From assembly GCA_023265025.1 (NCBI GenBank), contig JAHFUP010000024.1, positions 1 to 57,743 of the forward strand: 57,743 bases of DNA, read 5' to 3'. Of the stretch, positions 1-57,743 are shown one piece after another. Under the pieces are notes generated by a model. The model saw nothing but the letters and a program-made list of their open reading frames with translations. It was not told the DNA's origin and made no database searches. Each line of letters starts with the position of its first letter. Position 1 is the first letter of the stretch. The DNA comes from Acidimicrobiia bacterium. Lineage in GTDB: Bacteria; Actinomycetota; Acidimicrobiia; Acidimicrobiales; AC-14. A program made the position numbers and the translations under genes.

Positions 1-1
1 G

Positions 2-523
2 CCCGAGGTCAGCTTCGAGTGGAAGATCCCGAAGTGGTCCAACGCCATCGAGCGCAACCGGGCCCGCACCTACTTCCAGGCCTACGCGGCGGCGAGCGCC
101 ATGCACTTCGCCGAGAAGGCCCTGGCCGAGATCCGGGCCGGCCACACCAAGACGTGGGAGACCTTCGAGGTCCCCGACGAGGGTGTGGGTTGCGGGTTCA
201 CCGAGGCCGTCCGCGGCGTGCTCTCCCACCACATGGTCATCAAGGGCGGGAAGATCGCCAACTACCACCCGTACCCCCCGACGCCGTGGAACGCCAACCC
301 CCGCGACGTCTACGGGACCCCCGGCCCCTACGAGGACGCGGTGATGAACACCCCGATCTTCGAGGAGAACACCCGGGAGAACTTCAAGGGCATCGACATC
401 ATGCGGGCCGTCCGCAGCTTCGACCCGTGCCTGCCGTGCGGCGTGCACATGTACCTGGGCAAGGGCAAGGTGCTCCGCAAGGTGCACACCCCGACCTCGG
501 TGAACACGTCGCTGGAAGCGTGA
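2..523 (+). CDS. hhyL: [NiFe] hydrogenase (group 1h type) large subunit, C-terminal part
   Basis: Partial gene, open at the left edge; 173 residues are visible. It is the C-terminal end of the catalytic subunit of an uptake [NiFe] hydrogenase. The distal nickel-ligand motif DPCLPCGVHMY is present, giving the second pair of active-site cysteines; the first CxxC pair lies off the window. About 24 residues follow the His of this motif, the usual position of the peptide removed by a maturation protease, and such a protease is encoded downstream at 3746. The gene order after it (NifU-like, DUF5947, DUF6084, protease, DUF6893, HypC) is what is known from actinobacterial group 1h enzymes that oxidise trace H2. 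The group assignment rests on this context, since the small subunit is not visible. Confidence 0.93.
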   Translation, partial: PEVSFEWKIPKWSNAIERNRARTYFQAYAAASAMHFAEKALAEIRAGHTKTWETFEVPDEGVGCGFTEAVRGVLSHHMVIKGGKIANYHPYPPTPWNANPRDVYGTPGPYEDAVMNTPIFEENTRENFKGIDIMRAVRSFDPCLPCGVHMYLGKGKVLRKVHTPTSVNTSLEA

Positions 524-1077
524 CGCAGCCCGACCTGCAAGTAGTCGGCGAGCGTCTGGAGCGCCTCCTCGAGGAGCTCCGGATGCTCGAGCCGACCGCC
601 CGTCAGCGGGCGGAGGAGTGCATCCGGCTGGTGACCGACCTCTACGGGGCCGGCCTGTCCAACGTGCTCGAGATCGTTGTCGAGGAGGGTGACGCCGCCC
701 TCCTCGACAAGATCGTCTCCGACGGGCTGGTGGCCAACCTGCTCGTGCTCCACGGGCTCCACCCCTTCGACCTCCCGGCGCGCATCGACGCCGCCCTCGA
801 CCGTGTGCGGCCGTATCTGGCGTCGCACGGCGGCGACGTCGAGGTCCTCGGTGTCGACGAGGAAGCGGGCTCGGTCACCATCCGGCTGCTGGGCAGCTGT
901 GACGGCTGCCCGTCGTCCTCGATCACGCTGAAGATGGCCGTCGAAGACGCAATCCACGAGGGCGCGCCCGAGGTGGCCCACATCATCGTCGACGGCTGGG
1001 TCGAGCCCGAGCCGCCGGCCGAGCCCGTCGTGCCGCCGACGCCCGTGCAGCTACGGGCCAAGCCGGTACGCGTGTGA
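520..1077 (+). CDS. NifU-like C-terminal-domain protein of the hydrogenase operon
   Basis: 185 residues starting at a GTG that overlaps the large-subunit stop by 4 nt. The first half is helical and unassigned. Residues about 90-155 form a NifU C-terminal (Nfu) domain with the motif GSCDGCPSS (Cys127 and Cys130), the pair that binds a labile Fe-S cluster in Nfu scaffold proteins. The C-terminal 25 residues are Pro/Val-rich and probably flexible. In group 1h operons such a protein sits directly after the large subunit, so a role in delivering Fe-S clusters to the small subunit or in electron transfer is the likely job (inference). It is translationally coupled to both neighbours. Confidence 0.9.
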   Translation: MTQPDLQVVGERLERLLEELRMLEPTARQRAEECIRLVTDLYGAGLSNVLEIVVEEGDAALLDKIVSDGLVANLLVLHGLHPFDLPARIDAALDRVRPYLASHGGDVEVLGVDEEAGSVTIRLLGSCDGCPSSSITLKMAVEDAIHEGAPEVAHIIVDGWVEPEPPAEPVVPPTPVQLRAKPVRV

Positions 1078-1688
1078 GTGCGCAGCAGAGCGGGCCGTTC
1101 GACCTCCTCCAGCGCCTCCGGGCGCCGGTGCCCCTGCCGCGCCCCGGCGAGAAGTGCGAGATCTGCAAGGCCGAGGTGGCCGACCAGCACGGGCACATCG
1201 TCGACCTCGAAAACCGGGGCCTCATGTGCGCGTGCCGGCCGTGCTACCTGCTCTTCGCCAGCGGCGGCGCCGGCGGGAAGCGCTTTCGCGCCGTGCCCGA
1301 CCGCTACATCACCTTGCGCAGCTTCGCCCTGTCACCGGGGCAGTGGGAAGAGCTGCAGATCCCCGTGTCCATGGCGTTCTTCTTCCGGAACTCGGTCGAG
1401 GAGCGCGTCGTCGCGTTCTACCCGAGCCCGGCCGGCGCCACGGAGTCGATGCTTCCCCTCGACGCGTGGGACCGCCTGGCCAACGCCAACCCCGAGTTGG
1501 CCGAGATCGCCGACGACGTGGAGGCGCTGCTCGTCCGGGCGCCGGCGGAGGGCTACATCGTCCCCATCGACGCCTGCTACGAGCTGGTCGGGCAGATGCG
1601 CCGCCAGTGGAAGGGCTTCGACGGTGGCCAGGAGGCCCGCACCGAGCTCAACGCCTTCTTCGCCCGCATCAAGGCGCAGGCGACCTAG
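1074..1688 (+). CDS. DUF5947 family hydrogenase-associated protein
   Basis: 204 residues, GTG start overlapping the preceding stop by 4 nt. It carries two CxxC pairs near the N-terminus (Cys28/Cys31 in KCEICKAE and Cys54/Cys57 in ACRPC), with His39 and His41 between them, a layout that suggests a rubredoxin- or zinc-ribbon-type metal site. The rest is an alpha/beta region without a known motif. The family is known as a conserved, uncharacterised companion of actinobacterial group 1h hydrogenases. Position and metal site suggest an assembly or electron-transfer role. No signal peptide is visible, so it is probably cytoplasmic. Confidence 0.85.
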   Translation: MSAQQSGPFDLLQRLRAPVPLPRPGEKCEICKAEVADQHGHIVDLENRGLMCACRPCYLLFASGGAGGKRFRAVPDRYITLRSFALSPGQWEELQIPVSMAFFFRNSVEERVVAFYPSPAGATESMLPLDAWDRLANANPELAEIADDVEALLVRAPAEGYIVPIDACYELVGQMRRQWKGFDGGQEARTELNAFFARIKAQAT

Positions 1689-1692
1689 GGCC

Positions 1693-2313
1693 ATGTCGGA
1701 TCTGGACTTCGAAGTCCTGGGCGTCACGCCCGACCCCTACGCCGCCGCGCCCACGCTGAACTTCAAGCTGAAGGTCGACGAGGTCACGGGCCAGCGTGTG
1801 CACTCGGTGGCGCTCCGCTGCCAGATCCGCATCGAGCCTCAGCGCCGGCTGTACTCGCCGGCGGAGGAGGAACGCCTGCTCGCCATCTTCGGCGAGACAC
1901 CCCGCTGGGGCGACACGCTCAAGCCGTTCCTCTGGACCCACGCCATGACCATGGTGGCCGGCTTCACGGACACCACCGAGGTCGAGCTGCCGGTGCCGTG
2001 CACGTACGACTTCGAAGTGGCGGCGGCCAAGTACCTGCACGCGCTCGACGACGGCGAGGTCCCCCTCGTGCTGCTGTTCAACGGCACGGTGTTCTCCGCC
2101 GCCGGCGTGGAACCGGTGCCGTGGCACAAGGAGTGCCACTTCAAGATGCCCGCCGCCGTATGGCGGCAGCTGATGGACCTGTACTTCCCCAACAGCGGGT
2201 GGGTGCGGCTCCGCCGGGAGACCCTCGACGACCTCGAGCGGTTCAAGGCCTCGCACGCGCTCGCCACGTGGGAGCAGGCCATCGAGGCCCTGCTGAAGGA
2301 GGCGGGGGAATGA
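1693..2313 (+). CDS. DUF6084 family hydrogenase-associated protein
   Basis: 206 residues, ATG start 4 nt after the DUF5947 stop. It is a soluble protein with a beta-rich N-terminal half and a conserved-looking stretch around VPCTYDFEVAAAKY and a Trp/His-containing VPWHKECHF segment, but no recognisable catalytic motif. It belongs to a family found almost only in group 1h hydrogenase loci, so it is probably an assembly or scaffold protein. Its stop overlaps the start of the next gene (ATGA), which implies coupled translation. Function is unknown. Confidence 0.83.
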   Translation: MSDLDFEVLGVTPDPYAAAPTLNFKLKVDEVTGQRVHSVALRCQIRIEPQRRLYSPAEEERLLAIFGETPRWGDTLKPFLWTHAMTMVAGFTDTTEVELPVPCTYDFEVAAAKYLHALDDGEVPLVLLFNGTVFSAAGVEPVPWHKECHFKMPAAVWRQLMDLYFPNSGWVRLRRETLDDLERFKASHALATWEQAIEALLKEAGE

Positions 2314-3695
2314 CGAACGTCTCGGCCAAGTCCAGCAGCGTGCGTTCGACCATCGCCGGCTTCGAGCGGGCCCGCAAGGTGGCCGAGGCCGTCCTCTACG
2401 AGGGCTACGTGCTGTACCCGTACCGGGCCTCGTCGGCCAAGAACCAGGTGCGCTGGCAGTTCGGCGTCGTCGCGCCCGTGGCCCACTGCGCGGTCGAGGC
2501 CGGCGAGCGCGGCATGATGCAGACCGAGGTGCTGGTCGAGGGCGCCCGCCCCGTCGTCGACCTCAAGCTCCGGTTCCTGCGGATCCAGACCCGGACCATC
2601 GAGGACGCGTCGGGCACGCCCGTCGCGTCGCTCGAGGTCGACGGCCACCGCTGGACCACCTGGGACGAAGCGGTCGAGGAGGAGCTCGACGTGGAGGCCC
2701 TCGGCCTCGGCGAGCGGGTCGTCGCCTTCGAGCTGGCGCCGATGCACGAGGTGGAAGAGTTCGGTGGCGCCGGCCGCGTCGTCCGCGAGCGCCAGGCCAT
2801 CTCGGCTGAGGTGCGGGTGACGGCGGAACGCCTCGACGGGCCCTACCCGCTGGTGAAGTTCCGCGTCGTGGTGGCCAACGTGACGCCGTGGGCCAAGGCG
2901 GGCGCGTCGCGCGGGGACGTGGTCCGTCGGTCGCTGACCGCGGTGCACACGCTCCTCGCCGTCCACCACGGGAACTTCCTGTCAATGATCGACTTCCCCG
3001 AGTTCGCCGCCGGCGCGGTGGCGTCGTGCGTGAACGAGGGCACGTGGCCGGTGCTCATCGGCGACGAGGGCGAGCGCAGCGTGATCCTGTCGTCACCGAT
3101 CACCCTGTACGACTATCCGGAGATCGCCCCCGAGAGCGACGGCGACATGTTCGACTCCACCGAGATCGACGAGATCCTCGCCCTGCGGGTGCTGACCCTC
3201 ACCGACGAGGAGAAGCACGAGGCCCGGGGCACCGACCCCAAGGCGGCCGCGATCATCGATCGAGTCGACGCCATGCCGCCGGAGCTGTTCGACAAGCTGC
3301 ACGGCGCCGTCCGGTACCTGCGCACCGTCACGACGCCCGGCGTCGCCGGCGTGGGCAGGGCGGACGCGCCGCCCGACCCGGCCGCTCCCGGGGAGACGCC
3401 CTGGTGGGACCCGGGCGTCGACGCGTCGGTCAACCCCTGGGAGGACACCGCCCTGGTGGGCACGGCGAGCGTCGGGCGGGGGGCCCACGTCCGGCTGCGG
3501 CCCACCGGGCGGGCCGACGCCCACGACATGTTCCTCGTCGGCAAGACGGCCACGGTGGAAGGGGTGTTCTTCGACGTCGACGGCGACACGCAGTTCGCGG
3601 TCACCCTCGACGAGGACCCCGGCACCGACATGGCCCGGGCCCACGGCCGGTATCTCTACTTCCGTCCCGACGAGCTCGAGTTCGTGTCGGCATGA
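2310..3695 (+). CDS. Conserved hydrogenase-operon protein of unknown function (461 aa)
   Basis: 461 residues, ATG overlapping the DUF6084 stop. No transmembrane segment, signal peptide or known motif is seen. The central part (about residues 150-270) has a long conserved-looking region containing VHHGNFLSMIDFPE. The C-terminal part, after a Pro-rich linker near residue 350-370, has a short all-beta module (GRGAHVRLRPTGRADAHD) that resembles a beta-barrel nucleotide- or metal-binding fold only loosely. It is embedded between hydrogenase genes with overlapping codons, so it most likely belongs to hydrogenase assembly or its quaternary structure. I do not recognise the family by name. Confidence 0.85.
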   Translation: MTNVSAKSSSVRSTIAGFERARKVAEAVLYEGYVLYPYRASSAKNQVRWQFGVVAPVAHCAVEAGERGMMQTEVLVEGARPVVDLKLRFLRIQTRTIEDASGTPVASLEVDGHRWTTWDEAVEEELDVEALGLGERVVAFELAPMHEVEEFGGAGRVVRERQAISAEVRVTAERLDGPYPLVKFRVVVANVTPWAKAGASRGDVVRRSLTAVHTLLAVHHGNFLSMIDFPEFAAGAVASCVNEGTWPVLIGDEGERSVILSSPITLYDYPEIAPESDGDMFDSTEIDEILALRVLTLTDEEKHEARGTDPKAAAIIDRVDAMPPELFDKLHGAVRYLRTVTTPGVAGVGRADAPPDPAAPGETPWWDPGVDASVNPWEDTALVGTASVGRGAHVRLRPTGRADAHDMFLVGKTATVEGVFFDVDGDTQFAVTLDEDPGTDMARAHGRYLYFRPDELEFVSA

Positions 3696-3745
3696 GCGAG
3701 CCCGAAGGGCGAGCGGGGCCCGAGCGGCCCTTCGAGCGGGGAACG

Positions 3746-4255
3746 ATGAGCGTGGCACGGGTCTTCGTCGTCGGCGTCGGGAACATCTTCCTCGGCGACG
3801 ACGGTTTCGGCGTGGAGGTCGCGGCCCGCATGCGGTCGCGTCCCATCCCCGACGGGGTGCGGGTCGAGGACTTCGGCATCCGCGGCGTCCATCTGGCCTA
3901 CGAGCTGCTCGAGGGCTACGAACTGGTTGTCCTGGTCGACACCATCGACATGGGCGAGGCGCCGGGCACGATCGGCGTCATCGAGCCGGAGCCCGACACC
4001 GAAGGCGAGGTGGCGCCGGACGCCCACGACCTCGACCCGGTGTCGGTCATGGGGCTGCTCACCGACCTCGGTGGGTCGGTGGGCAGGATGCTGGTCGTCG
4101 GCTGTCAGCCGGCCGACCTGGGTGAGCAGATGGGCCTCTCGGCCCCGGTGGAGGCGGCGGTGGAGGAAGCCATCCGGGTGGTGGAGGAGCTAGTGCAGGA
4201 ACACATGTCTGAATACCTCGGGAAGGAGCCCCGAACATGGTCCGTCGTCTCGTGA
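3746..4255 (+). CDS. [NiFe] hydrogenase maturation endopeptidase (HyaD/HybD type)
   Basis: 169 residues from the ATG at 3746. The fold signature GVGNIFLGDDGFG at the N-terminus plus VDTIDMG and DAHDLDP give the three expected nickel ligands (Asp19 in place of the usual Glu, Asp65, His94). The enzyme removes the C-terminal tail of the large subunit after NiFe(CN)2CO insertion. An upstream ATG at 3692 overlaps the previous stop (ATGA) and would add 18 residues unlike the family; the ATG at 3746 follows a GGGGAA box and places the start where family members start, so I chose it. The 3' end overlaps the next microprotein gene by 19 nt. Confidence 0.92.
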   Translation: MSVARVFVVGVGNIFLGDDGFGVEVAARMRSRPIPDGVRVEDFGIRGVHLAYELLEGYELVVLVDTIDMGEAPGTIGVIEPEPDTEGEVAPDAHDLDPVSVMGLLTDLGGSVGRMLVVGCQPADLGEQMGLSAPVEAAVEEAIRVVEELVQEHMSEYLGKEPRTWSVVS

Positions 4256-4341
4256 CGTCGTTGTTTTTCGCTGCGGTGGCGGGGGTGGTCGTGAAGTCGC
4301 TTCCCGACCTCGCCCGGTACCTCAAGATGAGGGAGATGTAG
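4237..4341 (+). CDS. DUF6893-type single-span microprotein, copy 1 (34 aa)
   Basis: 34 residues beginning MVRRLVTS with a GGAAGGAG ribosome site at 4221-4228, starting inside the end of the protease gene. It has one hydrophobic helix (FFAAVAGVVV) followed by the motif KSLPDLARYLKMREM and the stop. The same motif ends the next gene, so the two are tandem paralogues. Small proteins of this kind (DUF6893) are known in actinobacterial hydrogenase loci. The pattern (short basic N-terminus, one span, amphipathic Arg-rich tail) suggests a membrane peptide that could tether or sense the hydrogenase complex; this is inference. Confidence 0.85.
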   Translation: MVRRLVTSLFFAAVAGVVVKSLPDLARYLKMREM

Positions 4342-4461
4342 ATGCGCACCTTGGGAATCGCAACCACAGTCGTCCTGGCCCTGGCCATCCTCGCCTTCCT
4401 GCTGGTCGTACTGACGTCGCTGCCAGACCTGGCGCGGTACCTCCGCCTCAGGAAGATGTAG
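4342..4461 (+). CDS. DUF6893-type single-span microprotein, copy 2 (39 aa)
   Basis: 39 residues whose ATG directly follows the TAG of copy 1, with a GAGGGAG ribosome site inside the end of that gene. Layout: MRTLGIATT, a 17-residue hydrophobic helix, then TSLPDLARYLRLRKM and stop. The SLPDLARYL core is identical to copy 1 while the helix sequence and N-terminus differ, which argues for selection on the tail rather than a recent exact duplication. HypC starts at the very next base after its stop. Probably a membrane-bound accessory peptide of the hydrogenase; function unknown. Confidence 0.85.
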   Translation: MRTLGIATTVVLALAILAFLLVVLTSLPDLARYLRLRKM

Positions 4462-4713
4462 GTGTGCCTCGGCATTCCCGGACGGGTGATCGCCCTGCGG
4501 GAAGACAACCCGCACCTCGCCTCGGTCGACATCCTCGGTGAGAAACAGACCATCAACATCGGCATGATCGAAGAGCCGCTGGAACCGGGCGACTACGTCC
4601 TGATCCACGTCGGCTTCGCCATGAACAAGATCGACGCCGCCGGCGCCCGCCAGGCGCTGGAGGGGTTGCAACTAATGGGAAACAACGACTCGGAGGTTGA
4701 CCAGTGGGTGTGA
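4462..4713 (+). CDS. hypC: HypC/HybG/HupF family hydrogenase maturation chaperone
   Basis: 83 residues, GTG start immediately after the preceding TAG. It begins MCLGIPGRV with the essential Cys2 of HypC and has the family's YVLIHVGFAMNKID segment. HypC works with HypD in the cytoplasm to assemble and carry the Fe(CN)2CO unit to the large subunit and to keep the large subunit open until nickel is inserted. Neither hypD nor hypA/B/E/F is in this window downstream, so the other Hyp factors must be encoded elsewhere. Its last 10 nt overlap the next gene. Confidence 0.95.
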   Translation: MCLGIPGRVIALREDNPHLASVDILGEKQTINIGMIEEPLEPGDYVLIHVGFAMNKIDAAGARQALEGLQLMGNNDSEVDQWV

Positions 4714-4922
4714 TGATCGGGTTCGCGATCGGCTACGTCTTCGGCACGCGGGCCGGCGCCGAGGCTTATGACGAGATGCGGTCCGCGCTGAAGACGATCA
4801 TCGGCTCCGGGGAGCTCAAGGAGCTCGCCGGCGGCGCGATCTCCGTGCTCAGCGACGTGCTGCGGCAGGGGACCGGTGCCATCGGTGATGGCGGCCAAGC
4901 CAAACTGCGCCGTATCGCCTGA
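4704..4922 (+). CDS. YtxH-like small membrane protein
   Basis: 72 residues from the GTG at 4704 (in-frame GTG 4710 and ATG 4713 are alternatives), overlapping the end of hypC. The N-terminus MIGFAIGYVFGTRAGAEAY matches the glycine-rich helix and RAG motif of actinobacterial YtxH-type proteins, followed by an amphipathic helix and a short tail. These proteins are small, membrane-associated and of unknown function. The overlap with hypC makes it the last gene of the hydrogenase transcript visible here. Confidence 0.75.
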   Translation: MGVMIGFAIGYVFGTRAGAEAYDEMRSALKTIIGSGELKELAGGAISVLSDVLRQGTGAIGDGGQAKLRRIA

Positions 4923-4958
4923 GCCGGTTGGTCCAGTCGCGACGCGAGCGGCCGCTTC

Positions 4959-6032
4959 ATGGCTGTCGTCATCACGCCCGCCGACCGGCAGTCTTTCAAG
5001 CGCTGCCGGCGGGCGTGGGATCTCGGGTCGCGGCTCCGGCAGAGCTGGGAGCCGGACACCGATGTCGTCGAAGCCGACCTCGGTGAGGCGGTCCGCGCCG
5101 CGCTGGCGGTCTGGTACTTCCCGGGCATGTGGGAGTGGGACCGCGCCATCGTGCGGCCCCTCGCCCTTGCGGCGTACCACCGCGTGGTGGCCGACTGGCC
5201 CGAAGACCACACCGACGTCGCCGCCCACGGCGAGCGGCTCCTCGGGCGCTATTTCGACTGGGCCCCATCGGTCGACCGCTTCACGCCCATACGGGTGGAG
5301 ACCGACTTCGAGGTCAGCATCCCCGACCCGACCGACCCGGTGCGCGACCTGGCCGCCCCCGACGGCGCCGCCGTCCATTTCGCCGGACGCATCGAGCTCC
5401 TGGTCATCGATGCGTTCAACTCCTACTGGCTCGTCGACCACATCATCGGCGACGGGTGGGCCGACGTCGACGCCCTCGTGCTCGACGAGGCCGGCGCGGC
5501 CTTCACCTGGGCGTGGGAGCGGTTCTTCCTCGGCATGGAGATCGCCGGCGTCATCTACAACGAGTTGCGCACCGACGCCGACCTCACGGCCGACATGGTC
5601 GTGACCCCGCCGGTGGGCCCGGGCTCCATCGCCTCGGTCGGTCACCGGCGGATGTACGTGCGCAGCGACCGGGCCGGCGTGCCCGAGATCACCCGTGAGG
5701 GCAACGACGTCTTCCGTCGGACCCGCGTCAGCCGGGGGCTGGTCGAGATGGAGCGGGTGAGGCACAACCTGAGCCTGGAGGCGCGCGACATGACCGGCGC
5801 CGGCCTGGCCGTCTACCCGTCCCCGTCGTGGGACGTCTGCTCGACGTGCCGGTTCCGGCCGCCGTGCATCGCCCTCAACACCGGCGTCGACGCCGAAGCA
5901 GTGCTGGCCGGCGGCTACCGGCACCGGCCGCCCGTGGAGGAGCGGGAGGGCCGCCTCGGGGGCATCACGTGGTCAATGGGACGGGGCGCCCGTCCTCCCA
6001 AGTTCGGGCGGGGCTCCGGCCCCGGCCGCTGA
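4959..6032 (+). CDS. PD-(D/E)XK/RecB-like Fe-S protein with degraded nuclease motifs
   Basis: 357 residues. The overall plan is that of AddB/Cas4/RecB-family nucleases with an iron-sulfur cluster: an N-terminal SFKRCRRAW box with Cys16, a central region with FAGRIELLV (about 142-149) and YWLVDHII (about 156-163), and a C-terminal WDVCSTCRFRPPC (Cys294, Cys297, Cys303). All four cluster cysteines are present. The catalytic signature, normally GRID followed by VDHKTG or similar, reads GRIE and VDHII, so one metal ligand is changed and the catalytic lysine is missing. It may be an inactive, Fe-S-bearing binding protein. It follows the hydrogenase operon by 36 nt but a link is not shown. Confidence 0.65.
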   Translation: MAVVITPADRQSFKRCRRAWDLGSRLRQSWEPDTDVVEADLGEAVRAALAVWYFPGMWEWDRAIVRPLALAAYHRVVADWPEDHTDVAAHGERLLGRYFDWAPSVDRFTPIRVETDFEVSIPDPTDPVRDLAAPDGAAVHFAGRIELLVIDAFNSYWLVDHIIGDGWADVDALVLDEAGAAFTWAWERFFLGMEIAGVIYNELRTDADLTADMVVTPPVGPGSIASVGHRRMYVRSDRAGVPEITREGNDVFRRTRVSRGLVEMERVRHNLSLEARDMTGAGLAVYPSPSWDVCSTCRFRPPCIALNTGVDAEAVLAGGYRHRPPVEEREGRLGGITWSMGRGARPPKFGRGSGPGR

Positions 6033-6050
6033 AGAGAGAAGGAGAAGCAC

Positions 6051-6299
6051 ATGGAACTGCTCTGGGTCGCCGATGCGGCGCTGCTGCTCGTGGTGGCGCC
6101 GCTCGTCCTGCTGTTCGCCGGACGGGTGCTCAAGCACCTGCGGGACATTTCCAAGTTGGCCGACACCACCCTCACCCACGGGCTGGCGCTGAGCGGCCGG
6201 CTGGAAGCGGTGCCGAAGCTGCTGGAGACCAAGCGCCTCACCGGCGCGGCCCACGGGCTCGTGGGTCGCTACGGCGCCGCCCTCGTCGCCCTGCTGTAG
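6051..6299 (+). CDS. Small membrane protein (82 aa), first of a local cluster
   Basis: 82 residues with a strong AGAAGGAG ribosome site 18 nt after the previous gene. One N-terminal transmembrane helix (ADAALLLVVAPLVLLFAG), then a soluble helical tail containing KHLRDISKLADTTL. The size and layout resemble the four small membrane proteins that follow, on both strands, although sequence similarity to them is weak by eye. Family not recognised. It is probably co-transcribed with the gene at 6363. Confidence 0.7.
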   Translation: MELLWVADAALLLVVAPLVLLFAGRVLKHLRDISKLADTTLTHGLALSGRLEAVPKLLETKRLTGAAHGLVGRYGAALVALL

Positions 6300-6362
6300 T
6301 CACCCGGAACGTCCGACCACACACGTAACCACTTCGTCGCACCACTCAGAAAGGAAGGCACC

Positions 6363-6860
6363 ATGGGGGCTGAAACCGTTGCCCTGCTCGTGATCGTGGC
6401 GGTGATCGTGACCGCGATCGCACTCCACCTCATCGCCATCGCCGCCACGCTGGGCAAGATCACCAGCACGCTGACGAAGATCAAGGGCGGGGTGGTGGCG
6501 ATCAAGGGCCAGACCGATCCCGTCGGCGGGGTCATCGGGGGCCTCGCCGGCGACGTCGCCGCCATCGACGACGACCTCGAGGGGTTGCTCGAGATCGTGG
6601 GCGAGGCCCAGGCCGCGGCCGCAGGTACCCCGGCCCCGGCGCCGGCGCCCCGTGCTGCGACCCCGCCCGCGACGCGAACCATGCCGGCGCCGGCAGCCGC
6701 CGTGCTGGACGACGAGGACGAGTTCGAGGACGAGCTCGCCGAGTTCGAGGACGACGTCGCCGAGGACGACGTGGAGTACGAGGAGGACGACGACGAGGAG
6801 GCCGAAGTCCGCCGGCCGTCGATGGCGGAGGCGGTGGCCCGGGCCCGGGCCGGCGTCTGA
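6363..6860 (+). CDS. Membrane protein with acidic tail, IKG-type family (165 aa)
   Basis: 165 residues, AAAGGAAGG ribosome site. An N-terminal transmembrane helix (ALLVIVAVIVTAIAL) is followed by ITSTLTKIKGGVVAIKGQ and GDVAAIDDDLEGL, then a Pro/Ala linker, then an extremely acidic run rich in Asp/Glu (about residues 115-147) and a short basic end. The IKG-containing segment closely resembles one in the minus-strand gene at 6954-7205, so the two are homologues. The acidic tail is presumably cytoplasmic and could bind cations or basic partners (inference). A strong terminator follows. Confidence 0.75.
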   Translation: MGAETVALLVIVAVIVTAIALHLIAIAATLGKITSTLTKIKGGVVAIKGQTDPVGGVIGGLAGDVAAIDDDLEGLLEIVGEAQAAAAGTPAPAPAPRAATPPATRTMPAPAAAVLDDEDEFEDELAEFEDDVAEDDVEYEEDDDEEAEVRRPSMAEAVARARAGV

Positions 6861-6870
6861 CAGACAAAGA

Positions 6871-6906
6871 AGAGCGGGCCCCGGAGGAATCCAGGGCCCG
6901 CTCTTT
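6871..6906 (+). terminator. Intrinsic terminator after the 6363 gene
   Basis: Perfect 11-bp stem AGAGCGGGCCC/GGGCCCGCTCT (6871-6881 with 6894-6904), 12-nt loop, followed by TTT. It closes the plus-strand unit ending at 6860. Confidence 0.85.
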
Positions 6907-6919
6907 CCTAGAGCAAACT

Positions 6920-6952
6920 GATATGGCGTGCCTGGTGTCGGCACGCCATATC
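6920..6952 (-). terminator. Hairpin terminator for the minus-strand operon
   Basis: Perfect 12-bp stem GATATGGCGTGC/GCACGCCATATC with a 9-nt loop, 1 nt from the stop of the minus-strand gene 6954-7205. Read on the minus strand it is followed by AGTTTGC, a weak U-tract. With the hairpin at 6871 it separates two convergent units. Confidence 0.7.
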
Positions 6953-6953
6953 G

Positions 6954-7205
6954 TCATGCCAGAGCTTCGGCCTCCTCGGCGGCCCGGGTAAGGCCGCCGG
7001 CCGCCTGACCGAGCAGGCGGTTGATCTCGTCGGCACCAGGGCCGATGATCGCGCAATGGCCTTCGACGGCGGCCACACCTTCGGCGATCTTGCCGAGGTT
7101 GCCCTTGATGTGGACGAGCAGCCCGTCGATCCGGCGGAGGAAGTAGAGCAGCACGCCGACGAGGGCCAGCGCCTCGACGACGGAGAGAACGATCTGGGTC
7201 GTCAT
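6954..7205 (-). CDS. IKG-type small membrane protein (83 aa)
   Basis: 83 residues; the ATG overlaps the stop of the upstream gene (ATGA). One N-terminal membrane helix (VEALALVGVLLYFL), then RRIDGLLVHIKGNLGKIAEG, VAAVEGHCAIIGPGADEIN and an Ala/Glu-rich end. The segment HIKGN..KIAEGVAAVEG aligns with KIKGGVVAIKG of the plus-strand gene 6363, and IGPGADEINRLL with the VGGVIGG..AAIDDDL part, so both belong to one uncharacterised family. Last gene of a three-gene minus-strand operon. Confidence 0.75.
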   Translation of the reverse strand: MTTQIVLSVVEALALVGVLLYFLRRIDGLLVHIKGNLGKIAEGVAAVEGHCAIIGPGADEINRLLGQAAGGLTRAAEEAEALA

Positions 7206-7489
7206 ACGGCACTCCTCTGGGAACTGAGGAAGTCGACGTGGCGCTGGACCTCTTCGCCCAGCTCGCCGACCAGCTCGACCGTCTTGGGCAACATCCACGT
7301 GGTCGCCGTCTGGGTGGCCACGCGCGCCGCCATGTCCCACACCCGCTGAACGCAGGCATCGAGATCCCGTACGTACAGCTCTAGCAGGAACAACAGCAGG
7401 ATGACGGCCGAAATCACCACCGCGCCGAGGCCCAGGGTGATCCACCAGAACGTCGTGTGCTCTGACGCCAGTGCAAGTGTCGAGCCCAT
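7202..7489 (-). CDS. Small membrane protein (95 aa), middle gene of operon
   Basis: 95 residues starting MGSTLALASE. One membrane helix (TLGLGAVVISAVILLLFLLE), then a soluble helical region with VWDMAARVATQTATTW and PKTVELVGELGEEVQRHVDF. The N-terminus places about 20 residues before the helix. It starts 2 nt after the stop of the gene at 7492-7740 and its stop overlaps the next start. Family not recognised; the operon arrangement suggests that the three small proteins act together at the membrane. Confidence 0.72.
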   Translation of the reverse strand: MGSTLALASEHTTFWWITLGLGAVVISAVILLLFLLELYVRDLDACVQRVWDMAARVATQTATTWMLPKTVELVGELGEEVQRHVDFLSSQRSAV

Positions 7490-7491
7490 GC

Positions 7492-7740
7492 TCACTCTCC
7501 CGCCAGGGCGGTGCGGGCCTGGGCCGCGTGCGTGACGACCGAGAGCAGGCTCTCGTTGAGCGTGCCCACCGCGGGGATGAGCACGGTGTTCTCGCGGACG
7601 TCGTCGAGGACGTCGGTGATCTCGTCGGCGACACCGCTGATCCGCCGGACGAGCGCCAGGATGATGGCGACCATCGCCACCACCACGACGATCACCACGG
7701 CTGCGATGACATACCCGACATACCACCCGGTCAGGGTCAC
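7492..7740 (-). CDS. Small membrane protein (82 aa), first gene of operon
   Basis: 82 residues from the GTG at 7740, preceded by AGAGAAGG. A TTG at 7776 in the same frame would add 12 polar residues; the GTG start places the membrane helix (VIAAVVIVVVVAMVAIILAL) in the usual position. The soluble part, ISGVADEITDVLDDVRENTV and TLNESLLSVV, is helical and acidic. The layout (helix plus short amphipathic cytosolic part) is shared with its operon partners. A promoter with -35 and -10 boxes lies at 7807-7836, leaving a leader of about 60 nt. Confidence 0.72.
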   Translation of the reverse strand: MTLTGWYVGYVIAAVVIVVVVAMVAIILALVRRISGVADEITDVLDDVRENTVLIPAVGTLNESLLSVVTHAAQARTALAGE

Positions 7741-7806
7741 TGCCTTCTCTTCAACCTGGGCAGCAGCAGTTAGCAAAATGAAAACCGCCTTTCTCGCCGC
7801 TCCTGT

Positions 7807-7836
7807 ATCTTAGGAGTCGGCGAGGCAGGCGGTCAA
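7807..7836 (-). promoter_or_regulatory. Sigma70-type promoter of the 7740-6954 operon
   Basis: On the minus strand TTGACC (7836-7831) and TAAGAT (7812-7807) are separated by 18 nt. This is the best two-box promoter in the window, and the region is noticeably less GC-rich than its surroundings. Confidence 0.65.
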
Positions 7837-7889
7837 CGCATTCTGGTCATAGCTGCCCGGCGATGCGCCGGACTTTGACAGAATCCGAG

Positions 7890-8300
7890 CTACTGAGGGT
7901 CGATGCCGGTGGTGTCGCGGCTCGTCGACGTGCCCACCGGGCGGTCGGTCGGTCCCTGGGTGCCGGTCCTCTGGCGGCCGGCCTCCTGCTCCTCGTCGCT
8001 GACGTCCTCGCCCCTGCGGGTGGTGCTGGTGCCGACGCCCTCGGGGGTGCTGGCGTCGGTGCTGGTGGCGGTCTGGTCGCCGGCGCCGGCGGCCGCACCG
8101 CGGTCCACGTCGCCCGGTGCCACCGGGCTCTCGTCGGCGGGACTGGAGGTCGCGCCCGGCCGGCCGGTCTTGGTCTCGTCGAGCTGGCGCTCCACGCTGC
8201 CCTTGAGGGCGTCGCCGACCCCGTCGTCCGCGCCGGTGGTCCGGCCGGCGTAGGGGGGAACCAGGTCGGGATCGGGCTGGGTGACGTCGATCTGCGGCAT
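7890..8300 (-). CDS. Low-complexity hydrophilic protein (136 aa)
   Basis: 136 residues from an ATG with a good AAGGAG box 6 nt upstream. It is almost entirely Gly, Ala, Thr, Asp, Glu, Gln, Pro and Arg, without hydrophobic core or motif, and is probably intrinsically disordered. Such proteins occur among actinobacterial stress-related genes, but no family is recognised. The antisense strand also has a long open frame; the ribosome site and the codon pattern favour the minus strand. It stands alone between two minus-strand units. Confidence 0.6.
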   Translation of the reverse strand: MPQIDVTQPDPDLVPPYAGRTTGADDGVGDALKGSVERQLDETKTGRPGATSSPADESPVAPGDVDRGAAAGAGDQTATSTDASTPEGVGTSTTRRGEDVSDEEQEAGRQRTGTQGPTDRPVGTSTSRDTTGIDPQ

Positions 8301-8414
8301 GTTGAGCTCCTTGGTCGTCACGGCGCCCCGCCGTGGAGCGCCAGAGAGGCTCCTACCCACTTCCGGCCGGCACTATCGCGACTTCGAAACAAAACCGTGC
8401 TCGAGCGGCTCCCG

Positions 8415-8711
8415 TCAGTGCCGGTGGAACCAGGGATCGTCCAGCGGCCACCGGCACCGGTCCGGGCCGCCGACCATGGAGTCCATCTCGGCCAGCAGGT
8501 CGGTGAAGAATGCCGGCCACCGCTCGTCGTCGTCGACCCTCCAGTCGCCCGTGTAGAAGATCCACGCTTCGGGCGGGTGGTCGCCCGCGGCCGGCGCAGC
8601 CGTTCCCCATCGATAGGCGTCACCCCGACGCTCGACGTAGATCATGGCGCCGGACTCCGGTTGGGCCGCAGCCAGGGCCCGGCTCAGCTCGTCCCTCGTG
8701 AGGTCCGTCAT
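8415..8711 (-). CDS. Conserved small protein of unknown function (98 aa)
   Basis: 98 residues starting MTDLTRDELSRAL. Soluble, rich in aromatic residues (ERRGDAYRWG, PEAWIFYTGDWRVDDDERW, WPLDDPWFHRH), with a likely alpha/beta fold and no known motif. The ATG overlaps the stop of the zinc-finger gene upstream (ATGA), so the two are translated as a pair. No function can be proposed from the sequence. Confidence 0.65.
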   Translation of the reverse strand: MTDLTRDELSRALAAAQPESGAMIYVERRGDAYRWGTAAPAAGDHPPEAWIFYTGDWRVDDDERWPAFFTDLLAEMDSMVGGPDRCRWPLDDPWFHRH

Positions 8712-8854
8712 CGGAACGGGCAGAACGGTCGGTGGGCCTTGCTCGCCGCGCACTGCGGCGCACCGCACTCGGCGCAGCGTTGGCCGGTCACGTGGGCCTT
8801 CCACTGCTCGTCATCGAGCTGCTTCCCGCAGATGGGGCACGGTCTGGGAGTCAT
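8708..8854 (-). CDS. Zinc-finger-like microprotein (48 aa)
   Basis: 48 residues. Cys/His pattern CPICGK..H..CAECGAPQC..C with seven cysteines and two histidines, enough for two treble-clef or zinc-ribbon sites. The start MTPRPCPICGK is preceded by GAAGGTGG about 8 nt away. It overlaps the following gene by 4 nt. Probably a small metal-binding protein that may act with its partner; the role is unknown. Confidence 0.65.
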   Translation of the reverse strand: MTPRPCPICGKQLDDEQWKAHVTGQRCAECGAPQCAASKAHRPFCPFR

Positions 8855-8914
8855 GGATGCCCACCTTCGCGTTCTAGGGTATGGACTGGATCCGCGGAGC
8901 ACCCAGGAGCGCTC

Positions 8915-9595
8915 ATGATCACCACCGCGCCGCATTTCGTCTCACTGGTGGACCAGCTCGCCAACGTGCGCCGGTGGAACCGCGACCGCAGGTGGGGGCT
9001 GCCGGAGTCGGAGTTCGCCGCCATCGATCTCGCCGAGGCCAGCCACGCGTCCGCACTCGTGGTCGACGTCCTCGCCGTCTACCTGCCCCCCAAAGCCGAG
9101 CGGAAGATGGACGGCGTGCAGTGGACCTGCTCGGAGCTGTGGGACGTCGCCTCCCAGCGCCAGCCGAACGCGTGGTGCTGGGACGAGCGCAAGGACGGCC
9201 CGAAGCGGGTGCGCCTGCTGGACGGGATCGGGCACCGGCCGGGAGTCCGGCGCGTCACCCTCGATCTGGCCGCCAACTGGAATCGGAGGAAGGGCGTCCG
9301 CCCCATCGACGTGCGCGGACGACGGTCCGCCTCGGCGGAGATCCTCGCCGCCGCCGCCCATTTCCCGGACTGGGTCCGGTCCATGAACGGCGACTCCGTG
9401 CCCTTCGTCTGCCTGGCCGGCTATCAGGTGAGCCTCCCTACCTACGAGGTGTGGCGCCACATCCTCTGCCTGAGCTGGAGCCATTTCAACCGCCGGATCA
9501 ATCTCAGTGACAACTGGGCCGACTACTACCAGGACCGGTTCGCGTCGCCGGTGCTGGTCGGCGCGCCGGTCAACGCTGTGCCTCTTCCCGGCTGA
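8915..9595 (+). CDS. Conserved protein of unknown function (226 aa)
   Basis: 226 residues, ATG after an AGGAG box 5 nt upstream. Soluble, rich in Trp and Arg (RRWNRDRRWG, QWTCSELWDV), with a C-terminal region containing VWRHILCLSWSHFNRRI. No signal peptide or membrane segment. No catalytic motif is recognised. The 3' end overlaps the convergent DUF2786 gene by 26 nt. Stand-alone transcription is likely, as the flanking genes face other ways. Confidence 0.65.
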   Translation: MITTAPHFVSLVDQLANVRRWNRDRRWGLPESEFAAIDLAEASHASALVVDVLAVYLPPKAERKMDGVQWTCSELWDVASQRQPNAWCWDERKDGPKRVRLLDGIGHRPGVRRVTLDLAANWNRRKGVRPIDVRGRRSASAEILAAAAHFPDWVRSMNGDSVPFVCLAGYQVSLPTYEVWRHILCLSWSHFNRRINLSDNWADYYQDRFASPVLVGAPVNAVPLPG

Positions 9596-10046
9596 CGGCA
9601 CGGGCGTCCGCCTGCTGGACCTTCCGCATCACGAGCTGCTTGATGTGGTTGCGCTCCTCCGGCCGGAAATGGCGCCGGCAGCCGTAGGGGAGGCGGGGGA
9701 CGAGGACCTGGACGATCTCGGCGGCCGCCTCCAGCACGAGGTCGTACTCGTCCAGGCACGCCGACCACTCGGCGCTCTTCGTGGCCCAGATATCAGTGTC
9801 GCCGTCGTCGTAGGACTCCAGCTCGGCCTGGAGGCGCTGGAGCTCGGCCACGATGACCGCGACGCGTAGCGGCTCCCGGGGGAAGGCCAGCAGCGCCGGC
9901 TCGATCCCGTAGTCCTCGGCCATGGCCCGAGCCTTCTCCGCGAAGGCCCGGGCCTCGGCTGCGAACTCGCTCGACTCCGCCATCGCCAGCAGGGCCCGCA
10001 CCCGCGTCAGCAGGCGGTGCGCCTCCGCTTCCGTGATGCCCCCCAT
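9570..10046 (-). CDS. DUF2786 domain protein (158 aa)
   Basis: 158 residues from the ATG at 10046; a TTG at 10055 is an alternative, but the TACGGT box 8 nt before the ATG supports a leaderless start there. Residues about 10-50 (ALLAMAESSEFAAEARAFAEKARAMAEDYGI) carry the DUF2786 helical hairpin: helix, TEFxxEAxAF-type motif, helix. The C-terminal part is helical with a Tyr-Gly-Cys-Arg-Arg-His segment. DUF2786 proteins are of unknown function and occur in actinobacteria, phages and plasmids. Confidence 0.75.
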   Translation of the reverse strand: MGGITEAEAHRLLTRVRALLAMAESSEFAAEARAFAEKARAMAEDYGIEPALLAFPREPLRVAVIVAELQRLQAELESYDDGDTDIWATKSAEWSACLDEYDLVLEAAAEIVQVLVPRLPYGCRRHFRPEERNHIKQLVMRKVQQADARAVSREEAQR

Positions 10047-10054
10047 CGACGCCA

Positions 10055-10060
10055 ACCGTA
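10055..10060 (-). promoter_or_regulatory. -10 box of leaderless DUF2786 gene
   Basis: TACGGT on the minus strand ends 8 nt before the ATG at 10046; no Shine-Dalgarno is present. Confidence 0.45.
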
Positions 10061-10159
10061 GACGTTTCGAACTGTCGCTATCGCGGGCAAGACGACGTTT
10101 CAGTTGCGCACTACAGCGCCGGACACTGTATGTTTAGAACAGTTAGGAGAGGAGGCGCC

Positions 10160-10450
10160 ATGACGGAGGTCGAGGCGCTGTGCCGTGGTTTGCTGCAGAA
10201 CGCCGCCGCCCGGCAGTCCATCGTGGCCCGAGTCGGCCCGGAGGAACCCTCGGCCGACTTCCTCACCGGCTACGGCGCCGGCCTGGAGGCCGGGCAGGTG
10301 GCTGGGCTGGCCCTGGCGCTGAGCATCATCTCCGGGGAGTCGCCGACGGCACTGATCGAGGACGCGCAGAGCCAGGCGGCGATGGACTCGGCCTTCCCCT
10401 TCGAGGTGTACTTCGAAGACGCAGAGGTCCTGCATCGCGAGGCCTCGTGA
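10160..10450 (+). CDS. Conserved small protein of unknown function (96 aa)
   Basis: 96 residues from an ATG with a strong GGAGAGGAGG ribosome site. All-helical soluble protein with a Gly/Ala-rich central helix (FLTGYGAGLEAGQVAGLALAL) and an acidic C-terminus. No motif is recognised. Upstream lies an imperfect inverted repeat, ACTGT and ACAGT 9 nt apart (10125-10143), in an AT-richer stretch that probably holds the promoter. It is coupled to the next gene by a GTGA overlap. Confidence 0.65.
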   Translation: MTEVEALCRGLLQNAAARQSIVARVGPEEPSADFLTGYGAGLEAGQVAGLALALSIISGESPTALIEDAQSQAAMDSAFPFEVYFEDAEVLHREAS

Positions 10451-10632
10451 ACTTCGATGCCGAGACCGTGCCCTGCCCCACGTGCTGGCTCCCGGCCGAC
10501 CTTGTCGACCCGCCAGCCTGGGACACGTACCCCCATTCCCATTGCCCCAAGGGCCACGACAATGCGCTCATCCCGGCCGTCCTCGCCCACTTGCGGACAC
10601 TGCAGAACCGGGTGGTGGAGCGCCCAGCGTAG
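10447..10632 (+). CDS. Small zinc-ribbon-like protein (61 aa)
   Basis: 61 residues, GTG start overlapping the previous stop by 4 nt. The pattern CPTCW (Cys10, Cys13) with HSHCPKGH supplies Cys and His ligands for one metal site. The C-terminal half is a helix (ALIPAVLAHLRTLQNRV). Likely a metal-binding partner of the upstream 96-residue protein; function unknown. Confidence 0.6.
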   Translation: MNFDAETVPCPTCWLPADLVDPPAWDTYPHSHCPKGHDNALIPAVLAHLRTLQNRVVERPA

Positions 10633-10634
10633 TA

Positions 10635-10653
10635 GCGGGGGAGGGGCCAAAGC
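10635..10653 (+). repeat. Dispersed GC-rich repeat, copy 1
   Basis: GCGGGGGAGGGGCCAAAGC, 2 nt after the stop at 10632. The same string with one extra G occurs at 19322-19341, where it forms a hairpin. See the copy at 19322. Confidence 0.5.
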
Positions 10654-10671
10654 TTCCTCGTCGCGGGAGAG

Positions 10672-12288
10672 CTACACCGCGGCCCCTGTGCGCCGGCGGC
10701 CGACGAACAGCGCCAGCAGCACGGTGACGCCCATGCCGACGGCGGCGGCCGCGCCCACGACGACCCACCCGGGGACATCCTCGTCGTCGGCCGGCTCGAC
10801 CGGGAGCGAGTGCTGGACGGTGGCGAAGTAGATGTCCTCGACGTTGGTCAATGCGTTGCCGTTGCGGGAGTCCGACCAGGCGACGTAGGTGGTGGTGTCC
10901 GAGGAGATGATGCCCACACTGGTCTGGCTGTGGACGTTGTTCGACCACACGCCGATGCTGCGGTCGGCCAGCCGGTCACTCACCCGGACGTTCTTGATGA
11001 ACGTCACCCCGCGGTCGAACGACGAGGTCATGTAGATGTCGGTCATCCCGCCGGCGTTGCCGCCGGGGCCCTCGTTCTCCGGGGTGGGGCTGTTGCGGAA
11101 GTCGTACCAGGCCAGGTCGACCCGACCGTTGGGGGCGGTGGAGATGCCCGGGTCGTAGTGCTGGATGTTCGGCCGCGGCGCGTCGTCGTTCACCGCCTTC
11201 GAGGCGCCCCAGGTCGCGCCGCCGTCGGTGGACGCCCGGAAGAGGATCTCCCGGTCGTCGAAGGCCGGCGTGGACGGCTCGCCCACGGGTGGCCGGCGGG
11301 CCTTCGGGTTGGTGTTGCCGTGCCAGGTGATGAAGAGCGCATCCGTCACCGGGTCGATGGCGATGAGCTGGCGGCGGTTGAAGCTGAAGCCGACGTTGCC
11401 GGGGTCGATCTCCAGGGCCGCCGACCACGTGCGTCCCTGGTCGATGGAGCGGCGGTAGAGGATGGGGCGCGGGGGAGCGGCGTCGCCGGTCGGCGTCATG
11501 AATGTGTCGGCGGCGAAGATGGCGTGGACCACGCCCTTGGAGTCGACCGCGGTGCGGGGCTGGCCACCGCCGCGGGTGTCGCTCATCTCGAGCGGCGGGC
11601 CGAACGTGCGCCCGCCGTCGTGGGACACCGACAGCATGCTCTTGCGGGCGCCACCGGGCGCCGGCGTGCTGAAGCCGCCCTTCTGCCAGCCCACGTAGAC
11701 GTTCAGCGGGTTCTTGTTGTCGACCGACAGCTGGGCCCGCCGGCTGCCGCCGATGCCCGGGTCGCCCTCCTTGCCCTCGTACGCCATCGACGTGCTCCAG
11801 GTGCGGCCGCTGTCCCCGGAGCGGGCGACGAAGATGTGGCGGGGGACGTCGTTGCGGTTGAGTTGGGTGACGTACTTGGGGTCGCTGCCGAAGAAGCTGG
11901 CGAACAGGGTGCCGTCGGGGGTGAACTGCAGCGTGATGTAGGGGCCGTTGGTGGCCTGCTGGCTGCAGTCGGTGAAGGGCTTGGTCATGGGGCTGCCACC
12001 GTCGAACCAGCTCCGGCCGTCGTCGACGGAGATGTGGATGTCGCACGTCTTCTTGGTGCGGACCTCGGCCTCGGCGATCACCAGCTCGCCGGTCAGCGGG
12101 TTGCGGGCGATCTGGGGGGTGGAGTGAGCGCGGGCCGGGTCGGCGTTGCTGTTGGTGACCTGGACGGCGCCGGTCACCACCGGCTCCTCGAGCAGCGCCT
12201 CCTGGGCGCCGGCGCCGCCGGCGAGCGTCGCCACCAGCGTGACGACCGCCATCCACGCCATGCGCACCCGTCGGCATCTTGCGATCAT
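10672..12288 (-). CDS. Secreted, membrane-anchored Asp-box (sialidase-fold) protein
   Basis: 538 residues. A signal peptide (basic start, hydrophobic core, cleavage near GAGA-QE at residue 28) precedes a beta-propeller-like region with six Asp-box repeats of the type SxDxGxxW/F at about residues 87, 157, 222, 281, 353 and 440. A single helix (VVVGAAAAVGMGVTVLLALFV) and the basic end GRRRTGAAV anchor it in the membrane, leaving the propeller outside. The Asp-box fold is shared by sialidases and other glycosidases or receptors; I see no arginine triad proving sialidase activity, so substrate is open. No neighbour on the same strand. Confidence 0.85.
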   Translation of the reverse strand: MIARCRRVRMAWMAVVTLVATLAGGAGAQEALLEEPVVTGAVQVTNSNADPARAHSTPQIARNPLTGELVIAEAEVRTKKTCDIHISVDDGRSWFDGGSPMTKPFTDCSQQATNGPYITLQFTPDGTLFASFFGSDPKYVTQLNRNDVPRHIFVARSGDSGRTWSTSMAYEGKEGDPGIGGSRRAQLSVDNKNPLNVYVGWQKGGFSTPAPGGARKSMLSVSHDGGRTFGPPLEMSDTRGGGQPRTAVDSKGVVHAIFAADTFMTPTGDAAPPRPILYRRSIDQGRTWSAALEIDPGNVGFSFNRRQLIAIDPVTDALFITWHGNTNPKARRPPVGEPSTPAFDDREILFRASTDGGATWGASKAVNDDAPRPNIQHYDPGISTAPNGRVDLAWYDFRNSPTPENEGPGGNAGGMTDIYMTSSFDRGVTFIKNVRVSDRLADRSIGVWSNNVHSQTSVGIISSDTTTYVAWSDSRNGNALTNVEDIYFATVQHSLPVEPADDEDVPGWVVVGAAAAVGMGVTVLLALFVGRRRTGAAV

Positions 12289-12366
12289 CGGTCAACCCCC
12301 ACGGTGACGAGTCCCTGTCGAATCGGGAACGTAGCCGACGGGTACCACCCGGCGCGGCCCGAGCAC

Positions 12367-12372
12367 TACGTT
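12367..12372 (+). promoter_or_regulatory. -10 box of leaderless lipoprotein gene
   Basis: TACGTT ends 7 nt before the ATG at 12380, with no Shine-Dalgarno; it marks the start of the six-gene unit 12380-16985. Confidence 0.45.
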
Positions 12373-12379
12373 GCACCAC

Positions 12380-12787
12380 ATGCCTTCCATCGTCGCCTCG
12401 CGGGCCCGCCGGGGGGCGTCGCTCGCAGTCCTCGTCCTGCTGTCCCTGACCGCGTGCGGAGGCGACGACGACTCGCCGGCGGTGGGGACGGGCTCCGGGG
12501 TGACCACGACCGTCGCGGCCGGCACGGCGACCGTCCTGGCCGTGACGGTTCGGGGCGGCTCGGTCGTCGACGGGGCGTCGCGCCAGCGGGCCGCCGTCGG
12601 GCAGCCCGTGACGATCCGGGTGACCAGTGACGCGGCCGACGAGGTCCACGTCCACGGCTACAACAAGACGTTCGAGGTCGCCGCCGGCAAGACGGCCGAG
12701 ACCTCCTTCGTGGCCAACATCCCCGGGGTCTTCGAGGTGGAGTTCGAGAAGTCCCACAAGGTGCTGTTCACGCTGGAGGTCCGCTGA
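12380..12787 (+). CDS. Cupredoxin-like lipoprotein
   Basis: 135 residues. The signal peptide ends in a lipobox LTACGG (Cys near residue 26), then a Thr/Gly-rich spacer and a single beta-sandwich domain with DEVHVHGYNKTFEVAAGK and GVFEVEFEKSHKVLFTLEV. This is the form of small cupredoxin-like domains; His residues are present but the usual Cys-x-His-x-Met copper site is not obvious, so it may bind copper weakly or not at all. A TTG at 12371 is an alternative start. It is the first gene of the unit and its stop overlaps the next start. Confidence 0.8.
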   Translation: MPSIVASRARRGASLAVLVLLSLTACGGDDDSPAVGTGSGVTTTVAAGTATVLAVTVRGGSVVDGASRQRAAVGQPVTIRVTSDAADEVHVHGYNKTFEVAAGKTAETSFVANIPGVFEVEFEKSHKVLFTLEVR

Positions 12788-14151
12788 GCCAGCGCCGGCG
12801 ATGGGCGGGCGCGGCCGGCGCCGCCGCGCTGCTGTTCCTCTGTGGGGCGACGCCGGCGTCGGCCCACGGGCTGGGAGCGCGCACCGACCTGCCCCTCCCG
12901 GTGTGGATGTTCGCCTACGGGGCCGCCGCCGCACTGCTGATCTCCTTCGCCGGCCTCGCCGTGTTCTGGCGCACGACCCGCCTCGAGGGCGGTATCGAGG
13001 GGCGCGTCGTCCTGGAGCAGGGCCGCCTCACCCGCGTGCTCGGGGCGCAGGGCCGCGCCATCGGGCTGGCGCTGTACGTCCTGCTGGTCGTCGCCGCCGT
13101 CTTCGGCGACCCCGCCATCGCCCGGAACATCACGCCGGTGTTCGTGTACGTCGTCTTCTGGGTCGGCATGACCCTGATCTGTGCCCTGATCGGCGACCTG
13201 TGGCGCGTCGTCAACCCCTTCGACACCCTGGCTGCGCTGGTCGAGCGGCTGAAGGGGGGGCCGGTGGCGCCCGAGCCGTACCGGTGGGGCCGTTGGCCGG
13301 CGGTGGCCGGGCTCACGGGGTTCGTGTGGCTCGAGCTCGTCCCGTCCAACCGGGCCGAGCCCAGGACGCTGGCTGTCGCCATCCTCGTGTACACCGCGCT
13401 GATTCTCGCCGGCGCCGCCCGCTGGGGCCGGGGGTGGATCAAGGAGGGTGAGGGGTTCACCGTCTTCTTCGGCGTGCTCGGCCACATGGCCCCGCTTTAC
13501 GCCGACGGCGAGGGCCGCATCCGGGCCCGGCCGCCGCTCTCCGGCCTGGTGGGGCTGCGGCCCGACGCCGCCACCCAGGCCGTCGTCATCGTCGCCCTGG
13601 GCTCGACCAGCTTCGACGGGCTGAGCCGCACCCGCTTCTGGATCGACCTGACCCGCAACCTCGGCCCCACCCCGAAGGCGCTGCTGTCCACGGTGGGCCT
13701 GGTCTGGGCCGTCTCCGTGGTCACCGTCGCCTTCGTGGGCGCCATGCGCGTCACCGGCCGGCTGCACCGCCGCCGGTTCTCCGAGCTGGCGTCGTCCTTC
13801 GTCCACTCGCTGGTGCCCATCGCCTTCGCCTACGCCCTGGCCCACTACTTCTCGCTGCTGGTGTTCGAGGGCCAGAGCGCGGTGGCGCTTGCCTCCGACC
13901 CGCTGGGGCGGGGGTGGAACCTGTTCGGGACCGCCGGCGACGCAGTGAACTTCACCCTGCTGTCGACCACGACCATCGCCTACGTCCAAGCCAGCGGCAT
14001 CCTCGCCGGCCACGTCGCCGGCGTGGTTGTGGCCCATGACCGGGCCCTGGCCCTGTTCCCGAGCCGGGAGGCCACCAAGTCGCAGTACCCGTTGCTGGCC
14101 GCCATGGTGCTCTTCACTGTCGGTGGCCTCGGCCTCCTGCTGGGTGCCTGA
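12784..14151 (+). CDS. Polytopic membrane protein with signal peptide, probable CTG start
   Basis: 455 residues if started at the CTG at 12784, which overlaps the previous stop (CTGA). The first in-frame ATG/GTG/TTG is the GTG at 12901, which would remove 39 residues encoding a perfect signal peptide (SQRRRW, then a Leu/Ala core, then PASAHG). The mature part starts HGLGARTDLPLPVW and contains about ten transmembrane helices. Similar actinobacterial proteins are, as far as I recall, labelled fenitrothion hydrolase, which is doubtful as a function. Coupled to a cupredoxin-like lipoprotein, it may handle copper or another exported ligand (inference). Confidence 0.75.
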   Translation: MSQRRRWAGAAGAAALLFLCGATPASAHGLGARTDLPLPVWMFAYGAAAALLISFAGLAVFWRTTRLEGGIEGRVVLEQGRLTRVLGAQGRAIGLALYVLLVVAAVFGDPAIARNITPVFVYVVFWVGMTLICALIGDLWRVVNPFDTLAALVERLKGGPVAPEPYRWGRWPAVAGLTGFVWLELVPSNRAEPRTLAVAILVYTALILAGAARWGRGWIKEGEGFTVFFGVLGHMAPLYADGEGRIRARPPLSGLVGLRPDAATQAVVIVALGSTSFDGLSRTRFWIDLTRNLGPTPKALLSTVGLVWAVSVVTVAFVGAMRVTGRLHRRRFSELASSFVHSLVPIAFAYALAHYFSLLVFEGQSAVALASDPLGRGWNLFGTAGDAVNFTLLSTTTIAYVQASGILAGHVAGVVVAHDRALALFPSREATKSQYPLLAAMVLFTVGGLGLLLGA

Positions 14152-14153
14152 GG

Positions 14154-14327
14154 GTGCTGGCCCATGGCGGTACCGCGGGGGCGGCGGCGGCGGAGACGCT
14201 GTTCGTGCTGATCCCGATCGCCGTGTTCGCCCTGCTGTCCCGCCGGGCCCGGATCCAGCGGGAGCGGGAGGACGCCGCGGCCGAGGCGGCCGAGGCGGGC
14301 GTCGACCCGGAGACGACGGGCCCGTGA
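14154..14327 (+). CDS. Single-span small protein (57 aa)
   Basis: 57 residues from the GTG at 14154, 2 nt after the previous stop. It starts MLAHGGTAGAAAE, has one membrane helix (TLFVLIPIAVFALLS), a basic Arg cluster (RRARIQRERE) and an acidic tail. The N-out, C-in topology follows from the basic residues after the helix. It is too short for routine gene calling, but it fills the gap exactly and its stop overlaps the next start (GTGA), which supports it as a real member of the unit. Confidence 0.7.
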   Translation: MLAHGGTAGAAAAETLFVLIPIAVFALLSRRARIQREREDAAAEAAEAGVDPETTGP

Positions 14328-14911
14328 CAGCCACCGTGACCGCAGTCCCGACCCATCCGCGGGTCCTGCCGCCCATGTGGGTGCCGGCGGCGGCCGGTGT
14401 GGCCGCCCTGCTGGCCCGGCCATGGTTCCTGCCCCCCGGCGTGGCCCTCGGCTGGCGGATGGCCTTCTTCGTCGCCCTGGGCGTCGTCGGGGCCGCCTGG
14501 CCGGTCGTCCGGCGCATCGGCGTGGACGCACTGGTCGGCGCCGGCCTCTCACTCGCCGTGCTCGGGATGGGCGCGCTGGCGTTCGTCGCCGGCCGGGTGG
14601 TCGTGGCCGTGCCGATGCGGTCGAACGGCCTGGCGCTGGCGGTGGCGCTGAACGCCCTCGCCGCGGTGGCCGAGGAGGCGTTCTTCCGCCGGTACCTGTA
14701 CGGCCTGGTGGCGTCATGGTCGTCGCCGGCCGTCGCCGTCTGTGTCACCGCCGCCCTGTTCGCGCTCGTCCACGTCACCGTCTGGGGCTGGTGGGTGCTG
14801 CCCCTCGACCTCGCGGCCGGCCTGATCCTCTCCTGGCAACGGGCGGCGACCGGACGCTGGTCCGTGCCCGCCATTACCCATGTCCTGGCCAACACCCTGG
14901 CGCTCCTGTGA
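14324..14911 (+). CDS. CPBP family intramembrane metalloprotease
   Basis: 195 residues, GTG start overlapping the previous stop. About six membrane helices. The three CPBP (Abi, type II CAAX endopeptidase-like) motifs are present: AEEAFFRRYL (paired Glu and Arg), a His in LVHVTVW, and HVLAN near the end. Members cleave or bind membrane peptides; substrates are mostly unknown. Within this unit it could process one of the membrane proteins or the lipoprotein, which is inference. Confidence 0.88.
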   Translation: MTATVTAVPTHPRVLPPMWVPAAAGVAALLARPWFLPPGVALGWRMAFFVALGVVGAAWPVVRRIGVDALVGAGLSLAVLGMGALAFVAGRVVVAVPMRSNGLALAVALNALAAVAEEAFFRRYLYGLVASWSSPAVAVCVTAALFALVHVTVWGWWVLPLDLAAGLILSWQRAATGRWSVPAITHVLANTLALL

Positions 14912-14919
14912 GGTTGCCC

Positions 14920-16167
14920 ATGCTCAAGCCCCTGCGTGTCATCGTCGTAGTCGCGCTCCTGCTCGCCGCCGGCTGCACGACCGCCGACGAAGGCGACGCC
15001 GTCACCATCGGCGCCATCTACCCGATCTCCGGCCTCCAGGGACCGGGAGGCATCGACGAGGCCAACGGCGCCCGCCTGGCCGTCGAGCTGGCCAACGAGC
15101 GGGGCGGGGTGAACGGCCAGAAGGTCCGGCTCCGCCTGCTCGACGTCGACCGGGGCGACGCGGCCGCCGCCGCCTTCGACAAGCTGCACAAGGAGGGGGT
15201 CGACGTCGTCCTCGGCAGCTATGGCAGCACCATCTCGGCGCCTGCGGCGGTGGCGGCCCAGCGCTCCGGCATGGTGCTGTGGGAGACAGGGGCGGTCGGC
15301 AATCTCCCCCCCGATGCCACCCCTGGCGAGTCGTTCTTCCGGATGGCACCGATGGGGTCGACCCTCGGACGGGCTGCGGTGGCCTTCGTGCGCGACCAGC
15401 TCAGCTCGGCAATGGGCGTGACCGGAGCCCTGCGGTACGCGGTGGCCTACGTGGACGATGCCTACGGGCGGGCGGTGGGTGTCGGCGCGGCGGAGGAGGC
15501 GCAGGCCACCGGCCAGCAATTGGTGGGGACGTTCCCGTACTCGGTCCGCGACCTGGACGCGCCGGGGCTGGTGCGCCAGATCGCGGCCACCCAGCCCGAC
15601 GTGCTCTTCGTGTCCGCGTACCTCGACGACGGCATCGCCCTCCGGAAGGCCCAGGTCTCCGAGGGCCTCCGGCTCAAGGCCAGCATCGGCACCAGCTCCA
15701 GCTACTGCATGCCCTCCTTCGCCGCCGCCCTCGGGCCGGCGGCGGTCGGCCTGTTCGCCTCCGACAAGCCCGACGGCCGCGACGTCCGCCTCGACGCACT
15801 CCTGCCCGAGGGCCGCGACGTACTGGCGTGGGGACGGTCCCGCTACCGGGAGCACTACCAGACGGACATGACGCCGGCGGCATTGTCCGGGTTCGCCAAC
15901 GCCTGGGCCCTCGTCGGCCACGTCCTGCCCGCGGCGGGGCGGATGAGCGCCCCCGAGGTGGCGCAGGCGGCCCGCACGCTCAAGCTCGACTCGGGGACGC
16001 TGCCCAACGGCGCCGGCCTCGACCTGGCCGGGCCCGGCGTCGACGACGCCGGCGAGAACCGGCGGGCGGTGAGCGTGATCTGGCAGTGGGTCGACGCCGC
16101 CACCCAGGTGGTCGTGTGGCCGCCGGCGTTCGCCACCCGGCCCCTGCAGTCCATTCCCATTCAGTGA
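14920..16167 (+). CDS. ABC-type branched-chain amino acid substrate-binding lipoprotein (LivK-like)
   Basis: 415 residues. Signal peptide with lipobox LLAAGC (Cys20), then a type I periplasmic binding protein fold: GAIYPISGLQGPGG at the N-terminus, a hinge region near VVLGSYGSTISAP and a second lobe. An in-frame GTG at 14908 overlapping the previous stop is an alternative start. No LivHMGF genes follow, so this is an orphan receptor; it may deliver a ligand to a sensor or to a transporter elsewhere. Its stop overlaps the next start (GTGA). Confidence 0.88.
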   Translation: MLKPLRVIVVVALLLAAGCTTADEGDAVTIGAIYPISGLQGPGGIDEANGARLAVELANERGGVNGQKVRLRLLDVDRGDAAAAAFDKLHKEGVDVVLGSYGSTISAPAAVAAQRSGMVLWETGAVGNLPPDATPGESFFRMAPMGSTLGRAAVAFVRDQLSSAMGVTGALRYAVAYVDDAYGRAVGVGAAEEAQATGQQLVGTFPYSVRDLDAPGLVRQIAATQPDVLFVSAYLDDGIALRKAQVSEGLRLKASIGTSSSYCMPSFAAALGPAAVGLFASDKPDGRDVRLDALLPEGRDVLAWGRSRYREHYQTDMTPAALSGFANAWALVGHVLPAAGRMSAPEVAQAARTLKLDSGTLPNGAGLDLAGPGVDDAGENRRAVSVIWQWVDAATQVVVWPPAFATRPLQSIPIQ

Positions 16168-16985
16168 CGCAACGATCCCGGCGCACCGTCCGGGCCGGCG
16201 CCGCGCTGGCCCTCCTGTATGTCCTCGTGGCATTGGCCACCGGGCGGCTGTCGTCGCGCCCGATCCTGCCGTTGTTCGACGGCTTCGTGCCGCCGACGCC
16301 GTACGCCTGGGTGAACCCGCCCCCCGAGCGGGCGGGGGACAACATCCCGCCCAAGCCGGCGGAGCGCCAGCTCACCCTCGGCGCGGACGGGGCGCCGGCG
16401 TCGAACGTGTCGACCGACGACGCCCAGGCGATCGTCGGCCTGGACAAGGGCTCGGTGCCGGCGCAGCCACCGGATACGTCCGCGCTCGTCCGGCTCGTGC
16501 CGGTCGACGCCGGCACCCTCGGCCCGTTGCCGCCCGGGCTGCGCGCCGTCAGCAACGCCTACCAGGTGGTCATCACCTACCAACCGTCGGGGACGTCGTT
16601 GACCCGGCTGCCGGCGAACGGCACGATCGCCCTGACCGCGGCCGAGACCGCCGACCGCCTGCTCTTCTCGGCCGAGGGCCGGACGTGGCAGGAGACGGTC
16701 TTCCGCCCCTACGGCCAGGACAACGGGCTCTTCACCGAGCTGGAGATGACCGGCTGGTTCGTGGCCGCCAGCTCCGGCGCCGGGCACAACGCGGGCGGCG
16801 CCGGCGGCTCGAGCGGGCTCCGCACGCTGCTGATCGTCCTGGCCGGCGTGGCGCCCATCGGCGGGGCCGTCCTGGTCCTGCGGCTGCCGTCGCCTGTCCC
16901 GGCCCAGCCGGCGCCGCGCCGGGGCCAACGGCCCGGGCAGGGGCCGCGCCAGGGGCCCAAGGAGCCGGCCAAGCGTCGCCGGTAG
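16164..16985 (+). CDS. Bitopic membrane protein of unknown function (273 aa)
   Basis: 273 residues, GTG start overlapping the previous stop. An N-terminal helix (AGAALALLYVLVALATG) is followed by an extracytoplasmic Pro-rich domain of about 180 residues with beta-strand pattern, a Gly-rich linker, a second helix (TLLIVLAGVAPIGGAVLVL) and a strongly basic, Pro/Arg/Gln-rich cytoplasmic tail of about 35 residues. No family is recognised. As the last gene of the unit it probably works with the lipoproteins in the cell envelope. Confidence 0.75.
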   Translation: MTQRSRRTVRAGAALALLYVLVALATGRLSSRPILPLFDGFVPPTPYAWVNPPPERAGDNIPPKPAERQLTLGADGAPASNVSTDDAQAIVGLDKGSVPAQPPDTSALVRLVPVDAGTLGPLPPGLRAVSNAYQVVITYQPSGTSLTRLPANGTIALTAAETADRLLFSAEGRTWQETVFRPYGQDNGLFTELEMTGWFVAASSGAGHNAGGAGGSSGLRTLLIVLAGVAPIGGAVLVLRLPSPVPAQPAPRRGQRPGQGPRQGPKEPAKRRR

Positions 16986-17053
16986 CGCGTTTGCGCCCAC
17001 TCTCTGCCGGGAACACGAACCTCAGCAAGGGTTCTCGACCCAAGGAGAGACAC

Positions 17054-17332
17054 ATGATCGGATTCATCATCGGGCTCATCGTTGTCGGCCTCATTGCCGG
17101 CGCACTGGCCCGGTTCCTCGTACCCGGCCGCGACCCGATGAGCATCGGCGCCACCATCGTCCTGGGCATCCTCGGCTCCTTCGTCGGCGGCATCCTGGCC
17201 GACGTCCTGTTGCGTGACGACACCGCCGACCGCGGCCTCAGCCCCGCCGGGATCATTGGCTCGGTGATCGGTGCAGTCGTCCTCCTGCTCATCTACAACG
17301 CCGTGACCAGCCGGCGCGGCGTGCGCGTCTGA
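17054..17332 (+). CDS. GlsB/YeaQ/YmgE family stress-response membrane protein
   Basis: 92 residues with an AAGGAGAG ribosome site. Three helices with Gly-rich packing: IIGLIVVGLIAGALARFLVPG, TIVLGILGSFVGGILADVL and GIIGSVIGAVVLLLIYNAV. The AGxxAR and GxxGSxVGG patterns are those of the transglycosylase-associated (GlsB/YeaQ) family, whose members are induced by stress and have no known activity. A strong terminator follows, so it is a single-gene unit. Confidence 0.92.
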   Translation: MIGFIIGLIVVGLIAGALARFLVPGRDPMSIGATIVLGILGSFVGGILADVLLRDDTADRGLSPAGIIGSVIGAVVLLLIYNAVTSRRGVRV

Positions 17333-17354
17333 TCGCTCTCTGAAGGTCCCACCT

Positions 17355-17397
17355 GGCCGTCGCCGGGCATCCCCAGAGGTGCCCGGCGACGGCCGTT
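17355..17397 (+). terminator. Intrinsic terminator after the GlsB-type gene
   Basis: Perfect 15-bp stem GGCCGTCGCCGGGCA with its complement (17355-17369 and 17380-17394), 10-nt loop, followed by GTTT. Confidence 0.8.
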
Positions 17398-17475
17398 TCG
17401 CGCGATCGCGTAAATCCTGGCCGGTCGTAAATGGGCCGCGCCCCAGGGCAGCGCTGCCCGCGGGCAGGAGGGGAC

Positions 17476-18039
17476 ATGGACCCAGACGCCCGTACGGGCC
17501 GGGTTACCGATGTCGCCCTGGGCCGCCTGCAGACGACCGGTTTCGCGGGGACCACGCTCGAGGACATCGCTCGAGCCGCCGATCTCCCGGACGCCGACCT
17601 GCGCGCGTGCTTCGGCGACATGGAAGGTTTGCTGCGGCATCTCGTCTCGCCGCTGGTCGACCCGCTCGACCGGCTCACGGCGTCGGCCGCGGCCGGCGAG
17701 CTCCGGCGGCCGGCGCCGCTGCGAGAGGTGATCGAGGGGTACTTCGACACCTTGGTCGCCCATCGGGCCGTGGCGGGCCTGGTCCTGGCCGATCCGGACG
17801 CGGCGGCGACCGAGCCCGTCCGTAGGGTCCGGACGACTGTCATGAAGCTCCGCACGCAGCTGGCCGGGGGGCCGGATGCCGACCTCGATCGCAGCATCAG
17901 AGCGGCAGCGGCGCTGGCGGCGGTCGAGTCGGCCGTGCTGGAATTTGTCGAATCCGACCAGCAGGTCGTGCGCGATGTCGTCATCGGGGCCGCGATGGCC
18001 ATACTCTTGTCAGCGCTGGGCGCGGGGACCGGGCCCTGA
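17476..18039 (+). CDS. TetR family transcriptional regulator, divergent HTH
   Basis: 187 residues, ATG after CAGGAGGGG. Residues about 15-50 carry the TetR helix-turn-helix in a worn form (GFAGTTLEDIARAADLPDADLRACF), where the usual Tyr/His before Phe is Ala-Cys. The C-terminal ligand-binding part is helical and Ala-rich. It lies 11 nt upstream of a second TetR gene, so the two are likely co-transcribed. Targets are unknown; the adjacent GlsB-type gene and the STAS genes are candidates. Confidence 0.8.
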   Translation: MDPDARTGRVTDVALGRLQTTGFAGTTLEDIARAADLPDADLRACFGDMEGLLRHLVSPLVDPLDRLTASAAAGELRRPAPLREVIEGYFDTLVAHRAVAGLVLADPDAAATEPVRRVRTTVMKLRTQLAGGPDADLDRSIRAAAALAAVESAVLEFVESDQQVVRDVVIGAAMAILLSALGAGTGP

Positions 18040-18050
18040 ATGGAGCAGCG

Positions 18051-18725
18051 GTGTCTGAGAGCGTCTGTGAGGCGACAGGCGGCGTCGGGCCGGACGGCGC
18101 CGCGGCGCCTCGCAACCCGCCGGGGGATGTGCCGGCGGCGGCACGGGAGCTGCGTCCCGGCCGGCAGCGCATGCTCACCGTCGCCCGCCGGCTGTTCTGC
18201 AGCCAGGGCTACGACCGCACGCCGCTGCGGGCCATCTCCGACGCCCTGGGGGTGACCAAGGCGGCGGTCTACTACCACTTCAAGGCCAAGGACGACATCC
18301 TCGTGGCCATCGTCACGCCGGTCCTCGACCGCATCGACCAGCTGGTCGATTCGGCGTCGGGGCCGCTGCACGACCCCGACGACCGCCGGCGCTTCCTCCA
18401 GCGGTACGTCGACCTGTTGAGCACCGACGCCGACATCACCACCCTCCTGCTGGGCGACCCCGTGGTGACCGAGCATCCCCTCGGCCGGCGCTTCGCGGCC
18501 CAGCGGGAACAGATCCGGTCGCTGCTCGGCGCCGACGAGAGCCTGCCGGCGGGCATCCGGACGTCGACCGCGCTGCGGACCTTGGAGCTGGCCCTGGGGG
18601 AGTTCGGCGACGCCGATCCCGCCCAGGTGCGGGAGACCGCCCTGAGCATCGCCATTGCCGTCCTCGACGCCGGCGGGGCGGCCGAAGGCCCCTCGGCGAG
18701 CGCGTCGGCGCCGGAAATGGCGTAG
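18051..18725 (+). CDS. TetR family transcriptional regulator
   Basis: 224 residues from a GTG with a GGAG box. An N-terminal extension of about 38 residues rich in Pro/Gly precedes a classic TetR HTH (RRLFCSQGYDRTPLRAISDALG then TKAAVYYHFKAKDDIL). The C-terminal region is a helical ligand-binding domain. It is the second of two adjacent TetR genes with different effector domains. A short hairpin after the stop may terminate the pair. Confidence 0.9.
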   Translation: MSESVCEATGGVGPDGAAAPRNPPGDVPAAARELRPGRQRMLTVARRLFCSQGYDRTPLRAISDALGVTKAAVYYHFKAKDDILVAIVTPVLDRIDQLVDSASGPLHDPDDRRRFLQRYVDLLSTDADITTLLLGDPVVTEHPLGRRFAAQREQIRSLLGADESLPAGIRTSTALRTLELALGEFGDADPAQVRETALSIAIAVLDAGGAAEGPSASASAPEMA

Positions 18726-18742
18726 GGTCCCCACGGGGGACC
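18726..18742 (+). terminator. Short hairpin after TetR gene
   Basis: GGTCCCC/GGGGACC with an ACG loop directly after the stop; no U-tract, so termination is only possible. Confidence 0.4.
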
Positions 18743-18809
18743 AACTAGCCGGCCGGTAAGGCCGACGTTGATGTCCTTGGTTGAGGCAACAGCCAAAGGA
18801 GTCACGACC

Positions 18810-18971
18810 ATGGCCACGTCACCCGTTCCATCTCCTATCCCGCTTCCGGGTCGGGTGCCGAACGAGCAGCTGTTGGCGCCGGCGGTCGCCACCCGGGTGT
18901 TCGGTGCCGAGCCCCGGCCGGACGGCTACGTGGTCGACTGGCAACTGGCGGCGACGGAGGAATCGCGGTGA
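18810..18971 (+). CDS. Small protein upstream of STAS gene (53 aa)
   Basis: 53 residues from the ATG at 18810, chosen because AAAGGAG lies 8 nt upstream; an in-frame ATG at 18771 lacks such a site. Pro-rich start (SPVPSPIPLPGRVPNEQLL) and a short mixed C-terminus ending EESR. No motif. The stop overlaps the start of the STAS gene (GTGA), so it may serve as a coupling or regulatory peptide for that protein. Confidence 0.6.
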   Translation: MATSPVPSPIPLPGRVPNEQLLAPAVATRVFGAEPRPDGYVVDWQLAATEESR

Positions 18972-19297
18972 CCCCGGCCGCTTCGCTGGTGATCGGCCGG
19001 GCCATGGGCACCGTGGTCGTCACCGTGGACGGGGCCCTCGACGTCGAGGGGAGTGGGGTGCTCGAACGGCTCCTCATCGACCTGATCGACGGCCAGGGCA
19101 ACTCCACGGTCGCGGTCGACCTAAGGAAGGCCACCTTCGGGTCGGCGGCCCTGGCCGTCTTCCTCGACGCCGGCCGGCGGGCTGACTCTCACGGCACGAC
19201 GTTCATCCTCAAGGCGCCGGCGCCGGAGGTCCACCGGGTGCTGCGGTCGGGTGGGCTGGAAACGCGGGTCGAGGTCATCCCCCGCCGCGGAGGATGA
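18968..19297 (+). CDS. STAS domain protein (anti-sigma-factor antagonist type)
   Basis: 109 residues, GTG start. A single STAS domain: VVVTVDGALDVEGSGVLERLL, then VAVDLRKATFGSAALAVFLDA and a C-terminal helix. In RsbV/SpoIIAA relatives the FxDSxGL loop carries the phosphorylated serine; here it reads FGSAAL, so a Ser remains but the Asp and Gly are replaced, and switching by phosphorylation is uncertain. No intact anti-sigma kinase or sigma factor is in the window, only remnants at 36050 and 43575. Confidence 0.82.
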   Translation: MTPAASLVIGRAMGTVVVTVDGALDVEGSGVLERLLIDLIDGQGNSTVAVDLRKATFGSAALAVFLDAGRRADSHGTTFILKAPAPEVHRVLRSGGLETRVEVIPRRGG

Positions 19298-19321
19298 TCT
19301 GGCTGCACTGACGGGTCTCAA

Positions 19322-19352
19322 GCGGGGGGAGGGGCCAAAGCCCCCTCCCCCC
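19322..19352 (+). repeat. Dispersed GC-rich repeat, copy 2, forming a hairpin
   Basis: GCGGGGGGAGGGGCCAAAGC at 19322-19341 matches copy 1 at 10635-10653 with one extra G. Here the G-rich half pairs with GCCCCCTCCCCCC (19340-19352) across an AAA loop. Both copies lie just downstream of a coding region on the plus strand. Confidence 0.5.
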
Positions 19353-19538
19353 GGCCCCCTCCCGTTCATCGAGCCGCCTCCGGCGGCACTCAGGCTCCTC
19401 GGCGGCAAAGCCGCCTGCGGGCCTCCTGTGGGGGGCGGAGCCCCCCACACCCCCACCACGCGAAAACTTGTCACATTGTTCAAACGTCTCAGCCCCCAAG
19501 CAGAAAGAGGCGCGTAGGTGCAGCCCGCTCGGACGCGA

Positions 19539-19566
19539 CTCTGCCGGGCCCGAAGGCCCGGCAGAG
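19539..19566 (-). terminator. Hairpin terminator of the 20192-19599 gene
   Basis: Perfect 12-bp stem CTCTGCCGGGCC/GGCCCGGCAGAG around a 4-nt loop that reads TTCG on the minus strand, a very stable tetraloop; 32 nt after the stop. No clear U-tract. Confidence 0.65.
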
Positions 19567-19598
19567 TGGGTGAACTACTTGGTGTTGCTAGTTGCTAG

Positions 19599-20192
19599 TT
19601 ACTTGCGCACCGAAGCGGTGACGGGGACGTCACGGCGGCGGGCCTGACGGACGAAGGCCACGAAGCCAGCGCCGAACAGGGCCAGGCCGAGGGCGCCGAG
19701 GCCGACGGTCAGGGCGATGATGCCCGAGGAGGACGGCGAGGAAGCAACCGTGCTACCAGCGGAGGAAACGGCCGGGGTGACAACGGACTGGCCGTTGGCG
19801 CCGAGGATCTGGAAGGAAGCACGGGCCGGGGTGCCGTAGGCGTCAACGCCCTTGGCGTCCTTCTGGGTGGCCACGATCACGTAGTAGCCGGGCTGGCCCT
19901 CGGGGATGGCGAACGTCGCGGAGATGTTGCCGGCCTTGTCGGGGACGACGCTGGCGAGCTGGGTGCCCTCAGTGCCGTTCCAACGCAGGACGACGGGGTC
20001 GGAGGAGGCCACGTTGGCCGAGTTCACCCGGAACGAGGAGCCGGTGACGGTGACGGAGTCGCCAGCCTTGCCAGCGGTGCTGGACAGGTTGAGGGTGGCC
20101 AGGTTGGTGCAGGCGAAAGCCGCTGCGCCAGCGATGACGGACGCAGCAGCCGCTGCACCGAATACGGTCGTGACCTTCTTGCGGAGGTTCAT
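19599..20192 (-). CDS. Secreted, C-terminally anchored Ig-like protein (197 aa)
   Basis: 197 residues starting MNLRKKVTTVFGAAAA, a signal peptide ending near AAFACT. The extracellular part is beta-rich with GDSVTVTGSSF and a segment GQPGYYVIVATQ, like TIG/Ig-type or fibronectin-like surface domains, followed by a Ser/Thr-rich linker, one helix (IALTVGLGALGLALFGAGFVAF) and a basic tail. It is probably displayed on the cell surface. The upstream region is AT-richer than average, and a 6-bp hairpin sits in the leader, suggesting regulated or strong expression. Confidence 0.82.
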   Translation of the reverse strand: MNLRKKVTTVFGAAAAASVIAGAAAFACTNLATLNLSSTAGKAGDSVTVTGSSFRVNSANVASSDPVVLRWNGTEGTQLASVVPDKAGNISATFAIPEGQPGYYVIVATQKDAKGVDAYGTPARASFQILGANGQSVVTPAVSSAGSTVASSPSSSGIIALTVGLGALGLALFGAGFVAFVRQARRRDVPVTASVRK

Positions 20193-20218
20193 TGCAGGTT
20201 GCCCACCTATCTGTGAAG

Positions 20219-20233
20219 GGGTGCATGGCACCC
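20219..20233 (-). promoter_or_regulatory. Small hairpin in the leader of the anchored surface protein
   Basis: GGGTGC-ATG-GCACCC, a perfect 6-bp inverted repeat 27 nt upstream of the start at 20192, followed upstream by a stretch of lower GC (20234-20400). Could be an mRNA hairpin or operator; no protein binding is known. Confidence 0.35.
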
Positions 20234-20407
20234 GTTTCTTTCTTCGGGCAATACTGCCAGAGGCAGCGGATCGGCGCAATAGGTCTTGGCTCTCTATACT
20301 GCCTTGGATAGTAGATGTGAATAGTGTCTAGACGAACAGCCCTGCCGACAATCAGGACTTTTGCAGTTCGGCTCTAGTGGCGATGGTCACTGATTCGGCC
20401 CGACGTC

Positions 20408-20413
20408 TACACT
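20408..20413 (+). promoter_or_regulatory. -10 box of leaderless SDR gene
   Basis: TACACT ends 6 nt before the GTG at 20420; no Shine-Dalgarno, so translation likely starts at the 5' end of the mRNA. Confidence 0.5.
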
Positions 20414-20419
20414 TTCGCC

Positions 20420-21289
20420 GTGGGCACGGAGAGGTCACGTGCGGTGCTGGTCACCGGCTGCTCCAGCGGCATCGGCGGGGCTATCGCGGCGCGGCTGGCC
20501 ACGGCAGGCTGGCCGGTGTACGCCACCGCCCGCCGGCCCGACGCGCTCGCCGGCCTGGAGAAGCTCGGTTGCCACGCCGTACGGCTCGATGTCACCGACG
20601 ATGCGTCGATGGAGGCGGCGGTCGAGGTGATCGCCGCCGAGCACGGTGCCGTCGGGGTGCTGGTGAACAACGCCGGCTTCAGCCAGTCCGGCGCGGTGGA
20701 GACGGTCGCTCTGGACCGGGCCCGCCGGCAGTTCGACACGAACTTCTTCGGCCCGGCGCGGCTGACCCAGCTCGTCCTCCCCGGCATGCGGGCCCAGGGA
20801 TGGGGGAAGGTGATCAACATCAGCTCGATGGGTGGCCGGCTCACCTTCCCCGGCGGCGGCTACTACCACGCCACGAAGTACGCCCTGGAAGCCCTGAGCG
20901 ACGCCCTGCGGTTCGAGGTAGGCGGGTTCGGGATCGACGTCGTACTGATCGAGCCCGGCTTCATCCGCACCGGGTTCTCCGAGGCGGCAGCGGCGAGCGT
21001 CGACGCAGAGGCCGCCGCCGGCGACGACCCGTACCGCGAGTTCACCGCCGGCGTCCTGGCCTCGACGCGCCGCGTCTATGACCGGGGCGTGATGTCCCGC
21101 CTCGCCGGCAGCCCGGACGACGTGGCGCGCGTCGTGCTGGAGGCCATCACCGCGTCCAGGCCTCGGGCCCGGTATCCCGTGGCCCCGTCCGCCCGCCTAC
21201 TCCGAGGCCTGCGCGCCCTCATGCCCGACCGGGCATGGGACGCGTTCATGTCCAGGCTGTTCGTCCAGCCGGGAGGCTCCGGTGGATGA
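20420..21289 (+). CDS. Short-chain dehydrogenase/reductase (classical SDR)
   Basis: 289 residues, GTG start. Rossmann fold with the classical motifs TGCSSGIG (cofactor), LVNNAGFS, the catalytic Ser in INISSMGGR and YYHATKYAL (Tyr and Lys). After the cofactor strand the sequence ATARRPDAL with an Arg suggests NADP(H) preference. The C-terminal 80 residues resemble the retinol-dehydrogenase-like subgroup acting on hydrophobic alcohols or ketones. Substrate unknown. The next gene overlaps its end by 8 nt. Confidence 0.9.
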   Translation: MGTERSRAVLVTGCSSGIGGAIAARLATAGWPVYATARRPDALAGLEKLGCHAVRLDVTDDASMEAAVEVIAAEHGAVGVLVNNAGFSQSGAVETVALDRARRQFDTNFFGPARLTQLVLPGMRAQGWGKVINISSMGGRLTFPGGGYYHATKYALEALSDALRFEVGGFGIDVVLIEPGFIRTGFSEAAAASVDAEAAAGDDPYREFTAGVLASTRRVYDRGVMSRLAGSPDDVARVVLEAITASRPRARYPVAPSARLLRGLRALMPDRAWDAFMSRLFVQPGGSGG

Positions 21290-21494
21290 GCACCTGGCCC
21301 CTGAGGAGCTGGAGATCCGCAAGGTCCAGCCCTACCAGGCCCGCAAGGCGTACCTGTGCCCCGGGTGCAACCAGGACATCGTCGAGGGGCTGGGCCACCT
21401 CGTCGTCGTCCCCCGCGCCGCACCCGAGCTGCGCCGGCACTGGCATCATCCCTGCTGGTCGTACCGGCGCCACCGCCGGCCCGGTCGAGGGTGA
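21282..21494 (+). CDS. Small zinc-ribbon-like protein (70 aa)
   Basis: 70 residues, GTG start with a GGGAGG box inside the SDR gene end. Motif YLCPGCNQDI, followed after about 25 residues by HWHHPCWS, giving a CxxC...HxxC metal site; Arg-rich ends. Similar short proteins in actinobacteria are usually annotated as hypothetical or, doubtfully, ATP/GTP-binding. Its overlap with the SDR gene suggests joint expression. Confidence 0.72.
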   Translation: MDEHLAPEELEIRKVQPYQARKAYLCPGCNQDIVEGLGHLVVVPRAAPELRRHWHHPCWSYRRHRRPGRG

Positions 21495-21504
21495 TCCGGA
21501 GCCA

Positions 21505-22452
21505 TCAGGAGCGGAACGTCCGGCGGTAGGTCTGCGGCGACGCTGACACCGCCCGCACGAAGTGCTGGCGCAGCGCCCCTGCGGAGCCGAAGCCGCTGCG
21601 CTGCGCCACCGCCTCGACCGGCTCGTCGGTGGTCTCCAGCAGGCGCTGGGCGAGGAGCACCCGCTGGCTGAGCAGCCACTGGTGCGGGGTCGTGCCGGTG
21701 ACGGCGCGGAAGCGACGGGCGAAGGTGCGGGGGCTGGTGTGGGCCCGACGGGCCAGTTGCTCGACGCTCAGGTCCTCGTCCACGTGCTCCAGCATCCAGC
21801 CGAGCACGCCGGCCAGCACGTCCTCGCCGTCGCCGTCGGGCATCGGAAGGTCGACGAACTGCGCCTGCCCGCCCTCCCGATGGGGCGGGACGACCATCCG
21901 GCGGGCCACCGCGTTCGCCACCTCGGCCCCGTGGTCGAGGCGGACGATGTGGAGCATGAGGTCGATGCCGGCCGCGGTGCCGGCCGACGTGAGGACGTCG
22001 CCGGCGTCGACGTAGAGGACCTTGGGGTCGACGAGCACCTTCGGGTAGCGCTCGGCGAGCTCGGCGGCCCACATCCAGTGCGTGGTCGCCCGCTTCCCGT
22101 CGAGCAGGCCGGCGGCGGCGAGGTTGAAGGCGCCGGTGCACAGCGACACCATCCGGGCCCCTCGGGCGTGGGCGGCGCGCAGGGCGTCGAGCACCTCATC
22201 GGGCGGGTCGCCGGCGAAGCTCCGGGCGGGGAGGATCACCGTGTCGGCGCGGGAGAGCTCGTCGAGCCCATAGGGCGTCTCCAACACCATGCCCTCGGGG
22301 CTGACGCTCCCGCCCGGCTGGGCGGCGGCCACCCGGTGGACGTACCAGGGGTCGACCAGCTCGGAGCGGTCGAGGCCGAAGACCTCACACGCCACCGACA
22401 GCTCGAACATTGAGACCCTCGGTCCGAGCAGCGTGACCACGACGTGCGCCAT
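21505..22452 (-). CDS. GlxA-type transcriptional regulator (DJ-1/PfpI plus AraC HTH)
   Basis: 315 residues. The N-terminal 180 residues form a DJ-1/PfpI glutamine-amidotransferase-like domain with the nucleophile-elbow segment VSLCTGAFNLAAAG; the C-terminal 100 residues carry a double AraC-type helix-turn-helix (LSVEQLARRAHTSPRTFARRF and EAVAQRSGFGSAGALRQHF). This architecture is known for GlxA family regulators of catabolic genes. A TAGAAT box 7 nt upstream of the ATG indicates a leaderless start. Targets are not apparent. Confidence 0.92.
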   Translation of the reverse strand: MAHVVVTLLGPRVSMFELSVACEVFGLDRSELVDPWYVHRVAAAQPGGSVSPEGMVLETPYGLDELSRADTVILPARSFAGDPPDEVLDALRAAHARGARMVSLCTGAFNLAAAGLLDGKRATTHWMWAAELAERYPKVLVDPKVLYVDAGDVLTSAGTAAGIDLMLHIVRLDHGAEVANAVARRMVVPPHREGGQAQFVDLPMPDGDGEDVLAGVLGWMLEHVDEDLSVEQLARRAHTSPRTFARRFRAVTGTTPHQWLLSQRVLLAQRLLETTDEPVEAVAQRSGFGSAGALRQHFVRAVSASPQTYRRTFRS

Positions 22453-22459
22453 TGGCAGG

Positions 22460-22465
22460 ATTCTA
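22460..22465 (-). promoter_or_regulatory. -10 box of leaderless GlxA-type gene
   Basis: TAGAAT on the minus strand, 7 nt before the ATG at 22452. Confidence 0.5.
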
Positions 22466-22523
22466 CCTCCACCTGTCGTTTCTGCCACTCGTCGCCGCAT
22501 CGCAGTGCGAGGAGGATTGGACC

Positions 22524-22748
22524 ATGCACCCGTACGTGATGGAGGAGATGGTCCAGGAGCGACACAACGAGTTGCTGCGGCAGCGCAGAGCCGACGCACA
22601 GGCGACCCGCTACGGCGTGCCGCCGTGGCGCCGGCGGGCCGGCCTCGCGCTGGCGTCGCTGGCGGTGACGCTCGGCGTGCCCCGCTCCGACCGGCCGGCG
22701 ACCCGCCGCCAGGTCGGCGACGCGCTCTGCTTCGACCCACCCTGCTGA
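22524..22748 (+). CDS. Conserved small protein (74 aa)
   Basis: 74 residues with GGAGG 8 nt before the ATG. Starts MHPYVMEEMVQERHNELLRQ, an amphipathic helix; then Arg-rich PPWRRRAGLALASLAVTLG, a weakly hydrophobic segment, and an end with Cys (ALCFDPPC). Short proteins beginning MHPY..EEM..ER are common in actinobacteria, with no known role; they may attach to the membrane. Confidence 0.65.
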   Translation: MHPYVMEEMVQERHNELLRQRRADAQATRYGVPPWRRRAGLALASLAVTLGVPRSDRPATRRQVGDALCFDPPC

Positions 22749-22758
22749 CACCGGGCAC

Positions 22759-22764
22759 TACGGT
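22759..22764 (+). promoter_or_regulatory. -10 box of leaderless LURP-one gene
   Basis: TACGGT, 7 nt before the ATG at 22772; no Shine-Dalgarno. Confidence 0.45.
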
Positions 22765-22771
22765 CGCGGGT

Positions 22772-23605
22772 ATGAGCGACGCCCGCGGACCGGCTGCGCC
22801 CGACTGGTACCCCGACCCCTTCGGCCGGCACGAACAGCGCTACTACGACGGCGAACGGTGGACCGAGCACGTGGCGTCGCACGGGCGCCAGTCCACCGAT
22901 CCGCCGGCCGGCGTGGCCAACGTCCCGACCGTCGGAAGGTCGGCCGACAAGATCCGTGCCGACGTGTCCAAGGCCGTCGGCGGCGTCGCCGCCGGCGCCG
23001 GCGGGGGGACGATCTTCACCGAGCCCGTCCTAGTGGTGAACCAGAAGGCCAAGCTGATCGAGGTCAACAACGAGTACGCCATCTTCGACCAGCACGGCAC
23101 CCAGGTCGGCGCCGTCCGCCAGGTCGGTCAGAACATGGCCAAGAAGGTCCTCCGGGTGGTGAGCTCGCTCGACCAGTTCATGACCCACAAGCTGCAGATC
23201 GTGGACATGTCCGGCACGCCGCTCCTGGCCCTGACCCGGCCGGCGAAGGTCTTCAAGTCGAAGATCGTCGTGGAGGACGGCGAGGGGCGGGAGGTGGGCG
23301 CCATCGTCCAGGAGAACATGGTCGGCAAGATCCACTTCGGCCTGCACGCCCAGGGCCGCAAGGTCGGCGCCATCAAGGCGGAGAACTGGCGGGCGTGGAA
23401 CTTCAGCATCACCGACGACACCGGCACCGAGGTGGCCCGCATCACCAAGACGTGGGAAGGGCTGGCCAAGACCCTCTTCACGACCGCCGACAACTTCGTC
23501 GTGCACATCCACCGGCCGCTCGAGGAGCCGCTGCGCAGCCTGGTCGTGGCCTCCGCCCTCGGCGTCGACACCGCCCTCAAGCAAGACTCGCGAGGATTCA
23601 ACTGA
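22772..23605 (+). CDS. DUF2510 plus LURP-one/phospholipid-scramblase-related protein
   Basis: 277 residues. The N-terminus (APDWYPDPFGRHEQRYYDGERWTEH, read here as two Trp-containing halves) is a DUF2510 domain; a Gly-rich linker leads to a 180-residue LURP-one/scramblase-like beta-barrel with LVVNQKAKLIEVNNEYAIFD and repeated strand patterns. In bacteria this pairing is common in actinobacteria and thought to be membrane-associated. Lipid scrambling is not shown for these homologues. No partner gene is evident. Confidence 0.85.
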   Translation: MSDARGPAAPDWYPDPFGRHEQRYYDGERWTEHVASHGRQSTDPPAGVANVPTVGRSADKIRADVSKAVGGVAAGAGGGTIFTEPVLVVNQKAKLIEVNNEYAIFDQHGTQVGAVRQVGQNMAKKVLRVVSSLDQFMTHKLQIVDMSGTPLLALTRPAKVFKSKIVVEDGEGREVGAIVQENMVGKIHFGLHAQGRKVGAIKAENWRAWNFSITDDTGTEVARITKTWEGLAKTLFTTADNFVVHIHRPLEEPLRSLVVASALGVDTALKQDSRGFN

Positions 23606-23660
23606 GACGACGGCCGGCGGTCCGACGTACGCCGGCGGCACACGAGACAGGGAGGTAGTG

Positions 23661-24044
23661 ATGGCGCTGAACCTGAACAACATCATGCTGGGGTCGGAGG
23701 ACTCGAAGCGGCTGGCCGACTTCTACGGGCAGATCCTGGGGACTGCGAACCCCGACTGGAGCGACCCGGAGAACGGCTGGTTCGGGTTCCATGCCGGCGA
23801 CGGGACGATCGCCATCGGGCCCCACAGCGAGGTGCACGGCCGCAACGCTTCGCCCGGGCGGATCATGCTCAACTTCTCCACCACCGACGTGAAAGGCGAG
23901 TTCGAGCGGGTCAAGGCCCTTGGTGCCGAGGTCGTCGCCGAGCCGTACGAGCCGGGTGGCGGCGAGGGGATGATGATGTGCACCTTCGCCGACCCCGACG
24001 GCAACTACTTCCAGTTCTCGCCGCCCTGGGACCCGCCGGCGTAG
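23661..24044 (+). CDS. VOC family (glyoxalase/bleomycin-resistance fold) protein
   Basis: 127 residues, ATG with GGGAGG upstream (GTG 23658 also possible). One full VOC module of paired beta-alpha-beta-beta-beta units: start NLNNIMLGSEDSKRLADFY and end FADPDGNYFQFSPPW. The metal-binding positions typical of glyoxalase (His/Glu) are only partly filled, so ligand binding rather than catalysis is possible. The convergent channel gene ends 1 nt away. Confidence 0.85.
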   Translation: MALNLNNIMLGSEDSKRLADFYGQILGTANPDWSDPENGWFGFHAGDGTIAIGPHSEVHGRNASPGRIMLNFSTTDVKGEFERVKALGAEVVAEPYEPGGGEGMMMCTFADPDGNYFQFSPPWDPPA

Positions 24045-24045
24045 C

Positions 24046-25074
24046 TCACCGTGCCCGCACGGCCAGGTCGCCCAGGGCGTCCATGGGCCCGACGACGATG
24101 AGCAGGTCGCCCACGGACAGTTCGGTGTCGGCCCGGGGCGGCACCAGGAGCGTCCCGTCGGGGCTGCGGACCGCCATGATCATGACCCCCTCGTAGGGCG
24201 ACGCCGCCTCCCGCACCGATGCGCCGGCCAGGGGCGAGCGTTCGCCGACGATCAGCTCCTCGATCCGCAGGTCGGGGGCGACGCTCACCATGTCGACGAA
24301 CTCCAGCATCGCTGGCTGGAAGGCCAACGCAGCCATGCGGGTGCCGCTCAGCCGGTAGGGCGAGACCACCCGGTCGCTGCCCGCCCGGCGCAGGGCCTCG
24401 ACCGACTCGGGACTCGACGCCCGGCCGATGATGAAGAGGTCGGGGTTGCGGGCCCGGGCCAGCAGGGTGATGTAGACGTTCGACGCGTCGGAGTCGACCG
24501 CGCACAGCAGGCCCCGGGCCCGCTCGATGCCGGCCTGCTCGAGAACGTCCTCCCGGGTCGGGTCGTCGAGCAGGTAGAGGACGCCGGCCTCGATCATCGC
24601 CGGCTCCCGGGCCGGGTCGACCTCGACCACCACCACGCCGGCGCCCTGTGACACCAGCTCCTCGACCGCGGCCTGGCCCACGCGCCCGAACGCGCAGACG
24701 ATGTAGTGGTCGCGCAGGGCGTCGATCCGTTGCCGCATGGTCCTCCTGCTCAGCGACCGCCCAAGCTGACCGCTGACCAGCAGGCTCGTCAAGACGGCCA
24801 GCATCGTGAAGGCGGCGGTGAAGCCGATCACGATCAACGACAGCGTGAAGGCTCGGCCGGCGGGATCGAGCGGCTCGATCTCGCCATACCCCACCGTCGT
24901 GAGCGTCGTCACCGTCATGTACAGCGCGTCGAGCCAGCCGAAGTCCTCGATGAGGACGTAGCCGACCGTCCCGTAGACCAGCGAGAACGCCAGCGCGAGG
25001 ACCGGCAACCGGACCGGCGAGGCCAGCACGCTGTCGCGGACCGCGTGCCGGCGGGTGTGCCTCGGACGGGCCAT
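24046..25074 (-). CDS. Two-helix potassium channel with RCK (TrkA-N/TrkA-C) domains
   Basis: 342 residues. Two membrane helices flank a pore loop with the K+ selectivity filter TTVGYGE (residues 59-65). An RCK-N (TrkA-N) Rossmann domain starts near residue 123 (HYIVCAFGRVGQAAVEEL) and an RCK-C domain ends the protein (ELSVGDLLIVVGPMDAL). This is the MthK/Kch design, where ligands such as Ca2+ or nucleotides gate K+ flow. Single gene; it starts divergently from the MetAP gene 49 nt away. Confidence 0.93.
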   Translation of the reverse strand: MARPRHTRRHAVRDSVLASPVRLPVLALAFSLVYGTVGYVLIEDFGWLDALYMTVTTLTTVGYGEIEPLDPAGRAFTLSLIVIGFTAAFTMLAVLTSLLVSGQLGRSLSRRTMRQRIDALRDHYIVCAFGRVGQAAVEELVSQGAGVVVVEVDPAREPAMIEAGVLYLLDDPTREDVLEQAGIERARGLLCAVDSDASNVYITLLARARNPDLFIIGRASSPESVEALRRAGSDRVVSPYRLSGTRMAALAFQPAMLEFVDMVSVAPDLRIEELIVGERSPLAGASVREAASPYEGVMIMAVRSPDGTLLVPPRADTELSVGDLLIVVGPMDALGDLAVRAR

Positions 25075-25111
25075 GGCGAATTGTGCCCCGAGAAAGGGGT
25101 CGGGGCGCCTC

Positions 25112-25117
25112 TACACT
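25112..25117 (+). promoter_or_regulatory. -10 box of leaderless MetAP gene
   Basis: TACACT, 6 nt before the GTG at 25124; identical hexamer and spacing to the SDR gene at 20420. Confidence 0.55.
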
Positions 25118-25123
25118 GGACCG

Positions 25124-26068
25124 GTGTCCGTCGGCGTCACATCGATCTCGCTGAAGTCCAACGACGCCTGCTGGTGCGGGAGCGGCCGGAAGTACAAGCG
25201 CTGCCACAAGCAGTCGCAGGCGCCGCTGCGCCCCGGCCGGCTCAGCCCCACCCGCCCGGTGCCAGAGGGCATCACCCGCCCGGATTACGCCGACACCGGC
25301 GACCCCGGAGACTGGGAAGAGCCGATGATCCGCCCGCCCGAGGTGATCGAGGCGGTCCGGCGGGCGTCACGCGCCGCGGCTGAGGTCCTGGCCGTTGTCG
25401 GCGCCGCGGTGCGGCCCGGGATCACCACCGACGCCCTCGACGCGCTGGCGCACGCCGAGTGCATCGCCCGGGGCGGCTACCCGAGCCCGCTCAACTACAA
25501 CGGCTTCCCGAAGTCACTGTGCACGTCGGTCAACGAGGTCATCTGCCACGGCATCCCCGACGACCGGGCGCTCGTCGACGGTGACATCGTCAACCTCGAC
25601 GTCACCATCTTCCTCGACGGCGTCCACGGCGACACCAACGCCACGTTTCTCGTCGGCGAGGTCGACGAGGAGTCGCGCCGGCTGGTCGCCGTCACCCACG
25701 AGTGCCTGCTCGACGGGATCGCCGCGGTGCGGCCGGGCCGGCCCATCTCCGACATCGGCGCCGCTATCGAGGCCCGGGCCCACGCCGGCGGCTACGGCGT
25801 GGTGCGGTCCTTCGTCGGCCACGGCGTGGCCCGCAGATTCCACGGCCCGCCGCAGGTGCCCCACCATTTCGACCCGTCGGCGACCACGATCATGCGGCCG
25901 GGGATGACGTTCACCGTCGAGCCGATGATCACTCTCGGCACCTGGCGGCACCTCATGTGGGACGACGGCTGGACGGCCGTCACCGCCGACAAGCGCCGCA
26001 CCGCCCAGTTCGAGCACACTCTCCTCGTGGCCGACAGCGGGGCGGAAATCCTGACGCTCGCCGACTGA
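25124..26068 (+). CDS. map: Type I methionine aminopeptidase with N-terminal SEC-C motif
   Basis: 314 residues, GTG start. The N-terminal 30 residues hold a SEC-C zinc motif (CWCGSGRKYKRCH), which in related enzymes aids ribosome binding. The catalytic domain has the five expected metal ligands: Asp in NLDVTIF, Asp in HGDTNATF, His in FVGHGV, Glu in FTVEPMI and Glu in FEHTLLV. It removes initiator methionine. It is not next to secY/adk as the classical map gene often is, so it may be a second copy. Confidence 0.95.
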   Translation: MSVGVTSISLKSNDACWCGSGRKYKRCHKQSQAPLRPGRLSPTRPVPEGITRPDYADTGDPGDWEEPMIRPPEVIEAVRRASRAAAEVLAVVGAAVRPGITTDALDALAHAECIARGGYPSPLNYNGFPKSLCTSVNEVICHGIPDDRALVDGDIVNLDVTIFLDGVHGDTNATFLVGEVDEESRRLVAVTHECLLDGIAAVRPGRPISDIGAAIEARAHAGGYGVVRSFVGHGVARRFHGPPQVPHHFDPSATTIMRPGMTFTVEPMITLGTWRHLMWDDGWTAVTADKRRTAQFEHTLLVADSGAEILTLAD

Positions 26069-26146
26069 CATCTCCGCACCGTCTCCATCACGCGTTCACA
26101 TTCGCGGCCGACGCTGTCCTCCTTGAATGAACGAGAGGAGAGCGAG

Positions 26147-26368
26147 ATGAATCGACGGATATGGACCGGCATCCTGGCCGGCGTGCTGGCGGCGACGGTG
26201 ATCCTGGGCGTCGCCGGCGCCGCCTACAGAGTCGGGCAGACGCAGGAGGTGGTCACCGGCACGGTGGGCGACGATCGGAAGCTGGTCGACGCGGTCAATG
26301 CCCACCGCCCGGTCCTCGACATCGTGGCCAATCCCGTACCCGTGGAGCGGGAAACGAAGGTCGCCTGA
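26147..26368 (+). CDS. Single-span small protein (73 aa)
   Basis: 73 residues, ATG with AGAGGAG 6 nt upstream. Basic start MNRRIW, one helix (ILAGVLAATVILGVAGAAY), then a hydrophilic region of about 45 residues. The sequence resembles small actinobacterial membrane proteins that often precede SHOCT-type genes, but no family is certain. Single gene, convergent with the ABC exporter. Confidence 0.65.
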   Translation: MNRRIWTGILAGVLAATVILGVAGAAYRVGQTQEVVTGTVGDDRKLVDAVNAHRPVLDIVANPVPVERETKVA

Positions 26369-26380
26369 GTCGAGCGTCCG

Positions 26381-28168
26381 TCAGCCGTAGGCGCGGGCCT
26401 GGATGGAGTAGAGGTCGGCGTACCCGCCGCCGGCGGCGACCAGGTCGGCGTGGGTGCCCTGCTCGACGACGCGGCCGTCCTCCAGCACCACGATGAGGTC
26501 GGCGCTGCGAACCGTGGAGAAGCGGTGGGACACCAGGACGGTTGCCGCGCCGGTCGAGGCGGCGACCTTCCGGGCGGCGTCGGCGTAGCGCTCCAGCAGG
26601 ACGTGCTCGGCCCGGGCGTCGAGGCCGGAGCTCGGCTCGTCGAGGACGAGAAGCGTCGGCGCCTCACGGAGGACGGCCCGGGCGACCGCCACCTTCTGCC
26701 ACTGGCCCGTCGAAAGCTCGGCGCCGTCGAACTGCCGGCCGAGCTGGGCCTCCAGGCCCTCGGCCAGGCCGCCGGCGACGTCGGCCCCCTCGGTCCGGGC
26801 CAGGGCGGCGGCCACCGCCGCCCCGTCGTCGATCCGGGGCAGGTCGCCGACGCCCACGGACTCGCGCAGGAGCAGCTCCAGCCGGGCGAAGTCCTGGAAG
26901 CCGCCGGCCAGCTGGGCCCGCCACGCCTCCACGTCGACGTCGGCCAAGTCGACGCCGTCGACGGTGATGGTCCGGGAGGTCGGCGCGTAGAACCGGCACA
27001 GCAGCTTGACCAGTGTGGTCTTGCCGGCGCCGTTCTCGCCCACGATGGCCACCGATGTGCCGGCGGGCAGGTCGAGGTCGACGTCGTGGAGGACGTCGAC
27101 GTCGGTGCCCGGGTACCGGAACGTCACCCCGCGCAGGGAGATGCCGTGCCGGAGCGGGCGGGGCGGCACGACCGTGCCCGTGTCGTCGCGGCCGCCGGCC
27201 GCGTAGTCCTGGAGCCAGAGCCAGCGGTCGACCGCCTTGGCGGCGTCGAGTGACGAGCCGAGCAGGGTGATGGACTGTCCCACCTGGAAGTTGACCTGGG
27301 CGGCGAGGACGACGACGAGGAGCACGTCGCCGGCGGTGGCATCGCCGTCGAGGGCCCGCAGGACCACCCACACGATGGCGGCGGCGTAGCCAACGGCGAA
27401 GGTGGCCCACCCGGCCGACTGGAGCAGCGACGCCCGCAACTGGGCCCGGGCGATGGCCTCGCTCCGCTCGTCCCACAGGGTCCGGGCCCGGTCCGAGATC
27501 TCTCCGCCGATCCCGAAGATCCTGGCCTCGGCGCCGCCGGTGACGCCGGCGGACAGGGCGAGGAGATGGTCGAGCAGGCGCCCCTCCGCGGCGGTCGACT
27601 CGCGCGCCCGCTGGACGATGCCGCGGCTGCGGCCGCCCGTCCACACCGACGGGAGGGAGAAGGCGGGCAGGACGAGCAGGGCCGGGTGCACGCTGGCCAG
27701 CAGCAGCGCGGTGGTGAGCACCCTGATCACCAGGACGAGGGCGACGACGGCCTGCCGCAAGGCGTCGGCCAGCACCCGGGTGTCCTCCCGCAGCAGCGCC
27801 ATGCGGTCGAGGTAGTCGGGGCGCTCGTGGTGCTCGAGGCCCGGGGTCCGGCCGCACAGGCGCATGAGGTCGCGGTTCATGGTCAGCGTCGCCCGGTCGT
27901 GGATGTCGGCCACGAGCAGCAGGACGTAGCGCCCGCCGGCGTTCTGGAACGTCCCGGCCACGGCCAGCAGCGCGGCGGCGACGAGCACCGGGGTGCGGTC
28001 TCCGGCGACGACACCGTCGGCCAGCACCTTGAACAGGAGGCCCATGAACGTCGAGCAGCAGGCGACGAGGACGCTGAGGACGATGACCCACGTGGAGCGG
28101 CCGCCGCCGGCCGACCGGGCCAGCACGAGCAGCGCCCGCAGCCGGCGGAGCCCCCTCGACGTCGTCAT
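26381..28168 (-). CDS. ABC exporter half-transporter (membrane plus ATPase), subunit 2
   Basis: 595 residues: about six membrane helices in the first 320 residues, then an ABC domain with Walker A GENGAGKTT, signature LSTGQ (the family standard is LSGGQ) and Walker B LLVLDEPSSGLD followed by a His switch (VSHRF). It overlaps the partner gene by 4 nt (ATGA), so the two form a heterodimeric exporter. Substrates of this class are peptides, lipids or drugs; no precursor peptide or maturation gene is adjacent. Confidence 0.9.
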   Translation of the reverse strand: MTTSRGLRRLRALLVLARSAGGGRSTWVIVLSVLVACCSTFMGLLFKVLADGVVAGDRTPVLVAAALLAVAGTFQNAGGRYVLLLVADIHDRATLTMNRDLMRLCGRTPGLEHHERPDYLDRMALLREDTRVLADALRQAVVALVLVIRVLTTALLLASVHPALLVLPAFSLPSVWTGGRSRGIVQRARESTAAEGRLLDHLLALSAGVTGGAEARIFGIGGEISDRARTLWDERSEAIARAQLRASLLQSAGWATFAVGYAAAIVWVVLRALDGDATAGDVLLVVVLAAQVNFQVGQSITLLGSSLDAAKAVDRWLWLQDYAAGGRDDTGTVVPPRPLRHGISLRGVTFRYPGTDVDVLHDVDLDLPAGTSVAIVGENGAGKTTLVKLLCRFYAPTSRTITVDGVDLADVDVEAWRAQLAGGFQDFARLELLLRESVGVGDLPRIDDGAAVAAALARTEGADVAGGLAEGLEAQLGRQFDGAELSTGQWQKVAVARAVLREAPTLLVLDEPSSGLDARAEHVLLERYADAARKVAASTGAATVLVSHRFSTVRSADLIVVLEDGRVVEQGTHADLVAAGGGYADLYSIQARAYG

Positions 28169-30030
28169 GCGAACCTCGCCGCCTGCAACGAGAACAGCTG
28201 GGCGTACCGGTCGCCGGCGCCGAGCAGGTCGTCGTGGGTGCCGGTCTCGACCACCCGGCCGCCCGGGTCGAGCACGTAGATCAGGTCGGCCCGCCGCACG
28301 GTCGAGAAGCGGTGGGAGATCAGCACGGTGGTGCAGGCCGACGTCAGCTCGAGGAAGTTGTCGAACAGGTCGGCCTCGGCCCGCACGTCGAGGTTGGCGG
28401 TCGGCTCGTCGAGCACGAGGACCCGTGCGCCACCTTCGACCGCCAGCAGGGCGCGGGCCAGCGCGACCTTCTGCCACTCGCCGCCCGACAGGTCGACGCC
28501 ACCGGGGTACTTCCTAGAGAGCACGGTGTCGAGGCCGGCGGGCAGGCCGGCGACGACGTCCTCCGCCCCGGCCCGGCGGACGGCGGACGACACGGCCGCG
28601 TCGTCGCCCCGGAGGCCGAGGGCGCCGAAGCCGATGTTGTCCCGGGCCGGCAGCTCGTAGCGCTCGAAGTCCTGGAAGATGACGGCCAGCCGGCGCCGCC
28701 AGCCGCCCGGGTCGAGGTCGGCCAGGTCGACTCCGTCCACCGTGATGCGGCCGGCGTCGGGCTCGTAGAGCCGGGCCAGGAGCTTGACGAGGGTCGTCTT
28801 GCCGGCGCCGTTGGCGCCCACGATGGCCACCGACCGGCCGGCGGGCAGCTCGAGGGTCAGGCCCCGCAGCGCCGGCCGCTCGGCGCCGGGATAGGTGAAC
28901 GAGACGTCCTCGAACCGGATGCCTTGTGTGGGCAGGCCATCGGCTGGCTGCGCGCCCCGGCGTTCGGGCGCCGCCGCTGCGGCGCGCGCCTCGATGCGGG
29001 TCACCGCGTCGAGGGCGGCCATGCCGAAGTCGACGGCGTCGTCTTCATGGCTGGTGGCGGTGAGGCTGGTGAGGCCGGCGGTGGACTGGAGGGCGGCGGT
29101 GAAGAGGCCCAGCCCGATCCGCCCCGATGTTGCCGCATAGCCCAGGTACGCAAAGACGGCGACGTGGGCGCCGGTGAGCATCCCCTGGGTCCGGACCAGC
29201 CACGACCGGACCTTGGCCCGCTCGGGGCCGAGCGACGACGTGATCGACTCCCACTCGCGCTCGTGCCGGGCGACCAGCCAGTCGGTGAGCCCGAAGATCC
29301 GCGTCTCCTTGGCCGCCGGGGGCGCGGTGGCCAGCGACGCGGTGTAGTACGCCCGCCGGTAGCTCGGCCACACCGACCGCTGGCTGCGCACGAAGAGCAG
29401 GTGCTCCCGGTGGGCCCGCGCCCGCACGGCCAGGGCGACGGCGAGCAGCGCCAGCGCGGCGACCCACGACACGCGGGCCAGGATCAATCCCGAGCCGAGG
29501 GCCGACGCCCACCGGCCGGCGCGCACGAGGAGGCCGACCGCCGCGCCACCGGGCGTCTCCGGCGTGAGCGACGTGGGGTTCCCGGCCCCGAGCGCAAGGT
29601 CGTCGAGCAGCCTCGGGTCCTGGAGGTGGCCGATCCCCACCGGCCCGTGGAGGGCCTGGTAGACCCGCGCGACGAGCCCACCGTCGATGCGCTTGATGGC
29701 CCGGTAGGAGACGAACTGGCGGCAAGCGTTCAGCAGTTGCTGGGCGGCGAGCAGCCCGATGAGGACGGCGAGGCCGGGCAGCGCCCGGTCAGCCGCCGGG
29801 CCGCCGCGGCCTTGGCGCACCGCGTCGGGGATGTTCCCCACCAGAGCGCCGGTCGCCAGTGCGGCCGCGGGTGCGATGACTGCGCCGGCGACGACCGTCG
29901 AGACGAGCGCGGCGAGCAGCAGCCGCCCGCTACGAGGAAGGAGTCGCAGCATCTCCGTGCGCTGGCGCAGCAGGTCGTGCGGGGTGACCTTGGTCGCATC
30001 GTCGTCACCCCGTCCTGCCACGCCGGGCAT
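28165..30030 (-). CDS. ABC exporter half-transporter (membrane plus ATPase), subunit 1
   Basis: 621 residues: membrane domain to about residue 340 with an N-terminal soluble stretch of 35 residues, then an ABC domain with Walker A GANGAGKTT, signature LSGGE and Walker B VLVLDEPTANLD, His switch ISHRF. It precedes and overlaps subunit 2. The two ATPase domains share the unusual EWQKVALARA / QWQKVAVARA after the signature, so they are paralogues with somewhat different ATP sites, as in asymmetric exporters. Confidence 0.9.
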   Translation of the reverse strand: MPGVAGRGDDDATKVTPHDLLRQRTEMLRLLPRSGRLLLAALVSTVVAGAVIAPAAALATGALVGNIPDAVRQGRGGPAADRALPGLAVLIGLLAAQQLLNACRQFVSYRAIKRIDGGLVARVYQALHGPVGIGHLQDPRLLDDLALGAGNPTSLTPETPGGAAVGLLVRAGRWASALGSGLILARVSWVAALALLAVALAVRARAHREHLLFVRSQRSVWPSYRRAYYTASLATAPPAAKETRIFGLTDWLVARHEREWESITSSLGPERAKVRSWLVRTQGMLTGAHVAVFAYLGYAATSGRIGLGLFTAALQSTAGLTSLTATSHEDDAVDFGMAALDAVTRIEARAAAAAPERRGAQPADGLPTQGIRFEDVSFTYPGAERPALRGLTLELPAGRSVAIVGANGAGKTTLVKLLARLYEPDAGRITVDGVDLADLDPGGWRRRLAVIFQDFERYELPARDNIGFGALGLRGDDAAVSSAVRRAGAEDVVAGLPAGLDTVLSRKYPGGVDLSGGEWQKVALARALLAVEGGARVLVLDEPTANLDVRAEADLFDNFLELTSACTTVLISHRFSTVRRADLIYVLDPGGRVVETGTHDDLLGAGDRYAQLFSLQAARFA

Positions 30031-30048
30031 CGTGGCACGGGCGGGTCC

Positions 30049-30399
30049 TCAGCCGCTCTTGGCGTCAAGGTACTGCAGGAGCTCGTGGGCGGCCAGCTCG
30101 ATCTTCTTGTGCTTCCACTCGGCCGCCCGGTACTGGCAGGCGATGAGGCCGGAGCGGTGGAGTCGGCGAAAGTTGCCGTAGACGAAGCCGTACCTGGCCT
30201 TGGTGTCGTCGCCGGCGCCTTCGGTCAGGCCCAGGTGCCACTCGCCGTAGTCCTCCCAGCCATGCGACTTCAGGAACGCGTTCTCCGCATCGGCGTCGGG
30301 CTGGACGTCGCCCCACGTGCTGCGCAGCACGTACTGGCGGGCGTCGATGAGTCGCCGGGCCTTGGCCACGGCGGCCTCGTTCAGGGCATAGGAGGCCAT
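30049..30399 (-). CDS. Conserved soluble protein of unknown function (116 aa)
   Basis: 116 residues. A compact helical protein with conserved-looking segments RQYVLRSTWGDVQPDADAEN, YGEWHLGLTEGAGDDTKARY and LIACQYRAAEWKHKKIE. I recall close relatives as hypothetical proteins across actinobacteria, with no assigned role. An upstream GGAGAG lies about 12 nt from the ATG. It is read after its own start, 18 nt upstream of the exporter genes, and may be co-transcribed with them. Confidence 0.75.
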   Translation of the reverse strand: MASYALNEAAVAKARRLIDARQYVLRSTWGDVQPDADAENAFLKSHGWEDYGEWHLGLTEGAGDDTKARYGFVYGNFRRLHRSGLIACQYRAAEWKHKKIELAAHELLQYLDAKSG

Positions 30400-30446
30400 A
30401 TGCCCAGTCTCTCCGCCGATCGGTCCGCCAACTCACGTCCGGGACG

Positions 30447-30452
30447 TAAAAT
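30447..30452 (+). promoter_or_regulatory. Probable -10 box of the FNR-type reductase gene
   Basis: TAAAAT, 39 nt before the GTG at 30492; the leader contains a GGGGAGGG ribosome site. No convincing -35 box. Confidence 0.45.
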
Positions 30453-30491
30453 GCCGAGAACGCCTATGCCGCCAGTCTCAGGGGAGGGCCG

Positions 30492-31631
30492 GTGCACAAG
30501 TCCAGAGGACTGATCGAGGGCCAGACCCGTGAGGAAGCCCGGGCCGGCTTGAAGCCGGGCAACTTCCAGGGCACCCCGCCTCGCGGCCGTTCGCACGCCG
30601 CCGAGCAGGCGGCCATGAATGCGATCGACGACCACTGGTTCGGTCACAGCCGGTTCAAGCGGCGGGCCAGAGTGGTGTCGGTCACACTGCTCACCTCGAC
30701 AGGGACCTTCCGCATCCGGTTCGAGGTGGTCGACGGCGAGCCGTTCGAATTCGTCCCCGGCCAGTTCGTGGGCATCGAGGCCCAGTTTGAGGGCCGCGGC
30801 TTCCGGCGCAGCCCGTACTGCATCCTCTCCGCCCCCGAGGAGGCGCCCTTCTTCGACCTCATGGTCCGGGCCATCCCGGAGGGGCCGCTGTCGCTCTACC
30901 TCGCCGATCTCCAGCCCGGCGACGAGGTGCTCTTCCGGGGACCGACCGGGCGGCCCATGGAGCCCCGCTTCGCCGACCGTGAGCTGGTCCTGATGGCCAC
31001 CGGCACGGGCGTCGCACCACTGATCTGCCTGGCCCGCCACCTGCTGGCCAACGAGTACCCGCATCCGATCTCGCTGTGGTGGGGCGTCCGGCTGTTCGAG
31101 GACATCTGCCTCACCGACGAGCTCGACGTCCTCGACTCCACCTACGAGTCGTTCAGCTACGACATCACGCTCTCCCAGCCGCCCGAAGGCTGGACCGGCC
31201 TCAGCGGCCGCCTCGGCGATTCGGTGCCGCCCCTGCTCCAGACGCTCGGCGGCAAGCGGTTCTACCTGGTCGGCAACGGCGCCATGCTCGAGGAGATGGG
31301 GATGGCCCTCTCCGACCTGGGCGTCGTCCAGCAGTACATCCACAAGGAGCCGTACTTCGACGCCATCCACGAGCCTGACCGTGACGTCGTGGCCCGCATC
31401 CGGGAGCGGTTCGTGGCCAACGACCTGTTCTCCGCGTACGCGGCCCGCCGGGGCTCGGCGTTCGACATCGACCGTGACATCGAGGCGGCCCGCACCGGCA
31501 AGGCCGGCAACGGCGACCCCTTGGCCGTCTCGGATCTCTTCGAGCTGCTGCCGGCGTTCCTGTCGCACCACCCCGACCAGGAGAGCCCGGCGCCGACCCA
31601 CGTCAAGCGCCCCTGGAACCGCCCGGACTAA
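30492..31631 (+). CDS. FNR-type ferredoxin/flavodoxin reductase-like oxidoreductase
   Basis: 379 residues, GTG with a good ribosome site. A 55-residue N-terminal extension precedes an FAD domain with RRSPYCILSAP (about 105-115, the RxYS-type flavin motif) and an NAD(P) domain with MATGTGVAPLICLARHL and a C-terminal VGNGAMLEEMG and PYFDA. About 75 extra residues follow. It transfers electrons between NAD(P)H and a ferredoxin or flavodoxin, which is not encoded nearby. An in-frame ATG at 30615 would remove the extension. Confidence 0.85.
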   Translation: MHKSRGLIEGQTREEARAGLKPGNFQGTPPRGRSHAAEQAAMNAIDDHWFGHSRFKRRARVVSVTLLTSTGTFRIRFEVVDGEPFEFVPGQFVGIEAQFEGRGFRRSPYCILSAPEEAPFFDLMVRAIPEGPLSLYLADLQPGDEVLFRGPTGRPMEPRFADRELVLMATGTGVAPLICLARHLLANEYPHPISLWWGVRLFEDICLTDELDVLDSTYESFSYDITLSQPPEGWTGLSGRLGDSVPPLLQTLGGKRFYLVGNGAMLEEMGMALSDLGVVQQYIHKEPYFDAIHEPDRDVVARIRERFVANDLFSAYAARRGSAFDIDRDIEAARTGKAGNGDPLAVSDLFELLPAFLSHHPDQESPAPTHVKRPWNRPD

Positions 31632-31638
31632 CGAACGG

Positions 31639-32832
31639 TCAGACGGCGACGTCAAGCGCCCAGTCGCGCTGCCAAACCCGCTGGCGCCGGCCGACCGCCA
31701 CCGACGCCGTAGCCGCGGCGCCGGCGAACACGACGAACCCTGCGGCGAAGGTGCCGGTCGACCCCTGGAGCGACCCGAGCGCGAACGGCAGGAGGAAGCC
31801 GCCAAGGCCGCCGGCCGCGCCGACCAATCCGGTCATCGGCCCGACCGCCGCGGGGAACCGTTGTGGCACGACCTGGAACACCGCGCCGTTGCCCATGCCC
31901 AGCGTCCCCATGGTGAACATCAGCAGTCCCACGGTCAGGCCGAGGCCGGGCAGCGACGCCAACCCCACCGCCAGGGCGGCGACGATCGTCAGCGCGCCGG
32001 TCAGCACGCGGGTCCCGCCGAGGCGGTCGGCCAGTGCGCCGCCCACCGGGCGGAGGAGCGACCCGGCGCCGGCACACAAGGCGGCGTAGCCGGCGGCGCT
32101 CAGCTTGCTCATGTCGAACCGGTCGACGAAGAAGATCGACAGGTACCCCGACAGGCCGACGAAGCCCCCGAAGGTCACCAGGTAGAACATGCTGAGCCAG
32201 CGGGCGTCGGGCTCCTGGAGCATCGAGAGCGCGCTCCCCGCCTTGGGGCCGGTGCGGACGGGCGGCTCCTTGGCCAGGAAGGCGAAGGTCAGCCAGGTGA
32301 GGGCGACAGGGAGGCAGGCCAGGCCGAAGACGCCGTGCCAGCCCACATGCTGGGCGAGCCGGGGGGCGGCCAGGATGGCGATGATCGTCCCCGAGTTGCC
32401 GGCGCCGGCGATACCCAGGGCCAGGCCCTGGAACTCCGGCGGGTACCACCGGCTCACGAGCGGCAGCGCGACGGCGAAGCTGGCGCCGGCCACGCCGAGC
32501 AGCAGCCCGATGCCCAGCACCTGGGCGTATGTCCCGCCCCCGAGCCAGCCCCAGATCAGGGGGACGAAGGTGAGCCCCATCGACGCCAAACCGGTCCGCT
32601 TGATCCCGATGCGTTCGACGATGGAGCCGAGGATCAGGCGGAAGCCGCAGCCGCCGAGCGGGGGGACGGCGACCATGAGTCCCTTCTGGACCGGCGTGAG
32701 GTCGAGGTCGGCGGCGACGAACGCCCCCAGGGCGCCGAGGAGCACCCAGACCATGAACGACACGTCGAAATGGAGCAGGGAGGCCACGAGACTGGGCGTG
32801 TGGCCGGCGCGAGAGAACCCTTTGGCGGACAA
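31639..32832 (-). CDS. NarK/NasA family nitrate/nitrite-type MFS transporter
   Basis: 397 residues from a TTG at 32832; no ATG or GTG gives a full N-terminus (GTG at 32787 removes 15 residues). Twelve helices. The opening SLLHFDVSFMVWVLLGALG, the GFRLILGSIVERIG loop and the later AGAGNSGTI and GxGGFLLPF-type glycine motifs are those of nitrate/nitrite porters, so nitrate or nitrite import or exchange is likely. The start is uncertain; the frame stays open upstream across the repeats and crcB, which is not coding. Confidence 0.82.
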   Translation of the reverse strand: MSAKGFSRAGHTPSLVASLLHFDVSFMVWVLLGALGAFVAADLDLTPVQKGLMVAVPPLGGCGFRLILGSIVERIGIKRTGLASMGLTFVPLIWGWLGGGTYAQVLGIGLLLGVAGASFAVALPLVSRWYPPEFQGLALGIAGAGNSGTIIAILAAPRLAQHVGWHGVFGLACLPVALTWLTFAFLAKEPPVRTGPKAGSALSMLQEPDARWLSMFYLVTFGGFVGLSGYLSIFFVDRFDMSKLSAAGYAALCAGAGSLLRPVGGALADRLGGTRVLTGALTIVAALAVGLASLPGLGLTVGLLMFTMGTLGMGNGAVFQVVPQRFPAAVGPMTGLVGAAGGLGGFLLPFALGSLQGSTGTFAAGFVVFAGAAATASVAVGRRQRVWQRDWALDVAV

Positions 32833-32900
32833 GCTGTCAGCATTCCTGCAAAGGGTCTCGGGAGCGTTGCCGCCCGGTGACGACGGGGTGAAGGGTCGCT

Positions 32901-32945
32901 GACTGCTGCCTTTCGGACTGCTGCCTCTCGGACTGCTGCCTCTCG
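32901..32945. repeat. Three tandem 15-bp repeats upstream of the NarK-type gene
   Basis: GACTGCTGCCTYTCG three times without gaps (32901-32915, 32916-32930, 32931-32945), one C/T difference in the first unit. They lie between the NarK-type gene and crcB, 69 nt upstream of the transporter start. Confidence 0.85.
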
Positions 32946-32954
32946 GACGGAGGT

Positions 32955-33329
32955 CTAGCTGAAGGCCCGGCCGGCCGACATCCCGCCCCATGCCGCCAGC
33001 ATCCCGATCGCCACCGACAGGGCGACGTAGAGGATCGCCAGGTCGACGTCGCCCATCTCGGTCAGGCGGATGGCCTGCAGGCTGAACGTTGAGAACGTGG
33101 TGTAGGCGCCGACGAACCCGACGGTAAGGGCGACCCGCAGGGTCGGGTTGGCGTCGAGGCGCTCCGTCGACAGGGTGAAGAGCAGACCGAGGAGGAAGCA
33201 ACCGGACAGGTTCACGACGAGCGTGCCCCAGGGAAGTGCGCTGCGGTTGTGGCGCGTGATCAGGCGGTCGAGCTGGTAGCGGCTCACGGCGCCCACGAAG
33301 CCTCCGAGTCCGACCCACAGGCTGCGCAC
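32955..33329 (-). CDS. crcB: Fluoride channel CrcB/Fluc
   Basis: 124 residues from the GTG at 33329; the TACCCT box 6 nt upstream supports this leaderless start over the ATG at 33359 (10 residues more, clashing with the divergent gene). Four helices with the family's GGFVGAVSRYQLDR start, NLSGCFLLG and GFVGAYTTFSTFS. CrcB exports fluoride as a dimer of antiparallel subunits. No crcB-type riboswitch is visible upstream. The start of the opposing methyltransferase is 28 nt away. Confidence 0.93.
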   Translation of the reverse strand: MRSLWVGLGGFVGAVSRYQLDRLITRHNRSALPWGTLVVNLSGCFLLGLLFTLSTERLDANPTLRVALTVGFVGAYTTFSTFSLQAIRLTEMGDVDLAILYVALSVAIGMLAAWGGMSAGRAFS

Positions 33330-33335
33330 GCCGGC

Positions 33336-33349
33336 AGGGTACCTACACT
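33336..33349. promoter_or_regulatory. Divergent leaderless promoter pair for crcB and methyltransferase
   Basis: TACCCT on the minus strand (33341-33336) and TACACT on the plus strand (33344-33349) are 2 nt apart, each 6-8 nt from its start codon (GTG 33329, ATG 33358). The two promoters must share or compete for the region. Confidence 0.5.
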
Positions 33350-33357
33350 CAAGGGCC

Positions 33358-33951
33358 ATGAGCGCGGAGCCGCCGAACCGCTGGCTGGCCGAGGCCGCGG
33401 GCCGGAGCCGGACCTACGACCAGCGCTGGGAGGAGCTGGCCGCCGCCGGCCGCAACGTCCACGGCGAGGCCGACCTGGTCGAGATCCTCGGCCCGCGGTC
33501 CGTCCTCGACGCCGGCTGCGGCACCGGGCGGGTGGCCATCGAGCTGGCCCGGCGGGGGCTGGAGGTCGCCGGGGTCGACGTCGACGCCGGCATGCTCGAA
33601 CAGGCCAGGGCCAAGCGGCCCGAGCTGGAGTGGGTCCACGCCGACCTGGCGACATTCGACCTGGGTCGCACGTTCGATGCCGCCGTGCTCGCCGGCAACG
33701 TCATGATCTTCCTGGCCCGCGGCACCGAAGCCCGGGTGCTGAGCCGGGTGGCGGCGCACGTCAACCCGGGCGGCCTGGTGGTGGCCGGATTCTCACTTGA
33801 GCCCGAACGGCTCGATCTCGCGACCTACGAACGGCTGGCGCACGCCGGCGGCCTGGAACCGGTCGACCGCTGGGCGACTTGGGACCGCCAGCCGTACGCC
33901 GCCGGCGGCAACTACGTCGTCTCGGTCCACCGCCGGGTGGCGGCCCCGTAG
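33358..33951 (+). CDS. Class I SAM-dependent methyltransferase
   Basis: 197 residues. Motif I VLDAGCGTGRVAIELARRG binds S-adenosylmethionine, followed by VAGVDVDAGML with the acidic residue for the ribose. The N-terminus (YDQRWEELAAAGRNVHGEADLVE) and the C-terminal substrate region resemble small-molecule methyltransferases. Substrate unknown. Leaderless start after TACACT. It converges with the Lys-rich microgene. Confidence 0.88.
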   Translation: MSAEPPNRWLAEAAGRSRTYDQRWEELAAAGRNVHGEADLVEILGPRSVLDAGCGTGRVAIELARRGLEVAGVDVDAGMLEQARAKRPELEWVHADLATFDLGRTFDAAVLAGNVMIFLARGTEARVLSRVAAHVNPGGLVVAGFSLEPERLDLATYERLAHAGGLEPVDRWATWDRQPYAAGGNYVVSVHRRVAAP

Positions 33952-33955
33952 GACA

Positions 33956-34072
33956 TCACGCCGAGTTGCGCTTGCCCTTCTCGGCCTTCTTCGCCTTCTT
34001 GGCGGACCGCTTCTCCAGCAGTGTCTTGCCGACCTTCTTGTCCTTGCTGCCCTGCGGGGATTTTTCGGCCAT
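33956..34072 (-). CDS. Lysine-rich microprotein (38 aa)
   Basis: 38 residues: MAEKSPQGSKDKKVGKTLL followed by EKRSAKKAKKAEKGKRNSA. About 14 Lys and several Arg, no hydrophobic segment; very basic and likely disordered. Similar short KDKKVGKTL..KR proteins occur in actinobacteria with no known role; nucleic acid or ribosome binding is plausible. It is too short for routine gene calls. It ends 4 nt from the methyltransferase stop. Confidence 0.72.
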   Translation of the reverse strand: MAEKSPQGSKDKKVGKTLLEKRSAKKAKKAEKGKRNSA

Positions 34073-34177
34073 GCCCCGAGACTACGCCCGGCCGCCCCCG
34101 TTGTCTTTCCGGTCCCAGAAGTACCGCCACGGTCGTCCCAGGCCCGGAACGCGTCCTTGGCGGCCGGTCCGGCCTGG

Positions 34178-34183
34178 CATAGT
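34178..34183 (+). promoter_or_regulatory. -10 box of leaderless RidA gene
   Basis: CATAGT, 6 nt before the ATG at 34190 (weaker than TANNNT); no Shine-Dalgarno. Confidence 0.4.
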
Positions 34184-34189
34184 CCGGCC

Positions 34190-34585
34190 ATGGAACCCTC
34201 CGTCCGCCGCCTCCCGTCGGGCGGGCCGTTCGAGCCGCTCATCGGCTACAGCCGGGTGGTGGTCGCCGGGTCGCTGATCTTCGTCGCCGGCACGACAGCC
34301 ATCGTCGACGGCGCGCTCGTGGGCCCCGGCGACGCCTACGCCCAGACGATCCAGGCCTTCCGCACGGTCGAGTCGGCGCTCGAATCGGCCGGCGCCGGCC
34401 TGGCCGACGTCGTCCAGACCCAGATGTTCGTGACCGACATCAGCCGATGGGAAGAGGTCGGTCGGGCCCACCGGGAGCTGTTCGCCGACATCATGCCGGT
34501 CACCGCCATGGTCGGCGTGGCCGCCCTGATCGACCCGGAGATGCTCGTCGAGGTGCTGGCGGTGGCCTACAGGCCGGGGGCCTGA
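34190..34585 (+). CDS. RidA family (YjgF/UK114) protein
   Basis: 131 residues. The fold motifs of the family are visible: GYSRVVVAGSLIFVAGTTA, a central TIQAFRTVESALESAGAGLADVV and a C-terminal MVGVAALIDPEMLVEVLAVAY. The Arg that binds the substrate carboxylate in RidA proper is not clear here, so it may be a non-enamine-hydrolysing subgroup. RidA hydrolyses reactive enamines/imines. The RNB gene follows 3 nt later. A second RidA gene is at 54452. Confidence 0.88.
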   Translation: MEPSVRRLPSGGPFEPLIGYSRVVVAGSLIFVAGTTAIVDGALVGPGDAYAQTIQAFRTVESALESAGAGLADVVQTQMFVTDISRWEEVGRAHRELFADIMPVTAMVGVAALIDPEMLVEVLAVAYRPGA

Positions 34586-34588
34586 CCG

Positions 34589-36013
34589 GTGCCCTCCCTT
34601 CGCGTCTCGCTGCCCGAGGCGGTCGTCGCCAACGTCGTCCCGACCTGGCAGGAGCTGCGCGACGAGCTGGGCGTGGTCGAGGCCTTCCCGGCCGAGGCGC
34701 TCGCCGAGGCGGAGGCCGCGGCCAAGGTGCCGAGGCTGCCCGACCTCGACCGCACCGACCTGCCGCTGTTCACCGTCGACCCGGTGGGTAGCCGGGATCT
34801 CGACCAGGCGCTGGCGATCCTGCGCCGGCCCGCCGGCTACCGGGTGCACTACGCCATCGCCGACGTCGCCGCATTCGTGATCCCCGGCCGCGACCTCGAC
34901 CGGGAGGCGCACCGCCGCGGGGTGACGTTCTACGCACCCGACCGCAGCGTGCCCCTGCACCCCGACGCGCTCAGCGCCGGCGCCGCCAGCCTGCTGCCGG
35001 GCGAGCTCCGGCCGGCGCTGCTATGGACGCTCGACCTCGACCGCGACGGCGAGTTGACGGGTACAGACGTGCGCCGGGCACTGGTCCGCTCCCGCCAGCA
35101 ACTGGCGTACCCCGACGTCCAGCGCCGGCTCGACGCCGGCGCCGCCGACGACGCGCTCGTCCTGCTCGAGGAGGTGGGCCGGCTCCGCCACTCCCGGGCC
35201 GCCGAGCGGGGCGCGGTGCACCTGCCCACCCCCGAGCAGGAGGTGGCGGACGGCCCCGACGGCCGTCCCCGCCTGGTCTTCCGCGCCCAGCTGCCGAGCG
35301 AGGCATGGAACGCCGAGATCAGCCTCCTCACCGGCATGGCCGCCGCCGGACTGATGCTCGCCGGCGGCGTCGGCCTCCTGCGCACCCTGCCGCCGCCGGA
35401 CCCGCGGGAAGTCGAATCCGTGCGCCGCAGCGCGCTGGCCCTCGGCCTGCCCTGGCCCGCCGGCGCCGGCTACGCCGAGGTCATCTCCGACCTCGACCCG
35501 CAGGTGCCCGAAGCGGCGGCGGTGCTCACCTTCGCGGCCCGGCTCCTACGGGGCGCGGCGTACACCGCGTTCGACGGCGCCCCGCCCGAGCTGTCGACCC
35601 ACAGCGCGGTCGCCGCCCCGTACGCCCACGCCACCGCGCCCCTCCGGCGCCTGGCCGACCGCTACGCCGGCGAGGTGTGCCTGGCCCTCGCCGCTGGACG
35701 TGAGGTGCCGGCGTGGGCACGTGAAGCTCTGCCTGATCTGCCGGCGGAGATGGCCGGCGCCACCCGCCGGGCCCAGGCGCTGGAAAAGGCGGTGGTCGAC
35801 CTGGCCGAGGCGGTGGTGCTGGCGCCGAGGTGGGGCGAGGTGTTCGACGCCGTCGTGGTCGAAAGCGGGGACAAGCGGGGCGTGGTCCAGCTCAAGGACC
35901 CGGCGGTCAGGGCCTCGTGCGACGCCCCCGGCCTCCCCCTCGGCCAGACCATCCGGGCCCGCCTCGTCGCCGTCGACATGGCTGCCCGCAAGGTGACCTT
36001 CCGCCCCGAGTGA
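34589..36013 (+). CDS. RNB-domain ribonuclease (RNase II/R family, shortened)
   Basis: 474 residues, GTG start 3 nt after RidA. The RNB catalytic cluster FTVDPVGSRDLDQAL (three Asp) is intact, with later HSAVAAPYAHATAPLRRLADRY containing the conserved Arg/His region. The N-terminal cold-shock domains and the large S1 domain of RNase R are absent or reduced; a short C-terminal beta region (VVESGDKRGVVQL) remains. It is a 3'-5' exoribonuclease of a compact actinobacterial type. Translation is probably coupled to RidA. Confidence 0.9.
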   Translation: MPSLRVSLPEAVVANVVPTWQELRDELGVVEAFPAEALAEAEAAAKVPRLPDLDRTDLPLFTVDPVGSRDLDQALAILRRPAGYRVHYAIADVAAFVIPGRDLDREAHRRGVTFYAPDRSVPLHPDALSAGAASLLPGELRPALLWTLDLDRDGELTGTDVRRALVRSRQQLAYPDVQRRLDAGAADDALVLLEEVGRLRHSRAAERGAVHLPTPEQEVADGPDGRPRLVFRAQLPSEAWNAEISLLTGMAAAGLMLAGGVGLLRTLPPPDPREVESVRRSALALGLPWPAGAGYAEVISDLDPQVPEAAAVLTFAARLLRGAAYTAFDGAPPELSTHSAVAAPYAHATAPLRRLADRYAGEVCLALAAGREVPAWAREALPDLPAEMAGATRRAQALEKAVVDLAEAVVLAPRWGEVFDAVVVESGDKRGVVQLKDPAVRASCDAPGLPLGQTIRARLVAVDMAARKVTFRPE

Positions 36014-36049
36014 GGTTGCCGCGGCCACCAGGCGGGCACCACTACCTTC

Positions 36050-36235
36050 GGCGACGAGTCCGTGGAGCTGTGCGTGGAGGACGGCGACCCCCGGATGCCG
36101 GCGCCCCGTGCCGCTGGCGGGCTCGACGAGCGCGGGCGGGGCTTCGTCCTCATCGGCGCCCTGGCCGACGCGTGGGGCGTCCGGTCCCTGCCGGACGGCA
36201 AGGCGACGTGGTTCGTGCTCGAACGGGGGTCATAC
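36050..36235 (+). pseudogene. Remnant of RsbW-like (HATPase_c_2) anti-sigma kinase, C-terminal part
   Basis: The frame reads VELCVEDGDPRMPAPRA, then GLDERGRGFVLIGALADAW and GVRSLPDGKATWFVLERG, which is the C-terminal third of the actinobacterial HATPase_c_2 domain (EDGDP box, G-rich lid, WG..pdGK.vWf end). The ATP-binding N box and everything upstream are absent, and the frame runs without a stop into the DUF4230 gene. The short frame has a GTG at 36062 but no ribosome site. A partial kinase cannot bind ATP; read as a remnant. Confidence 0.72.
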
Positions 36236-36250
36236 AGCGCCGGCGGAACA

Positions 36251-36256
36251 TATGCT
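36251..36256 (+). promoter_or_regulatory. -10 box of leaderless DUF4230 gene
   Basis: TATGCT, 6 nt before the ATG at 36263, in a short AT-richer stretch directly after the kinase remnant. Confidence 0.5.
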
Positions 36257-36262
36257 CTCAAC

Positions 36263-36946
36263 ATGGGCGGACGCAGGAACGACATGACGGTGGTTGTGGC
36301 CCGCTCGTCCCGAACGCGCGGGCTTGCGATCGCCTGCTTGCTCGTGTTCGCCGTGTTCCTGGGTGCCGGCAAGCTCGGCAACTTTCTTCCGTCGCTGGGC
36401 AACCCGTTCTCGAGCAAGACGGTCGACCGCACCCAGCCGCCCCTGCTCCAGTCCCTGGCCGACCTCCACGAGTACCACGCGGCCAAGGCGAACTTCCAGA
36501 TCATCGTGGACACGGAGAAGGACGCGCGTTTCTTGCCGTCCATCATCAAGGGTGAGCGCACGACGTACGAGGCGGTCGGATCGGTGGACGCCATCGTCGA
36601 CTTCTCCCAGCTCGACGACCGCTCGATCCAGGTATCGCAGGACCACAAGTCGGTCACGATCCTCCTACCGGCTCCGGCGGTGGCGGAGCCGGTTGTCGAC
36701 CCCGAGGCCAGCAAGGTGGCCAGCCGGAAACGGGGCCTGCTCGACCGGGTCGGTGGGGTGTTCTCGGACAACCCGACCAGCGAGAAGGAGCTCATGCTGG
36801 CCGCGGGGGTGAAGATGCGCGACGCGGCGGCGGCGAGCGACCTACGGGCCAAGGCGGAGGAGAACACCCGCCACATGCTCGAGGGCATGCTCGGCGCCCT
36901 GGGCTACAGCAGCGTGACCGTCACGTTCAGCCCGAGCCCGGCCTGA
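36263..36946 (+). CDS. DUF4230 domain membrane protein
   Basis: 227 residues from the ATG at 36263 (TATGCT box 6 nt upstream); a second ATG at 36284 is close. One N-terminal helix (AIACLLVFAVFLGAGKLG), then the DUF4230 domain: HEYHAAKANFQIIVDTEKDA, YEAVGSVDAIVDFSQLD and a C-terminal helical part with SEKELMLAAG. The family is widespread and uncharacterised, with an outward-facing soluble domain. An upstream in-frame extension encodes the kinase remnant and is not part of this protein. It overlaps the convergent ligase gene by 20 nt. Confidence 0.85.
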   Translation: MGGRRNDMTVVVARSSRTRGLAIACLLVFAVFLGAGKLGNFLPSLGNPFSSKTVDRTQPPLLQSLADLHEYHAAKANFQIIVDTEKDARFLPSIIKGERTTYEAVGSVDAIVDFSQLDDRSIQVSQDHKSVTILLPAPAVAEPVVDPEASKVASRKRGLLDRVGGVFSDNPTSEKELMLAAGVKMRDAAAASDLRAKAEENTRHMLEGMLGALGYSSVTVTFSPSPA

Positions 36947-38438
36947 TCGCCCGCACCGTTTCGATGTCGTCGACCTCCGCCGGCGTCTTGTCCGGCCGGT
37001 AGCGGCGCACCCGGGCGAACCGCATCGACACCCCACCGGGGTAGCGGTCCGAGGTGAGGACGCCGTCCAGGGCGACCTCGACGACCAGCTCCGGGCGGAC
37101 CCAGACGACGATGCCGTCCCGGCCCGTCTCCAGCTCCAGGAGCCGATTGGTCTGCCATACCAGCAGCTCGTCGGTCAGGCCCTTGAACGTCTTGCCGACC
37201 ATGACATAGCCCCCGTTCGGATCCCGGGCGCCGAGGTGGAGGTTCGACAACCACCCCTGCCGGCGGCCGTGGCCCCACTCCGCACCGAGCACCACGAGGT
37301 CGACGGTGTGGACGGGCTTCACTTTCCGCCACGCCGAGCCCCGCCGGCCCGCTTCGTACCGTGACTGGGCGCCCTTGACGATGACGCCCTCGTGGCCGGC
37401 GGCCAGCGCGCCGGCGGCGAAGGCGGCGGCCATCTCGGGGTCGTCGGTGACCACGCTGGGGACCCGGAGCGGGCCGGCGACAGCGTCGAGGAGGGCGGCC
37501 CGCTCCAGCAGCGGCGCGTCCAGGAGGTCGCGGCCGTCGAGGTGGAGGATGTCGAAGAACCACACGCCGAGGCCGGCGCCGGCGCCGCCGTGGCTGCCGA
37601 ACCTGCTCATGGTCTCCTGGAACGCGTCGGGCCGCTCGTCCTCACCCATCCCGACCACCTCGCCGTCGAGGACGAGCCGATCGGCCGGCAGCGCCAGCAT
37701 CACGGCCACGACGCCCGGGAGGCGGACCGTCACCTCGTTGAGGTTGCGGGTGAACAGGCGGACCTGGTCGCCGTCGCGGTGGGCCTGGATCCGGGCGCCG
37801 TCGAGCTTCCACTCCACCGACGACAGCCCGCAGGCGCCGATGGCCTCGGCCACGTCGGCTGCGGTGGCGGCCAGCATGGGCTGCACCGGCCGGAGGAGCT
37901 GGAGTCCGATGGCGCACAGCGCCGCTTCGCCGCCGGCGACCGCGGTCTCGGCCACCCGGGACAGGTCACCGTCGAGCATGACGGCCCGGCGCACGACGTC
38001 GGTGGAGACGCCGACCGCCACCGCCAGCGCGTCGGTCACGAGGGCCTCGAGGGCGCCCTGTCGGAGGTCGCCCATGAGCAGCCGGCGCAGGAAGTCGGCC
38101 TCGTCGGCGGTGGCGGCCGCGAACAGGGCGGTCAGGGCGGCCGTCCGGGCGCCGGCCGAGCCGGGGCCGGCGAGGCCGGCGAGGGTCGCCACCGCCCGGT
38201 CCACGTCGGCGACGGTGAGGCTCGGGACGCCGGCCGGCGGCACGTCGACGGCCGAGATCGACGCCCACCCCACGCCCACCCGGCCCTGGCGGAGCTGGCC
38301 GGCGAGGAACGCCGCCGCCGGCCCCACCTCCGCCGCCCCGGCCCGCCCCAGCACCTCGGCCAGGGCGGCCAGCTTCACGTTCCGCGATCGGGTCGCCGCC
38401 ACACGGGCCGAGGCGTCGACCAGGTCGGCGAGCAGCAT
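36927..38438 (-). CDS. lig: ATP-dependent DNA ligase (LigB/archaeal type)
   Basis: 503 residues. An N-terminal helical DNA-binding region (about 1-200) precedes the nucleotidyltransferase domain with EWKLDGARIQAH (active-site Lys211), VLDGEVVGMG (motif III), FFDILHLDGRDLL, GHEGVIVKG (motif IV) and WRKVKPVHTVDLVV (motif V), then an OB-fold end. It is an additional, repair-type ligase beside the NAD-dependent LigA expected elsewhere. No Ku gene or polymerase is adjacent, so it is not an NHEJ operon. It faces a reductase gene across a long palindrome. Confidence 0.93.
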   Translation of the reverse strand: MLLADLVDASARVAATRSRNVKLAALAEVLGRAGAAEVGPAAAFLAGQLRQGRVGVGWASISAVDVPPAGVPSLTVADVDRAVATLAGLAGPGSAGARTAALTALFAAATADEADFLRRLLMGDLRQGALEALVTDALAVAVGVSTDVVRRAVMLDGDLSRVAETAVAGGEAALCAIGLQLLRPVQPMLAATAADVAEAIGACGLSSVEWKLDGARIQAHRDGDQVRLFTRNLNEVTVRLPGVVAVMLALPADRLVLDGEVVGMGEDERPDAFQETMSRFGSHGGAGAGLGVWFFDILHLDGRDLLDAPLLERAALLDAVAGPLRVPSVVTDDPEMAAAFAAGALAAGHEGVIVKGAQSRYEAGRRGSAWRKVKPVHTVDLVVLGAEWGHGRRQGWLSNLHLGARDPNGGYVMVGKTFKGLTDELLVWQTNRLLELETGRDGIVVWVRPELVVEVALDGVLTSDRYPGGVSMRFARVRRYRPDKTPAEVDDIETVRAIRPGSG

Positions 38439-38469
38439 GGAGGGATCCTGCCCCACCCACCGACCGAAC

Positions 38470-38509
38470 TGGCTGCAGTTGGTCGCGCATACGCGGCCAA
38501 CTGCAGCCA
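38470..38509. promoter_or_regulatory. 40-bp near-perfect palindrome between ligase and reductase genes
   Basis: TGGCTGCAGTTGG (38470-38482) pairs perfectly with CCAACTGCAGCCA (38497-38509). Inside, after one T/G pair, CGCG-CATA-CGCG continues the symmetry. It ends 20 nt before the ATG at 38530, just before its GAAGGAGG ribosome site. Either a two-fold protein operator or an mRNA hairpin controlling translation. Confidence 0.8.
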
Positions 38510-38529
38510 AATCGAAGGAGGATGCCGAG

Positions 38530-39150
38530 ATGCGCATCGGGATCATCGGCTCCGGCAACATCGGCGGCACCCTCGCCCGGCTCCTGGCCGGCGCCGGCCA
38601 CGACGTGGTGATCGCCAACTCGCGGGGGCCGGAATCCCTGGCCGGCCTGGTCGCCGAGCTAGGGGACCGGGCGACCGCGGCCACGCCGGCCGGTGCCGCC
38701 GCGGCCGGCGAGGTGGTGATCGTCGCCATCCCGTTCACGAAGTACACCGAGCTGCCGGCGACCGCCCTCGCCGGCAGGATCGTGGTCGACGCCAACAACG
38801 ACTGGTCGGGCGCCGGCGGCGGCGAGCTGTCGTCGAGCGAGGTGATCGCGGCGACGATGCCCGGGGCGGTCGTGGTGAAGGCCTTCAACACCATCCACTA
38901 CGCCCACCTCCGCGAGCAGGGCACGCCGGCCGGCACTCCCGGCCGGCGGGCCATCCCCATCGCCGGCGACGACGCGGCCGCGAAGGCCACCGTCGCCGCC
39001 CTCATCGACGAGATCGGCTTCGACGTCTACGACGTGGGCTCGCTGGCCGACGGCCGGCGCATCGAGCCGGGCTCGCCGGCCTTCAACGTCGGCCTCACCC
39101 GCGACGAAATCGCCGCCGCCCTCGCTCGCACGTCCCCGGGCAACCGGTGA
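38530..39150 (+). CDS. NADPH-dependent F420 reductase-type oxidoreductase
   Basis: 206 residues, ATG with GAAGGAGG upstream. Rossmann fold with IGIIGSGNIGGTLARLL (GxGxxG) and IVAIPFTKY, and a C-terminal part ending PGSPAFNVGLTRDE, as in Fno-like reductases and their relatives (NADP oxidoreductase, coenzyme F420-dependent, Pfam F420_oxidored). Whether it uses F420 is not decided by the sequence. It stands alone behind the palindrome and may be controlled by it. Confidence 0.88.
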   Translation: MRIGIIGSGNIGGTLARLLAGAGHDVVIANSRGPESLAGLVAELGDRATAATPAGAAAAGEVVIVAIPFTKYTELPATALAGRIVVDANNDWSGAGGGELSSSEVIAATMPGAVVVKAFNTIHYAHLREQGTPAGTPGRRAIPIAGDDAAAKATVAALIDEIGFDVYDVGSLADGRRIEPGSPAFNVGLTRDEIAAALARTSPGNR

Positions 39151-39203
39151 CGATCGGACAGGCCAGAGCGTGTCAAACCGTCACCAGTTCGGGGTAGCGA
39201 GGC

Positions 39204-39773
39204 TCAGGCCGGCGCCACCGTCGCCACCAGCTCCTCCCGGCTCATGGACGAGCGACCGGGGATTTCCTGCTCGGTGGCCAGCTTCTTCAGCTCATCGGTG
39301 GTGAGGTGCTCCTTGTCGGCCGCGACGGGCGCGCCGAGCTGGGCCTTCAGGGCCTCCAGGCGCGCACCCATGTCCTCGAGGGCCGCCTTGTCGAACGCCT
39401 TGCGGACCATGGGGAACATCTCCTCTTCCTCTTCGCCGGCGTGGTGCTCGACGCTCTCGATGAGGACCTTCAGCTTGGCCGCCCAGGCGTCGTCATCGGG
39501 GGTCAGCAGCTTGACCTCACCGATGAGCGTCTTGGCCACGTGGTGCTCCTCGACGCCCTCGTCGACGGTGTCCTTGATCTCCTCGTCGGCCGCCTTGATC
39601 TCGGGGTAGAAGATCTCCTCTTCGATGGTCGTGTGGATCTCGAGCTCGGTGATGATCTTCTGCGCCAGCGTGGCCATCTCCGGCACGTTCTCCTCCTCTT
39701 CGGCCGCCGTGAAGCGGGCGAAGAGTCCCCGCACCCGGTTGTGGTCGGCAATCAGCAGGCTTAGCGCGTCCAT
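39204..39773 (-). CDS. Hemerythrin (HHE) domain protein with Rho-N-like tail
   Basis: 189 residues, ATG with AAGGAG 8 nt upstream. The first 130 residues are a four-helix hemerythrin bundle: LLIADHNRVRGLF, ELEIHTTIEEEIFYPEI, EEHHVAKTLIG and ESVEHHAGEEEEEMFPMV supply the His/Glu ligands for a di-iron site, with a Glu-rich run near 110-116. The end (TTDELKKLATEQEIPGRSSM) resembles the Rho N-terminal helix-extended-loop-helix module. It probably senses or stores O2, NO or iron; the tail may bind nucleic acid or protein. Confidence 0.88.
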   Translation of the reverse strand: MDALSLLIADHNRVRGLFARFTAAEEEENVPEMATLAQKIITELEIHTTIEEEIFYPEIKAADEEIKDTVDEGVEEHHVAKTLIGEVKLLTPDDDAWAAKLKVLIESVEHHAGEEEEEMFPMVRKAFDKAALEDMGARLEALKAQLGAPVAADKEHLTTDELKKLATEQEIPGRSSMSREELVATVAPA

Positions 39774-39832
39774 GTGGTGGTCTCCTTGTGTCGGCGTTCT
39801 GGCACCCCTTACCCAGGCCGACCACCCGTCAC

Positions 39833-41515
<1,683 letters not shown>

Positions 41516-41523
41516 GGCCTTCG

Positions 41524-41529
41524 ACCCTA
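41524..41529 (-). promoter_or_regulatory. -10 box of leaderless ettA
   Basis: TAGGGT on the minus strand, 8 nt before the ATG at 41515. Confidence 0.4.
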
Positions 41530-41567
41530 CCGGCCTCCGAGCGGCGCAAAGCGATCGGAACCGTGCC

Positions 41568-41604
41568 TATCTTGTAGCCGGGTTGTGAAACGGACCTCGT
41601 CCGT
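41568..41604 (+). promoter_or_regulatory. Promoter and hairpin of the DHA2 transporter gene
   Basis: A TATCTT -10-like box (41568-41573) is followed by the inverted repeat ACGGAC-CTC-GTCCGT (41590-41604), which would fall just inside the transcript, 20 nt before the ATG. It may be an operator for a repressor, as is common for DHA2 pumps. Confidence 0.4.
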
Positions 41605-41624
41605 AGCGAAAGGATGGCGCCAGG

Positions 41625-43232
41625 ATGACCGAAGCGACCGATTCTGCTCGCCCGCTTTACGACGACCCGGTCATCTTCCGGCGCCGGTGGTTCCTGTGCG
41701 GGATCATGTGCCTGTCGCTGGTGATGGTCGTCATGTCGGTGGCCGGCCTGAACGTGGCCCTCCCCAGCCTGCAGACCGACCTCAACGCCACCGCCACCGA
41801 GTTGCAGTGGATCATCGACGCCTACGCCCTCGTGTTCGCCGCCCTGCTGCTCCCGGCGGGCGCGCTGGGCGACCGGTTCGGGCGCAAGCGGGCCCTGCTG
41901 CTGGGCCTCACCATCTTCGCCCTCGGCTCACTGGTGGGCGGGATCGGGACCAACGCGCCCCAGATCATCGCCGGCCGGATCATCAACGGCATCGGCGCCG
42001 CCTTCGTCATGCCCGCCACGCTCTCGCTGATCACCACGATCTTCCCGCCGAACGAGCGCAGCAAGGCCATCGCCCTGTGGGCCGGCTTCGCCGGCGCCGG
42101 CGGCGCCCTAGGCCCGATCCTGTCGGGTGCGCTCCTCGAGAACTTCTGGTGGGGCTCGGCGTTCCTCGTCAACGTGCCGATCGTGGCCGTCGTGGTCACC
42201 AGCGTGGCCATCTTCTCGCCCACCTCCAAGGACCCCGACGCCACCCCCCTCGACCCGATCGGCGCGCTCCTGTCCCTGCTCGGTCTGGCCGGGCTGGTCT
42301 TCGCCATCATCGAAGGCCCCGAGCGGGGCTGGACCGACGGCGCAGTCATCGGCGCCTTCGTCCTGGCCGTCGTGTGCCTCACCGGCTTCCTCTTGTGGGA
42401 GCGGCGCAGCGTCCACCCCATGCTGCCGCTCACTTTCTTCGAGGACCGGCGGATGAGCGCGGGAAGCGCCGTGGTCACCGTCGCCTTCTTCGTGATGTTC
42501 GGCCTGTTCTTCCTCCTCACCCTGTACCTGCAGTTCGTGCGGGACTACTCGCCGCTCGCCGCCGGGCTGGCCACGCTGCCCCTCGCGGTGACGTTGGTCG
42601 CCGTCGCCCCACGGAGCGCCTCGCTGGCGTTGCGGATCGGCTCGGGCCTGGTCATGGCCGTGGGCTTCCTGTGCATCGGCGGCGGCTTCGGCATCCTGTC
42701 GTTCCTCGCCACGGATACCCCCTATCTCGTGCTCGTCGTGTCCCTCGTGCTCCTCGGCGCCGGGCTCAGCCTCACCGCGGCGCCGGCGACCGCCTGCATC
42801 ATGAACTCCGTCCCCCAAGCCAAGGCCGGCGTCGGCTCGGCGGTCAACGACACCACTCGCGAGGTCGGCGGCGCACTGGGCATCGCCGTGCTCGGGAGCA
42901 TCAGCAACGCGGTGTACCGCTCGTCAATCAATATCGACGACCTCCCGCTGCCGCCGCCGGTCAAGGCGGCGGCGGAGGAATCCATCGGCGCGGCCACCTT
43001 CATCGCCAGGAGCCTGCCGGAGGGCGGCCGCGAGCTCGCGGCCCGCGCCGGGTCGGCCTTCACCCACTCCTTCAGCGTGACCAGCCGCGTCGCCCTGGCC
43101 GTGACCGTCGTGTCCGCCGCCGTGGTCGCCTGGGCGTTCAGCCACAAGTCCGAGCTGGCGGCCGCGGGCGTGTCCGAGAACGCGGCGACCGAGCCGCCCG
43201 TGCATGTCGACCTGGCGCCTGAAGGCACGTAG
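41625..43232 (+). CDS. DHA2-family MFS efflux transporter (14 helices)
   Basis: 535 residues. Motif A appears as GALGDRFGRKRALLLG, motif C-like GAGGALGPILSGAL in the fifth helix, and the N-terminal LNVALPSLQTDLNAT is typical for the DHA2 (EmrB/QacA) group. Fourteen helices and a short hydrophilic C-terminus. These export drugs, dyes or fatty acids using the proton gradient. A loop after the central helices is somewhat shorter than in EmrB, as 535 residues allow. No TetR gene is adjacent, although a hairpin precedes the start. Confidence 0.92.
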   Translation: MTEATDSARPLYDDPVIFRRRWFLCGIMCLSLVMVVMSVAGLNVALPSLQTDLNATATELQWIIDAYALVFAALLLPAGALGDRFGRKRALLLGLTIFALGSLVGGIGTNAPQIIAGRIINGIGAAFVMPATLSLITTIFPPNERSKAIALWAGFAGAGGALGPILSGALLENFWWGSAFLVNVPIVAVVVTSVAIFSPTSKDPDATPLDPIGALLSLLGLAGLVFAIIEGPERGWTDGAVIGAFVLAVVCLTGFLLWERRSVHPMLPLTFFEDRRMSAGSAVVTVAFFVMFGLFFLLTLYLQFVRDYSPLAAGLATLPLAVTLVAVAPRSASLALRIGSGLVMAVGFLCIGGGFGILSFLATDTPYLVLVVSLVLLGAGLSLTAAPATACIMNSVPQAKAGVGSAVNDTTREVGGALGIAVLGSISNAVYRSSINIDDLPLPPPVKAAAEESIGAATFIARSLPEGGRELAARAGSAFTHSFSVTSRVALAVTVVSAAVVAWAFSHKSELAAAGVSENAATEPPVHVDLAPEGT

Positions 43233-43333
43233 GGGGACGGTGGGTCGGTCGACCTTTTTTTCGCCGGGCCCTCAAGCAATTGCCGGGTGGCGCCGACCCA
43301 TTGGCCATGAGACGCGGACGTTCAGAGAGGCAG

Positions 43334-43522
43334 ATGCGTCGATTGCTCCAGTTGGCCCGATGGTTCGAGACCTTCTGGTGGTGCAGGTGCAACTACAGCA
43401 ACATCGCCGCACTCCGGTGCTTCCACTGCGGCGCCCGTCCGCCCCGGCGGCTCCGGGCGGAAGTCGCGTCGATGCCCCTGCCGGAGGGGTCATCCGTGCG
43501 GTACGACACCGTCGACGCGTGA
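43334..43522 (+). CDS. RanBP2-like zinc-finger microprotein (62 aa)
   Basis: 62 residues from the ATG at 43334 with GAGAGG just upstream; an ATG at 43307 would add 9 residues. The core WWCRCNYSNIAALRCFHCGA has the W-x-C...N...C-x2-C arrangement of RanBP2-type zinc fingers, with CxC replacing the usual CxxC. A C-terminal tail of about 30 residues follows. Such fingers bind RNA or ubiquitin in eukaryotes; in bacteria they are rarely described. Single gene before a bidirectional terminator. Confidence 0.62.
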   Translation: MRRLLQLARWFETFWWCRCNYSNIAALRCFHCGARPPRRLRAEVASMPLPEGSSVRYDTVDA

Positions 43523-43529
43523 ACGCCGG

Positions 43530-43565
43530 CCTGACCCATCCGCCAACGTTGCCGGGTGGGTCAGG
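43530..43565. terminator. Bidirectional hairpin between convergent units
   Basis: CCTGACCCATCCG (43530-43542) pairs with CGGGTGGGTCAGG (43553-43565), 13 positions with one T-G wobble, 10-nt loop. Lies between the zinc-finger gene and the minus-strand phosphatase remnant. No strong U-tract on either side. Confidence 0.6.
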
Positions 43566-43574
43566 TCGACTTGA

Positions 43575-44022
43575 TCAGGCCGGCTTGATCACCACGACGG
43601 CGATGCCGTCCTTGGCCTCGCCCCGCTGAAAGTCCAGGGCCGCAGCCACGATGCGGTCCGCCGTCTCCTGGGCGTCGGCCCCCGCGGCGTCCGAGATCGA
43701 GTCGACGAGTCGCTCCTCGTCGAAGAACTCCCGGTCACGCCGGCCCTCGGTGACACCGTCGGTGTAGAGGACGATGATGTCGCCAGCCTGCAGCATCGTC
43801 GATACGTCGGTCAGGAACGGCCGATCGAGCATCCCGAGAATGGTTCCCGTGTCGCCGATGGTGTCGAAGGTGCCGTCGGCCCGCGCCGGAGCGGAGATGG
43901 TGCCCGCCCGACGCGACACTGAGACGCACACCCGCCGGCACTCGTTCGATCACGACGAACAGGGCCGTGCAGAACTGGTCCGGGTGGTAGCGGACGAGCG
44001 CCTCGTGGAGAGCGGGCGGCAC
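43575..44022 (-). pseudogene. PP2C/SpoIIE (RsbU-type) phosphatase remnant, truncated and frameshifted
   Basis: On the minus strand, one frame gives LHEALVRYHPDQFCTALFVV up to RLSVASGGH (codon ending 43900), and another continues ARADGTFDTIGDTGTILGML, LQAGDIIVLYTDGVTEGRR (catalytic-core GD and DGVTE boxes) and AKDGIAVVVIKPA to the stop at 43575. Joining them needs a 2-nt insertion or 1-nt deletion near 43884-43899, restoring the usual six residues between GGH and RADG. The N-terminal half, with the first metal Asp, is missing because a stop precedes the frame. Read as a decayed gene; an assembly error would explain only the frameshift. Confidence 0.82.
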
Positions 44023-44145
44023 GCGCCCTGGTCGTCATCGTGGGCGGGGTGGCCTTCGTGGTGGCGGGGACCAGAGGGCGTGGTACCGACCCGGCTCCGA
44101 TGGCCCCCCGTGGGAATGACCTCGTCGGAGCGGGCGCCCGCCCTC

Positions 44146-44151
44146 TACCGT
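44146..44151 (+). promoter_or_regulatory. -10 box of leaderless LysE gene
   Basis: TACCGT, 6 nt before the ATG at 44158; no Shine-Dalgarno. Confidence 0.5.
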
Positions 44152-44157
44152 GACGGG

Positions 44158-44805
44158 ATGATCAGCGTCACCGCCGGCGTCGGGATGGCGCTGATCGCGT
44201 TCGGCCTTGTGCTCACGCCCGGCCCCAACATGATCTACCTCGTGTCGAGGTCGATCACCCAGGGCCGGGCCGCCGGGCTGGTTTCGCTGCTCGGCGTGGC
44301 CGCGGGGTTCGCGGTGTACCTCGCCGCCGCGGTGGCCGGCATCGCCGCGGTGTTCGCCGGCGTCCCGCTGGCCTACAGCGCCCTTCGGGTAGCCGGCGCC
44401 GGGTACCTTCTGTACCTCGCCTGGCAGGCCCTCCGACCGGGGGGCACGTCGGTCTTCACGCCCAAGGATCTGCCGGCGGATCCACCCCGCCGGCTGTTCG
44501 TCATGGGGTTCGTCACCAACCTGCTGAACCCCAAGATCGCCGTGCTCTACGTCACGCTGCTGCCCCAGTTCATCGACCCCGACCGCGGGTCGGTCGCCCT
44601 GCAGAGCCTGGTGCTGGGAGCGATCCAGATCACCATCGCCTTGAGCATCAACTGCGTGTGGGTCCTCACCGCCAGCACGCTGGCCGGCTTCCTCGGTCGG
44701 CGCCCCGGCTGGTTGCGGGCCCAGGGCTACGTGATGGGCGGCGTGCTCGGCGCCCTCGCGGTCCGGCTGGCGACGGAACGGAGCCGGACCGCCCTCGCCC
44801 GCTGA
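44158..44805 (+). CDS. LysE family amino acid exporter
   Basis: 215 residues, six helices. Family signature LVLTPGPNMIYLVSRSITQGRAAG near the N-terminus and GFVTNLLNPKIAVLYVTLLPQF in the middle. LysE/RhtB members export basic amino acids, homoserine lactones or other small molecules. The exact substrate is unknown. Single gene; the phosphorylase starts 74 nt later. Confidence 0.92.
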   Translation: MISVTAGVGMALIAFGLVLTPGPNMIYLVSRSITQGRAAGLVSLLGVAAGFAVYLAAAVAGIAAVFAGVPLAYSALRVAGAGYLLYLAWQALRPGGTSVFTPKDLPADPPRRLFVMGFVTNLLNPKIAVLYVTLLPQFIDPDRGSVALQSLVLGAIQITIALSINCVWVLTASTLAGFLGRRPGWLRAQGYVMGGVLGALAVRLATERSRTALAR

Positions 44806-44879
44806 GGGATCCCGCGGAACGCCGGCTGTCGAAGCCGGCGCCACTTGACGACGGGAGCCGTCCGGCGCAACATGCCTCC

Positions 44880-47042
44880 GTGGCGCAGCCCCCTTCGGCC
44901 CCCGGGGGCCTCCCTGGCGTCGGCGACGTCGCACGCGCCGCCGGGGCGCTCGCCAAGCGGCTGCCGGCGCAGTTGGCCCCACTCGCGTCCCTGGCCTACA
45001 ACTACGGATGGAGCTGGGCGCTTGGCGGCGACGAGGTCTTCGCCGATGTCGACCCAGATCGCTGGCGGGTCTGCGGGCACAACCCGGTGCGGCTCTTGGT
45101 CGAGGCGGACGACGAGGCCCTCACCCGGGCCGCCGCCAACGAGGGTTTGATCCGGCGCGCCCAGGAGGTGACCGATCGGGTCCTGCACCCGCCGGCCCGC
45201 GAGGCCGAGCTACCGGCCGGCGTCGACGAGCGGCACCCGGTCGTCTTCGTCTGCGCCGAGTACGGGATCCACGAGTCGCTGCCGCTCTACTCGGGCGGGC
45301 TCGGCGTGCTGGCCGGCGACATCGTCAAGACCGCGTCCGACCGGCGCCTGCCGATGGTGGCCGTCGGCCTCCTCTACCGGTACGGCTACCTGCACCAGCG
45401 CCTCGACGTCGGCGGGTGGCAGCACGAGTACTGGACGTACCTCGACCCGCTCCGGCGCCCGCTCGTGCGCCTTACCTCCGGCGGGCGCCCACTGACGGTG
45501 CGGGTGCAGGTCTGGGGCCGCGACGTGTTTCTGTACGTCTGGCGGGCCGACATCGGCGGCGTGCCCCTCTACCTGCTGGACTCCGACCACCCCGACAACG
45601 ACGCGGTGGGCAAGTGGATCACCGCTCGGCTCTACGACGGGTCGCGCGACGTCCGGCTGGCCCAGTACGTCGTCCTCGGCCAGGGCACGATCCGCATGCT
45701 CGAGGCCATGCGGGTCGAGCCCGGGGTCGTCCACCTCAATGAGGGGCACGCGGCATTGGCCGTGCTGGAGATGGCCCGCCAGGCCGTCGACGCCGGCGCC
45801 GGGTTTGACCAGGCCGTGGCCCGGGCCCGCCAGGGGGTGGTCTTCACCACCCACACACCGCTCGCCGCCGGCAACGAGGCCTATCCCGGCCACGAGGTGA
45901 TGGCCGCGGTGCCCGATCTGGCCACCCGCTTCGGCGTCAACCAGGAGCGCATCCTCGGCCTGGGCCGGACATGGTCGGAGGACCATGCGGAGCCGGTGGG
46001 CCTCACCACGCTGTCGCTGCGCCTGAGCCGTCACGCCAACGGTGTCGCCGCCCGTCACGGTGAGGTGGCGAGGGCCATGTGGCACCCGCTCTTTCCCGGG
46101 CGGTCCGTCGACCAGGTCCCGATCAGCCACGTGACGAACGGCGTGCACGTGCCGACGTGGCTGGGCCCCTTGATGCGCGAGTTGCTCGACCGCCACCTGG
46201 GCATGGGCTGGATCGAGCGGTCTGCGGACCCTGACGTGTGGGCGGCGGTCGACGCCATCCCCGACGCCGACCTGTGGGAGGCGCGCTGCCGGCAGCGGGC
46301 CGCGCTCGTCGGCTACGTCCGGGGCCGCGCGTCGGGTGACCGCCTGCGTCGGGGCGAGCCGCTCGACGCCGTCCGCGCCGCGGCGGACGTCTTCGACCCG
46401 TTCCGCCTCACCGTCGGCTTCGCCCGCCGGCTGGCCATCTACAAGCGGCTCCATCTGTTGTCTCGGGACCGCGACCGGATCAGCAGGCTCCTCCGTGACG
46501 CCAACGGCATGCAGCTGGTCATGGCTGGCAAGGCCCACCCGCGCGACGACGAGGCGAAGGGCGCGGTGCCCGGTGTCTTCGAGCTGGCCCGCCACGGCGG
46601 CCCGCAGGCCCGGATCGTGTTCCTCGAGAACCACGACCTCTCGATGGGGCGAGCCCTGGCGTCTGGCTGCGACGTTTGGGTCAACCTGCCCCGCCCGCCG
46701 CTCGAGGCCTCCGGGACCAGCGGGATGAAGGCGGCGTTGAACGGCGGCCTGAACCTCAGCGTGCTCGACGGCTGGTGGGCAGAGGGCTACGACGGCGCCA
46801 ACGGCTGGGCCATCTCGGGCGAGATCGACGGCGACCACGAGGCGCAGGACGCCCGCCACGCGACCGCCCTGCTCGACATCCTCGAAGGCCAGGTGCTCCC
46901 GCTGTTCACCGACACCGACAGCGACGGCATCCCTCGACGGTGGATCGCCATGGTGCGCCACTCGCTGCGCACGCTGGGCCCCTTCGTCTCCTCCGAGCGC
47001 ATGGTGGGGGAGTACGAGCGCCGGGCCTACGCCAAACCGTGA
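44880..47042 (+). CDS. Alpha-glucan (glycogen/maltodextrin) phosphorylase, GT35
   Basis: 720 residues from the GTG at 44880; the frame upstream has no better start. It contains AEYGIHESLPLYSGGLGVLAGD, WHPL and HVTNGVHVPTWL, and the pyridoxal-phosphate lysine in ASGTSGMKAALNGG near residue 620. This is the shorter actinobacterial AGP type (about 720 residues against 830 for classical GlgP). It releases glucose-1-phosphate from alpha-1,4-glucans. No other glycogen gene is adjacent. Confidence 0.92.
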   Translation: MAQPPSAPGGLPGVGDVARAAGALAKRLPAQLAPLASLAYNYGWSWALGGDEVFADVDPDRWRVCGHNPVRLLVEADDEALTRAAANEGLIRRAQEVTDRVLHPPAREAELPAGVDERHPVVFVCAEYGIHESLPLYSGGLGVLAGDIVKTASDRRLPMVAVGLLYRYGYLHQRLDVGGWQHEYWTYLDPLRRPLVRLTSGGRPLTVRVQVWGRDVFLYVWRADIGGVPLYLLDSDHPDNDAVGKWITARLYDGSRDVRLAQYVVLGQGTIRMLEAMRVEPGVVHLNEGHAALAVLEMARQAVDAGAGFDQAVARARQGVVFTTHTPLAAGNEAYPGHEVMAAVPDLATRFGVNQERILGLGRTWSEDHAEPVGLTTLSLRLSRHANGVAARHGEVARAMWHPLFPGRSVDQVPISHVTNGVHVPTWLGPLMRELLDRHLGMGWIERSADPDVWAAVDAIPDADLWEARCRQRAALVGYVRGRASGDRLRRGEPLDAVRAAADVFDPFRLTVGFARRLAIYKRLHLLSRDRDRISRLLRDANGMQLVMAGKAHPRDDEAKGAVPGVFELARHGGPQARIVFLENHDLSMGRALASGCDVWVNLPRPPLEASGTSGMKAALNGGLNLSVLDGWWAEGYDGANGWAISGEIDGDHEAQDARHATALLDILEGQVLPLFTDTDSDGIPRRWIAMVRHSLRTLGPFVSSERMVGEYERRAYAKP

Positions 47043-47226
47043 CCCTCGGCGGCCGGCCCACCGGGAGCCGGTGAACCGAGGCTGGCGACATGGAGCTACC
47101 TCCTCCGCGGACCATCGGTGGACGCGTGGCCACTGCCAGCATCATGAGGCGGTCGCCTACCGGGACGAGAGACGCGTTCACAGCTTTCATCGTCATGGTG
47201 GGCCGCTGCGCAACCCGCGCCGTCGC

Positions 47227-47232
47227 TACCAT
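47227..47232 (+). promoter_or_regulatory. -10 box of leaderless desaturase gene
   Basis: TACCAT, 5 nt before the GTG at 47238. Confidence 0.45.
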
Positions 47233-47237
47233 GCGCC

Positions 47238-47951
47238 GTGCCCATCGGTGTGATCCTCGGCTTCGCCTCTGCACTGCTGACCGCGCTCGTGACGGAGATC
47301 TACGCCCACCGGTGCCTCGCCCACCACGCGTTCCGGGTGCGCCCGGCGGTGGCCTCGGTGCTCGACACCTACTTTCGGGTCGTGGTCGGCACGGACCCGG
47401 AATCGTGGGCCGCCGTCCACCGGCTGCACCACCGCTATTCGGATACGCCGCTGGACCCGCACTCACCGCGTCTGCGCCGGCCGGCGACGGTGCTCCTCGG
47501 ATCGGCCTACCTGTTCGCCAAGGCCAAGCTCCGGGTACCGGCGGACCGGCCGAAGGCGCGGTGGGTCCTCCCGCTCCGGGGCGTGGTCGTGTTCGTCTAC
47601 TTGGTGGCTTTCGGACCGCTGCAGGTGCTGATCATGTTCGTCGTCCACCTCGTCGGCTACCTCGGCATCATGGGCATGGTGAACACCGTGGGGCACCTCT
47701 ACGGGAGCAAGCCCCACCCTCACGCCGCCGGCTATGACGCGGCGTGGCTCGCCATCCCGCTCCTCGGTCACGGCTACCACAACTCCCACCACGCGCATCC
47801 CGCTGCGGCGCGGACGGGCCGACTCGACCCGATTTGGCCAATCCTGCGGGCCGGCGCGGCCGTCGGGCTCATCGACCTCGGCAGCCGGGCGGCACCCCTC
47901 GACACGCACGCCACCTGCTGCGGCGCGTTCACCTCGCTCGTCCACCCCTGA
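47238..47951 (+). CDS. Fatty-acid (acyl-CoA/stearoyl) desaturase-like membrane di-iron protein
   Basis: 237 residues. Three histidine boxes are complete: HRCLAHH (24-30), HRLHHRY (61-67) and HNSHHAHP (181-188), plus NTVGH (149-153), the pattern of delta-9 acyl desaturases. About four helices. It is 60 or more residues shorter than most such enzymes, mainly at the N-terminus, which lacks the first helix-plus-leader. The residual residues look sufficient for the metal site. Leaderless start. Confidence 0.85.
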   Translation: MPIGVILGFASALLTALVTEIYAHRCLAHHAFRVRPAVASVLDTYFRVVVGTDPESWAAVHRLHHRYSDTPLDPHSPRLRRPATVLLGSAYLFAKAKLRVPADRPKARWVLPLRGVVVFVYLVAFGPLQVLIMFVVHLVGYLGIMGMVNTVGHLYGSKPHPHAAGYDAAWLAIPLLGHGYHNSHHAHPAAARTGRLDPIWPILRAGAAVGLIDLGSRAAPLDTHATCCGAFTSLVHP

Positions 47952-48203
47952 AGCGGCTCCGCGAGGGAACTCGTCGATGCCGTGCGCCGGTCTCCCCGAC
48001 GTCGGTGGATCACCGTGACCGAGACGGTGTGGACGACTTTCGCGGCGCTGGCGAACGCTGACTCGCAGGTTCGGAGCAACCTCATCCCAGATGCCTGGCT
48101 CGCCGCCCTCGCGCTGGCGCATGGTTGCCGTCTCGCCACCGCCGATCGGGGCTTCGCCCGCTTCGACGGCCTTGAGTGGTTCGATCCGGTGCGCCGAATG
48201 TGA
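47952..48203 (+). pseudogene. VapC-type PIN toxin remnant, C-terminal part
   Basis: The frame directly after the desaturase stop reads ARELVDAVRRSPRRRWITVT and then NLIPDAWLAALALAHGCRLATADRGFARFDGLEWFDP (split here: the PDAWLAALA and TADRGFARF boxes), which is the second half of a VapC PIN domain. The N-terminal acidic residues (DxNVL box) are missing and no start with a ribosome site is present; GTG 47982 would give 73 residues. It is likely a truncated toxin gene fused to the desaturase end by deletion. Confidence 0.78.
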
Positions 48204-48371
48204 ACGACAGGCCGGCGCCGGCCGTGGCTGCCGACGCCGCCGAAGGCGGCCCCTCCGGCTGCGGACCGGAGGAAGGGACAGGGCGGAGGCGGCGCGAGCT
48301 CCGCTCGCCCGCCGGAGCGCGATCACTTCGACCGAATGGAGTGACCGAAGCGAACGAATGAGGTCGAGGTA

Positions 48372-48875
48372 CTAGCCCAGCGGAACAGTGGGAAATACCG
48401 GGTCGGCAGGCGGCTGCGCCTCGGCCTGGGCCGCGTAGGCGCAGGCCGCGTCATCGGTCATTCCGCTCGCCTTCCCGTCGGCGTAATAGTCGGGCGCGTC
48501 GCCGAGCCGGCGATGGATGTTCACGACGCCGTTCGGGTTCGTCGGGTCGTAGCCCGGCGGCAACGGGATCGAGGCGAGAAGCCGCTGCTTGGCTGCCCAC
48601 GCCTCGGCCGCGTAGGCGCAGGCCGCCTCACGAGACATTCCCTGGGCCCGGCCTTCGGCGGAGCCGGTGGACGGGCGGAGCGCACCTGCGAGCGGGGGCA
48701 GTGTCCGGACCAACTCGTCGAGGAGATCGGTCAGGGGGCGCGGATCAGGGACAGGATCCCCGGCGAGGACGGGTTGCGGAGGCGAACCCGGCGCGTTGAT
48801 CGCCACGGCCACGCCGACGCCGATCACCACGGTGCAAGCGGCGAGGAATCCGCTGAGCACCCGCCTCTCCCTCAT
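48372..48875 (-). CDS. Membrane-anchored protein with repeated CAYAA motif (167 aa)
   Basis: 167 residues from the ATG at 48875. Basic start MRERRVLSG, one helix (AACTVVIGVGVAVAI), then a Pro-rich spacer, a helix region and two copies of a short motif: GMSREAACAYAAEA (about residues 80-93) and GMTDDAACAYAAQAEA near the end, joined by LPPGYDPTNPNGVVNIHRRL. The duplicated Cys-containing helices are probably outside the membrane. Family not recognised. It starts 75 nt from the divergent ABC ATPase gene. Confidence 0.7.
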   Translation of the reverse strand: MRERRVLSGFLAACTVVIGVGVAVAINAPGSPPQPVLAGDPVPDPRPLTDLLDELVRTLPPLAGALRPSTGSAEGRAQGMSREAACAYAAEAWAAKQRLLASIPLPPGYDPTNPNGVVNIHRRLGDAPDYYADGKASGMTDDAACAYAAQAEAQPPADPVFPTVPLG

Positions 48876-48936
48876 GAGTCCAGTGGTACCACATGCCATC
48901 TGACATGGACAGAGGCTCGGCGCATCGGCCAACACC

Positions 48937-48942
48937 TACGCT
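48937..48942 (+). promoter_or_regulatory. -10 box of leaderless oligopeptide ABC operon
   Basis: TACGCT, 7 nt before the GTG at 48950. Confidence 0.5.
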
Positions 48943-48949
48943 GCCGGCC

Positions 48950-50713
48950 GTGGCGACAGACCGGCTGGGCGATCGGCACCAGGCCGCCGGGCCGATCCTT
49001 GAAGTCACCGACCTCCGGGTCACCTACGACGCCGGGGCCACGCCCGTCCAGGCCCTGCGGGGTGTCACCCTGTGCGTCGGCACGGGCGACGCCGTGGGCG
49101 TCGTGGGGGAGTCGGGCAGTGGAAAGACAACCCTCGCCCTCTCGACGCTCCGCCTGCTGCCCGGCGAGGCGGCGATCAGCGGGAGCGTGCGGCTCGGCGG
49201 CCAGGAGCTGGTGGGCGCGCCGGCCGAGGTCGTCCGGCGTCACCGCGGGAGGACGGCGGCGTACGTCCTCCAGGCTCCCGGCCGGGGCTTCAACCCGGTG
49301 CGGACGATCGGGTCGCAGATCGCCGAGCCCATGCGTCTGCACCTGGATGTGAGCAAGCCGGATGCGCGGGACAGGACAGCCCGCCTGGCCCGGCTGGTCG
49401 AGCTCGACCCCGACCTCCTCGAGAGCTACGCCCACGAGCTCTCGGGTGGGGAGCGCCAGCGGGCGATGCTGGCGATGGCCCTCGCCTGCGACCCGCCGCT
49501 GTTGATCCTCGACGAGCCCACCTCGGGCCTCGACAGCACGACGAAGGCGGCCATCGCCGAGACACTCGGCCGGTTGCGGCAGGAGCAGGGCCTCGCCCTC
49601 CTCGTGATCTCCCACGACTTCAGCCTCATGGCCGACCTGACCGACGATCTCGCAGTCCTCTACGGCGGCGTCGTGGTGGAGCAGGGTCCTACCCGGACCG
49701 TGCTCACCGACCCACGCCACCCGTACAGTCGCGACCTGCTCGGTGCGTACCCGTCGATGACGACCCAGAAGGACCTGCGGGGCATCCGGGGGTCCGCCCC
49801 CGACCCTGCCGACCCGCCGACGGGCTGCCCGTATCACCCCAGATGCACCCAGGCGATCGACGAGTGCGCCACCTGGGCCCCGGAGCTGTCGCCCGTCGCC
49901 GGACGCCGCATCGCCTGCCTGCGGGGCGGCGTCCTGACCCGGCTGGCGGCGAAGAACCTCACCAAGTCCTACCGCACGGGGCTCCGGCGCACCGTCGACG
50001 CACTGAGGGGGGTCAGCCTCGAAGTACGGGAGGGGGAGGTCGTCGGGATCGTCGGCGAGACGGGCTCGGGCAAGTCGACGCTCGTGCGGCTCCTCGTCGG
50101 CGTCGACGAGGCCGATGCGGGGACAGTCGAATGGGAAGGCCGAACGCTCGCCACGTTCGAGAAGGCGGAGTGGGCCGACTTCCGGCGCCGGGTGGCCATC
50201 GTCTTCCAGGACCCGTTCGAGGCGGTCAGCCCGCTGCTGTCGGTCGCCGAGGTCGTACGGGAACCGCTCGACGTCCAGCACATCGGGAGCGGCAGCGACC
50301 GGGCGCAACAGGTAGCCGCCGCACTCGCCGGCGTGGGGCTGCCGCCGACCGACGCCTTCCGGTCCCGCCGGGCCCACGACCTGTCCGGCGGTCAGCTGCA
50401 ACGGGTGGCGATCGCCCGGGCACTCGTGCTTGGCCCCCGCCTCCTGCTGGCCGACGAGCCGACGTCGATGCTGGACGCGTCCGAGCAGGCCAAGCTGCTG
50501 GTCATGCTCAAGGACGAGCAGCTGGCGCGGGGTATGGCGATGATCGTGGTATCCCACGACCTCGCCCTCGTACGCAAGGTCGCCGACCGCCTGGTCGTAC
50601 TCCATGCCGGCGAGGTGGTCGAGACGGGCCCGGGGGCCGAGGTCATCGCGGCACCGAGTCACCCGGTGACCCGAGCCCTCGTGAAGGCCGCGGCTACCCT
50701 CGGAACGCGCTAG
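48950..50713 (+). CDS. Dipeptide/oligopeptide ABC transporter, fused DppD-DppF ATPase
   Basis: 587 residues with two ABC domains: first, Walker A GESGSGKTT (53-61) and LSGGERQR, ending with the oligopeptide-transporter CPYHPRCTQAIDEC domain; second, GETGSGKST and LSGGQLQR. DppD and DppF are separate proteins in most bacteria, so this is a single-chain fusion. Start is the GTG at 48950, supported by the TACGCT box; an ATG at 48893 would add 19 residues. It powers the importer formed by the next three genes. Confidence 0.93.
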   Translation: MATDRLGDRHQAAGPILEVTDLRVTYDAGATPVQALRGVTLCVGTGDAVGVVGESGSGKTTLALSTLRLLPGEAAISGSVRLGGQELVGAPAEVVRRHRGRTAAYVLQAPGRGFNPVRTIGSQIAEPMRLHLDVSKPDARDRTARLARLVELDPDLLESYAHELSGGERQRAMLAMALACDPPLLILDEPTSGLDSTTKAAIAETLGRLRQEQGLALLVISHDFSLMADLTDDLAVLYGGVVVEQGPTRTVLTDPRHPYSRDLLGAYPSMTTQKDLRGIRGSAPDPADPPTGCPYHPRCTQAIDECATWAPELSPVAGRRIACLRGGVLTRLAAKNLTKSYRTGLRRTVDALRGVSLEVREGEVVGIVGETGSGKSTLVRLLVGVDEADAGTVEWEGRTLATFEKAEWADFRRRVAIVFQDPFEAVSPLLSVAEVVREPLDVQHIGSGSDRAQQVAAALAGVGLPPTDAFRSRRAHDLSGGQLQRVAIARALVLGPRLLLADEPTSMLDASEQAKLLVMLKDEQLARGMAMIVVSHDLALVRKVADRLVVLHAGEVVETGPGAEVIAAPSHPVTRALVKAAATLGTR

Positions 50714-50752
50714 AACCTTCCTGCACGGTGGGCCGACGGCAGGGGGTTGAGG

Positions 50753-52393
50753 ATGAGACGGAAGCTGCTCGCACTCGTTCTGGGTATGGGGCTCGTCGTC
50801 GCAGGGTGCGCGTCGGATGACGACGGTGATGACAACGCCCAACCCACTCCGGGCGTCACCACCACCATTCCGCAAATCCCCACGCTGCGGTTCGCCAACA
50901 CGTCGGCGGAGAAGAACCTCACGCCGTGGACGCAGGGCTCCGGGTACCCCGGCTACTACATGATGACCCTGGTCTACGACACGCTGGCGTGGATCAACCC
51001 GGACGGGAAGCCCGAGCCCTGGTTGGCCAAGGAGTACAGCGCGGACCCGACGGGCCTGCGCTGGACCGTCAAGCTCCACGAGGGGGTCACCTTCCACGAC
51101 GGCCGCCCCCTCACGTCGGCCGACGTGAAGTTCACGGTCGAGTACCTCACCAAGAACGCCCGGCCCCGTTGGATCCTCACGAACATCGACCGGGTGGAGA
51201 CGCCCGACCCGCTCACCGCGGTCTTCGTCCTCAAGGAGCCGAAGGCGTCGTTCGTGCTGAACCCGCTGGCCGACCTGCCGATCATCCCGCAGCACATCTG
51301 GTCGTCGATCGAGAAGCCCCTCGACCAGACGACCCAGCTGCCGATCGGCAGTGGGCCCTACAGGCTCGTGGAGTACGTCGAGAACCAGGTCCACCGTTTC
51401 CAGGCCAACCCCGGCTACTTCAAGGGAAAGCCGATCGTCGACGAGATCGTCATGCCCTACATCGCCACGACCCAGGCCGCGTTCACCGCCGTCCAGAGCG
51501 GCCAGGCCGACGCCGTCTCCGTCTCGCTCACCCCTGAGTTGAAGGCCCAGTTCAACCAGGGCGGCCTCAAGACCGCCGGCGGATCGGGCTACCGCGGCTG
51601 GTACCTCTACATGAACAACGGGCGAGCCCCGTTCGACAAGGCCGAGTTCCGCCAGGCGATGGCGGCGGCGGTGAACAACGACGACATCGTCGCCACCGCC
51701 CTGCTCGGCGCCGGCGCCACCGGCAGCCCCGGCTTCGCCCACCGCTCGACGCCGTGGTCGAACCCGGCGACGCGGGAGGGTCGCCTCGACCTCAACAAGG
51801 CACGATCGCTGCTCGACGGGCTGGGCTACCGCGACACCAACAACGACGGCGTCCGGGAGATGGGCACCACCAAGCTGGAGTTCGACCTCGTGGTGCGCAA
51901 CAACGACCCGGTGGCGGTCCGGGCCGCGGAGCTGATCAGCCAGTCCGTCGCCATGGCGGGTGTCAAGCTAAACGTCGCCGCCCTCGACCAGACCACGGCC
52001 GGCGCCCGCACCTGGCCCGACTACGCCATCGGGGCGACGCCCAAGGGCGACTACACGATCGCCCTGTTCTCGTGGGCCGCAGCCGTCCAGCAGGATCCTG
52101 ACTTCCTACGATCCATGTTCCACTCGAGCACCACGCTCGGGACGCTGAACCGTGCCGGCTACAAGAACACCCAGTACGACGACCTCGCCGATCAGCAGAC
52201 CAAGGCCGTCGACGACGCCACCCGCAACCGGATCCTCGGGCAGATGCAGGACATCCTGGCCAAGGACATGCCCGCCTATGCGCTCTTCTATCCGGACGAC
52301 ATCTTCCCCTACAAGGTCTCGGCCTTCGACCGCTGGGTGTACTACAAGGGCGTCGGCATCCTGAACAAGGCGCCGCTGCTCGCGCCGAAGTAG
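50753..52393 (+). CDS. Family 5 oligopeptide/dipeptide-binding lipoprotein (SBP)
   Basis: 546 residues. Lipobox LVVAGCAS (Cys18), then the SBP_bac_5 fold with SAEKNLTPW, DTLAWINPDGKPEPWLAKEY and TFHDGRPLTSADVKFTVEYL, the classical start of DppA/OppA proteins. It captures peptides or other ligands outside the membrane. Ribosome site is weak (AGGGGG). It is the second gene of the five-component-type importer. Confidence 0.92.
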   Translation: MRRKLLALVLGMGLVVAGCASDDDGDDNAQPTPGVTTTIPQIPTLRFANTSAEKNLTPWTQGSGYPGYYMMTLVYDTLAWINPDGKPEPWLAKEYSADPTGLRWTVKLHEGVTFHDGRPLTSADVKFTVEYLTKNARPRWILTNIDRVETPDPLTAVFVLKEPKASFVLNPLADLPIIPQHIWSSIEKPLDQTTQLPIGSGPYRLVEYVENQVHRFQANPGYFKGKPIVDEIVMPYIATTQAAFTAVQSGQADAVSVSLTPELKAQFNQGGLKTAGGSGYRGWYLYMNNGRAPFDKAEFRQAMAAAVNNDDIVATALLGAGATGSPGFAHRSTPWSNPATREGRLDLNKARSLLDGLGYRDTNNDGVREMGTTKLEFDLVVRNNDPVAVRAAELISQSVAMAGVKLNVAALDQTTAGARTWPDYAIGATPKGDYTIALFSWAAAVQQDPDFLRSMFHSSTTLGTLNRAGYKNTQYDDLADQQTKAVDDATRNRILGQMQDILAKDMPAYALFYPDDIFPYKVSAFDRWVYYKGVGILNKAPLLAPK

Positions 52394-52407
52394 CGGTACC
52401 GGCAGCA

Positions 52408-53397
52408 GTGGCAGGTCGCCGCCGGCGTCGGCGCCTGCGGCGGTTCGCCGTCCGGGTGCCGCAGTACGTCCTCATCGTCCTGGTGGCGGCCACGGCCAAC
52501 TTCGCCCTCCCGCGCCTCATGCCCGGCAATCCCGTCGAGCTGCTGCTCGGCGAGGACGCGAACCGCCTGCCGGCCGAGACGATCGAGAAGGAGCTGGCCG
52601 ACGTCGGGCTCGACCAGCCGCTGCTCACCCAGTACGGCCGCTACATGTCAGGGCTGGCCCAGGGCGACCTCGGGTACTCGTTCCGTCACCGGCGGGCGGT
52701 ATCGACGCTGCTGCGGGAGCGCCTCCCGTGGACGATCCTGCTGGTCGGCACCGCCCTGGTCGTCAGCACGATCCTCGGCGTGGCGCTGGCCGCCTTCGCG
52801 GTGTGGCGGAGGGGCCGTCGGCGGGACGTGGCGTCCATCGCCGTGTTCACGTTCCTCGAGTCGACGCCCCCGTTCTGGATCGGGCTGCTCCTGCTCATCT
52901 GGTTCGGCGCCAACCTCAAGTGGTTTCCGCTGTTCGGGTCGGTCTCGGTCGACCGCACAACCGGGCTGGCCCGCGCCGGCGATATCGGTGTCCACCTCCT
53001 GCTGCCGGCGGCGACCCTGGTGCTGGCGAGCGTCGGTGCGACCTTCCTGCTCGCCCGGGCCTCGTTGCTGGGCGTCGTCAGCGAGGACTACGTGCTGGTG
53101 GCCCGGGCCAAAGGGCTGCGAGAGCGCACCATCGCCATCCGCCATGCCCTGCCAGCGGCATCGTTGCCGATCGCGACGAGCGTGCTCCTGCGGGTCGGCT
53201 CCCTGGCCGGGGGAGCGGTGATCGTGGAGCGGGTGTTCTCCTACCGGGGCGTAGGGACGCTGATGCTGGAGGCGTCGTTTGGCCGCGACTACCCGCTCCT
53301 GCAGGGTGGACTGTTCGTGCTCACCCTGATCGTGGTCGGGGTGAACCTCCTCGGCGACCTCCTGTACCCGCGCCTCGACCCACGGGTGCGCCGATGA
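52408..53397 (+). CDS. Peptide ABC transporter permease DppB-like
   Basis: 329 residues, GTG start with a very Arg-rich N-terminus (RRRRRRLRR). Six helices; MPGNPVELLLGE, GDLGYSFRHRRAVSTLL and the coupling loop SYVLVARAKGLRERTI-type EAA motif (SEDYVLVARAKGL). The next gene overlaps its end by 4 nt. Confidence 0.9.
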   Translation: MAGRRRRRRLRRFAVRVPQYVLIVLVAATANFALPRLMPGNPVELLLGEDANRLPAETIEKELADVGLDQPLLTQYGRYMSGLAQGDLGYSFRHRRAVSTLLRERLPWTILLVGTALVVSTILGVALAAFAVWRRGRRRDVASIAVFTFLESTPPFWIGLLLLIWFGANLKWFPLFGSVSVDRTTGLARAGDIGVHLLLPAATLVLASVGATFLLARASLLGVVSEDYVLVARAKGLRERTIAIRHALPAASLPIATSVLLRVGSLAGGAVIVERVFSYRGVGTLMLEASFGRDYPLLQGGLFVLTLIVVGVNLLGDLLYPRLDPRVRR

Positions 53398-54245
53398 GCA
53401 GGCCCCGTCGTCTCCGCCGAGCGACTCGAACCCTGACGATACTGGGCGGTGTGACCCTGGCCGTCTTCGGGGTGCTCGCCCTCTTCGGCTCGGCCCTCGC
53501 CCCGTTCGACGCGGGCGAGCGAGCGGGCCGGCCCTTCCTGGAGCCGAGCCGGGACCACCTTCTCGGCACCGACGACATCGGCCACGACATCCTGAGCGAG
53601 CTGATCGGGGGAGCGCGCGTCTCGCTGTTGATCGGTCTCGCGGCCGCGGCCATCGCCGTCGTCGGCGGCGGGCTGCTCGGGGCCGTCGCGGGGTACCGGC
53701 GGGGGGCGGTCGACGCGGTCCTCATGCGAACCGTCGACTACGCCCTGGTGGTGCCGACGATCCCGTTGCTCATCGTGTTGGCGTCCTACCTGGAACGGGG
53801 GATGCGGAGCCAGATACTCGTGGTCGCCGTCCTCCTGTGGGCCGAGCCGGCCCGGATCGTCCGGAGTCAGGTCCTGTCGCTACGGGAGCGCACGCACGTG
53901 CTGGCCGCTCGCACGTTCGGCGCCGGCGCGCCGTACCTCATCCGCCGCCATGTCGTGCCTGCGGTCGCCCCCCTCCTGATCGCGCAGTTCGTGCGGGTCG
54001 TGAGCGTCGCCATCCTGTTCGAGGTGGCGCTGAGCTTCGTCGGGCTCGGCGACCCCGTGCGACGGAGCTGGGGGAGCATGATCCAGTTCGCGACCGACAG
54101 AGGGGCCTTCCTCACCGGCGCCTGGAAGTGGTGGATCGTCCCGCCCGGCCTGTGTGTGGCTGCCGTCGTCTGCAGCTTCGCCTTCGTCGGCCTCGGCCTC
54201 GAGGAGCGTTTCGACCGCCGCCTGGCCCGGGGTGCACAAGGGTAG
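53394..54245 (+). CDS. Peptide ABC transporter permease DppC-like
   Basis: 283 residues, ATG overlapping the DppB stop. Five to six helices; LLGTDDIGHDILSELIGGAR, RERTHVLAARTFGAGA (EAA loop) and a C-terminal helix ending FVGLGLEERFDRRL. Completes an importer of ATPase fusion, binding protein and two permeases. No other gene is coupled at its 3' end. Confidence 0.9.
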   Translation: MSRPRRLRRATRTLTILGGVTLAVFGVLALFGSALAPFDAGERAGRPFLEPSRDHLLGTDDIGHDILSELIGGARVSLLIGLAAAAIAVVGGGLLGAVAGYRRGAVDAVLMRTVDYALVVPTIPLLIVLASYLERGMRSQILVVAVLLWAEPARIVRSQVLSLRERTHVLAARTFGAGAPYLIRRHVVPAVAPLLIAQFVRVVSVAILFEVALSFVGLGDPVRRSWGSMIQFATDRGAFLTGAWKWWIVPPGLCVAAVVCSFAFVGLGLEERFDRRLARGAQG

Positions 54246-54310
54246 AGCGGCCCAGGTGCGCTCGATATGCTGCCGGCGCACCAGCGCGAGGAAGGGGAGG
54301 GGAGGGGAGC

Positions 54311-54436
54311 GTGACCGACCTCGTCGTCACCGCGCCCGACGGGGTCGACCTGTCGGTGCGCGACCACGAAGGCGAGGGGCCCGACATCGTGTTCCTGCAC
54401 ATCGCGACGATGATCCAGGCGCTCGTCGCCCCGTAA
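54311..54436 (+). pseudogene. Alpha/beta-hydrolase N-terminal remnant (41 aa)
   Basis: From the GTG at 54311 with a GAGGGGAGGGGAG site: VTDLVVTAPDGVDLSVRDHE then GEGPDIVFLHIATMIQALVAP and a stop. The start matches the first strands of alpha/beta hydrolases (DGVxLxVRDxEGxGPxVVFLHG), but the frame ends at the oxyanion-hole region and the nucleophile elbow is missing. No continuation is seen in other frames before the convergent RidA gene. A truncated gene. Confidence 0.65.
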
Positions 54437-54451
54437 GCCTTGTGTCAGCGG

Positions 54452-54847
54452 TCAGTCGGCCGCAGTCGCCTCGAGTTCGACGAGCAGTTCCGGATAGGCG
54501 AGACGGGCGACGCCGAGGAGGACGCCGGGCGGCGCCACGCCCGCCGCGGCGGTGCGGCCATCGAGGGCGCCGATGTGCTCGAACATTAGGTCGACGTCAG
54601 TCGTGTAGATATTGAGTCGCACGACGTTGGCCAGCGACATGCCGGCCCCCCGCAGCACCGCTTCGAGATTGTCCAGCGCCAGCGTGATCTGGGCCGCCAT
54701 GTCACCCACATGCAGCACCGCCCCGTCGGCGTCGACCGACGTCTGGCCGGCGCAGTACAAGGTGCGCGTTGAGCCGGTAACGACTTCGCCCTGGTTGAAT
54801 CCCTGCTTGATCGACCAGGGCCAGGGGTTGACGACCGTCCGTTCCAC
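54452..54847 (-). CDS. RidA family protein, second copy
   Basis: 131 residues from a GTG with AAGGGAG upstream. NPWPWSIKQGFNQGEVVTGS, RTLYCAGQTSVDADGAV, GMSLANVVRLNIYTTDVD and VLLGVARLAYPELLVELEATA show the family fold. In this subgroup the active-site Arg lies in NVVRLNIY; its arrangement suggests an imine-deaminase-type enzyme. It differs clearly from the RidA at 34190. It follows the hydrolase remnant convergently, 15 nt apart. Confidence 0.88.
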   Translation of the reverse strand: MERTVVNPWPWSIKQGFNQGEVVTGSTRTLYCAGQTSVDADGAVLHVGDMAAQITLALDNLEAVLRGAGMSLANVVRLNIYTTDVDLMFEHIGALDGRTAAAGVAPPGVLLGVARLAYPELLVELEATAAD

Positions 54848-55036
54848 GGCTTGCTCCCTTCCACGTTTCGTGTGCGACACGTTAAAGCCCTGGCTGCCAC
54901 GCATCACGGTCGCCGTTCGGCGCGAAAGCGGCTGGACAGGCCGGCGAGGCGAATACCGACCACGAGGAGGACGCCCACCTGCGCCACGCACTCGACCGGC
55001 CGGTGGTGGCGCACCAGGCTGGGTCCCGGATGCAAG

Positions 55037-55054
55037 TGATGTAACCTTACATCA
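55037..55054. promoter_or_regulatory. Probable VapBC operator overlapping the -10 box
   Basis: TGATGTAA-CC-TTACATCA, 8-bp arms around 2 nt, ending on the A of the vapB ATG. A -10-like TAACCT (55042-55047) with 6 nt to the start lies inside it, so binding of the antitoxin dimer would block the promoter. Confidence 0.65.
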
Positions 55055-55305
55055 TGTTGCGAACGCAGATTTCACTCACGGAGGAGGAACGACGCGCTCT
55101 GGACGCGGCGTCCGCTCGGACCGGTCGGTCGATCTCCGCTCTCATCCGGGACGCGGTTGATGCCGTCTACGGTTCCGAGCGCTCTCTCGAAGGCGACCTC
55201 GATGCCATGCGTGGCGCGTTCGGATCGTGGGCCTCCAACGAGATCGATGGGGCGGCTTGGGTCGAGGGGCTGCGATCCGGAGGCCGCCTGACGGACGGCG
55301 AGTGA
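55054..55305 (+). CDS. vapB: Ribbon-helix-helix antitoxin of a VapBC module
   Basis: 83 residues. The N-terminal 40 residues are a CopG/RHH DNA-binding domain (RTQISLTEEERRALDAASAR, SISALIRDAVDAV), and the C-terminal 35 residues (acidic, with Trp) should wrap the toxin. It lies directly before vapC, overlapping by 4 nt, and behind a palindromic operator, so it represses its own transcription with VapC as co-repressor. The protein is complete. Confidence 0.88.
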   Translation: MLRTQISLTEEERRALDAASARTGRSISALIRDAVDAVYGSERSLEGDLDAMRGAFGSWASNEIDGAAWVEGLRSGGRLTDGE

Positions 55306-55682
55306 CTGCCCTCGTCGATACCTCGGTTCTCATCGACTACCTCCGTGGCCAAGCCGGCGCTGCCGACCTCCTGGAGAAGGCACGTGCCTCCGGGGTCCTG
55401 CATGCGAGCGAGATCACCCGCATTGAGGTCCTCGCCGGCATGCGTGTGCAGGAGGAGGCGCCAACGAGGTTGTTGTTCTCCACGCTCGTTTGGCACGACG
55501 TCGATGCCGAAGTGGCGGAGCAAGCTGGGGTGCTTGGGCGACAGTGGCTACCAAGCCACCGTGGCATCGACGGTAGCGACCTGGCCATCGCCGCAACTGC
55601 CATTCTCATCGGCGCGGAGCTGCTGACATTGAACGTGCGTCATTTTCCGATGTTCCCGGAACTGCGCCGGCCCTACCGATGA
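55302..55682 (+). CDS. vapC: PIN-domain ribonuclease toxin VapC
   Basis: 126 residues, GTG start overlapping the vapB stop. PIN domain with DTSVLIDYL (Asp6), ITRIEVLAG (Glu42) and HRGIDGSDLAIAATA (Asp90/Asp93) that hold the metal ions; ends LLTLNVRHFPMFPEL. VapC toxins cleave tRNA or rRNA. It is a complete copy, unlike the remnant at 47952, which belongs to another subfamily (LATADRGFARF instead of LLTLNVRHF). Confidence 0.92.
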   Translation: MTALVDTSVLIDYLRGQAGAADLLEKARASGVLHASEITRIEVLAGMRVQEEAPTRLLFSTLVWHDVDAEVAEQAGVLGRQWLPSHRGIDGSDLAIAATAILIGAELLTLNVRHFPMFPELRRPYR

Positions 55683-55725
55683 GCTCGAAATGCTGCGGAG
55701 CCCGGAGGGTCCTGCTGTTCGCCGT

Positions 55726-56067
55726 TCAGAGGCTCAGGACGAGGCGCAAGCCGCGATCAACCTCGACCAGCCCTTCCCGACCCAGCCGGCCGATTCGCTC
55801 GCCGAGCAAAGCTCGGTCGATGGTGAGCACCTGGGACACGTCCACCACGGATGGCATGGTGAGGCCCGCCGTGCCCGACGGCAAAGCGACGTTTCCCGGG
55901 GCGGCCGCCAGGCGCTGGTTCGACGTGATGGCCGCGACTATCACCGTCGAGATGCGGCTGCGATTGAAGCGGTCTGAGGACACCAGCAGCCCAGGCCGCC
56001 GGTAGCCAGGCGCCGATCCGACCGGATCCCCAAAGTCGATCCACCAGACATCGCCGCGACTCACCAC
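55726..56067 (-). CDS. mazF: MazF/PemK family endoribonuclease toxin
   Basis: 113 residues from the GTG at 56067 (GTG 56064 also possible). MVSRGDVWWIDFGDPVGSA and GYRRPGLLVSSDRFN are the family start with the catalytic Arg; later PSVVDVSQVLTIDRALL. It cleaves single-stranded mRNA at specific sequences. It overlaps the antitoxin stop by 7 nt and converges with vapC, the stops being 43 nt apart. Confidence 0.9.
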   Translation of the reverse strand: MVSRGDVWWIDFGDPVGSAPGYRRPGLLVSSDRFNRSRISTVIVAAITSNQRLAAAPGNVALPSGTAGLTMPSVVDVSQVLTIDRALLGERIGRLGREGLVEVDRGLRLVLSL

Positions 56068-56306
56068 TCCCAGTCGCCGCCGTCGATCAACGCCCGCCCC
56101 ACGGCGCGACCGGATCCTTCCGATCCTGATGAGTTGGTCTCGCCCGCGAGCGCGTCGAGGGCGGCGGTGACCGCATCCTCGTCGTGCGCCAACAGGAACT
56201 CCTCGACGGCTCGTGCATACAGCTGGGACCGCTTCAGGCCGAGTCGCGCCGCGAACTCTTCGGCGCGCTCGTACAGAGCGTCGGGCACGGACACGGCGAT
56301 CTTCAC
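56061..56306 (-). CDS. mazE: MazE-type antitoxin (RHH)
   Basis: 81 residues from the GTG at 56306, chosen because TATACT lies 6 nt upstream (leaderless) and the domain starts VKIAVSVPDALYERAEEF. The RHH domain is in the first 45 residues (AARLGLKRSQLYARAVEEFL), followed by an acidic C-terminus with Trp at the end (GGDWEW) for toxin binding. MazE9-like type in actinobacteria. Autoregulation with MazF is expected from the family. Confidence 0.85.
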   Translation of the reverse strand: MKIAVSVPDALYERAEEFAARLGLKRSQLYARAVEEFLLAHDEDAVTAALDALAGETNSSGSEGSGRAVGRALIDGGDWEW

Positions 56307-56312
56307 GATCAG

Positions 56313-56318
56313 AGTATA
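56313..56318 (-). promoter_or_regulatory. -10 box of leaderless mazEF operon
   Basis: TATACT on the minus strand, 6 nt before the GTG at 56306, the closest match to consensus in the window. AGTA and TACT arms (56313 and 56324 region) flank it and might be an operator. Confidence 0.6.
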
Positions 56319-56346
56319 ACCGGTACTACCAGCGAAGCCCACCCGG

Positions 56347-56787
56347 CTACTGGTGCAGGTTGACCCCGACCACGATCTCGACGATGAGGACCAATGCGAC
56401 CAGCCAGTCGACGGCGGCGCAGAACGGCGGCCACCATCGCGTGTTGGCCACGTACTGGCGACGGTGTTGCCAGTAGTCCTTGAGCCCGTGGCCGGCGTAG
56501 CCGAGCACGAGGAGCCAGGCGGTCGCCGTCACGGCCACCGCGGCGGTGAGCACGAAGACCGATGCCACGGTCGCCTCGACGGCGATCACCTTCGGCCTGC
56601 CGTCGGCGACGGCGAAGCCGATGTAGACCGCGGCGATGAGGCTGATGTACATAGCGTGAAGCGTGGCGGGCTCGATCCATTGAAGGATGAGCGGCGACGC
56701 CGCCTGGACGGCGCCGAGTGCCAGTCCCCAGAGCACCGGTCCCTGGAGAGAGCGCCGCTCCAGGGACGACTGCGGCATGGTGTTCAT
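56347..56787 (-). CDS. Four-helix membrane protein, DUF6010-like
   Basis: 146 residues. Four helices; segments LWGLALGAVQAASPLILQWI, VYIGFAVADGRPKVIAVEA and AWLLVLGYAGHGLKDYWQHR with VANTRWWPPFCAAVDW suggest the DUF6010 family (tentative). The GHGLKDYWQHR...RWWPPFC part contains His and Cys. The ATG overlaps the stop of the multicopper oxidase-like gene (ATGA), so the two are produced together; a link with copper handling is inference. Confidence 0.75.
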   Translation of the reverse strand: MNTMPQSSLERRSLQGPVLWGLALGAVQAASPLILQWIEPATLHAMYISLIAAVYIGFAVADGRPKVIAVEATVASVFVLTAAVAVTATAWLLVLGYAGHGLKDYWQHRRQYVANTRWWPPFCAAVDWLVALVLIVEIVVGVNLHQ

Positions 56788-57524
56788 CGGCGTGCCTCAT
56801 CAGTCACGGGGAAGCTGAACATCATGCCGCTCTGGCTGTGCTCGGCGATGTGGCAGTGGGCCATCCACAGCCCCGGGTTGGTGACATCGAGAAGGATGTC
56901 GACGGTCTGGTCGGAGCGAACGAGGACGGTGTCCTTCCAGACCAGGTTGGCGTCCGGCACGCCGTCGCGGGACAGCACGAGGAACCGCCCGGCGCCGTGG
57001 ATGTGGAAGGGGTGGTGTATGGGGTGATCCTGGGCGAGGTCGTTGACGAGGCGGATCTTCACCTGGTCGCCGACGTTGAACGCCCACTCGATCTGCCAGT
57101 TCGCCTTGCCCGTGTCGCGATCGACGAGCTTCCAGATCATGTTGCAGGAGTCAGCTGCCCTGTTGATCTCGGGCATGAGGTCCTCCCATTCCAGCCCGTC
57201 GGGCGCCTGGTGTGGGTGCTCGGCGTGGCCGGCGGCGGGCACCGCGATCTCATCGGCGGGGATCAGCTTCATCCCGCACGACGGGCACGAGCCCGGTTGG
57301 GCGCTGACGACGCTCGGATGCATCGGGCAGGTCCATGCCGTGACGCTCGCCGGCGCATCGCCGTAGAGCAGGGGCATCCGCGACTCGAAGGCAAGGGTCT
57401 TGTCGGGAGTGCGGCCTCGGTGGGCGTCGATCCTTGCCCGTTCCGCGACCATCTCGGGACTGGTCCGGAGCAGTGAGAACGGGCCGACCAAGGGGTACAG
57501 CCAAGATACGCCTGAAACCCACAT
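56784..57524 (-). CDS. Multicopper oxidase C-terminal cupredoxin domain with heavy-metal-binding module
   Basis: 246 residues from the first in-frame ATG (57524). Residues 64-87 are a heavy-metal-binding domain, CPMHP (66-70) and CPSCGM (80-85). The last 110 residues are the C-terminal cupredoxin: HPFHIHG (171-177) and HCHIAEHSQSGMM (223-235) hold the T1 and half of the T2/T3 copper ligands. The HxH pairs of the N-terminal domains are missing: in-frame sequence continues upstream without a start to a TGA at 57665. So the gene is N-truncated or split. Confidence 0.8.
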   Translation of the reverse strand: MWVSGVSWLYPLVGPFSLLRTSPEMVAERARIDAHRGRTPDKTLAFESRMPLLYGDAPASVTAWTCPMHPSVVSAQPGSCPSCGMKLIPADEIAVPAAGHAEHPHQAPDGLEWEDLMPEINRAADSCNMIWKLVDRDTGKANWQIEWAFNVGDQVKIRLVNDLAQDHPIHHPFHIHGAGRFLVLSRDGVPDANLVWKDTVLVRSDQTVDILLDVTNPGLWMAHCHIAEHSQSGMMFSFPVTDEARR

Positions 57525-57662
57525 CGGGTCGTCGCTCGGCTTGGGGTGTCGGCCGCTGAGAGCGCCAAACAGGCGCTGCTGGCGTGCAATGGTCCAGGTA
57601 CCACGGTTCCCAGCGCCCTGATTCCAGGACTCCTGACCTACGCGCAGTAGTCCCTGCGGTGC

Positions 57663-57743
57663 TCAGGGCTCCTTGACGCTGTAGCGGAGGACGAGGTCGG
57701 TGCCGGGATAGACGGTGTCGGTGGTGCTGCGGTCGGCGCAGAG
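57663..57743 (-). CDS. C-terminal end of an unidentified gene
   Basis: 26 residues run in from the right edge: DRSTTDTVYPGTDLVLRYSV KEP and then TGA. The same frame continues, after the stop, into the multicopper oxidase-like gene. Too short to identify. Confidence 0.45.
   Translation of the reverse strand, partial: LCADRSTTDTVYPGTDLVLRYSVKEP

Follow-up and report, generated by a model that had tools for sequence, protein, structure and literature searches.

Small membrane proteins have been described for relatives of the group 1h (Hhy) hydrogenases. Group 1l comes with HylTM1-5 and the gene clusters of group 1m encode two single-span proteins of 82-92 aa, all short predicted membrane proteins, and the part of this source that was available names no such small membrane protein for group 1h (PMC9561532). 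As far as the accessible portion of another paper goes, Hyd-1h has neither a transmembrane helix nor a signal peptide, yet is membrane-associated; membrane-bound Hhy is reported there for M. fumariolicum, M. smegmatis and Pyrinomonas, and the H2 affinity of the M. fumariolicum enzyme drops upon isolation (PMC7174314). In group 2a, HucM is a small operon-encoded protein that ties a high-affinity hydrogenase of the cytoplasm to menaquinone and the membrane; in the available part of its description it is 188 aa long and assembles into a tetrameric coiled-coil stalk, which contacts the membrane from outside (PMC10017518). The peptides reported here, A and B, are by curated cut-off members of Pfam family PF21833 (DUF6893), for which Pfam itself lists no function. 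CydX, a small accessory subunit of a respiratory complex, is like DUF6893 in having ~30-40 aa and one helix, however, it has a different partner and no demonstrated sequence relation. PetN has the same size and single helix, also with another partner; a profile search of solved structures gave two matches at E about 1, which is chance level, with PetN (E 1) among the profile matches, and a single-sequence search of solved structures returned no DUF6893 chain. The terms "DUF6893" and "PF21833" were not found in the papers searched, a set outside which preprints and most subscription papers lie; among the titles and abstracts listed for Hhy membrane anchors and small proteins, none describes DUF6893, and the accessible parts of two papers hold nothing on small hhy-operon genes (PMC4767420; PMC13098282).

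The stretch of DNA analyzed (the window, 57,743 nucleotides) is contig C116 of an Acidimicrobiia genome of 5.4 Mb in 185 contigs. The contig start falls inside hhyL, and all operon genes listed below lie on the forward strand:

2..523, + strand: hhyL, C-terminal 173 codons, group 1h large subunit (Pfam PF00374; HofG, 5aa5, best)
520..1077, + strand: hhyE-like NifU-domain protein, 185 aa (open reading frame; named from same-slot relatives, "NifU family protein", and from HhyE in the available part of PMC6883350)
1074..1688, + strand: DUF5947 protein (PF19372, 243.7 bits)
1693..2313, + strand: DUF6084-type protein (named from annotated same-slot relatives)
2310..3695, + strand: orf5, conserved operon protein, 461 aa ("hypothetical protein" in an annotated relative)
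3746..4255, + strand: HyaD-type hydrogenase maturation protease, 169 aa (PF01750, TIGR00072)
4223..4228, + strand: Shine-Dalgarno-like AAGGAG of A (sequence)
4237..4341, + strand: DUF6893 microprotein A, 34 aa, short class, RR N-terminus (PF21833, 40.5 bits)
4330..4335, + strand: Shine-Dalgarno-like AGGGAG of B, inside the last codons of A (sequence)
4342..4461, + strand: DUF6893 microprotein B, 39 aa, long class, MxxxG N-terminus (PF21833, 37.8 bits)
4450..4455, + strand: Shine-Dalgarno-like AGGAAG of hypC (sequence)
4462..4713, + strand: hypC (PF01455, TIGR00074)
4704..4922, + strand: small protein of 72 aa after hypC (no Pfam match over cut-off)

The order hhyL, hhyE, DUF5947, DUF6084, orf5, protease is that of a group 1h (Hhy) operon, and the Hhy operon of C. 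necator has the same order as far as the protease. Among solved hydrogenases the hhyL fragment is nearest to HofG, the C. necator group 1h enzyme (5aa5, E 1.3e-84; next E 7.8e-22), although this nearness is not enough to tell 1h from its sister groups, since the same genome encodes another large subunit that is also nearest to HofG. That second gene (contig C39, L196 2767-4644; 5aa5 E 3.5e-147) has no DUF6893 on the 9 kb read and may, as a guess, encode an enzyme of the group 1l or 1m type. The remaining part of hhyL, as well as hhyS, is probably on contig C160, judging from coverage of the HhyL profile (1-345 on C160, 370-508 in the window); the HhyS is free of a hydrophobic C-terminal anchor (C-terminal hydropathy 0.85), as expected for Hhy. 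The gene directly 5' of hhyL is labelled "hydrogenase expression protein HypE" in the records of L188 (8848-9903), L189, L191, L192 and L195; Pfam (PF14720) identifies the L188 gene, from C. necator, as a hydrogenase small subunit, to which the other four are related. Proteins similar to the 72-aa one occur near hypC in several relatives (L168, L169, L170, L179, L181, L182).

The initial annotation had described A and B as two adjacent peptides with a common tail, SLPDLARYL, each with its own ribosome site, and its frames, coordinates and lengths are exact. Both run from ATG to TAG behind a Shine-Dalgarno-like site, and both consist of a hydrophobic helix followed by a tail with RY and a terminal Met, as DUF6893 does. 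Their last 15 codons, stop included, are identical at 35 of 45 bases, with the base differences within SLPDLARYL all synonymous. The earlier statement that they bridge the protease and hypC genes without gaps holds for A-B and B-hypC (0 bp each); on the protease side there is an overlap of 19 bp. They had also been placed below the usual limit of gene calling. This was loosely put, since common gene callers apply a 90-nt minimum, which A (105 nt) and B (120 nt) exceed, yet five annotated plasmid Hhy operons list no gene in the peptide slot (the PLSDB gene table describes itself as incomplete). The Methylocystis parvus peptide in that slot has no match to PF21833. The matches of A (E 2.7e-10) and B (E 1.9e-9) to PF21833 exceed its 24.6-bit cut-off and span almost the whole model; the genome has no further match at E 0.01, and in NCBIfam A and B are without a match up to E 1. 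In comparison with congener G419, which has the same two open reading frames, A shows 5.5 nonsynonymous and 13.5 synonymous changes, over 73 and 26 sites respectively (pN/pS 0.14), and B shows 10 and 21, over 78 and 36 sites (pN/pS 0.22); against G433 the ratios are 0.6-0.9, distant pairs being near saturation and less clear. As far as sequence can tell, A and B are more than chance frames, because both exceed the PF21833 cut-off, 14 control genomes yield no match and five further genomes of the order carry the pair too. The ribosome sites and the selection on amino acids are indirect signs that both may be made as proteins.

The name DUF6893 and the association with group 1h, which the initial annotation had stated, are borne out across the phylum. 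PF21833 is found over cut-off in 35 of 396 genomes (a probable false match, G214, counted in) and in 0 of 14 controls, and DUF5947, a marker of Hhy operons, in 38 of the 396. DUF6893 is present in 29 of these 38 compared with 6 of the 358 others (Fisher p 3e-30). Of the six genomes with DUF6893 but without DUF5947, G216 and G290 have a DUF6084-orf5-protease-DUF6893 remnant close to a contig start, G150 and G195 keep the copy with most Hhy genes gone and look like decayed operons, and G269 shows DUF6893-hypC at a contig end. The G214 match lies inside a 795-aa frame without the tail and is probably false, and L081, a long peptidase-like frame, was rejected as a false match. Nine DUF5947-positive genomes have no DUF6893 over cut-off. 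In G264 the slot is occupied by a weak copy (L185), a divergent peptide of similar pattern is present in G128 and G171, and G103 and G317 stop before the slot; G100, G124, G182 and G369 have no DUF6893 in the stretches scanned, and no protease was found in G182 either.

The named Hhy loci are the best 80 matches to an HhyL alignment; they are nearly all from Mycobacteriales, since the first sequence of the query alignment is mycobacterial, and their counts are not independent. Exactly one copy lies between orf5 and the protease in 73 of these best 80, six others end before the slot, and in the last (L147, Mycobacterium palustre) the DUF6893 frame continues into the protease gene, through a natural frameshift or a sequence error. 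Outside the phylum, C. necator H16 pHG1 carries a DUF6893 peptide (38.9 bits), for which no described role was found in the literature searched; it is encoded in the 165 bp that separate the protease from hypF, an interval without a gene in the PLSDB table. Sampling beyond the phylum covered Pseudomonadota, through plasmids only. Overall, the DUF6893 microprotein is common in Hhy operons without being constant.

Several loci depart from this arrangement. G583 has an Hhy operon without a copy on the 16 kb read (L209) and an unlinked DUF6893 copy over cut-off elsewhere (L184), which is adjoined by a protein similar to the 72-aa one of the window. In G406 no copy was seen on the operon stretch read (L210, cut by the contig end), and an unlinked DUF6893-like peptide with a Leu end (L087) falls below cut-off. 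In these two genomes of one family it is as if the DUF6893 gene had moved. Streptomyces-type Hhy loci (L067, L177, L190) have another gene order, with a one-helix peptide after DUF5947 that carries RE[IVA]RIWRM plus an extension; the L190 peptide was scanned and gave no PF21833 match. The kinship of these three peptides and of the M. parvus one (L189) to DUF6893 is a likeness of pattern, with homology not proven. A third type, MKG...PDFQRYxQLRDM, stands divergently beside a HypC-like gene (named by eye) in L051 (2134-2250) and L052 (6545-6643), from G189 and G092.

By comparison with Pfam, what is new here is a division of the family into two classes and their pairing. Among 132 distinct peptides, 80 combine Gly5 with a length of 38 aa or more, 47 have neither feature and five are mixed; 79 of the 132 are 39 aa long (automatic starts are wrong in a few, and the class-B start of L054 was set by hand). 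The window has one of each, A of the short class and B of the long MxxxG class. The tandem pair is not private to the genome of the window. Six genomes have it, of which G000, G419, G461 and G616 belong to one family and G412 and G433 to two further families of the order. In these, A and B are 0-7 bp apart, and hypC follows B after 0-68 bp. A DUF6893 match at E <=0.001 is present in 14 genomes of a 248-genome sample of the order, and 5 of the 14 have the tandem. Within the window's own family (10 genomes searched), an Hhy-type protease (E 1e-41 or better) is present in six and the pair in four of these. The other two lack DUF6893: G608, a genome 70% complete, has an Hhy operon in which the protease is followed by hypA, and G546 has no DUF6893 in the whole genome, its contig stopping inside hhyL. 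Split pairs occur in two further genomes. In G140 the copies flank the protease, the first a 38-aa peptide of the mixed class and the second of class B, 268 bp before hypC, and in G205 a short-class copy sits in the hhy operon with a class-B copy (L054) 27 bp before hypC on another contig. Class B thus lies 5' of hypC, at 0-268 bp, in all eight genomes with a pair, and the combination of A and B recurs, with B accompanying hypC. The overall rule is a single copy, which in Mycobacteriales is class B, placed before the protease.

These observations bear on the earlier proposal that the peptides form a heteromeric anchor or a regulator. Two classes of differing length and N-terminus that co-occur in eight genomes would fit a heteromer; most loci have a single copy, and therefore a pair is not required. 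It is possible, though doubtful, that A or B is a redundant duplicate without a separate role. One copy suffices in most loci (73 of the best 80) and the tails of A and B are nearly identical, however, the lengths, N-termini and order of the two are kept in six genomes from three families, two more genomes have split pairs, and the pN/pS values against the congener are low for both A and B, even if distant comparisons near saturation reach 0.9. What had been observed about the two peptides was confirmed and is richer than was stated at the time, with its interpretation partly supported.

The initial annotation had proposed to look for loss of the tail in related hydrogenase loci; the tail was found there and is the most conserved part. 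The consensus of the C-terminal 14 residues is mostly [S/Q]-x-P-[D/E]-x-x-R-Y-x-[K/R]-x-R-x-Met, with the terminal Met in 131 of 134 distinct open reading frames and R-8 and Y-7 in 130/130 distinct peptides, a set that was filtered on the terminal Met and retrieved with an RY-containing profile. Among the matches listed, 68 sequences of 39 aa from the named loci have an overall dN/dS of 0.43, which is higher in residues 2-25 (0.61) and lower in residues 26-39 (0.21; pooled Nei-Gojobori counts with Jukes-Cantor correction, 1141 pairs with pS <=0.6), and M1, G5, P28, D29, R32, Y33, R37 and M39 are invariant in all 68 of these listed sequences. The tail is accordingly the most constrained part and the span is constrained mainly in character. 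In hydropathy maximum, B (3.01) and A (1.85) exceed the other operon proteins of the window (<=1.56, with HhyL partial), however, A is a weaker span than B, as inner segments of some HhyS reach 1.86. An AlphaFold model of B is one helix over residues 2-38 (mean pLDDT 92.3), longer than a membrane span; the model is silent on partners. The tail has a higher net charge than the N-terminus in 78/79 class-B peptides, whereas in the other 51 it is more positive in 24, equal in 18 and less positive in 9 (a few peptides in this set are of class B with the start misplaced). By the positive-inside rule the tail would be cytoplasmic, clearly for class B and ambiguously for the rest.

Our main reading is that DUF6893 crosses the membrane once and serves as a docking subunit at its cytoplasmic face, doubled here as A and B, to which we give a probability of roughly 0.42, lowered from 0.45 because of the weaker span and ambiguous charge of class A. 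The peptides would be tiny integral subunits of the Hhy system, with one helix crossing the membrane and the C-terminal 14 residues extending into the cytoplasm as a positively charged helix. The conserved tail may then act as the docking site that keeps a cytoplasmic component of Hhy at the membrane, close to the quinone, the enzyme itself being anchorless. In the genome of the window and parts of its order, the anchor would have been doubled into A (short, with a basic N-terminus) and B (long, with MxxxG), whose synthesis translational coupling may keep in step and which probably act together. The step from tail to enzyme is drawn from the fact that Hhy is cytoplasmic by sequence, has no hydrophobic C-terminus and is nonetheless reported on the membrane. 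No HhyS with a hydrophobic C-terminus was found in two sets of loci (0/34 and 0/78; 112 in all, one of the 34 being a remnant and some loci sharing a genome), and for this reason a comparison of HhyS tails between DUF6893-bearing and DUF6893-free loci was uninformative. A fuller version, in which DUF6893 is the missing membrane subunit of 1h hydrogenases, overlooked for its size, and A and B are a two-part anchor in one actinobacterial order, with echoes in other orders and B tied to hypC, the gene of a maturation chaperone, strikes us as rather unlikely.

Among described proteins, HylTM1-5 and the group 1m proteins are like A and B, by description, in being short predicted membrane proteins of related hydrogenases, however, the HylTM genes stand between the small- and large-subunit genes, unlike A and B, and the 1m proteins are about twice as long. 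HucM has a stalk of ~190 aa, a length that A (34 aa) and B (39 aa) do not reach, and DUF6893 peptides in general have 31-42 aa and one hydrophobic helix. DUF6893 may at most work like HucM and is not a member of its kind.

Several findings speak against an anchor. C. necator carries the peptide, yet its enzyme is soluble and of low affinity; the usual neighbors of the peptide are maturation genes and not hhySL; some Hhy operons are without it (G608, G546, G100, G124, G369, G182); and G150 and G195 retain a copy though most Hhy genes are gone. The best membrane data come from M. fumariolicum SolV, whose operon is said to hold two other membrane proteins. The chief rival to the anchor, though in our view an unlikely one, is a membrane-tethered assembly factor, a role in which the peptide would aid the maturation of Hhy by keeping the protease, the apo-enzyme or HypC at the membrane, without forming part of the finished enzyme. 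The peptide usually adjoins the protease gene and often hypC, class B keeps its place 5' of hypC in 8/8 genomes with a pair, including the separate-contig copy of G205, and the third-type copies of G189 and G092 adjoin the HypC-like gene. On the other hand, the divergent Streptomyces-type peptides, if they are homologs, follow DUF5947 with no adjoining protease. G195 and G150 have a protease and hyp genes with no Hhy operon, however, their operons look decayed (the HyaD start is missing and HhyS is in fragments) and so demonstrate no independent role for the peptide.

CydX accompanies cytochrome bd and serves as the model for a further account, in which the peptide would sit in a quinone-linked complex and tune it while Hhy runs. 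The size, the single predicted helix and the charged invariant tail are compatible with such a modulator of a respiratory partner, and the available part of PMC6883350 describes Hhy as feeding the respiratory chain, however, the linkage that was found is to hydrogenase genes, and we consider this account improbable. That the reading frames serve only as leader peptides, coupling or attenuating the translation of hypC or the protease, as the gapless A-B and B-hypC junctions and the ribosome site of B within A might suggest, is very improbable and was rejected, since the next gene varies (protease, hypC, hypF, hypA) at distances from 0 to >200 bp while the peptide stays, and selection acts on amino acids.

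According to the accessible part of PMC6883350, the hydrogen cycle has its main sink in soil bacteria that take up atmospheric H2; group 1h hydrogenases are one enzyme type behind this uptake. A conserved one-helix microprotein with a fixed slot in the operon is a concrete candidate for what may hold Hhy at the membrane, and one that is open to test in mycobacterial operons and in C. necator.
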